A program made the position numbers and the translations under genes. Source: a virus. Taken from it: a DNA stretch of 26,800 nucleotides. Under the pieces are notes generated by a model that was given only the letters and a program-made list of their open reading frames with translations, was not told the DNA's origin and made no database searches. This document shows, piece after piece, positions 1 to 26,800 of this stretch. The stretch's first letter is position 1. The number at the start of each line of letters is the position of its first letter. Where the stretch lies: positions 1 to 26,800 of IMG/VR virus record IMGVR_UViG_3300042880_000544; one strand, 5' to 3'.

Positions 1-1
1 A

Positions 2-481
2 GTGATCGGCATTGCCACTCAGGCGATTCCTCATGGGTCTGAAGGGTTTGTGACTACCCGCGGCCTGGTGAGAGACATCGACACCTCTGGGTGGACTGCT
101 GGGGACGAACTGTTCGTTTCGACTACTCCGGGCGTCCTGACCAACGCCCGCCCTTCGGCTCCGGCCAGCGGCGTTCGGGTTGGATGGGTCGTCAAAAAGT
201 CCGCCACCGGCAGCGTCTACGTCACTGTCGACACGGGGTTGCATCTCAACGACCTGTACGACGTCGCTTCCGGCAGCGCGCAGGACAACGATTCGATCTA
301 CTTCAACGCCGCCACCCAGGTCTGGGAGAGCCGCCCGTCTGACACGGTCGCGTTGCGCGCTTCAGCGGAGCCGACAGCGATCGGGTCGATGGCCTTTGAA
401 TTGACGTCGGACACCGTCTTGACGGTCAAGGTGAAGGGCTCGGACGGCGTTGTACGGAGTGCTACTTTGACGCTATCCTGA
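2..481 (+). CDS. Phage virion structural protein, C-terminal part (start lies before the window)
   Basis: The frame is open to the left edge, so the GTG at position 2 is probably an internal valine and not a start; about 159 residues are visible. The fragment contains a Gly/Val/Thr-rich beta-type segment around residues 10-75 (GFVTTRGLVRDIDTSG, then AGDELFVSTTPGVLTN and VGWVVKKSATGSVYV). This pattern is familiar from C-terminal parts of phage fibre and minor structural proteins. A LNDLYDV...YFNAATQVWESRP segment follows at about residues 82-112, also common in phage structural proteins. It sits directly before the tail tube gene, where phages usually carry head-completion, neck or decoration genes. 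The family assignment is recollection of sequence style, not a database match. The gene ends in TGA just before a promoter/terminator junction. Confidence 0.6.
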   Translation: MIGIATQAIPHGSEGFVTTRGLVRDIDTSGWTAGDELFVSTTPGVLTNARPSAPASGVRVGWVVKKSATGSVYVTVDTGLHLNDLYDVASGSAQDNDSIYFNAATQVWESRPSDTVALRASAEPTAIGSMAFELTSDTVLTVKVKGSDGVVRSATLTLS

Positions 482-487
482 TGCCAA

Positions 488-516
488 TTGACAGGCAATC
501 TGTTCTAATTTATAGG
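488..516 (+). promoter_or_regulatory. Strong sigma70-type promoter for the tail tube gene
   Basis: A perfect -35 box TTGACA (488-493) is followed by a 17-base spacer and a -10 box TATAGG (511-516, four of six consensus bases including TATA). The expected start of transcription is about 523-524, giving a leader of about 58 bases before the ATG at 582. It lies between a finished structural gene and the tail tube gene, whose product is needed in many copies per virion. The start point falls inside the hairpin of the adjacent terminator. Confidence 0.6.
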
Positions 517-518
517 CC

Positions 519-540
519 GCCCGGTTCGGGCACTTTTTTC
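519..540 (+). terminator. Rho-independent terminator after the upstream structural gene
   Basis: GCCCG (519-523), a 3-base loop GTT, and CGGGC (527-531) form a perfect five-pair stem. It is followed by AC and a run of six T (534-539). The stem is short but GC-rich and the T run is clean. It lies 38 bases after the stop codon of the upstream gene and would end transcription arriving from the left, while transcripts begun at the overlapping promoter would lack the left stem arm. Confidence 0.55.
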
Positions 541-554
541 CCGTCGCGCGACGG
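541..554. promoter_or_regulatory. 14-base perfect palindrome in the tail tube leader
   Basis: CCGTCGCGCGACGG is identical to its own reverse complement. It lies directly after the T run of the terminator and before the ribosome binding site (AAAGGA, about 566-571). It could be a protein-binding site or a short RNA hairpin in the leader. Its function is unknown, and a palindrome of this size in GC-rich DNA may also arise by chance. Confidence 0.35.
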
Positions 555-581
555 ATCTTTGTCCGAAAGGAAGACAAAACC

Positions 582-1046
582 ATGAGTTCAGAAGTTCTCC
601 TCGTTCAGGGAACGTCGATCCAGATTTCGACGTCCGAATGCACCGATGTCAACGTCGATCCGTTGCCCGTGATGGCGACGCTTGATTGCATCGCTCGCGA
701 GATCACCGTCACCGGCGGCACCGCCACTGAGAATGACGTGACCACGTTGTGCAGCACCGCCAAAGAGTTCCGCATGGGACTGAGCGATGCCGGCACGATG
801 TCTGTCACGGGCCACTGGAAGATCGGCAACGCCGCCCACGAAGCGATCCGAGAGGCCGCTGAAGACAAGCTGCGCCGCCTGATCATCGTGACCTTCGAAG
901 ATCTGAGCACCTGGAAGTGCCTGGCCTTCGTGTCGCAGCGTTCCTGGGCGGCTGCGGTCGATGGCATCGTCACCGCGACGTACTCCTTCCGCCTGACCGG
1001 TGAGCCGGTTGAGGCCCCCGCCCCTGTCGTTCCGCCGGCGCCGTAA
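582..1046 (+). CDS. Major tail tube protein
   Basis: This 154-residue protein would polymerise into the hollow tube of the long flexible tail. The assignment rests on position and on sequence. It precedes the two-frame tail chaperone gene and the tape measure gene, the usual order in siphoviruses, and its size is usual for tube proteins. The sequence has the tube-protein style: N-terminal LLVQGTSIQIS, a middle REITVTGG, then SVTGHWKIGN, FVSQRSWAAAVDG and a C-terminal YSFRLTGEPVE strand with a Pro-rich tail. The start is ATG at 582 with AAAGGA about ten bases upstream. A clearly related domain recurs at 13807-14451: LxQGTS, ITVTGG, WKIGN.AHDA and VSQR.WNAAVDG are shared. No extra Ig-like domain is present at the C-terminus. 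Confidence 0.75.
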   Translation: MSSEVLLVQGTSIQISTSECTDVNVDPLPVMATLDCIAREITVTGGTATENDVTTLCSTAKEFRMGLSDAGTMSVTGHWKIGNAAHEAIREAAEDKLRRLIIVTFEDLSTWKCLAFVSQRSWAAAVDGIVTATYSFRLTGEPVEAPAPVVPPAP

Positions 1047-1049
1047 GCA

Positions 1050-1463
1050 ATGAACTTCGACATCAGCAGCATCGAGGCATCGCCCTCCATTACCTTCGAT
1101 GTCGAGATTGGCAAGCGCGCCGATGGCGCGCCTGTCGGTTTCCGAATCGTCGGCCCGAACTCTTCGCAATACCAGAAGGCCACGCGCGCACTGGAACTGC
1201 AAGGGATCAAGGAATCCGCCGCCCGCAAGGGCGTGCTGGACATGACCACTGATGAAGGCGCACAGGTCGTGATCGACGGGGCGAAATCCCGTCGTGAAGC
1301 GGTCGTCAAAGCATGCGTCGTTGACTGGTTCGGGTTCGCTTTCGGCGAAGGCCCTGCACCTTTCACTCAGGACAACCTTGATCGGGTGCTGGCCGCACGA
1401 CCTGCTTGGGTCGTTCGTCTGGCGATGGCAATCGAGGACGATGCAAATTTCGAAAAGGGCTGA
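1050..1463 (+). CDS. Tail assembly chaperone, upstream frame (lambda gpG-like role)
   Basis: This 137-residue protein begins three bases after the tail tube stop. In siphoviruses the gene between tube and tape measure encodes a chaperone that coats the tape measure protein before the tube assembles. A fraction of ribosomes shift frame near its end to make a longer form. The sequence fits by position, size and mixed alpha/beta composition (SITFDVEIGKRADGAPVGFRIVG near the N-terminus; helical DNLDRVLAARPAWVVRLAMAIED at the C-terminus). I identify it mainly by context, because chaperone sequences diverge strongly. Its stop TGA (1461-1463) follows directly after a slippery heptamer. There is no clear ribosome binding site, which suggests translational coupling to the tail tube gene. 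Confidence 0.7.
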   Translation: MNFDISSIEASPSITFDVEIGKRADGAPVGFRIVGPNSSQYQKATRALELQGIKESAARKGVLDMTTDEGAQVVIDGAKSRREAVVKACVVDWFGFAFGEGPAPFTQDNLDRVLAARPAWVVRLAMAIEDDANFEKG

Positions 1464-1852
1464 CGGATGCCCTGCTGAAGTACGCCCGGGCGCATTTTGC
1501 GATGTCACGCCCCGACGAATCGGGGAAGACCCGACTTCAGGTGCTGTATGAGATCTACGCCCAGACGGGCGTGCTGTCGAAAGAGCTGATCAACATGCCG
1601 AAAGTCCCAGGTGAGACGGCGCACATCTGGGACTGGTTCTGTGACCTTAGCGGGGCCAGGACCAGCGGCATGGCGATCAATCCGATTTCCTGGGCAGACA
1701 TGCAAGGGTACTTCTCCCTGCATCGTCTGGCTCCGGAACGGTGGGAGGTGCGGGCGCTTCGCTTGGTCGATGAGGCGTACCTGCTGAGTCGGTTGAACGA
1801 TTCGCGCAACTCGGTTGTGAAGAATGCCAAGGGCATGCGCGGCAACAGATAG
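1050..1852 (+). CDS. Tail assembly chaperone GT fusion made by programmed -1 frameshift
   Basis: The second reading frame (-1 relative to the first) is open from before 1406 to the TAG at 1850-1852 and has no convincing start of its own. A -1 slip near 1445-1460 would append about 130 residues (GLTDALLKYARAHF to the end KGMRGNR) to the first frame, giving a product of about 267 residues. The appended part contains RLQVLYEIYAQTG and HIWDWFCDLSGAR, followed by W-and-R-rich helices. In lambda the equivalent T domain of gpGT binds the tape measure protein gpH, and this gene sits ten bases before the tape measure start as expected. The ATG at 1406 is a poor start because it would lie deep in the first frame. 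Confidence 0.7.
1445..1460 (+). other. Ribosomal -1 frameshift site with two in-frame slippery heptamers
   Basis: Read in the frame of the first chaperone gene, positions 1445-1451 are A AAT TTC and 1454-1460 are A AAG GGC. Both match the X XXY YYZ pattern for simultaneous -1 slippage, and the second is immediately followed by the stop TGA at 1461. Either would put ribosomes into the downstream frame. The two products would differ by one residue at the junction (NFEKGL versus NFRKGL). The A AAG GGC site next to the stop is my preferred site, but sequence alone cannot say which is used. Confidence 0.65.
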
Positions 1853-1861
1853 GGCGGGTAA

Positions 1862-4800
1862 ATGGCTGATGAGCAGGCACGGGCGACACTAAGCGTCGCC
1901 GTAGATGCGGAAGGGGCGAAAGCCGGTGCTGCTGAAGTAGAGCGCGCACTGAAAGGCATCGACGACGCAGCTACGAAAGCCGCCAGTTCGACCGGCCAGG
2001 CGCTTGATGCAATAGCCTCTGGCGCTGCGCAAGCCGGCGGCGCGATGACCGGCGCGCAGCAGCCCGCGAAAGGGCTAGAAGAATCTCTCAAGGGCCTGAC
2101 TGCCGAGGCCCAACGCTACGCACGCACTGTGCAGCGGCAGGCCGAACAGCTCACAAGGTCCAAGGCGGACTACGCCGAGCTGAAAGCCGCCAGACTGGGC
2201 GTGACTGAGACCCTCGCCCCGTACATCGAGCGCATGCGCGAGGAAGAACGCGGCGCGCAGATGGCCGCCGTGGCCGAGCGCGAATACGCTGAGTCGCTCA
2301 AGGAAGCCGAACGCAGCCGCCGGGCGGGCGACGCCCTGGTGAACGCCCTGCGCCGCGAGGCGGAGCAGGCAGGGCTCGACGCTATCGCGATCAAGGAACT
2401 GCAGGCCGCCTACGCGGGCCGCAGCGAGGAGGTCGCGCCTTACATCGCCAAACTGCGCGCCCAAGAGCAGGCCGCGAAAGAGGCTGCCATCGCGCAGCGT
2501 CAGCTCGATGAGGCTACGCGCCGCAGCGAGACAGAGAAGTCGCAAGGCACCGCCTTCCTCGCGAACTTGCGGTCGATGGCCGACCAGGCCGGCAAGACCA
2601 AGGTCGAACTTCTCCAGTTGGAAGCCGCGCAACGCGGCCTGTCCAAGGAAGCCGCCCCAGACATCGCTCGCTACGCCGCCCAGGTGCAAGCCGCCGAGCA
2701 GGCTGCCGCTGCCCAGCGCGCCCTGAACGAAGCGAAGCGAGAAGAAGCCCGCGTGCAGGCCGAGGGCACGGCCTTCATTGAGCGGCTGCGGCGTGAGGAG
2801 CAGCAGGCCACCATGACCCGCGTCGAGATCTTGAAGCTCGATGCTGCACGCCTCGGGGTCGCTGATAGCGCGGCGCCCATGATCCAACGCCTCGAGGAGC
2901 TGGACCGCGCACATGGGAAGGCAGGCATGTCAGCGCGGCAGCACGCGATGGCAATGCGGATGCTGCCAGCGCAGATCACCGACGTGGTCGTGAGTTTGGT
3001 GTCCGGGCAGCCGGCCTATCTGGTCGCGCTTCAACAGGGCGGTCAGATCAAGGACATGTTCGGCGGCATCGGCCCGGCCGCGCGAGCCATGATCGGAGCG
3101 ATCACACCGGCCGCAGTGGCCTTCACGGGCTTGGCAGCCGCCATCGGCCTGGTCGGTGCGGCGTGGTATCAAGGCGCGGCTGAGAACGACGCCTACGTCC
3201 GCTCCCTGGCCCAGACGGGCAACTACATCGGTGTCACGACCGGTCAGCTACACGACATGGCTCGCGCCATCGGCGAGACCACTGGCACCGGCCAAGGCAA
3301 AGCTGCGGAAGCCATCGCGGCGCTTGCGCAAAGCGGGAACATCGCAGCCGGCAGCATGAAGGCGGTGGGCGAGGCGATTGTGCTGTCGTCCACCATCGGC
3401 GGGCGGGCGGTTCAAGAACTTGTTCGAGAGTACGAAGAACTCGGCAAGAAGCCCGTCGAAGCGTCGTTGAAGCTCAACGAGCAGTACAAGTACCTGACGG
3501 TCGAGATCTACAACCAGATCACGGCACTGGAAGAACAAGGCCGCACGGCCGAGGCAGCCGAGGTAGCGCAAAAAGCCTACGCAGACGCCCAGAAGCAGCG
3601 CAACCTGAACCTCTACAACGATCTGGGCACTATCGAGCGCGCCTGGATTTCTATCAAGAACGCCGCCGCCGGCGCGTGGTCTGAAATGCGAAACATCGGC
3701 CGCCCTGTCACGGCGACTGATACGCTGAAGGCTGCTGAAGACAGACTGGCAAAGGTCAAGGCGGATCTGGCTGCTGCGGAAAGTGGCCCTCGGCGAGGCA
3801 CGGCCACCAGTGACCTCGGCCCTCTCGCGAGATGGTTCGCCACGCCGTCGGCTGCGGCGCTGCAAAAGGCAGAATCCGACGTCGCGGCGGCGCGTTTGGC
3901 AGCCATCGGGCAGATAGACGCGGCGGCTACCAAGGCGGCTGAAAATGAGCGGGCGCAGTTGGCTCTTACGGCCGAGCAGCGGCGCAGAACCAGTCTTGAT
4001 TCTGGCGCGCCGCGCAGCGCAAAAAGGGCACAGGAACTTGAGAAATCTGAGCGTGATTTCGCGGCTATTCGTGCCAACGCCAACGCGGTCTACATCAACG
4101 ATGAGCGTCGCCGTCAAGCAGAGCTGAAAAAGATAGGCGAAGAGGAAGCGCGCGACCGCCGGCAGATCGAGGAAAGGTACAAGGATCAAGCGGGGCCGAG
4201 AGCCCGCCAGCCCGCCGCCTACCGGGAAGATGCTGGCACGAAGATGCTGGACGATCTGCAGCGCCAGCAGGCGGTCCTTGACGCGCAACTCCGAACTGAG
4301 GAAAAACTCGGTCCTGCTGCCCGTGCTCGCGCGTCGTTCGAGCAGATGATCGCCGACCTGAAGGAGAAGAAGCAGCTCACGGCCGACCAAAAAGCGATCC
4401 TGGCAGTGGAAGCGAAGCTGCGCCTGGAGCACAACATCCTTGTCGCCAAGGAAGAAAGCATCGCCCTGATCAAGGAAGAGGCGAAAGCAGAAGAGAAGGC
4501 CGAGAAGGAGCGCCAGAAGGCCCGCGACAAGCGCCTAGAAGATCTGAACAAGTGGGATCAGCGCTGGGCGCAGATTCAAGATCAGATGGCCTCCGCCCAG
4601 CAAGGCCGCAACGAGGGCTACGACCGGACACTGGACACGTTCGGTAAGGGTGATCGCGCTCGCGAGATACAGCAGGCGCAAGAGACCATCTACAAAGAGT
4701 ACGCGCGCTACGAGAACGAACTGCGCAAGTCCACCCCGAAAGACATGCTTGGGTCGGACCAGTACAAGGACCGGGTGCGCGGCATCCAGACCGAGTTGAA

Positions 4801-5560
4801 CAACGCGCTGAACGCGCACAACGCCTACTACACCCGGCTGGCTGAACTTCAGGGCAATTGGTTGAACGGCGCGAACCAGGCGTTCGCCAACTACATGGAC
4901 AGCACGCGCAACGTCGCCGAGCAGACGCAACGCCTCTTCACCAGCACCTTGGGTGGGCTGGAAAATGTGCTGACCGACTTCTTCTCGAAAGGCAAGGCCG
5001 ACTGGAAATCGTTTGGCAATGCCATCGTCGCGGAGATCGTCCGCATCATCGTGCGCACGCGGATCATGTCGCAGATCACCCCGATCATTCAGGGTCAAGC
5101 AAACGGCTCCGGATGGTTCGGAACCTTCCTGAATTCGCTGATCGGCGGCGCCGTGAGAGGGGCTCCTGGTATCGGGGCTACACCCTCTGGCACTCCGATG
5201 ACCGGTAGTTTTCCGATGGCCCCCAACATCGTCGCGGCCAACGGTGCGGTCGTCGGTGCATCCGGAGCGGTCGACACCTTCGCCAACGGCGGTCTGGTCA
5301 CCGACCCGACCTTCTTCGGTCACGGCGGTGGGATGGGCCTGATGGGCGAGGCGGGTTACGAGGCAATCATGCCCGTCGCGCGCACCGCATCGGGCGAACT
5401 TGGTGTCAAAATGGCGGGTGGATCAAACACTCGCGGCGGTGACACGGTTGTGATCAATCTGAATGGTTTCCGCGGCGACAGCAACGAACTGCGGCTCAGT
5501 GGCGCCCAGATCGCATCGCGTGTAACCAGCGAGCTTGGGCGTGCTAGGAGAGTGATGTGA
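1862..5560 (+). CDS. Tail tape measure protein
   Basis: At 1232 residues this is the longest protein here, the usual position and size for the rod that sets tail length and is later ejected towards the host membrane. The N-terminal 350 residues are Ala/Glu/Arg-rich coiled coil with four copies of a 73-residue repeat. Residues about 357-440 contain a conserved stretch (MLPAQITDVVVSLVSGQ, then PAYLVALQQGGQIKDMFGG) known from the prophage tape measure family. A hydrophobic Ala/Gly/Ile segment (AAVAFTGLAAAIGLVGAAW) follows and could enter membranes. The middle is again coiled coil (about 540-980). A lambda-type C-terminal region with LENVLTDFFSKGKADWKSFG lies near residues 1025-1070. At the commonly used 1.5 angstrom per residue, the tail would be roughly 180 nm long. 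The start at 1862 has AGGGCGGG just upstream. Confidence 0.92.
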   Translation: MADEQARATLSVAVDAEGAKAGAAEVERALKGIDDAATKAASSTGQALDAIASGAAQAGGAMTGAQQPAKGLEESLKGLTAEAQRYARTVQRQAEQLTRSKADYAELKAARLGVTETLAPYIERMREEERGAQMAAVAEREYAESLKEAERSRRAGDALVNALRREAEQAGLDAIAIKELQAAYAGRSEEVAPYIAKLRAQEQAAKEAAIAQRQLDEATRRSETEKSQGTAFLANLRSMADQAGKTKVELLQLEAAQRGLSKEAAPDIARYAAQVQAAEQAAAAQRALNEAKREEARVQAEGTAFIERLRREEQQATMTRVEILKLDAARLGVADSAAPMIQRLEELDRAHGKAGMSARQHAMAMRMLPAQITDVVVSLVSGQPAYLVALQQGGQIKDMFGGIGPAARAMIGAITPAAVAFTGLAAAIGLVGAAWYQGAAENDAYVRSLAQTGNYIGVTTGQLHDMARAIGETTGTGQGKAAEAIAALAQSGNIAAGSMKAVGEAIVLSSTIGGRAVQELVREYEELGKKPVEASLKLNEQYKYLTVEIYNQITALEEQGRTAEAAEVAQKAYADAQKQRNLNLYNDLGTIERAWISIKNAAAGAWSEMRNIGRPVTATDTLKAAEDRLAKVKADLAAAESGPRRGTATSDLGPLARWFATPSAAALQKAESDVAAARLAAIGQIDAAATKAAENERAQLALTAEQRRRTSLDSGAPRSAKRAQELEKSERDFAAIRANANAVYINDERRRQAELKKIGEEEARDRRQIEERYKDQAGPRARQPAAYREDAGTKMLDDLQRQQAVLDAQLRTEEKLGPAARARASFEQMIADLKEKKQLTADQKAILAVEAKLRLEHNILVAKEESIALIKEEAKAEEKAEKERQKARDKRLEDLNKWDQRWAQIQDQMASAQQGRNEGYDRTLDTFGKGDRAREIQQAQETIYKEYARYENELRKSTPKDMLGSDQYKDRVRGIQTELNNALNAHNAYYTRLAELQGNWLNGANQAFANYMDSTRNVAEQTQRLFTSTLGGLENVLTDFFSKGKADWKSFGNAIVAEIVRIIVRTRIMSQITPIIQGQANGSGWFGTFLNSLIGGAVRGAPGIGATPSGTPMTGSFPMAPNIVAANGAVVGASGAVDTFANGGLVTDPTFFGHGGGMGLMGEAGYEAIMPVARTASGELGVKMAGGSNTRGGDTVVINLNGFRGDSNELRLSGAQIASRVTSELGRARRVM
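2147..2905 (+). repeat. Four copies of a 73-residue (219-base) repeat inside the tape measure gene
   Basis: The repeat is seen at protein level. The prolines of the motif AP[YDM]I fall at residues 120, 193, 266 and 339 of the tape measure protein, spaced exactly 73 each time. Around them recur E[LI]xxLxAAxxG before the AP, and an EQAAxxAAxAxRxLxEA-type stretch after it. The copies are diverged in sequence but not in length, so the period itself seems to be maintained. The last copy is incomplete and runs into the conserved family segment. Confidence 0.8.
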
Positions 5561-6207
5561 GCTTCGTTGAGGCGCTGTTCCCAGACTGCCTTTCCTTCGG
5601 CTCGGTCGGCGGCCCAGGGTACGCGACAGACATCGTCGAATTGTCCAGCGGGCACGAGCAGCGCAACCAGCGATGGTCGCGCGAGCGGCACCGCTACGAC
5701 CTGTCAATGACGGTTCGCAACCAGCAAGAGCGCGACGAGATCACCGCGTTCTTTCGGCGCATGAAGGGCCGCACCTACGGCTGGCGGATCAAGGACTGGG
5801 CTGACCACTCCGGGACGGGCGAGTACATCGCGACGGTGACGGCCGGAGATCCTGGGTTCTACTACCTGCGCAAGGCGTACACAGTCGGCGCGGAGACAGA
5901 GTTCCGATGGATCTCAAAGCCGCGCGCGGGCGTGGTTCTTACGGCGAACGGCGCGCCAATGGCCCCAACGGCATATGCAGTCGATCTGACCACTGGTCGG
6001 GTCGATATCGTCGGCGCAATCGCCCTGGGAACCATTCTGCGGGCCACGTTCGAATTCGACGTGCCGGTTCGCTTTGACACAGACACCTTGCGCTGGGACG
6101 TGGTCGATAAGTCCGGGGGCGAGTATTTGTACAAACCCGACAACCTGCCGGTCGTCGAGCTGATGGTGACTGCGCCAGTCCTGCCTAGCCCGCCCCCGGA
6201 GACTTGA
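5557..6207 (+). CDS. Distal tail protein, DUF2460 family
   Basis: This 216-residue protein should form the ring joining the tube to the tip. The family signature is visible: N-terminal FVEALFPDCLSFGSVGGPGY with IVELSSGHEQRNQRW, then RYDLSMTVRNQQERDEITAFFRRMKGRTYGWRIKDWADHS. This covers about residues 4-88 and is characteristic of DUF2460 (TIGR02217) proteins; the C-terminal part is beta-rich and ends Pro-rich. In the Rhodobacter capsulatus gene transfer agent the DUF2460 protein is followed by a DUF2163 hub, an NlpC/P60 peptidase and a very large tip protein, and exactly that order follows here. The start is GTG at 5557, overlapping the tape measure stop as GTGA, which implies coupled translation. 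Confidence 0.9.
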   Translation: MSFVEALFPDCLSFGSVGGPGYATDIVELSSGHEQRNQRWSRERHRYDLSMTVRNQQERDEITAFFRRMKGRTYGWRIKDWADHSGTGEYIATVTAGDPGFYYLRKAYTVGAETEFRWISKPRAGVVLTANGAPMAPTAYAVDLTTGRVDIVGAIALGTILRATFEFDVPVRFDTDTLRWDVVDKSGGEYLYKPDNLPVVELMVTAPVLPSPPPET

Positions 6208-6208
6208 G

Positions 6209-7153
6209 ATGCTGAAAAACATCGATGGTCTCGGACCGCACATTGAGTCTGAAGTCACGCGCTTGGCAACCTGCTGGCAGGTGATACGCCATGACGGGCT
6301 GATCTACGGATTCACCGACCACGATCAAGATCTGGAGGTCGACGCCTACCTGTACGTCGCGACCAGCGGCTTCACTCCCTCGTCGGTGTCTGGCAAAGCA
6401 GACCTCTCGGTCGATGAACTGGAGTTGGAAGGCGTCCTTGATTCGCAGGCGATCACTGAAGCTGATCTGCTGGCCGGCAAGTGGGACTATTCCGAGGTCA
6501 AGATCTTCTACGTCGACTGGGCCAATCCTGCTACCGGCAAGATCAGAATGCGACGGGGTTGGCTGGGCCAGGTGTCTGTCAGCAAGGGTCGATTCGTCGC
6601 CGAGTTGAACGGCCTGGCCGGGAAACTCTCGCAGTCGTTGGGCCGCGAGTATGGCGCCTGGTGCGATGCGACGTTTTGCGATGCGCGCTGCGGGCTGGAC
6701 AGCAACAACTTTCTGTCCCTGCACAACGTCACGGCATCTGCCAATCGCGCGCAGATGGAGATCACCCCGTTGCCCGACGGCACTGCGCAGCGATACCAGA
6801 ACGGCAACGTCTACTTCTTGAACGGAGCGAACGCCGGCCTGTCGATGGAGATCAAGTCCAACGCCGACGCAACCCATGTCGAGCTGTTCTTGCCGATGCC
6901 TTTCAACATCGAGGTCGGCGATCAGGTTCGCATGATGGTCGGCTGCAACAAGGCGTTCTCGACCTGCAAGGAGAAGTTCAACAACGTCGTGAATTTCCGG
7001 GGGTTCCCGCACATTCCGACGGTCGATTCGCAGATCGCAGGGCCTGAGAACGGCCTGGTCGTCAGCGCGGGCACCGTCAACGAAGACGGCACCATTCCCC
7101 CGTATGTGCCTCCTGAGCCGCCGCCCTATGTCGACCCCAATCCAGGGCCTTGA
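6209..7153 (+). CDS. Tail tip hub protein, DUF2163 / BR0599 family
   Basis: This 314-residue protein is the second member of the tail tip set and should form the hub around the distal tube end. The N-terminal half matches DUF2163 style (RLATCWQVIRHDGLIYGFTDHD, residues 18-39, and the DLSVDELELEGVLD stretch). The C-terminal half has the conserved GCNKAFSTCKEKFNNVVNF segment (245-263) that marks the BR0599 C-terminal domain. Cysteines stand at 152, 157, 161, 246 and 253. In lambda the corresponding protein gpL binds a 4Fe-4S cluster through its C-terminal domain, so a cluster here is a reasonable inference but unproven. The last 18 residues are Pro-rich. The ATG at 6209 follows GGAGACTTGAG and lies one base after the previous stop. 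Confidence 0.88.
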   Translation: MLKNIDGLGPHIESEVTRLATCWQVIRHDGLIYGFTDHDQDLEVDAYLYVATSGFTPSSVSGKADLSVDELELEGVLDSQAITEADLLAGKWDYSEVKIFYVDWANPATGKIRMRRGWLGQVSVSKGRFVAELNGLAGKLSQSLGREYGAWCDATFCDARCGLDSNNFLSLHNVTASANRAQMEITPLPDGTAQRYQNGNVYFLNGANAGLSMEIKSNADATHVELFLPMPFNIEVGDQVRMMVGCNKAFSTCKEKFNNVVNFRGFPHIPTVDSQIAGPENGLVVSAGTVNEDGTIPPYVPPEPPPYVDPNPGP

Positions 7154-7541
7154 GATCGCGCGCAGGGCGCTGCGCTACAAGGGCGTGCCCTACATGCACA
7201 AGGGCCGCTCTATGGGCGGACTCGACTGCATCGGGTTGGTGATCGTCGTTCTGCGTGATCTCGGTCTGCTGCGAGTCGATGAAGAGCCTGACTATGGCTG
7301 CCCGCCCGATGCGGACATGCTTCGCAAGACGCTGCTGACCTACCTCGAGCCGGGTGATCCCGATGAGCCTGGCGCAGTGCTGCTCTTTCGTTTTGTGAAG
7401 GAGCCCCAGCACGTTGCGATCCGCACCGAGTACGGCATCGTCCATTGCTATGCCCGTGTGAACCGGGTCGTTGAAACCACGTTCGATCCGTCCTGGCGAA
7501 AGCGTCTGGTCGCGGCGTACAGATTCTCAGAGGCGCACTGA
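7128..7541 (+). CDS. NlpC/P60 family tail peptidase
   Basis: This predicted cysteine peptidase has 137 residues from the chosen start and is thought to cut peptidoglycan peptides at the tail tip during DNA entry. The catalytic cysteine is C34 in the motif GGLDCIGLV. The following helix, H95 in PQHVAIR and H106 in GIVHCY complete the expected Cys-His-His arrangement. A GxPYxHxG segment near residues 19-26 is typical of the phage/gene-transfer-agent branch (TIGR02219). The reading frame overlaps the end of the hub gene. I chose ATG 7128 (MSTPIQG) over ATG 7104 because it gives the usual short N-terminus; neither has a good ribosome binding site, so coupling is likely. It ends at the start of the large tip protein with a TGATG overlap. 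Confidence 0.88.
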   Translation: MSTPIQGLEIARRALRYKGVPYMHKGRSMGGLDCIGLVIVVLRDLGLLRVDEEPDYGCPPDADMLRKTLLTYLEPGDPDEPGAVLLFRFVKEPQHVAIRTEYGIVHCYARVNRVVETTFDPSWRKRLVAAYRFSEAH

Positions 7542-10500
7542 TGGCGGTTCTTGCGGTAGCAGTCGGTGGAGCGATGCTCGCCAGCGGGGCGGCGTCGGTT
7601 GCAGGAATTGCTGCGACCGCCACCTTCGCGGGCATGACGGCTGTCCAGTGGGGCTTCATGGCCGGCAGCATGGTCGGCAATATGCTGTTCACCGACAACC
7701 CGAACGGCCCTCGCATCGAGGACAAGAAGGTTCAAGGACAGGGGTACGGCGCGCCGATCTGGGAAGGCTGGGGCACGATCCGCGGGGCGGGCCAGCTGAT
7801 CTGGTCGGGCGATCTGATCGAGCACGAGAACCATCACGGCAAGGGCAAGCGCGGCGGGAACACCTACAGCTACTCGGTCGATTGCGCAGTCGCGATCTGC
7901 GAGGGCGAGATCAATGATGTGCTGCGGATCTGGGCGAACGGCATCCTGATCTACGACGCCAACGGAACGACGACCTTCGACACAGAGGTGATCTCTGGCA
8001 CCGGTCTGACGGTCTACAAGGGCACAGAGGATCAGCCGCCGTCGGCGATGATCGAGGGATATCTCGGAGCTGGAGTGGTGCCTGCGTACCGCGGGACTGC
8101 CTACGTCACGTTTGAGGGTCTGCTGCTGGAGAAGTTCGGCAACCGCGTGCCCAGCTTCGAATTTGAAGTCGCCAACGGAGCACTGACGACCAGCAGCATC
8201 ACGGCCCGCTCACTGCGAGCCAAGAACGTCAACGACGGGTCGGGATACTTCTGCCGCATTCACGACGGATGGTTGATCGGCAGCACCACGAACAATCTGT
8301 ATCGGTATGACTTCGACGGCGTACTGGTGAACACCTACACGCTGCCGCACGCTGCGAACAAGAAGATCATCACCGACGCCGTCGCCCTGGAAGGAGGGAG
8401 CATCTCCTACGCTTGGACGTATGGCGATGGCGGGTATCTGACGTGGATCGATCTCTTCAACGACAACGTCAAGTCCATCTCGCGGCCAGAGTTCGGCAAT
8501 GTCACCGATCTGATCATGTCGAACGCGCAAGGCGCTTTCTGTCGGTTCCTGAATGGAACCGACTACTGCGTCTACACCGCGTATGTCGACATCAACAACC
8601 AGTACCCAACGCTCGGCCCAAAAGTCTACAACATGGGCAACGTCAACAAGGTGTTCATCGATCACCTTGGGATGGCGTATGGAACAAAGGATAACGGCAC
8701 GGGAGCGTCCTTCTTCTGGCGCTCCAGCGGCCCGAGCATCTTTGACCGCACCATCATCAGTTCGGCCGATGTCAATGCTGGTGGAATTCTCGATGTAGCC
8801 GTCGACCCGGCGACCAACTACATCATTCTTCCGGTGTTCAACGCAAGCCAAGCTGAGAACAGCGGCGTCTACTTATTCGATTTCAACATCGTGCGCACGG
8901 GGTTCATCCGCATGGATCCCGTCATCAACAAGGGCCTGCGACTGTTCACCGACGGTGTGGACTGGTACGTCGCCTGCACCGAGATCGGGAACACATCTCG
9001 ACCGATCGTGGTGCAGTTCAACGCGAGCCGCATGGAGGTCGTTCGGACCTATAACTTCGACACCTCAGATCCGCCGGCCACCTGGGGTTTCTCGCCGCAG
9101 TGCCTTGAGCCGCGCACCAACGGTCTGTACATGACCTCGACGTTGTCCGATCCCAGCGGCGTGCTGGGCACGGATGGATACATCAGCGGGAAGATGTCGC
9201 TGAACTTCTGGACGCCGGGCAGCGGCGTAATTGGCGCGCCTGCCGACCTGAGCGACATCGTGTCGGAAATTATGACCCGCTCCGGCCTGAACGGCAGCGT
9301 CGATTTCGATGTGTCGGCGTTGGCTGGCAACGTGGTGCGCGGCTACATGCGCGGGCGCACGATGTCTGCACGCGCTGCGCTCGAGCCGCTGCAGGCCGCC
9401 TGGTACTTCGACATGCCGGAGATCGACTGGCAGCTCAAGGCGGTCGTGCGAGGCGGGGCGTCCGAGATCAGCATTCCCCAGGATGATCTCCTGGTGACCG
9501 ATGGCTCCTACGGGCCGACCATCGACCTGACCCGGCAACAGGATCTCGATCTGCCCAAGCAGATCACCGTGTCGTTCAAAGACATCGCCGCGAACTACGA
9601 GGCGGGCACGCAAGACGCAAGGCGCGAGGCGACCTCCGCGACCGGCAAGGCGAGCATCGAGTTGCCGATCGTGTTCAACGCCTCGGAGGCGAAGCAGCGC
9701 GCGCTGGCGACCCTGTCGATGATCTGGATGGCGCGAGACCAGGTCAAGCTGTCTGTTTCCACCAAGTACCTGCGCCTGAACCCAGCCAGCCCGATCACGG
9801 TTGAAATGCAGGACGGATCTGATCGCCGCATCGTCATCAAGTCGATGACCGCGGGCAAACAGACCATCGAGATCGATGCGCTCTTCGATGACGTCGCGAA
9901 CTACTACCAGGACGACGCTGAAGGCGCAGACCGCGAGACGTTGCCGCCTCCTGACCCGATTGCTTCTGTCTCTCCGTCCGGGCTGATCCTGCTCGACGTG
10001 CCACTGCTGCAAGACTCCGACGACGTGGCGACCCCGGTCCAGTACTGGGCCTCTTACCCGATAGCGCCCACAGAGCGATGGTCGGGGTCGGTGCTATTCA
10101 AGTCGGCCGACGGCGGCATCAACTACGCGAATCTCGCGACCACGACTGCGAAGCCGACCTGGGGATACGCAAAGAGCGTGATGGCTGCGTTCTACGGTGG
10201 CGATATCTTCGACGAGGAGACGGTGATCGATGTCGAACTGTCCTACGGGACGCTCGCCCCGGCCAGCCAGTTGTCGGTGCTCAACGGCTCCAACCTCGCG
10301 GTGATCGGCAAGGAGGTCTTCCAGTTCAAGAACGCCACTCTGGTGTCGGGCACGACCTGGCGCCTGTCTGGCCTGCTGCGCGGGCGGCGCAACTCCGAGT
10401 ACGCGATCTTCACGCACGGCATCCTTGAGAAGTTCCTGCTGCTGACAGGAGTCGGCGTCGGTGAATTCACCGTGCCTCTTTCCGACGTCAACAACGCCAG

Positions 10501-10966
10501 GCTCTACAAGCCGGTGACCAGCTCTCAGCCGATCGCCGACGCGCAGGCACAGACGTTCACGACCAAGGGGATGACGCTGCGCCCCGTCTCGCCGGTCTTC
10601 ATCGAGTCCGAGGACATTGGTGGCGATCTGAGCATCACCTGGACGCGCCGCACGCGCGTGGGCGGTTCCTGGGCCGACTACATCGATGTGCCGCTGTCGG
10701 AAACAAGCGAAGCGTATGAAATTGACATCTGGGATGCGGGTTTTACGACTCGCAAGCGCGTTCTGACGTCCAGTACCACTGTGGTCACCTATACTTCTGC
10801 GGATATCACTACTGACTTCGGCTCAATGCCGGCGCAGTTCGGTGTGCGTGTCTACCAGATGTCGGACAAGGTTGGTCGGGGCTGTCCCGGAAAGGCTGTT
10901 CTGCCAGGCGGAATGACGATTCCTGAAGAACCGGACAATTCATCAATGGCACAACCGCCGTCCTGA
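7541..10966 (+). CDS. Large tail tip / host-specificity protein (megatron-type, phage tail 3 domain)
   Basis: This 1141-residue protein should form the central tip below the hub and probably carries host-recognition parts. It begins with a hydrophobic Ala/Gly-rich segment (residues 1-50) and a conserved block (VQGQGYGAPIWEGWGTIRGAGQLIWSGD broken over residues 65-92). Residues about 220-560 form an inserted Tyr/Asp/Gly-rich beta region. Around residues 575-660 comes a hub-like domain of the phage-tail 3 type (DIVSEIMTRSGL, then RGYMRGRTMSARAALEPL). The C-terminal 120 residues look like a fibronectin III-type module (WADYIDVPLSETSEAYEIDI). Gene transfer agent homologues of similar size often carry a glycoside-hydrolase-like barrel near the N-terminus; I do not see one. 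The ATG overlaps the peptidase stop. Confidence 0.85.
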   Translation: MAVLAVAVGGAMLASGAASVAGIAATATFAGMTAVQWGFMAGSMVGNMLFTDNPNGPRIEDKKVQGQGYGAPIWEGWGTIRGAGQLIWSGDLIEHENHHGKGKRGGNTYSYSVDCAVAICEGEINDVLRIWANGILIYDANGTTTFDTEVISGTGLTVYKGTEDQPPSAMIEGYLGAGVVPAYRGTAYVTFEGLLLEKFGNRVPSFEFEVANGALTTSSITARSLRAKNVNDGSGYFCRIHDGWLIGSTTNNLYRYDFDGVLVNTYTLPHAANKKIITDAVALEGGSISYAWTYGDGGYLTWIDLFNDNVKSISRPEFGNVTDLIMSNAQGAFCRFLNGTDYCVYTAYVDINNQYPTLGPKVYNMGNVNKVFIDHLGMAYGTKDNGTGASFFWRSSGPSIFDRTIISSADVNAGGILDVAVDPATNYIILPVFNASQAENSGVYLFDFNIVRTGFIRMDPVINKGLRLFTDGVDWYVACTEIGNTSRPIVVQFNASRMEVVRTYNFDTSDPPATWGFSPQCLEPRTNGLYMTSTLSDPSGVLGTDGYISGKMSLNFWTPGSGVIGAPADLSDIVSEIMTRSGLNGSVDFDVSALAGNVVRGYMRGRTMSARAALEPLQAAWYFDMPEIDWQLKAVVRGGASEISIPQDDLLVTDGSYGPTIDLTRQQDLDLPKQITVSFKDIAANYEAGTQDARREATSATGKASIELPIVFNASEAKQRALATLSMIWMARDQVKLSVSTKYLRLNPASPITVEMQDGSDRRIVIKSMTAGKQTIEIDALFDDVANYYQDDAEGADRETLPPPDPIASVSPSGLILLDVPLLQDSDDVATPVQYWASYPIAPTERWSGSVLFKSADGGINYANLATTTAKPTWGYAKSVMAAFYGGDIFDEETVIDVELSYGTLAPASQLSVLNGSNLAVIGKEVFQFKNATLVSGTTWRLSGLLRGRRNSEYAIFTHGILEKFLLLTGVGVGEFTVPLSDVNNARLYKPVTSSQPIADAQAQTFTTKGMTLRPVSPVFIESEDIGGDLSITWTRRTRVGGSWADYIDVPLSETSEAYEIDIWDAGFTTRKRVLTSSTTVVTYTSADITTDFGSMPAQFGVRVYQMSDKVGRGCPGKAVLPGGMTIPEEPDNSSMAQPPS

Positions 10967-10973
10967 GGACAAC

Positions 10974-11708
10974 ATGGCAACAACGACCAATCTTCAGATC
11001 ACGCTGATCGAGCAGTCGCAGTCCCAGAAAGAGGTGACTGCGAACGAGGCGTTCATCGTCATCGACAAAGCGATCGCAGGGCGCCTCGCGCTGACCTCGA
11101 CTGGTGGCACAACGACCCTGACGGATGCGCAGGCCGCCAACGCGGTGCTGGACGTCACAGGCGCGCTCACCAGCGACGCCACCGTGGTCGTGCCGGCCCG
11201 CAGCCACATCTTCACGGTCAGGAACGACACCAGCGGGGCGCAGGCGCTCACGGTGAAGACCGCAAGCGGCACTGGCATCACCGTGCCCGCCGGGGCCGTG
11301 CAGACGCTCTATTGCGACGGCGCGAACGTCTACATGGTCGGTGCCGCGGCAGCGCCTCCTGTTACGACCGCGCCCTATGACATCGGCATGTTCTTCCCGG
11401 GCAAGCCTGCGGACGGCGCGCTGCTGTTCCGAGTGCCTCTGGCGCGGGAAGTGACCTTCGCTGACAACTTCGCTGGGAGCCAGGCAAAGAGCCTGACCGC
11501 ATCCAGCGTGACTGCCGTGTTCAACGTGCAACGCAACGGCACAACGATCGGGACGATCACCTTCTCCGCGTCTGCGGTCGGGGTGTTCGCAACCACTGGC
11601 ACGGCAAGCGAGGTGTTCGCTGCCGGCGACATCCTGTCGGTCATCGCACCGACTCCGCAAGACGTGACCCTTGCGAACATCGGCATCACTTTTTCGGGGA
11701 CTCGATAA
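10974..11708 (+). CDS. Tail fibre-like protein with DUF2793-like N-terminus
   Basis: The N-terminal segment of this 244-residue protein (LIEQSQSQKEVTANEAFIVID, residues about 11-31, split by the family consensus Q.QKEVT.NEA) resembles DUF2793. That domain attaches fibre or appendage proteins in several phages. Residues 45-130 are Thr/Ala/Val-rich beta sequence, and the C-terminal part (YDIGMFFPGKPADGALLFRV, about 143-162, then AGDILSVIAPTPQD) resembles common C-terminal domains of phage fibre proteins. A role as a fibre or receptor-binding part at the tip is inferred from position after the large tip protein. The ATG follows TGAGGACAAC. The stop TAA overlaps the next start as TAATG. Confidence 0.7.
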   Translation: MATTTNLQITLIEQSQSQKEVTANEAFIVIDKAIAGRLALTSTGGTTTLTDAQAANAVLDVTGALTSDATVVVPARSHIFTVRNDTSGAQALTVKTASGTGITVPAGAVQTLYCDGANVYMVGAAAAPPVTTAPYDIGMFFPGKPADGALLFRVPLAREVTFADNFAGSQAKSLTASSVTAVFNVQRNGTTIGTITFSASAVGVFATTGTASEVFAAGDILSVIAPTPQDVTLANIGITFSGTR

Positions 11709-12763
11709 TGGCTCTTCTCTGGTTTGATGGTTTCGAGGCGGGCGCCGCCAACTTCTCAATCGCCTCGACGAAATACGAGTCGACGATCGGCTGGGGTGGC
11801 GCGGCCAACCTGGCGTCCAACTCCTACCCGGCGCGCTCCGGCTCCGGCATCCTGCGCTACTTCAACGGGCAGGCCGGCGCCCTGAGCAAGACGGTGACGG
11901 TCTCCGGCGCGGCGATCATGGGTGCGGGCGTGTTCAAGGCGACCGGCGCATGGTCGAACTCTCCGCGGCTGTTCCAGATGCGCGAGTTCTCCACGATCCA
12001 CCTGACCCTGGTGATCGACCCGACGCTCTACCTGAAGCTCTACCTGGGCGACTTTGGTGGCACCCTGCTGGCGACGTCCAGCGCGCCTATCACAGAGAAC
12101 GCCGCGTACCAGTTCATCGAGATGAAGGCGACGGTGGCGGCGACCACTGGCAACGTCGTGGTGAGAATCGACGACACCGAGGTCATCAACTTCACCGGCA
12201 CGACCACGATGGGCGGGTCGAGCATCGTGAACCGCGCCGTGCTGGGGCCGACCGCCGCCTTCGCCAGTACCGGTGCAGGCGACCTGCGGATCGATGACTT
12301 CTACGTCGCCGATACCAGCGGCACCGTCTGCAACAACTTCATCGGCTCGGGGTTTGCCGTGCGGCTGCTGACGGTCGATGGCGCGGGCGACAGTACCGCC
12401 TGGACGCCTTCTGCCGGGGCGAACTGGCAGTGCGTGGACGAGGTGCCTCCTGATTCGCTGGACTTTGTCTCCACGCTCACCAGTGGCGCGCGCGACCTGT
12501 ACAACCTCGCGGCCAGGCCCGCCGGGACTTATGACGTCCTGGGCGTGCAGACGGTCGTGACGGCGAAGAAGGACGACGTCGGAGCGCGGCTGATCCGCAG
12601 CGTGCTGAAGTCCGGGAGCACTGTGCTTGTGGAGCCGACCGATCAGGCACTGACCACGGACTACAAGTCCTACTGCTACACGCTGACGAAAGACCCGGCG
12701 ACGGATGCGTCATGGCTGCCGGCGGCCCTGGACGGTCTTCAGATCGGGCAGGAGATGGTCTGA
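11708..12763 (+). CDS. Tip-associated beta-sandwich protein, first of two tandem paralogues
   Basis: This 351-residue protein opens with LLWFDGFEAGA and continues with alternating beta strands. Segments such as YQFIEMKATVAATTGNVVVRIDDTEV (split around residues 135-160) and LRIDDFYVADTSGTVCNNF (about 196-214) look like the laminin-G/concanavalin-type sandwich seen in phage appendage proteins. The C-terminal part holds WTPSAGANWQCVDE and a YNLAARPAGTYDVLGVQTVVTAKKDD strand region. The next gene encodes a diverged copy. A role in carbohydrate or surface binding is inference from fold style and location. I cannot name a family. Both ends overlap neighbours (TAATG and TGATG), so the fibre genes appear to be translated as a coupled block. 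Confidence 0.65.
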   Translation: MALLWFDGFEAGAANFSIASTKYESTIGWGGAANLASNSYPARSGSGILRYFNGQAGALSKTVTVSGAAIMGAGVFKATGAWSNSPRLFQMREFSTIHLTLVIDPTLYLKLYLGDFGGTLLATSSAPITENAAYQFIEMKATVAATTGNVVVRIDDTEVINFTGTTTMGGSSIVNRAVLGPTAAFASTGAGDLRIDDFYVADTSGTVCNNFIGSGFAVRLLTVDGAGDSTAWTPSAGANWQCVDEVPPDSLDFVSTLTSGARDLYNLAARPAGTYDVLGVQTVVTAKKDDVGARLIRSVLKSGSTVLVEPTDQALTTDYKSYCYTLTKDPATDASWLPAALDGLQIGQEMV

Positions 12764-13800
12764 TGGCGATGCTCTTCGTCGAGGGCTTTGACCATGTCGG
12801 CCCGTCCTATCTGCCGGCGAAGGGCTGGACATGGACGGTCGCGCCATCGGTTTCGACTTCCCTTGGGCGCACCAAGCCCGGCGGCGCGCTGAACCCGTGG
12901 CAGCAAAATCATGCCGCCTCCAAAGTGGTCCCGGGCTCGCCGAGCACAATCGTTCTTGGATTCGCTGTCGCCGTCTATGGCTCGACTGTCAATGCGAACA
13001 GGTCGGTGGTGCGATTCATGGAGGGGGCGACAACGCATGTCTCTGTCGGCTGGGACATGCACAAGAACCTGTGCATCTGGCAGGGCGACATGACGACGCT
13101 GCTGGCGAACACCGAGTATGTGTTCAAGGTAGGCGGCAGCCCGGTGGACTACCACTACGTCGAGATCGAACTCACCGTCAGTGACACCGCTGGCGTGCTG
13201 AAGGTCTGGATCGACGAGGCTCCGCGCGTCAACCTGTCTGGCATTGATACTCGAAATGGCGGCGCGGGCGTCATCGACAAGTTGAACCTCGGGCTTACAT
13301 CACCCGCGGGGCTGGATGTTCTGATCGATGACCTGTACTGCCTGGACAAGACCGGCACGGTGAACAACGCGCGCTTGGGCGACTGCTCGGTGCATACGCT
13401 CTTTCCGGTCGCTGACCTGACGGCTAACTGGACGCCTTCGACGGGCACCGTGCGCTGGTCGCTGTTGGATGAGCAGCAGGTGAACACCAACACCGACTAC
13501 ATCTCAGCAGGCGGTTCGGCGCAGGAACTGTTCACTGTGAAGGCCCATCCGACGGCCCGCGCGATCAACGTCCACACGATCCAGACCTCCGCAATCGCGA
13601 TGCGAGATGACGCCGCTGCACGGGATATGAAGGTGCTGGTGCGGCCGGTGTCGACGATCTACAAGGGGCCGGCCCTTGCTACGACATCCAACTACTCGAC
13701 GCCGGTCAGCACGCTGATGATGGAGACCAACCCGGAGACGGGCCTCAAGTGGACCAAAGCCGAGTACAACGCCACCGCGTTCGGCGTCGAGCACGTCTGA
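12763..13800 (+). CDS. Tip-associated beta-sandwich protein, second paralogue
   Basis: This 345-residue protein starts at ATG 12763, which overlaps the previous stop as TGATG; an in-frame ATG at 12712 lies inside the upstream gene and is rejected. It aligns with its neighbour along its whole length. MLFVEGFDHVG matches LLWFDGFEAG, VLIDDLYCLDKTGTVNNARL matches LRIDDFYVADTSGTVCNNF, NWTPSTGTVRWSLLDE matches AWTPSAGANWQCVDE, and NVHTIQTSAIAMRDDAAARDMKVLVRP matches VLGVQTVVTAKKDDVGARLIRSVLK. The pair must come from an old duplication, since identity is modest. An appendage or receptor-binding role is inferred. It ends six bases before the fused tail tube paralogue. Confidence 0.65.
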   Translation: MAMLFVEGFDHVGPSYLPAKGWTWTVAPSVSTSLGRTKPGGALNPWQQNHAASKVVPGSPSTIVLGFAVAVYGSTVNANRSVVRFMEGATTHVSVGWDMHKNLCIWQGDMTTLLANTEYVFKVGGSPVDYHYVEIELTVSDTAGVLKVWIDEAPRVNLSGIDTRNGGAGVIDKLNLGLTSPAGLDVLIDDLYCLDKTGTVNNARLGDCSVHTLFPVADLTANWTPSTGTVRWSLLDEQQVNTNTDYISAGGSAQELFTVKAHPTARAINVHTIQTSAIAMRDDAAARDMKVLVRPVSTIYKGPALATTSNYSTPVSTLMMETNPETGLKWTKAEYNATAFGVEHV

Positions 13801-13806
13801 CCTGCA

Positions 13807-14451
13807 ATGGCGATCCGCGTCTCCCAGCTTGCTGTCGAGGTTCTCTCGACTGTCGTCTCGAACCCCGCCGCGTCGGTTTCGCAGGTGGCAGCCGAGATCG
13901 CAAGCGTGCGTCCTGCGCCGACGTATGCGATCGTCGACCAGGCTGCGGTGGAGATCGCTCTCAACATGGGGCAGGAGCCCCCTCCGCCTCCCACGCCTGT
14001 CGGCCCTGATCCACTGCTCGCTCAAGGCACGAGCGTCCAGATGTCGATCGACGAATGCACCGACGTCATGGCCCCGTTCCCCCCGATGGTGCTGATGGAC
14101 TGCACGACCAAGTCCATCACGGTGACCGGCGGAATGAGTGCAGAGATCCGCACCTCGACGATGTGCAGCGTCGCCAGCGAGTACAGGATCGGCAAGACCG
14201 ATCACGGCACGCTCACCGTCGAAGGGTTCTGGAAGATCGGCAACACTGCGCACGACGCGGTCGCAGTGGCCGCCAAGGACCGCAAGCGGCGTCTGCTGTT
14301 GGTGACCTTCCGCGACGGGTCAAAGTGGCGGTGCGTGGCAATGGTCTCTCAGCGCACCTGGAATGCCGCCGTCGACGGGGTCGTCGGTTCCACCTGCACG
14401 TTCAAGCTCACCGGGCCAGCCATCGAAGTGCTGCCACCGGTTGTGATCTGA
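13807..14451 (+). CDS. Second tail tube domain fused to an N-terminal VSQxAVEV segment
   Basis: The 214 residues fall into two parts. Residues 1-65 (MAIRVSQLAVEVLSTVVSNP, then ASVSQVAAEIASV and AIVDQAAVEIA) are the same repeat type as the next gene. After a Pro hinge (PPPPPTPVGPD, about 60-70), residues about 73-210 are a tail tube domain closely related to the protein at 582-1046. LLAQGTSVQMSIDECTDV matches LLVQGTSIQISTSECTDV, KSITVTGG matches REITVTGG, FWKIGNTAHDA matches HWKIGNAAHEA, and VSQRTWNAAVDGVVGSTCTFKLTG matches VSQRSWAAAVDGIVTATYSFRLTG. About half the positions are identical by eye. A tube domain at the far end of the fibre block is out of place. It could line or cap the tip, decorate the tube, or serve as an alternative tube subunit. 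Confidence 0.75.
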   Translation: MAIRVSQLAVEVLSTVVSNPAASVSQVAAEIASVRPAPTYAIVDQAAVEIALNMGQEPPPPPTPVGPDPLLAQGTSVQMSIDECTDVMAPFPPMVLMDCTTKSITVTGGMSAEIRTSTMCSVASEYRIGKTDHGTLTVEGFWKIGNTAHDAVAVAAKDRKRRLLLVTFRDGSKWRCVAMVSQRTWNAAVDGVVGSTCTFKLTGPAIEVLPPVVI

Positions 14452-14458
14452 GGGACTC

Positions 14459-14821
14459 ATGGCGATCCGCGTATCCCAAATTGCAGTCGAGGTCATCTCG
14501 ACTGTCATCTCCAACCCGGCCGCGGTCGTGTCCCAGGTCGCGGTCGAATTCGCGTACCTGCCGGTCATCCCGCCGACGAAGGCGATCGTCGACCAGGCTG
14601 CCATCGAGTTCGCCTCCGTCACCACGCCAAAGGCAGTGGTCGACCAGGCTGCCGCTGAGGTCGCCTCCGTCACGACTCCTCGCGCAGTCGTCGACCAGGC
14701 TGCTGTCGAGGTCGCCACCGCCAACCTGCCGCCCGCGCGTGTCGATGCAGTCGCGCTTGAGGTTGCCGTCGCCGCCCCGGTCGCAGTCTCATCGCAGCCG
14801 ATCGTCTTCATCTCCACCTGA
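14459..14821 (+). CDS. Small VDQAAVEV repeat protein
   Basis: The N-terminus of this 120-residue protein (MAIRVSQIAVEVISTVISNP, then VVSQVAVEFA) nearly repeats that of the preceding gene. The rest is three 17-residue units AxVDQAAxEVASVTTPx plus a degenerate fourth (ARVDAVALEVAVAAPV). Each unit alternates hydrophobic residues as in a beta strand followed by a Thr-Pro turn, so an extended or beta-solenoid shape is plausible. Similar RVxQxxVEVL repeats occur in other phage tail regions, to my recollection, without an established function. The ATG follows GAGGGACTC, a good ribosome binding site. Location suggests a virion or tip component; that is inference. Confidence 0.65.
   Translation: MAIRVSQIAVEVISTVISNPAAVVSQVAVEFAYLPVIPPTKAIVDQAAIEFASVTTPKAVVDQAAAEVASVTTPRAVVDQAAVEVATANLPPARVDAVALEVAVAAPVAVSSQPIVFIST
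14582..14734 (+). repeat. Three 51-base direct repeats
   Basis: Units begin at 14582, 14633 and 14684. The core GTCGACCAGGCTGC recurs at the same place in each (first unit GTCGACCAGGCTGCC, third GTCGACCAGGCTGCT), and the first two also share CGCCTCCGTCAC. The same core also appears in the preceding gene near 13934, which encodes AIVDQAAVEIA. The repeats keep the reading frame (17 codons per unit), and the near-identity of the first two suggests fairly recent expansion. Confidence 0.8.
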
Positions 14822-14828
14822 GAGCCCA

Positions 14829-15095
14829 ATGGGACCGACCGTGATCAAGAAAATCATAATCGCCTGTGCAATGCTGACCGCAGGCTGCTCCCACGCCACC
14901 TTCCCGGCGTCGGAGCCGCCCAAGGCGCTCCTGTCAGGTTTCTGGCAACCCAATTGCGCGGCGATCTGCTTTGTCCGGGTGACGGTCACTGACGCGGAAT
15001 CCGGGCAGGCCGTGACTGAGGTGAAGGTGACCGAGCAGGGCACCTCCACCGGAGTGCTGATCGATGCCCTCAAGCCCAAGGTTCTTGCGCGATGA
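14829..15095 (+). CDS. Small phage lipoprotein
   Basis: This 88-residue protein starts at ATG 14829 (MGPTVIKK...) or, perhaps more naturally for a signal peptide, at GTG 14841 (MIKKIIIACAML...). The N-terminus has two lysines, a hydrophobic core IIIACAML and a lipobox LTAGC with the cysteine at residue 20 from the ATG. It should therefore be exported and lipid-anchored. The mature part is short, has two further cysteines (PNCAAICF) and a Thr/Val-rich stretch (VTVTDAESGQAVTEVKVTE). Lipoproteins in phages include outer-membrane spanins and exclusion proteins; nothing here decides between them. The stop overlaps the next start (ATGA). Confidence 0.65.
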   Translation: MGPTVIKKIIIACAMLTAGCSHATFPASEPPKALLSGFWQPNCAAICFVRVTVTDAESGQAVTEVKVTEQGTSTGVLIDALKPKVLAR

Positions 15096-15241
15096 AGCGT
15101 GAACCGACGCCGCAAGAAGCGCATCGGTTCTACGAAGAGATGGGCTACATGCGCGGCCGGCGCAGCGTGGTCAAAGCGTACTTTCTGGGGTTGATCACCG
15201 GGATGATGCTGGTGATCGCGTGGATGGAGTCCTACCGATGA
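15092..15241 (+). CDS. Small single-span membrane protein
   Basis: This 49-residue protein has a hydrophilic N-terminus (MKREPTPQEAHRFYEEMGY, then MRGRRSVVK) followed by a C-terminal membrane span (AYFLGLITGMMLVIAWM, about residues 29-45). The positive cluster RGRR-K before the span suggests the N-terminus stays in the cytoplasm. It overlaps the lipoprotein stop by ATGA and the next gene by ATGA, so it is embedded in a coupled run, which supports it being real despite its size. The lipoprotein/membrane-protein pair could act together at the envelope. No family is recognised. Confidence 0.6.
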   Translation: MKREPTPQEAHRFYEEMGYMRGRRSVVKAYFLGLITGMMLVIAWMESYR

Positions 15242-15576
15242 CAGATGCTGTTGCACCGACGGTCACCCGCTGCACGGGCGAATTCAACAGAACGCAATGC
15301 ACGCGGCGCAATGAATGCATGCGCTACGTTCATCGCCAGGATCGAAACTCCTCGACCCACTTGGCTGCGGGGTTGTGCATGGCCTTGGCCGCGCACGGGG
15401 AGTGGTTCTACTTCTTGCAGAACACCTGCCCACCAGCCAACCTGGCCGCGCTGGCGGGGGCGCCCAAGGTGTTCCCGATGACCCCTTCATACGCGCTCTT
15501 TCCGCGCCGCAAGCGCGCAGCCAAGGCCGGTGCGCCCGCGGCGCAGAAGGCCGCACGCAAGATCATCCGCAGTTGA
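15238..15576 (+). CDS. Small Cys-rich hypothetical protein
   Basis: This 112-residue protein starts at ATG 15238, overlapping the previous stop as ATGA. The N-terminal cysteines (CTGEFNRTQCTRRNECMRYV, residues about 12-31) have the spacing CxxxxxxxC and CxxxxxC, which suggests a small metal-binding site, though no classic zinc finger is complete. A further Cys pair lies in the middle (GLC near residue 47 and NTC near 64). The C-terminus is very basic (RRKRAAKAGAPAAQKAARKII), which suggests nucleic-acid contact. Similar short Cys-led proteins are frequent in phages without known function. Confidence 0.55.
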   Translation: MTDAVAPTVTRCTGEFNRTQCTRRNECMRYVHRQDRNSSTHLAAGLCMALAAHGEWFYFLQNTCPPANLAALAGAPKVFPMTPSYALFPRRKRAAKAGAPAAQKAARKIIRS

Positions 15577-15608
15577 ACCTCCCTTCTTCCTGACGATATG
15601 TGAACGCC

Positions 15609-16052
15609 ATGACAGTGAACAGCAACCTGCCCCGCGTCATCGACGCGATCAATGAGTTCGCCGACATCCAACGACGAACTACGGTGCGCGCATCGGAAAC
15701 AATCGATGCGGATTACGCCGGCAGTCAATACGCTGCGTCGGACTACGCGCGCCGAATTCTGGCCGTTGCACCTGAATGCCTGGCGGCCTGCACGGGCGGC
15801 GATCTTGCGCTCGCAGCCGAAATGGCCGGGAGGATGCTGATGCTGTCGAGGCTGCTTGAGCAGCGCGCTCTTGCGGGTGTCGAGAGGCGGTCGTCCGCTC
15901 AGAAAGCGGTGCTTCTGTTCGCGACCAACATCCCGAAACCGAAAGAAGACAAAGGACGGCGATCCATCGACCTCGCCAAAGTGCAGGAGCAGTCATTTCG
16001 CCGTCGCAGGATCAAGCGTCAAGACAAGGACGCCCGGCCAGACGCGCACTGA
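15609..16052 (+). CDS. Hypothetical phage protein, last gene of the rightward arm
   Basis: This 147-residue protein is measured from ATG 15609; a GTG at 15600 in the same frame is an alternative, and neither has a clear ribosome binding site. The sequence is mainly helical, with Ala-rich helices at about residues 40-95 (SDYARRILAVAPECLAA, AEMAGRMLMLSRLLEQRAL) and a strongly basic C-terminal tail (SFRRRRIKRQDKD). I do not recognise a family. Its last 41 bases overlap the end of a gene on the other strand (16012-16245), and its stop codon forms part of a perfect inverted repeat at 16043-16067. Confidence 0.6.
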   Translation: MTVNSNLPRVIDAINEFADIQRRTTVRASETIDADYAGSQYAASDYARRILAVAPECLAACTGGDLALAAEMAGRMLMLSRLLEQRALAGVERRSSAQKAVLLFATNIPKPKEDKGRRSIDLAKVQEQSFRRRRIKRQDKDARPDAH

Positions 16053-16245
16053 TCTCCTCAGTGCGCGCGGCGTCCACAATCTTCGACGGGTTGGTCTTCG
16101 CCAGGATGCGCAGCGTGATCGCGACATAGGTTTCGACCTGCGCCCAGGCTTGCTCATCGATGTCGATGCAGTGCGGTCTGAACTTCAGCATCGCATCGAT
16201 GATGTCGGCCCGGATGGCATCGACCGTCGACCGGGCGCGCGTCAC
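16012..16245 (-). CDS. Hypothetical protein, last gene of the leftward operon
   Basis: This 77-residue protein starts at GTG 16245, overlapping the stop of the gene before it as GTGA. The sequence is helical (STVDAIRADIIDAMLKF, then AWAQVETYVAITLRILAK) with no motif I recognise. Overlap with its neighbour and conserved operon direction are the reasons for accepting it. Its 3' end overlaps the converging rightward gene by 41 bases. Confidence 0.6.
   Translation of the reverse strand: MTRARSTVDAIRADIIDAMLKFRPHCIDIDEQAWAQVETYVAITLRILAKTNPSKIVDAARTEEISARLAGRPCLDA
16043..16067. terminator. Perfect 10-bp stem at the junction of the converging arms (terminator-like)
   Basis: CGCGCACTGA (16043-16052), a 5-base loop TCTCC, and TCAGTGCGCG (16058-16067) pair completely. 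The left arm ends in the TGA stop of the rightward gene. Being symmetrical, the stem forms in transcripts of either strand, as expected of a two-way terminator between late and early arms. There is no T run on either side, so it is not a standard Rho-independent terminator. It may act as a pause, a processing site or with a helper protein. Confidence 0.4.
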
Positions 16246-16721
16246 TTCCAGTCCTCTTGTGTCGAGGGCGCAGGCGGTGCTGCTGCGGCGCTTTCCTTGA
16301 GCGCCTCCATCAGCTTCTCAAGGTAGTGGATCGCCTTGGCGATCTCGGTCGGCGCTTCGTCCTTGGTGCCCATGCGCATGACGTACTTCAAGGCGTTGCC
16401 GCGGTAAAATCCGATGCGCTGCTCCAGCGGCCAGGTGTCGATGACATCCCACGGCTGCGTGCCCATCGTCTTGTAGTGGTCGCCGCCTTCCTGTCGATCC
16501 CGTGCGCTCATCTGAATCTCTCCTTGTGGTGTGCCGATCCGCTTCTTGGGAAGCGGTGTCCAGGCGACTAAATTGCTGTCATCTCGCCACTCACCGAACA
16601 CGGCGACGTTGCCGCTGGTGAGGGCCATGATCTTGGTGCCGCGCGGTGGCGGCTCCGCTTGCGGATCCCGCCAGTAGACTTGCCCCGACGTGGCCGCCAT
16701 GTTCACGTTCTCGCGCGTCAT
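16242..16721 (-). CDS. DUF551-like / DUF3310 two-part protein
   Basis: This 159-residue protein starts at ATG 16721, overlapping the thyX stop as ATGA, with GGGGG just upstream. Residues about 17-60 (VYWRDPQAEPPPRGTKIM, VFGEWRDDSNLVAWTPLPKK) resemble DUF551, a small phage domain ending in a WxPLP motif. Residues 71-159 are a DUF3310 domain: GGDHYKTMGTQPWDVID, FYRGNALKYVMRMGTK and EIAKAIHYLEKLME correspond to the family pattern HY...VID...GN..KY..R.G.K...D..KA..YL. DUF3310 is often annotated as a nucleotide-kinase-like phage protein, but I know of no solid function. Its place after thyX fits nucleotide metabolism. A strong internal start at 16511 may give the DUF3310 part alone. An in-frame extension beyond 16721 would run into thyX and is rejected. 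Confidence 0.75.
   Translation of the reverse strand: MTRENVNMAATSGQVYWRDPQAEPPPRGTKIMALTSGNVAVFGEWRDDSNLVAWTPLPKKRIGTPQGEIQMSARDRQEGGDHYKTMGTQPWDVIDTWPLEQRIGFYRGNALKYVMRMGTKDEAPTEIAKAIHYLEKLMEALKESAAAAPPAPSTQEDWK
16509..16523 (-). promoter_or_regulatory. Internal ribosome binding site and start for a separate DUF3310 product
   Basis: On the minus strand AAGGAGAG lies six bases before an in-frame ATG (16509-16511). This is one of the best ribosome binding sites in the window, yet the long frame reads straight through it without a stop. Translation from here would give an 89-residue protein starting MSARDRQEGGDHYK, the usual size of a stand-alone DUF3310 protein. Two products from one gene are therefore likely. 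Confidence 0.6.
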
Positions 16722-17488
16722 GCAGCCCCCAGAACGCTCTTTTGCAGGGCCGCTGCGAAGGCCGCAACAGCGCCCCCGGTCAGGCCGTGAGTCTTCGCCA
16801 GTTCTGCGATCTGCTCTTCGCTCAACGCTTTGGGCGTGGCGGCCGGCGCCATCAACTTTTCCCACGACGCCGGGAACGCATGCTTCATCAGGTCGTTGAT
16901 TCGCCGGGCGACCTCTGCGGTCTCTTCCTGGGCGTGAGCATCAATCCGCAATTTGCACACCCGCGCCCACGCCATCAGCGACCCGGTCCAGATCCACTCC
17001 GTCATCGCGCATTGCGGCAGCACCATCCGGGCCTGCTCAGGCGCCACGCCTTCATCGATCATGTGCTGGTACAGATCGAGCGCGCGGCGAACCAGTTGCT
17101 CGCTCAGGCCCTTCCACGCCGCCTGGTGATCGACGACACCGGTCGATCCCTGCTTGGCGTTGGCTGGCCGCCCGCGCCACACTGGGGGCAACCAGAACTC
17201 GGGTTCCGAATCGACGTACCGCCGGCTCACCTCGTTTTTTACCAACCCCACCTGATGCTTATCCAACTGGCGCGCCACGAAGATCGGAGCCTTGATCCGC
17301 AACTGCGCACCGACATGCGCGAAGGGTGTCCAGTGGTCGTGGCGGGCCAGGTAGCCGAGCAGCTTGTCCTCGGCCGGTGTGAAGACCTTCGTCTCCTTGG
17401 CAAAGCTCACACGGGCTGCGTTCGCGACATCGACATCGAATCCATCGACGCGCAGCAGGGTCACTTCAGAAGGAACCAGTTTCATCAT
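16718..17488 (-). CDS. thyX: Flavin-dependent thymidylate synthase, divergent phage type
   Basis: This 256-residue enzyme would make dTMP from dUMP with methylene-tetrahydrofolate, FAD and NADPH. ThyX features are present in order: HDHWTPFAHVGAQLRIKAPIFVARQ (split over residues 50-74), the signature region RQLDKHQVGLVKNEVSRRY (73-91), and TEWIWTGSLMAWARV with LRIDAHAQEE (163-189). The usual signature is RHRxxSxNExSxRY. Here the first arginine and histidine positions read K-H-Q, and the serine that is normally two residues before the N-E pair region is not present. I recall this KHQ form from other phage ThyX proteins, so it is probably functional. About 40 extra C-terminal residues (from APAATPKALSEEQ) look like a helical add-on. 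It is coupled to both neighbours by ATGA overlaps. Confidence 0.87.
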   Translation of the reverse strand: MMKLVPSEVTLLRVDGFDVDVANAARVSFAKETKVFTPAEDKLLGYLARHDHWTPFAHVGAQLRIKAPIFVARQLDKHQVGLVKNEVSRRYVDSEPEFWLPPVWRGRPANAKQGSTGVVDHQAAWKGLSEQLVRRALDLYQHMIDEGVAPEQARMVLPQCAMTEWIWTGSLMAWARVCKLRIDAHAQEETAEVARRINDLMKHAFPASWEKLMAPAATPKALSEEQIAELAKTHGLTGGAVAAFAAALQKSVLGAA

Positions 17489-17778
17489 TCAATCCCGTGG
17501 GCGCGCTCGATCAGACGGATGATGCCGATGATGTGCAGCTTAAACATCTCGGTCGCGACCTCGCGGTCAGGAATTTCACTTAGCAAAATTGAGAGCGCGC
17601 CCGCCGTCATGTTGAAGTGCGGATCCTCTTCGATCAGTTGCCATATCGCTTCGACACTCAGAGGCACTCGTTCGTACTCGAGGGCGGCATGGAGGTAGCG
17701 GGTTTCTTCGTTGAACAGAAACCCCTCTTTGGACAGGAAGTTAACGGCTTTCTCAGCCGCATCGCGCAACACGCTCAT
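17485..17778 (-). CDS. Small hypothetical protein between MazG-like and thyX genes
   Basis: This 97-residue protein starts at ATG 17778 (MSVLRDAAEK), overlapping the preceding stop as ATGA, and ends overlapping thyX. The longer open frame upstream of 17778 runs inside the MazG-like gene and is rejected. It is a mainly helical, acidic protein (AVNFLSKEGFLFNEETRYLH; then ERVPLSVEAIWQLIEEDPHF; C-terminal FKLHIIGIIRLIERAH). No family is recognised. The tight packing between two nucleotide genes hints at a related role but proves nothing. Confidence 0.65.
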   Translation of the reverse strand: MSVLRDAAEKAVNFLSKEGFLFNEETRYLHAALEYERVPLSVEAIWQLIEEDPHFNMTAGALSILLSEIPDREVATEMFKLHIIGIIRLIERAHGIE

Positions 17779-18146
17779 CGCTTTGAAGGCTCCATGAAAG
17801 GTTTCAGGTCGGGCGCGACCCAATTGCCTGGTTTCAAAATCTTGCCGTCTGCGCGTCGCCGCACCATCCCGGTGTCCGGATCGATCTTCGCCATGTTGGA
17901 GCGCATCACCTCGGCCCACGCGCCTTCCATGTCCCACCCATGCGACAGGCCGTAGCCGATCAGCACCACGATCTGATCGATCACTGCGTCCAGGTCATCG
18001 ACCTTGCCGCCATACGCGTCCAGCCACTCGGCGTGCTCTTCCTCGATCAACGATTCGTACATCAGGATCTGCTTGTCGTTGGGCGTCCAGGTAGTCTGGC
18101 CGCACGCCTGCATGAACTCCCGCTGCTGCTCGAAAACGCTCTTCAT
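17775..18146 (-). CDS. MazG-like nucleotide pyrophosphohydrolase
   Basis: The 123 residues start at ATG 18146, with GGGAGG seven bases upstream and an ATGA overlap with the previous stop. The all-alpha NTP pyrophosphohydrolase pattern is visible. LIEEEHAEW (residues 33-41) supplies the E-x-x-E metal ligands, and DDLDAVIDQIVVLIG (50-64) supplies the second acidic helix. The C-terminal RSNMAKIDPDTG and DGKILKPGNWVAPDL (82-114) is a familiar tail of phage MazG-like proteins. Such enzymes hydrolyse dNTPs or related nucleotides to monophosphates. Here it could supply monophosphates, such as dUMP for ThyX, or remove unwanted nucleotides; the actual substrate cannot be read from the sequence. Confidence 0.8.
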   Translation of the reverse strand: MKSVFEQQREFMQACGQTTWTPNDKQILMYESLIEEEHAEWLDAYGGKVDDLDAVIDQIVVLIGYGLSHGWDMEGAWAEVMRSNMAKIDPDTGMVRRRADGKILKPGNWVAPDLKPFMEPSKR

Positions 18147-18436
18147 TTCACCTCCCGTTTGTCCAACCAATCCAACGACAGCCTGACGATGGTCGGCATC
18201 GTCAGCATGCTTGCCTGCGTGTTGCCGTGCTTCAGAGCACGCATCGTGATCGAAGAGATGACCGCCGGCGCGTAGTTGATCAGCCGGGTCTCCCTGGTCG
18301 TCGACTTCTCGCCCGCCAGCACCTCCATCAGCGTCTGGGTGGCCCGCTCTACCCGCCACGGGTACATGCCGGTGCGCTTGGCTTCGATCAGATCCAGAAC
18401 CGCGCTGCGGGCGGCCTTGCTGATCTCCTCGCTCAT
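18143..18436 (-). CDS. Hypothetical protein
   Basis: This 97-residue, mainly helical and basic protein overlaps both neighbours by ATGA. Segments include ISKAARSAVLDLIEAKRTGM, RVERATQTLMEVLAGEK and a C-terminal MPTIVRLSLDWLDKREV. I recognise no domain. Its coding status is supported by the conserved overlap pattern and by the good ribosome binding site for the next gene lying inside its end. Confidence 0.6.
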   Translation of the reverse strand: MSEEISKAARSAVLDLIEAKRTGMYPWRVERATQTLMEVLAGEKSTTRETRLINYAPAVISSITMRALKHGNTQASMLTMPTIVRLSLDWLDKREVK

Positions 18437-18657
18437 ACATGCCCCGCTCTCTCATCGTTCGCGGCCCGCGCCTGGCGAATCGCATCGGCCTTGAACTGCT
18501 GGCCCACGGCGTCTCGAAAGATGTAGAAGTCCTGGCGCAAAGCTTTCAGCCGATTGCGCAACGTGCAGACCCAGATCAGCAAGATTGCGTGCGTCGTCGT
18601 GAGCGCGAGCAGCGCGGCACCGACCCACCAGAAAGCCTGTTCGTATTCGTAGTTCAT
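18433..18657 (-). CDS. Small membrane protein
   Basis: The 74 residues include one membrane span (WWVGAALLALTTTHAILLIWV, about residues 10-30 with the aromatic edge), followed by a basic helical tail (RNRLKALRQDFYIFRDAV...). The positive side after the span suggests the C-terminal helix lies in the cytoplasm. The ATG has AGGAGAATCCG directly upstream, one of the clearest ribosome binding sites in this operon. No family is recognised; a membrane-associated early phage protein is all that can be said. Confidence 0.6.
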   Translation of the reverse strand: MNYEYEQAFWWVGAALLALTTTHAILLIWVCTLRNRLKALRQDFYIFRDAVGQQFKADAIRQARAANDERAGHV

Positions 18658-18680
18658 CGGATTCTCCTGTGCGGGGTGCG

Positions 18681-18911
18681 TCAGTCTTTGCTGGCGCTGC
18701 CCCGCTGTTGGTTGAGATACGCGGCGACATCCCTGTAGTCGGCGTACCGTTTCCCGTTGTCCACATACGTCGGCACCTTGATGTGGCCGGAGGCCGCCGT
18801 GTTCCAGATCGTGGTCTGTGCCAGCTTCAGCACGGCCGCCAGATCGGCGGTCGTGAGTCGCGGACCGTATGTGCGCAACAGGTACTGCGAGACTTCATCT
18901 TCGGTGTTCAC
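18681..18911 (-). CDS. Helix-turn-helix DNA-binding protein (AlpA/excisionase-like)
   Basis: The 76 residues are measured from GTG 18911, which overlaps the previous gene as GTGA and has GGAG about ten bases upstream. The core LTTADLAAVLKLAQTTIWNTAASGHIKVPTYVDNGKRYADYRDVAAYL (split over residues 19-66) has the layout of MerR-type small winged helix proteins: a TTxDLAAxLxxxxxTIxxxxxxG helix-turn-helix, a short wing containing KR-Y, and a final helix. Phage proteins of this size include excisionases and small transcription regulators. No integrase is visible, so I prefer an early regulator, but excision factor remains possible if the phage is temperate. Confidence 0.65.
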   Translation of the reverse strand: MNTEDEVSQYLLRTYGPRLTTADLAAVLKLAQTTIWNTAASGHIKVPTYVDNGKRYADYRDVAAYLNQQRGSASKD

Positions 18912-19048
18912 GAGATTGCTGCTCCTACGATGCACCCGACCGTGAACGCGAGCAGCACGATAGCCATCCAGGCCAGCATGATCATGCCCGCGTCCGGGCA
19001 ACCGGGTTGGGGTTGAGAATCGAAATCGTCTTGGTCGTTGTCAGACAT
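18908..19048 (-). CDS. Very small membrane protein
   Basis: This 46-residue gene begins at ATG 19048, eight bases inside the end of the helicase gene. The protein has an acidic N-terminus (MSDNDQDDFDSQPQPGCPDA) followed by a span (MIMLAWMAIVLLAFTVGCIV, residues 22-41) and ends GAAIS. The stop overlaps the GTG of the next gene. Without this gene the stretch 18912-19040 would be a gap in an otherwise gapless operon, which is part of the reason to accept it. Function unknown. Confidence 0.55.
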   Translation of the reverse strand: MSDNDQDDFDSQPQPGCPDAGMIMLAWMAIVLLAFTVGCIVGAAIS

Positions 19049-20408
19049 GCTTTTTCTCTTTCATGCGCTGCATGAGCAGCTCTTGAACGGTTGCTTTCGT
19101 TTCGCGGCGTTGCAGCACCAGTTCATCGACCGTGCCGGCGCTCACGATGTGATGCACGAACACGGGTCGGTTCAGACCAGCCTGCGCCTGGCGGGTCGGT
19201 CCGATCCGCTCAACGATCTGCTGATATTCCTCGAGGTTCCACCAGTGGCCGAACATCGCGAGGATGTTGCCGCCGTGCTGAAGGTTCAGACCGTGTCCGG
19301 CACTGGCGGGGTGGGCGGCGAGGATGGGGATCTTTCCATCGTTCCAGTCTCGGATGGTGCCGGCAGACTTGTCGAGGTGTCGCAGGCGCTTTCCGAATCG
19401 CCCCTTGAGGCGCTCAAGGTCGCTTCGGAAGTGATATGCCACCAGGACCGGCGCTCCTGCTGCTTCTTCAACGATTTCCTCAAGCGCGTCGAGCTTCGCA
19501 TCGTGGACGACCTCCCAGGCCTCATTGGAGTCGCCAATGTACGCTGCTCCGTTCGCAATTTGGAGGCACTTCATCGTCTTCGCAGCCGCCATCGACGCTT
19601 CGATCTCCTCGCCCGAGGCCAGCGTCGTGAACATCTCACGCTCCATCTCGTCGTAGGCGTTGCGCGCCGCCGCAGGCATCTGCACGCGGATCACGTTCTC
19701 GATCAGCGGTGGCAGAGCCAGATAGTCCGCCGCCTGAAGCGAGGTGCATATCGGGGCGATACGCGCCTCGATCTCAGCCTGCGCGTGAGGCAGCGGCAGC
19801 AGGCTGTATCCGTCATAGCCCTGCTTGAACCAACGGTCGGTGAACGCGGTGTAGGTCGCGCCCAGCACCTCCCGGTCAAGGAACCATGTCTGACCCCAGA
19901 GATCGATCAGACCATTGGGCGCGGGGGTGCCGGTCAGGTTGATCCACCTGGCGGACCGGTACGCTTTGGCCCCGAGCATCCCGGCGCGTTTGCCGCCCTG
20001 CCTGAGGCGAAAGGATTTCAGCTTGGTCGATTCATCGGCGACCACGGTCTTGAAGGGCCAGCGCGGACCGAGTTGCTCCACCAGCCAGCCGATGTTCTCG
20101 TAGTTCAGGGTGAGGATCTGCGAGCCACTGTGGAGGGCCGCCAGGCGCTCTTTCGGAGTGCCGACCATCGCCGCGATCTTCAGGTGCCTCAGGTGCGGCC
20201 ACTTGGCGACCTCATCGGGCCAGGTGCTTTGCGCGACCCGATAAGGGGCCAGCACCAGCACCGGGAAGACATCGTCGACCAGCGACAGCCGGTCCAGCGC
20301 GGTCAGCACCGACACGGTCTTGCCCAGTCCCATGCCGGCGAACAGCGCACCGCGGGGGTTGTCCGCGATGAACTCGATCATTCTCTCTTGATACGGTCGC
20401 AGGTTCAT
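19041..20408 (-). CDS. SNF2-type superfamily 2 DNA helicase/translocase
   Basis: This 455-residue protein is expected to move along DNA using ATP during replication or recombination. Motif Q/N-terminal LRPYQERM, Walker A AGMGLGKT (24-31), motif Ia VLVLAPYRVAQSTW, Walker B VVADESTKLK (122-131; DEST in place of DEAH), motif III LTGTPAPN (158-165) and the second lobe (PVLVAYHFRSDLERL, GHGLNLQHGGN, then QIVERIGPTRQAQ near 397-409) are all in order. Motif VI usually reads QxxxRxxRxGQ; here the last part is altered to RIGPTRQ. Phage proteins of this size commonly pair with a VRR-NUC nuclease, as here, where the upstream nuclease stop and this ATG overlap as ATGA. Confidence 0.9.
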   Translation of the reverse strand: MNLRPYQERMIEFIADNPRGALFAGMGLGKTVSVLTALDRLSLVDDVFPVLVLAPYRVAQSTWPDEVAKWPHLRHLKIAAMVGTPKERLAALHSGSQILTLNYENIGWLVEQLGPRWPFKTVVADESTKLKSFRLRQGGKRAGMLGAKAYRSARWINLTGTPAPNGLIDLWGQTWFLDREVLGATYTAFTDRWFKQGYDGYSLLPLPHAQAEIEARIAPICTSLQAADYLALPPLIENVIRVQMPAAARNAYDEMEREMFTTLASGEEIEASMAAAKTMKCLQIANGAAYIGDSNEAWEVVHDAKLDALEEIVEEAAGAPVLVAYHFRSDLERLKGRFGKRLRHLDKSAGTIRDWNDGKIPILAAHPASAGHGLNLQHGGNILAMFGHWWNLEEYQQIVERIGPTRQAQAGLNRPVFVHHIVSAGTVDELVLQRRETKATVQELLMQRMKEKKHV

Positions 20409-20674
20409 CTCGCAAACAGTCCGTCAATGCTTTCGATTGAGTCCAACACCAGCACGCACATCCCGAGGCGGCGCATCTTCTCGTGCAGTCGAGCCTGGTG
20501 CGGCGCGGGGACCGCGCCAGGCCGCTTCAGCTCCACGAACCACACCCGACCGCCTGGTAGCAGCACGATCCGGTCTGGCACGCCGCGGGTGCCGGGGCTG
20601 GTGAACTTCCACGCCTCGCCACCCGCCTCCCGCACCCGCTTGCGCAGGTACGCTTCAACGACGCTCTCCCTCAT
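20405..20674 (-). CDS. VRR-NUC domain nuclease
   Basis: The 89 residues run from ATG 20674, which overlaps the previous stop as ATGA; an in-frame GTG at 20689 has no ribosome binding site and is less likely. The compact PD-(D/E)xK nuclease core is clear: GGEAWKFTSPGTRGVPDRIVL with the first acidic residue in VPDR, then RVWFVELKRPG with ExK, and HQARLHEKMRRLGMCVLVL at the end. Stand-alone VRR-NUC proteins in phages are thought to cut branched or Holliday-type DNA. Coupling to the SNF2-type helicase suggests a helicase-nuclease pair for recombination intermediates. Confidence 0.88.
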   Translation of the reverse strand: MRESVVEAYLRKRVREAGGEAWKFTSPGTRGVPDRIVLLPGGRVWFVELKRPGAVPAPHQARLHEKMRRLGMCVLVLDSIESIDGLFAR

Positions 20675-20838
20675 TCGGTCGAGATCCACACACGGCGGGT
20701 CGACACTTCGGTGCCACCGCGCAGGTCACGCCGGTCGATCATCAGACCGGCGATGCGCGCCTGCTCAAGGGCGTCCTTCTTGGTCAGATACAGACCGAGA
20801 TCCCAGCGGATCTTGCCGAACAGGAAGGCGGCGTACAT
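20671..20838 (-). CDS. Small hypothetical protein
   Basis: These 55 residues run from ATG 20838 (MYAAFLFGKIRWDLG), with AAGG six bases upstream and seven bases after the previous stop. A longer version from ATG 20886 would add 16 residues but overlap the neighbour by 41 bases. The protein has a beta-then-helix layout (LYLTKKDALEQARIAGLM) and basic surface. No family is recognised. The stop overlaps the nuclease start as ATGA. Confidence 0.5.
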   Translation of the reverse strand: MYAAFLFGKIRWDLGLYLTKKDALEQARIAGLMIDRRDLRGGTEVSTRRVWISTE

Positions 20839-20845
20839 GGGCGCC

Positions 20846-21049
20846 TTACGACGCTTGCCGGGCGTAGCTAGCAAAGCGCGTGGCATAGCTGTCTTCCGTC
20901 GTGCGTTTCTTCTCAATGCGGTTACCCGGATGCAGGATCCACCGCCGCCCGAGGTGCTCTTTCGCGGCGCGCAGTTTCTCTTCGTTCCTTGCACGAATCT
21001 CTTCAAGGGTCGGGGGCTCGATGTAGTTCACTTCTATGCGGGGGGTCAT
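20846..21049 (-). CDS. Small basic hypothetical protein
   Basis: These 67 residues run from ATG 21049, preceded by AAGGAACTGCT, a good ribosome binding site. The N-terminal part (RIEVNYIEPPTLEEIRARN) leads into a charged helix (EEKLRAAKEHLGRRW) and ends in HPGNRIEKKRTTEDSYATRF. Short phage proteins of this style are common and unassigned. It lies directly after the polymerase gene and before the nuclease/helicase pair. Confidence 0.55.
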   Translation of the reverse strand: MTPRIEVNYIEPPTLEEIRARNEEKLRAAKEHLGRRWILHPGNRIEKKRTTEDSYATRFASYARQAS

Positions 21050-21072
21050 AGCAGTTCCTTCTGGCTGGTGGG

Positions 21073-23055
21073 TTATTTTCGGTAGCGGGTCGCTTCGTAC
21101 CCTTCTGCTGCAAGCGGCAATCCATCTGCCCACGCTGGGTTGCGTGTCATAAGCGCAGCCAACTCATGTACGTTGAATTCTTCGGTGTTCGGGGTCTCGG
21201 AGATGATTTCGTCATGCACCGACATCACGGGCGGGTAGCCGTTCTTCTCGGCCAGCAGCATCCCGTGCATCAGGATATCGGCGGCGCAGGCTTGCGTTGC
21301 ATTCTCGATGGCCTTGCCGCCGTAGGACTTGATGCGCTCCCACTTCCGTGTGAACTGGTTCACGCCCATGTACGACCACTTGCCGCTGATCGGATCGACC
21401 TGCGGGTTCGGGTAGCACAGGTATCGACCGCTGGGCAGACGGATCCGCAGCCAGTAGTTGCTGCCCAGCTTCATCGAGTCGACGACCAGCCGAGGACCGA
21501 CGGGGATCACCGCTTTCGGGTTATCGGTCGCGGCCTTGAGCGCCGCGTCCATGTCGTACCAGAGGTCGCGGATGTTCGGGTGGGCGTCGCGCCAGCCGCG
21601 AACGATCTCCAGCACCTGCGGCTCAGGCAATCGGACGCCGTAGCCCGCGGCCATCGTCGTGAATGCGCCAGACGCACCCTGAAAGCCGAGGGCAAGCTCC
21701 ATGACCTTGCCGATCTGCCTTTCGTCGTCGGTGATCGTGGCGACGTCGCGGTTGAACGCCTTGGCGTAGGCCAGCTTATACAGATCCGGGCCGGTCTTGG
21801 CGTCGCGTTCCCGGAAGGCGTCGAGTTTCCACTCTTCACCGGCCAGCCAGGCCACGACGCGCCCTTCGATGTTGGACAGATCGCACACGACCAGCTTGCG
21901 GCCTTCAGGCGCCACCAGGAGACCGCGCAAGGCTGCCGACGCCATCTCCATGACGTTGGGCACCAGCAGATCAATGCAGCCCGCCTTGAAGGCGTCGATG
22001 GCCTCCAGGATGGCCGGCTGCTTGATGTGCTTGGGAGGGCGGGGCAGGTTGTGGGGCTGGAACACCCGACCGGCCAGCCGCCCGGTGCGCGCCGCGCCCC
22101 GGAACTGCGTGCCGCCGCGCAGCCTGTGGTCGGCCGACATCGCCTTGGCGATGGATGTGTACTTGCGCACCGACACCGTGGACGCCTGCAGCCGGTTGCG
22201 AAGCAACTCGGCCGCGCCCCAGTCGAGGTCGGCGCTGTCGAGCAGGTTCTCGACGGTGGAGCCGCGCAGATCAGCCAGCACGATGCCGAACCTGTCGCGC
22301 AGATATCGCAGCAGCGCATCGCGCTGGGTCGTCGCTTCAAGATGCCCATAGGACATGTCCGCAGCGTCCTTCGCCAGGCGGCGCTGCTCAAGGTCGCATG
22401 CCTTGGCGGCTGCGATGGCGAACTCGGCGTCGACCGCTACACCACGCTCATTGATGCGACCGTCGAGGTGGAAGAGTTCGACCTCTTGCGCCGTCCAGTT
22501 GCACCGGGGCATCCGCTTGGTCAACTTGCGCATCGCCTCGACGTCACGCGCGGCGTACTCCATGAACCGCTGCCAATCCTCCGGGTCGGTGTCGCGGGTG
22601 CGGCGGCGGATCTTCTGTTTCTTGCCCTGGAATTTGCAGAACTTCAGCACCAGCCTGCGACCGTCGTCCATCTTCGCGTCTTCGCCAGACAGGCCGAACA
22701 GCGTGCCCAGCTTGCCGAGCGCGCCTGGCAGGCTATGGGACAACGCCAAGGCCATCGTGCAGCGCCAGCGTTCGATGGGGATATCGACGCCAGCACCGTG
22801 CTTCATCGCGAAACGGTCGAACTGGTAGTTGTGCGCCCAGACGCGCACCTCGGGGTCTGCGAGGGCCGCGGCCAGCCGATCCGGCATCGGGTCGGACGTT
22901 GTTCTGTCCCACACCGACACCGGCTCTTCATCGACTGCCCACGCCACCAGCATGACCTCGCACGCCTCGGTGTAGGCGTGCGTGCCGACGCGAATATCTC
23001 GGTGTCCGAACGTCTCGGTGTCGAGCCACAGGTTCTTCATCGTCGGCACGCTCAC
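21073..23055 (-). CDS. Family A DNA polymerase with 3'-5' exonuclease domain
   Basis: This 660-residue phage replicative polymerase lacks the 5' nuclease part found in bacterial Pol I. Exonuclease motif I is LDTE (D12, E14), motif II lies at HNYQFDR (75-81) and motif III at YAARD (167-171). Polymerase motif A is CDLSNIEGR (391-399; the usual form is DYSQIELR), motif B covers ERQIGKVMELALGFQG (445-460, with K450 and F458), and motif C is VHDE (613-616). All catalytic acids expected for proofreading and synthesis are present. The start is GTG 23055 or ATG 23040 (MKNLWLDTET); neither has a good ribosome binding site, and coupling to the DUF2815 gene two bases upstream is likely. It should copy the phage genome together with the helicase and the binding protein. 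Confidence 0.93.
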   Translation of the reverse strand: MSVPTMKNLWLDTETFGHRDIRVGTHAYTEACEVMLVAWAVDEEPVSVWDRTTSDPMPDRLAAALADPEVRVWAHNYQFDRFAMKHGAGVDIPIERWRCTMALALSHSLPGALGKLGTLFGLSGEDAKMDDGRRLVLKFCKFQGKKQKIRRRTRDTDPEDWQRFMEYAARDVEAMRKLTKRMPRCNWTAQEVELFHLDGRINERGVAVDAEFAIAAAKACDLEQRRLAKDAADMSYGHLEATTQRDALLRYLRDRFGIVLADLRGSTVENLLDSADLDWGAAELLRNRLQASTVSVRKYTSIAKAMSADHRLRGGTQFRGAARTGRLAGRVFQPHNLPRPPKHIKQPAILEAIDAFKAGCIDLLVPNVMEMASAALRGLLVAPEGRKLVVCDLSNIEGRVVAWLAGEEWKLDAFRERDAKTGPDLYKLAYAKAFNRDVATITDDERQIGKVMELALGFQGASGAFTTMAAGYGVRLPEPQVLEIVRGWRDAHPNIRDLWYDMDAALKAATDNPKAVIPVGPRLVVDSMKLGSNYWLRIRLPSGRYLCYPNPQVDPISGKWSYMGVNQFTRKWERIKSYGGKAIENATQACAADILMHGMLLAEKNGYPPVMSVHDEIISETPNTEEFNVHELAALMTRNPAWADGLPLAAEGYEATRYRK

Positions 23056-23057
23056 GC

Positions 23058-23603
23058 TCAGACCAGATCGCTCGCGTCTTCGTCGTCTTCCAGGATGTCG
23101 AAGGCGTCAGCCGATGCCACACCCCCGCCACCGAACCGGTCGCCGTCCTTGACGAACTGGATGCCCATCAGCAGTGCGTTGATGCCCAGGCCGTACTGGT
23201 TCTCCTGCGCCCAGACATCGATCTGAGCGTTGACGACGCACCCAGCGTAGGGCAGACCGTCGCCGGGCTGCAGCGGGGCGCGCTGGCGGTCGATTACGGT
23301 CGGGCGGTCCTTGTTCGACGCGCTGACGTACATCATGCCGTCGAATCCGTCGTAGCGGGCCTTCTCAGCGCCGTCGTGCAGACAGACCTTGTTCTTGGCG
23401 CGGACTGCCTTCATGGACACTTCCGCTTTCGCACCCCACTTGTCCTTGGCGACCTTCTCGATGGCCTCGACCATCTGCTTATGCGCGGGACTGTCGACGG
23501 CGAAGATCAGAGTCGCCGAGTACCGGGGATCCGAATCGCCGACGCCGCGGGCTTCGAACAGGTTGGGGAACGCGAGACGGACATTCTTGAGCATCACTTG
23601 CAT
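23058..23603 (-). CDS. DUF2815 single-stranded-DNA-binding-like protein
   Basis: This 181-residue protein starts at ATG 23603, with AAAGGAAAGACC directly upstream. The DUF2815 pattern is visible: MLKNVRLAFPNLFEAR at the N-terminus, RYSATLIFAVDSPAHKQ, CLHDGAEKARYDGFDGMMYVSASNKDRP (split around residues 74-101) and PYAGCVVNAQIDVWAQENQYGLGINALLMGIQFVKDGDRFGGG towards the end. Members are predicted OB-fold proteins related in role to T7 gp2.5. The C-terminus is acidic (DILEDDEDASDLV), as in single-strand-binding proteins that recruit partners through their tails. It lies between the DUF2800 gene and the polymerase gene, a common cassette in phages. Confidence 0.85.
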   Translation of the reverse strand: MQVMLKNVRLAFPNLFEARGVGDSDPRYSATLIFAVDSPAHKQMVEAIEKVAKDKWGAKAEVSMKAVRAKNKVCLHDGAEKARYDGFDGMMYVSASNKDRPTVIDRQRAPLQPGDGLPYAGCVVNAQIDVWAQENQYGLGINALLMGIQFVKDGDRFGGGGVASADAFDILEDDEDASDLV

Positions 23604-23627
23604 GGTCTTTCCTTTCGGGTTTGAGGG

Positions 23628-24785
23628 TTAAACAAGGTCGTCGAAATCCGAATCGGCACCCGGCAGAATCGACGGGCGCTTATCGGTTACAGGGGCGATC
23701 TCGGGCTTGCCCTCCGATCGCTCGATGTGCTGTTCCAAGGCCAGCCAGCGCTTGGGCGTTGCTGCGAAATTCTTCTGAGCAGTCGTCGGGCTGATGACCT
23801 TGAAGGCGTAGATCTCCTCCTTGGACAGGCGCCACTTCTTGAGCAGTGCCTCGACTTCTGCTTCGTTCTTCCACTTCCTGTTGCCGGCACGGCCAGCGAC
23901 CAGCTTGTAGCCGGGGATCTCGTGCCCCTCCTTCATGCGGGTCTCGGCCATCGTTTCGACCGCGTCGCACCAGCTCCGGATCAGATCCAGTTTGTCGATG
24001 ACGGTCGCGAACCACTCATTGTCATGCAGCACGATCGATCCTACGGTTGCAGCGTCCAGGTCTTCGAAGCCGCACTCATCACCGACGATGATGCTGCGCA
24101 CTTCGTCTTGCAGGGCCGGGCACTTGCCCTTGGCAGGACAGAACCGGCACTGCGATGCTCCGGCAATGCGGGGTGCATCAGGCTGCGCTACGCGCTCCAC
24201 CAGATCGACCAGCGAGCCCGCAAAAGCGTCCAGCTCCGCCGGTGTGACGACATGCACGTCGTAGTTGCCCAGCCGCGGCTGAACGATGTGCAGTTCGATC
24301 CTGGAGATGTCATGGATCAGATCCCACTCGCGCATCAACGGTAAGGCGTATGCGCGCAGTTGCTCCCCGTCGGCGTAGACGCGAACGCCGCGACCGCACT
24401 TAAGATCGAACACACGCAGGGTACCGTCGTCGCAGCCGACCAGCACCGCGTCGGTCGTGCCCCAGCCGTTGATCTCCGGAATCGGCAAGGTCTGCTCGAC
24501 CAGCAACTGCCCGCCGAACTTCAACTGCATTTCGCGGATGTAGCCGACGTATTTCTCGACGACAGAAATGCGCTCATCGTTCATCACGAACCCGAGCGTC
24601 TCCTGGTTGCGGAACTCGGTGACGGGGCGCCCGGTCAGGATGTGCTTGGCTACCTCGTGCATCGCGGTGCCCTCCTCGGCAGCCGCAGATGACGTGTCGG
24701 GGCAGCCTTCCGTTTCCTGAACGCTGCCCGGACATGCGAAGGCCCGGTAGAGCATCGACGGGCTGAGTTTGGAATGCTGCTCCAT
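23628..24785 (-). CDS. DUF2800 protein, PD-(D/E)xK nuclease-like
   Basis: These 385 residues run from ATG 24785 (MEQHSKLSPSML), one base after the preceding stop; the open frame upstream belongs to that gene's region and is rejected. DUF2800 features include LSPSMLYRAFACPGS, EEGTAMHEVAKHIL (about residues 37-50), VEQTLPIPEINGWGTTDAVLVG and LRVFDLKCGRGVRVYADGEQLRAY. The D...DxK pair lies in TTDAVLVG and FDLKCGRG, and a Cys cluster CRFCPAKGKCPAL is present, as in Cas4/RecB-type nucleases that bind an iron-sulphur cluster. The likely role is DNA-end processing in recombination with the DUF2815 partner. The C-terminus GADSDFDDLV is acidic and echoes the partner's tail. Confidence 0.85.
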   Translation of the reverse strand: MEQHSKLSPSMLYRAFACPGSVQETEGCPDTSSAAAEEGTAMHEVAKHILTGRPVTEFRNQETLGFVMNDERISVVEKYVGYIREMQLKFGGQLLVEQTLPIPEINGWGTTDAVLVGCDDGTLRVFDLKCGRGVRVYADGEQLRAYALPLMREWDLIHDISRIELHIVQPRLGNYDVHVVTPAELDAFAGSLVDLVERVAQPDAPRIAGASQCRFCPAKGKCPALQDEVRSIIVGDECGFEDLDAATVGSIVLHDNEWFATVIDKLDLIRSWCDAVETMAETRMKEGHEIPGYKLVAGRAGNRKWKNEAEVEALLKKWRLSKEEIYAFKVISPTTAQKNFAATPKRWLALEQHIERSEGKPEIAPVTDKRPSILPGADSDFDDLV

Positions 24786-24786
24786 C

Positions 24787-25218
24787 TCAGGACTCGGCGG
24801 CGGCGCGCAGGGCGTGAACGGCCTCGCGGTAGTTGGCGGGATCGATCTCACGGGCGTTCTTGACACCCAGACCGGCCAGCGCGCCCAGCGCGGCGTCGCG
24901 ACCCTTGTCCCGCACGATCGTCATCACCAGTGCGGAGATGTCGGCCTGCGTCGGTTCGGGATCCTCGATATCCGCGAATGCCTCCGCTGTCGGCTCGGGC
25001 TGCGGCTCAGGCTGCGGCTCAGGCTGCGGCTCAGGCTGCGGCTCGGCGACGGGCTCTTCAACGACCGGGGGCGCCGCCTGGACGGCGGGCTCTTCGGCCT
25101 GCTTGGTGCGCTTGGCGCGCGGGGCAGGGGTCTCTTTGGCGGACAGGCCGATGGTCGCGAGCATTCCGGTCAGCGCGTTGATGGCGCAGGTCAACTCTTC
25201 AAGCTTCTGTTCAAGCAT
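24787..25218 (-). CDS. Hypothetical protein with Pro/Glu hinge
   Basis: These 143 residues run from ATG 25218, directly preceded by AGGAGAAACC, a strong ribosome binding site. The N-terminal 25 residues are a helix (MLEQKLEELTCAINALTGML). A Pro/Glu/Ala-rich linker with PEPQPEPQPEPQPEP follows, and the C-terminal 50 residues form a compact helical domain (DISALVMTIVRDKGRDAALGALAGLGVK, split around 90-120; then NYREAVHALRAA). The C-terminal domain type (KGRDAALxxLxxxGxxx) is one I have seen in phage recombination regions, without a firm function. It heads the replication cassette together with DUF2800. The linker is encoded by a 12-base DNA repeat. Confidence 0.65.
   Translation of the reverse strand: MLEQKLEELTCAINALTGMLATIGLSAKETPAPRAKRTKQAEEPAVQAAPPVVEEPVAEPQPEPQPEPQPEPQPEPTAEAFADIEDPEPTQADISALVMTIVRDKGRDAALGALAGLGVKNAREIDPANYREAVHALRAAAES
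24992..25044 (-). repeat. 12-base tandem repeat coding for PEPQ units
   Basis: On the + strand the unit is GGCTCAGGCTGC. Copies start at 24992 (one variant base), 25004, 25016 and 25028, followed by a partial copy. It encodes the repeated Pro-Glu-Pro-Gln linker in the gene at 24787-25218. The near-perfect copies indicate recent slippage; length can change by four residues at a time without breaking the frame. Confidence 0.85.
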
Positions 25219-25237
25219 GGTTTCTCCTGGGGGTTGG

Positions 25238-25390
25238 TCAGAGTGCGCCTGTGGCGATCGCCACAGACGCATAGAGCGCGCCGATGGCCGCTCCGATGAG
25301 GGCTGCGATCAGCATGTCGCGGATCGGTGTGGACTTCTTGTAGGGGCGCGGCAGGGGCTGCGGTGCGCGGATGATCGAGGTCGGTGGCAT
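25238..25390 (-). CDS. Small membrane protein, first gene of the leftward operon
   Basis: These 50 residues run from ATG 25390. A Pro-rich basic N-terminus (MPPTSIIRAPQPLPRPYKKS) is followed by one membrane span (MLIAALIGAAIGALYASVAI, about residues 26-45). There is no clear ribosome binding site, and the start lies about 32 bases after the -10 box of the leftward promoter. Confidence is limited by its size, but the span is distinct and the gene fills the space between the promoter and the next gene. No family is recognised. Confidence 0.45.
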   Translation of the reverse strand: MPPTSIIRAPQPLPRPYKKSTPIRDMLIAALIGAAIGALYASVAIATGAL

Positions 25391-25421
25391 GGTTTGGGTT
25401 CGGGTTGCGTTGGAGTGGTGG

Positions 25422-25450
25422 ATATTGCATGAAAATTTGAGGCCGTGCAA
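25422..25450 (-). promoter_or_regulatory. Leftward early promoter
   Basis: On the minus strand a -35 box TTGCAC (25450-25445) is separated by 17 bases from CAATAT (25427-25422). The -10 is weak, but the spacing is ideal, and the site stands exactly where the leftward operon must begin. The rightward promoter on the other side uses the same -35 box and spacing. The gene-free stretch 25391-25564 (174 bases) holds both promoters and the palindrome. Confidence 0.45.
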
Positions 25451-25455
25451 CCCCT

Positions 25456-25469
25456 GTGAAAATTTTCAC
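25456..25469. promoter_or_regulatory. Operator-like 14-base palindrome between divergent promoters
   Basis: GTGAAAATTTTCAC is a perfect palindrome of AT-rich character in GC-rich DNA. It lies five bases upstream of the leftward -35 box and about 20 bases upstream of the rightward one. A partial copy, TGAAAATTT, occurs at 25430-25438 in the spacer of the leftward promoter, 27 bases away. This layout suits a regulator controlling early transcription. No repressor gene is visible in the window. Confidence 0.5.
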
Positions 25470-25489
25470 GATTTATGGAACGAAAGTGC

Positions 25490-25518
25490 TTGCACATGCG
25501 CAAGAGGTGTGAGAGTAT
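25490..25518 (+). promoter_or_regulatory. Rightward promoter for the small-gene block
   Basis: The -35 box TTGCAC (25490-25495), a 17-base spacer and GAGTAT (25513-25518) would start transcription near 25525, 40 bases before the GTG at 25565. The -35 box lies inside an inverted repeat CTTGC-N6-GCAAG (25489-25504), a second possible regulator site. The -10 has only three of six consensus bases, so the call rests on spacing, position and the match with the leftward promoter. Confidence 0.42.
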
Positions 25519-25564
25519 CTGTTCATGCGCTGCACGACGCGGCGCGCCAACCAGGAGCAGGATC

Positions 25565-25792
25565 GTGAACACCAAGACCTACCAGATCAGCAAAGAGCGC
25601 GAGGACGGCTACGCGGTCAGCCTCCGCCGCACCGGGAAGATCCTGGCTTACTTCAACGACGAACTCAGCGCCCGGGAGTACCGGCTCGCCCAAGAGCGAG
25701 CTGACGAACAGTCTCGAGTGGGGTCAGAGTTCAACAAGCAACAGGCCCTGGACTCGATGATCGCCGAGCTCCGCGCAGAACTCCTCGGCTGA
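25565..25792 (+). CDS. Small hypothetical protein
   Basis: These 75 residues run from GTG 25565, preceded by AGGAGCAGGATC, a good ribosome binding site. An upstream in-frame ATG at 25475 lies within the promoter region and is rejected. The protein begins with a beta-like part (TYQISKEREDGYAVSLRRTGKILAYFND, split across residues 5-32) and continues as a charged helix (SAREYRLAQERADEQ...). No family is recognised. It is the first gene after the rightward promoter. Confidence 0.6.
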   Translation: MNTKTYQISKEREDGYAVSLRRTGKILAYFNDELSAREYRLAQERADEQSRVGSEFNKQQALDSMIAELRAELLG

Positions 25793-25805
25793 ACGGGGGT
25801 CTGAC

Positions 25806-26096
25806 ATGCGCACTCTTCGCCTCTACCAAGAGGAGGTGGTCCGCCACATCCTCAGTAACCCTAGTGATCGACGAAAGACCATGAACACCACTCAGCACCT
25901 CGACGCAAGACAGGCCCGCCGCATGGCCGCTGAAGATCGGTTTCTGGCCCGCATCGAGCGCCGCGAAATCGCAGCCGACCGGATGATCGGTGAACTGGCA
26001 TCAGGTCGGTGCTACGTCTGGCCGGTCGGCGGCAAGTACCGTGAAGGTGACCGGGCAGAGTTGATCGCCTTCCTGATCCGTAACCAATACTGCTGA
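25806..26096 (+). CDS. Hypothetical protein
   Basis: These 96 residues run from ATG 25806 (MRTLRLYQEEV), with GGGGG about ten bases upstream; an internal ATG at 25881 (MNTTQHLDARQ) is an alternative start. The protein is rich in Arg and Asp/Glu, with helices RRMAAEDRFLARIERREIAAD and a C-terminal YREGDRAELIAFLIRNQYC. I see no known motif. A hairpin and a strong ribosome binding site for the next gene follow it. Confidence 0.55.
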   Translation: MRTLRLYQEEVVRHILSNPSDRRKTMNTTQHLDARQARRMAAEDRFLARIERREIAADRMIGELASGRCYVWPVGGKYREGDRAELIAFLIRNQYC

Positions 26097-26102
26097 ACAA
26101 CC

Positions 26103-26122
26103 CGCCCGGCGCAAGCCGGGCG
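26103..26122 (+). other. Stable RNA hairpin with GCAA tetraloop between two genes
   Basis: CGCCCGGC (26103-26110), loop GCAA, and GCCGGGCG (26115-26122) form a perfect eight-pair stem closed by a GNRA tetraloop, one of the most stable hairpin types. No T run follows; instead AAGGAG, the ribosome binding site of the next gene, starts five bases later. It is more likely an RNA stability or translation-control element than a terminator. Confidence 0.5.
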
Positions 26123-26139
26123 CGCAAGGAGAACCCGAA

Positions 26140-26448
26140 ATGAAACCGATCTACATTCGACGCGACCGCGACGGCAACCCGATTGGCGAGCCTGTGCCCT
26201 ACGAACCGCTGCTTGTCCTGTGCGGGACGTACATCCACAAGCTCGCCCTGCACAAGGACGACTCCGGGCAGTGGATCGTCGGCCACCCGCCTTCAGGCGG
26301 GAAGGTCACGCGGGTCGATAGCACCTACGCTTCGTCTCGCGGGTTGGGCCTGACGCGGGCCCGCCGCCTGGCGATGGCCCGGATCGACGACCTGATCGAG
26401 GAGGTCGGTTCTGATGCGTTCAACCGCATCATGTCGCGCAAGGCTTGA
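26140..26448 (+). CDS. Hypothetical protein
   Basis: These 102 residues run from ATG 26140, preceded by AAGGAGAACCCGAA. The N-terminal half is beta-like (KPIYIRRDRDGNPIGEPVPY, LLVLCGTYIHKLALHKDD, GQWIVGHPPSGGKV); the C-terminal half is helical (LTRARRLAMARIDDLIEEVG). I recognise no family. It is the last rightward gene and faces a converging small gene five bases away, with no clear terminator between. Confidence 0.6.
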   Translation: MKPIYIRRDRDGNPIGEPVPYEPLLVLCGTYIHKLALHKDDSGQWIVGHPPSGGKVTRVDSTYASSRGLGLTRARRLAMARIDDLIEEVGSDAFNRIMSRKA

Positions 26449-26453
26449 CCGCC

Positions 26454-26681
26454 TCACACTTCGCGGGCGCGGTACTTCTGGACCGCGTCCCGCAGCACCT
26501 CAATGAAGATCGCTGTGTGCATGGCGTCCTTCCATAGCGGCGTATCCCATCTGTCCAACAGCGCCTGACTGGCGGTCAGCAGGTCGTGAGCCGCGAAGTG
26601 CTTGTCGCGAAGCGCATCACGCTGGGCCTTGATGCAGGCTGGGCGCTCGCAGTGGTAGCTGCAGGTGTGGATGTCGGTCAT
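26454..26681 (-). CDS. Small Cys-led phage protein
   Basis: The N-terminus of this 75-residue protein, MTDIHTCSYHCERPACIKAQ, holds CxxxCxxxxC plus histidines, followed by the charged helix RDALRDKHFAAHDLL. Short proteins with a CSYHCxRPxCIKAQRDELRD-type start recur in many phages as I recall, always unassigned; metal binding is plausible. The ATG lies four bases after the stop of the repeat protein upstream, so the two are probably co-transcribed from beyond the right edge. Confidence 0.65.
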   Translation of the reverse strand: MTDIHTCSYHCERPACIKAQRDALRDKHFAAHDLLTASQALLDRWDTPLWKDAMHTAIFIEVLRDAVQKYRAREV

Positions 26682-26685
26682 TTCG

Positions 26686-26800
26686 TCACGCCCCCGATGT
26701 TCGTTGCCTCAGTTGTTTGCCAACCGTGCCGTAGCCGCATCCGTAGCCGTAGCCGTAGCCGTTGCCGTTGCCGTAGCCGTAGCCGTTGCCGTTGCCGTGA
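26686..26800 (-). CDS. Gly-Tyr/Gly-Asn repeat protein, C-terminal end (start lies beyond the window)
   Basis: Thirty-seven codons are visible before the TGA at 26686-26688. The part nearest the edge alternates glycine with tyrosine or asparagine (GNGNGYGYGNGNGYGYGYG), followed by CGYGTVGKQLRQRTSGA. The frame stays open to the window edge. The alternating pattern could be a flexible surface-type or aggregation-prone tail. As the DNA is a simple repeat, open frames exist on both strands, so I rely on the clean junction with the next - strand gene. Function unknown. Confidence 0.45.
   Translation of the reverse strand, partial: HGNGNGYGYGNGNGYGYGYGCGYGTVGKQLRQRTSGA
26728..26799. repeat. Hexamer tandem repeat GCCGTA/GCCGTT
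   Basis: Twelve consecutive six-base units from 26728 alternate between GCCGTA and GCCGTT in blocks (an early unit is GCCGCA and the next is TCCGTA) and run to the window edge. The A/T third-position pattern groups units in twos and threes, suggesting that larger 24-base blocks were duplicated. On the minus strand it codes for Gly-Tyr and Gly-Asn dipeptides. Confidence 0.85.

Follow-up and report, generated by a model that had tools for sequence, protein, structure and literature searches.

The phage considered here is known from metagenome data alone and is represented by a 26.8-kb IMG/VR virus record; this whole stretch of 26,800 nucleotides is referred to below as the window. The genes of the window are ordered as in a siphophage whose tail tip is GTA-like. 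An ordinary lambda-type tail tube protein of 154 aa, named TTP1 here, is encoded on the plus strand at 582-1046, and it matches Pfam family PF16460 above the cut-off (E 1e-8) and PHROG 158, 'major tail protein' (E 5e-27). The tail chaperone and tape measure genes lie directly downstream, and the tail order as a whole runs from TTP1 through the chaperone, the tape measure (TMP_2), a DUF2460 protein, the baseplate hub, an NlpC/P60 protein and a large hub protein with an Rcc01698-like C-terminus to the fibre block. The DUF2460 protein (5557-6207, plus strand; PF09343, E 5.9e-48) is the distal tail protein of the GTA type, a role known from RcGTA-type tails, and shows that the slot at the lower end of the tube is filled. 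The fibre block contains, in order, fibA (10974), B1 (11708), B2 (12763), TTP2 (13807) and REP (14459).

TTP2, the subject of this analysis, is a second tube protein whose N-terminus is extended by a repeat segment; it has 214 aa and is encoded on the plus strand at 13807-14451. Its position is atypical of the family, being 13 kb off and within the fibre block rather than before the chaperone and tape measure genes. A sequence-only reading of the window had placed an ordinary tube gene in the expected position and a second tube domain far away after the fibre genes, and both are borne out by exact open reading frames. The two proteins are 54% identical over 138 residues (BLASTP, E 1e-56), which is far above chance. 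The sequence blocks that the same reading listed as shared are present, two of them in slightly different form in TTP1 (WKIGNAAHEA and VSQRSWAAAVDG).

Some neighbouring genes are of interest in their own right. B1 (11708-12763) and B2 (12763-13800, directly upstream of TTP2), both on the plus strand, are tandem PHROG 2448 paralogues, 28% identical, with one match place in a related phage (L090); the start of B2 at 12763 is favoured on its Shine-Dalgarno sequence. Between the tube and tape measure genes, two overlapping open reading frames (1050-1852), the first a match to PHROG 313, are a candidate for the frameshift-made tail chaperone pair that is usual in siphophages.

The N-terminal extension of TTP2 was described beforehand as about 65 residues with a proline hinge, and about 66 residues are found. 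Residues 1-56 (13807-13974, plus strand) hold three RVSQ/VSQ/VDQ repeats, recognised by their likeness to the N-terminus of REP, and residues 57-69 (13975-14013, plus strand) form a Pro-rich hinge. The tube domain follows at residues 70-212 (14014-14442, plus strand), as delimited by an AlphaFold2 model and structure comparison. The model, built with 28 sequences, is mostly at pLDDT above 80 except in the beta2-beta3 loop, and it has the tube fold, a bent beta-sandwich flanked by a helix with a long beta2-beta3 loop. The best structural matches of this predicted model are lambda-type and related tail tube proteins, including lambda gpV (Z 13.5-15), and the AlphaFold2 model of TTP1 has the same secondary structure. 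Modelled singly, the C-terminal domain is predicted to fold as the tail tube protein that it had been proposed to be. Outside the N-loop and the beta2-beta3 loop, the sandwich part of TTP2 is 55% identical to TTP1. Profile scores are lower for TTP2, which reaches E 3.3e-14 with PHROG 158 and 19.6 bits with Pfam against a cut-off of 28.4, TTP1 scoring 35.5 bits. The repeats are modelled as low-confidence helices in the absence of related sequences, and this part of the AlphaFold2 model is not reliable.

The repeat segment belongs to a family that is found well beyond this locus. The next gene, REP (14459-14821, plus strand), encodes a stand-alone repeat protein of 120 aa of the same family, and its N-terminus is 73% identical to that of TTP2 (residues 1-52) over 53 aligned positions; the 5' DNA of the two genes is also visibly related. 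REP matches the PHROG 13560 profile with E 1.7e-4, and the N-terminus of TTP2 alone with 0.26. RVSQ-type repeats are common. In L097 and L103 they make up small proteins, and other phages have them joined to virion proteins: in L099 they precede a PHROG 837 minor tail protein, and in L108 they are embedded in one of PHROG 553. At L102:2973-4559, a discoidin-like (F5/8 type C) domain is followed by about six such repeats and then by a PHROG 394 tail protein domain. Searching phage genomes with tblastn gave no match for REP, probably owing to the low-complexity filter, four weak chance-level matches for the TTP2 N-terminus, and two weak matches for L103; the repeats in phage genomes are better recovered by a DNA pattern scan. 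In L090, which belongs to the same record as L059, the hub, fibA and fibB genes stand in the same order and are followed immediately by a stand-alone 68-aa protein made of three RxTQ/RVTA repeats, in the place equivalent to that of TTP2.

With regard to origin, TTP2 most likely derives from the tube gene of its own lineage and not from a distant phage, since a maximum-likelihood tree computed from 30 tube proteins groups TTP1 and TTP2 in a single clade with the tube protein of the relative L008 (support 100/98). Gain from another phage lineage is disfavoured by the same support. The end branch of TTP2 (0.70) is the longest of the clade and about nine times longer than that of TTP1 (0.077). On the question of whether the duplication came before or after the split from L008, a topology that pairs TTP1 directly with TTP2 is not rejected (p 0.448). 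Because L090 has a stand-alone three-repeat gene at the place of TTP2, it is the tube domain that seems to have been added. The simplest history would begin with a three-repeat gene at this site, followed by duplication of the block and gain of a tube domain by one of the repeat genes; within this phage lineage, a copy of the tube gene would thus have been joined on after a fibre-operon gene with three repeats.

The arrangement appears to be narrowly distributed. Screening of 76 phage records, 10 other viral records and a further 18, three bacterial genomes among them, revealed no second tube copy, any additional matches in the last group being at chance level; many of the viral records searched are fragments. 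Among 399 Burkholderiales genomes there were three tube matches, one in each, none with the repeat part. Genome contigs searched with P0001 alone gave no match, and searched with the TTP alignment they gave three prophage-like loci with one strong match each. TTP2 itself is limited to three near-identical contigs. The search for the same fusion in related phages, which the sequence-only reading had suggested, found none among the records examined, and no tube-domain fusion of PHROG 13560-type repeats was seen elsewhere.

The tube domain of TTP2 departs from its relatives at residues that are otherwise fixed. It breaks nine of the 36 positions invariant in 13 close relatives, while each of the other sequences breaks at most three of its own invariant set. 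Five of the broken positions lie in the beta2-beta3 loop (residues 108-134; 14128-14208, plus strand) and two in the N-terminal stretch, and the hinge residues P67 and P69 stand where the 13 relatives have an invariant S and V. In lambda-type tubes, the beta2-beta3 loop and the N-loop make the ring-to-ring contacts (PMC8718954). The corresponding loop of TTP1 (residues 46-70; 717-791, plus strand), taken as the gap between strands 38-45 and 71-78 of its AlphaFold2 model, is a normal inter-ring element. Two changes in the TTP2 loop, D115R and L130K, stand out, as the other tube proteins compared have D and L (once I). Relatives seeded by motif might inflate the conservation of STAKEFR, and it was therefore checked with seven phage proteins collected independently of the motif (HK97, KS9, Bcep176 and four more), in which the D115 and L130 positions hold and T122 and K124 are not fully conserved. 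In lambda, D61A/D62A in the same loop halts growth at the ring interface (PMC8718954), a comparison that applies by loop and not residue by residue. A concentration of broken residues in inter-ring elements was considered and dropped, as the enrichment is not significant (7/19 against 2/16 elsewhere, Fisher p 0.14; loop alone, p 0.45). General acceleration could therefore explain the broken residues, and the argument is limited to how many positions are broken and to the two substitutions peculiar to TTP2. The evidence that the inter-ring contacts of TTP2 are altered is suggestive only.

The reading that we favour, to which we give about an even chance, is that TTP2 belongs to the virion as a minor subunit and, through a modified tube domain, tethers the repeats to the tail. 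This domain would act as a plug into the tail, lodged within or upon a ring, and the N-terminus would carry the RVSQ repeat module outwards on the proline hinge. TTP2 keeps the beta-sandwich of hexameric rings and should thus be able to sit in or on one, and the altered inter-ring loop and N-loop suggest that few copies would be used, or a single position occupied, and that it would not serve as a bulk subunit. Its Shine-Dalgarno sequence is among the weakest of the tail genes (-2.2 kcal/mol, against -5.6 for TTP1) and its start lies 6 bases past the upstream stop, both of which suit a minor, coupled product. The fusion of such repeats to different virion proteins in L102, L099 and L108 is counted in favour of a virion role. 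More specifically, the altered contacts may let TTP2 enter or end an ordinary ring once, so that a mixed or special ring displays the repeats of the fibre operon; this version is offered tentatively. The roles first imagined for the protein, a special ring, a decorating subunit or an alternative subunit, are all still conceivable, with the alternative, equivalent subunit made less likely by the unique D115R and L130K changes in the inter-ring loop and the weak Shine-Dalgarno sequence.

TTP2 might instead form a dedicated homohexameric ring that caps or adapts the end of the tube, its altered loop stopping further stacking and its repeats binding the fibre block. Its changed inter-ring residues beside a retained ring-forming domain, and the location of its gene in the fibre block, would suit such a role, and there is a parallel in lambda, where the distal tail protein gpM has topologically the same fold as gpV (PMC10721106). 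However, the usual tube-end proteins are both present: the DUF2460 protein is in the window, and L007, a near-identical contig, adds the head genes and encodes a portal, a head completion protein, an HK97-gp10-like protein and a Tail_completion_gp17 terminator. The presence of both the DUF2460 protein and the terminator speaks against TTP2 as a replacement for a missing tube-end protein, a reading that was rejected, and the relatives manage with a single tube gene and no TTP2. We consider a dedicated end ring unlikely.

The repeats could also be the anchor, binding hub or fibre proteins, with the tube domain an exapted passenger (for example, a binding surface) that is not in the tube at all. 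The repeat gene that ends the fibre operon of a relative does so with no tube domain there, the adjacent TTP2 and REP are alike at the N-terminus, as is the case for proteins that use the same anchor, and the inter-ring residues of TTP2 are changed. However, a sandwich that is 55% identical to that of TTP1 is closer than a mere passenger requires, and the likelihood of this explanation is accordingly judged to be rather low.

A further view takes TTP2 to be a duplicate of recent date that is under weak constraint, does little or nothing, and is heading for loss. The sequence-only reading had called the domain well conserved and so unlikely to be decaying, a statement in need of correction. The long branch and the nine broken invariant residues do not fit a well conserved domain, and together with the narrow distribution they would suit a gene on its way out. 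Branch omega, computed from the branches of TTP1, TTP2 and L008, is 0.52 for TTP2 (95% interval 0.29-1.03), compared with 0.29 for TTP1 and 0.32 for L008, and the upper limit of this interval again agrees with decay; 3% of the TTP2 bootstraps are at or above 1. Against decay, omega is below 1 in 97% of bootstraps and the frame is full-length, with no stops. GC by codon position is 0.61/0.51/0.82, like that of the neighbours, with a genome-typical GC3 of 0.82-0.84. TTP2 is also unchanged in two other IMG/VR contigs of the same virus, which is weakly informative as these differ by 21 and 53 positions overall. From the intact frame and an omega below 1, purifying selection probably acts on TTP2, more loosely or for a new role, and loss in progress is improbable. 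By far the least probable role is that of a decoy, or a modulator, acting inside the cell on defence that recognises the tail tube protein. DSR2, an example of such a system, is reported to be triggered by that protein, but the late structural gene position and the fusion to a virion-type repeat speak against this role.

Most siphophage tails are depicted as being built from a single, stacked tube protein. Within the reach of the search, the statement that no system of this kind had been described is valid for the exact fusion, and no paper describing a TTP2-type arrangement was found, short of a full literature search; it does not extend to paralogous or extended tube proteins, which are known. 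In Microbacterium phage Camille (L120, cluster EL; 10906-14404), gp17, gp19 and gp20 are all annotated as major tail protein and are mutual paralogues, 42-48% identical over their N-terminal 220-250 residues or so, with C-terminal parts that differ in length. Camille thus resembles the present phage in having paralogous tube proteins within one siphophage genome. However, its three genes lie as a group before the tape measure gene and diverge at their C-terminal ends, with no N-terminal repeat fusion and no placement in the fibre block, whereas the two genes here stand at 582 and 13807. The Camille-related phage Damascus has two major tail proteins, with features common to several phage clusters, according to its genome announcement (PMC11080557).

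The tube of SPP1 combines plain gp17.1 with an extended form at 3:1, and the outward appended domain is dispensable for infection (PMC8718954). A plain and an extended form are encoded by both phages; in SPP1 they come from one gene by ribosomal frameshift and the extension is a C-terminal FN3 domain, whereas here a separate paralogous gene carries an N-terminal one. Lambda gpV shares the tube fold (predicted for TTP2) and an appended outer domain, but is the sole tube subunit and has a C-terminal Ig-like extension. Hcp paralogues of the T6SS can mix in one ring (PMC13323088), and these heterohexamers and Hcp-ET (9vne) offer likeness as tube-fold paralogues and as a tube subunit with an extra domain; they differ in forming a secretion tube with cargo in the lumen and no phage tail surface module. 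On the repeat side, the nearest known kin are the RVSQ/RVTQ proteins of PHROG 13560, through the REP match, the tail protein repeats of L099, L102 and L108, and the stand-alone protein of L103. Jumbo phage CBB, JBD30 and pelagiphage Skadi were also considered as comparisons and proved irrelevant.

Several tube paralogues per phage being already known, what is new here is the N-terminal repeat fusion, the fibre-block placement and the altered inter-ring residues. The pair represents a natural experiment in which one lineage has an old tube subunit and a new one that differs in its ring-to-ring contacts and bears an additional N-terminal module. It allows testing of ring mixing, of the specificity of the beta2-beta3 loop, and of the role of the widespread RVSQ repeats. 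If TTP2 is in the tail, tails would gain surface functions through tube gene copying and fusion, and if it serves there as a plug, siphophage tail decoration would have arisen by paralogue fusion instead of frameshift.

Additional repeat-bearing proteins were observed around the locus. Upstream of the window, at L007:4336-7014 and before the head-tail connector genes, an 892-aa protein consists mostly of repeats of about 28 residues (AATETGKDVAAFNG type) and has no Pfam or PHROG match; a shorter open reading frame at L008:286-1611 has the same repeats in the same place. At L007:1426-2445, a collagen-repeat protein (PF01391, E 3e-16) overlaps the end of the portal gene, and on the minus strand of the window, at 24787-25272, a protein contains a PQPEPQPEP run.
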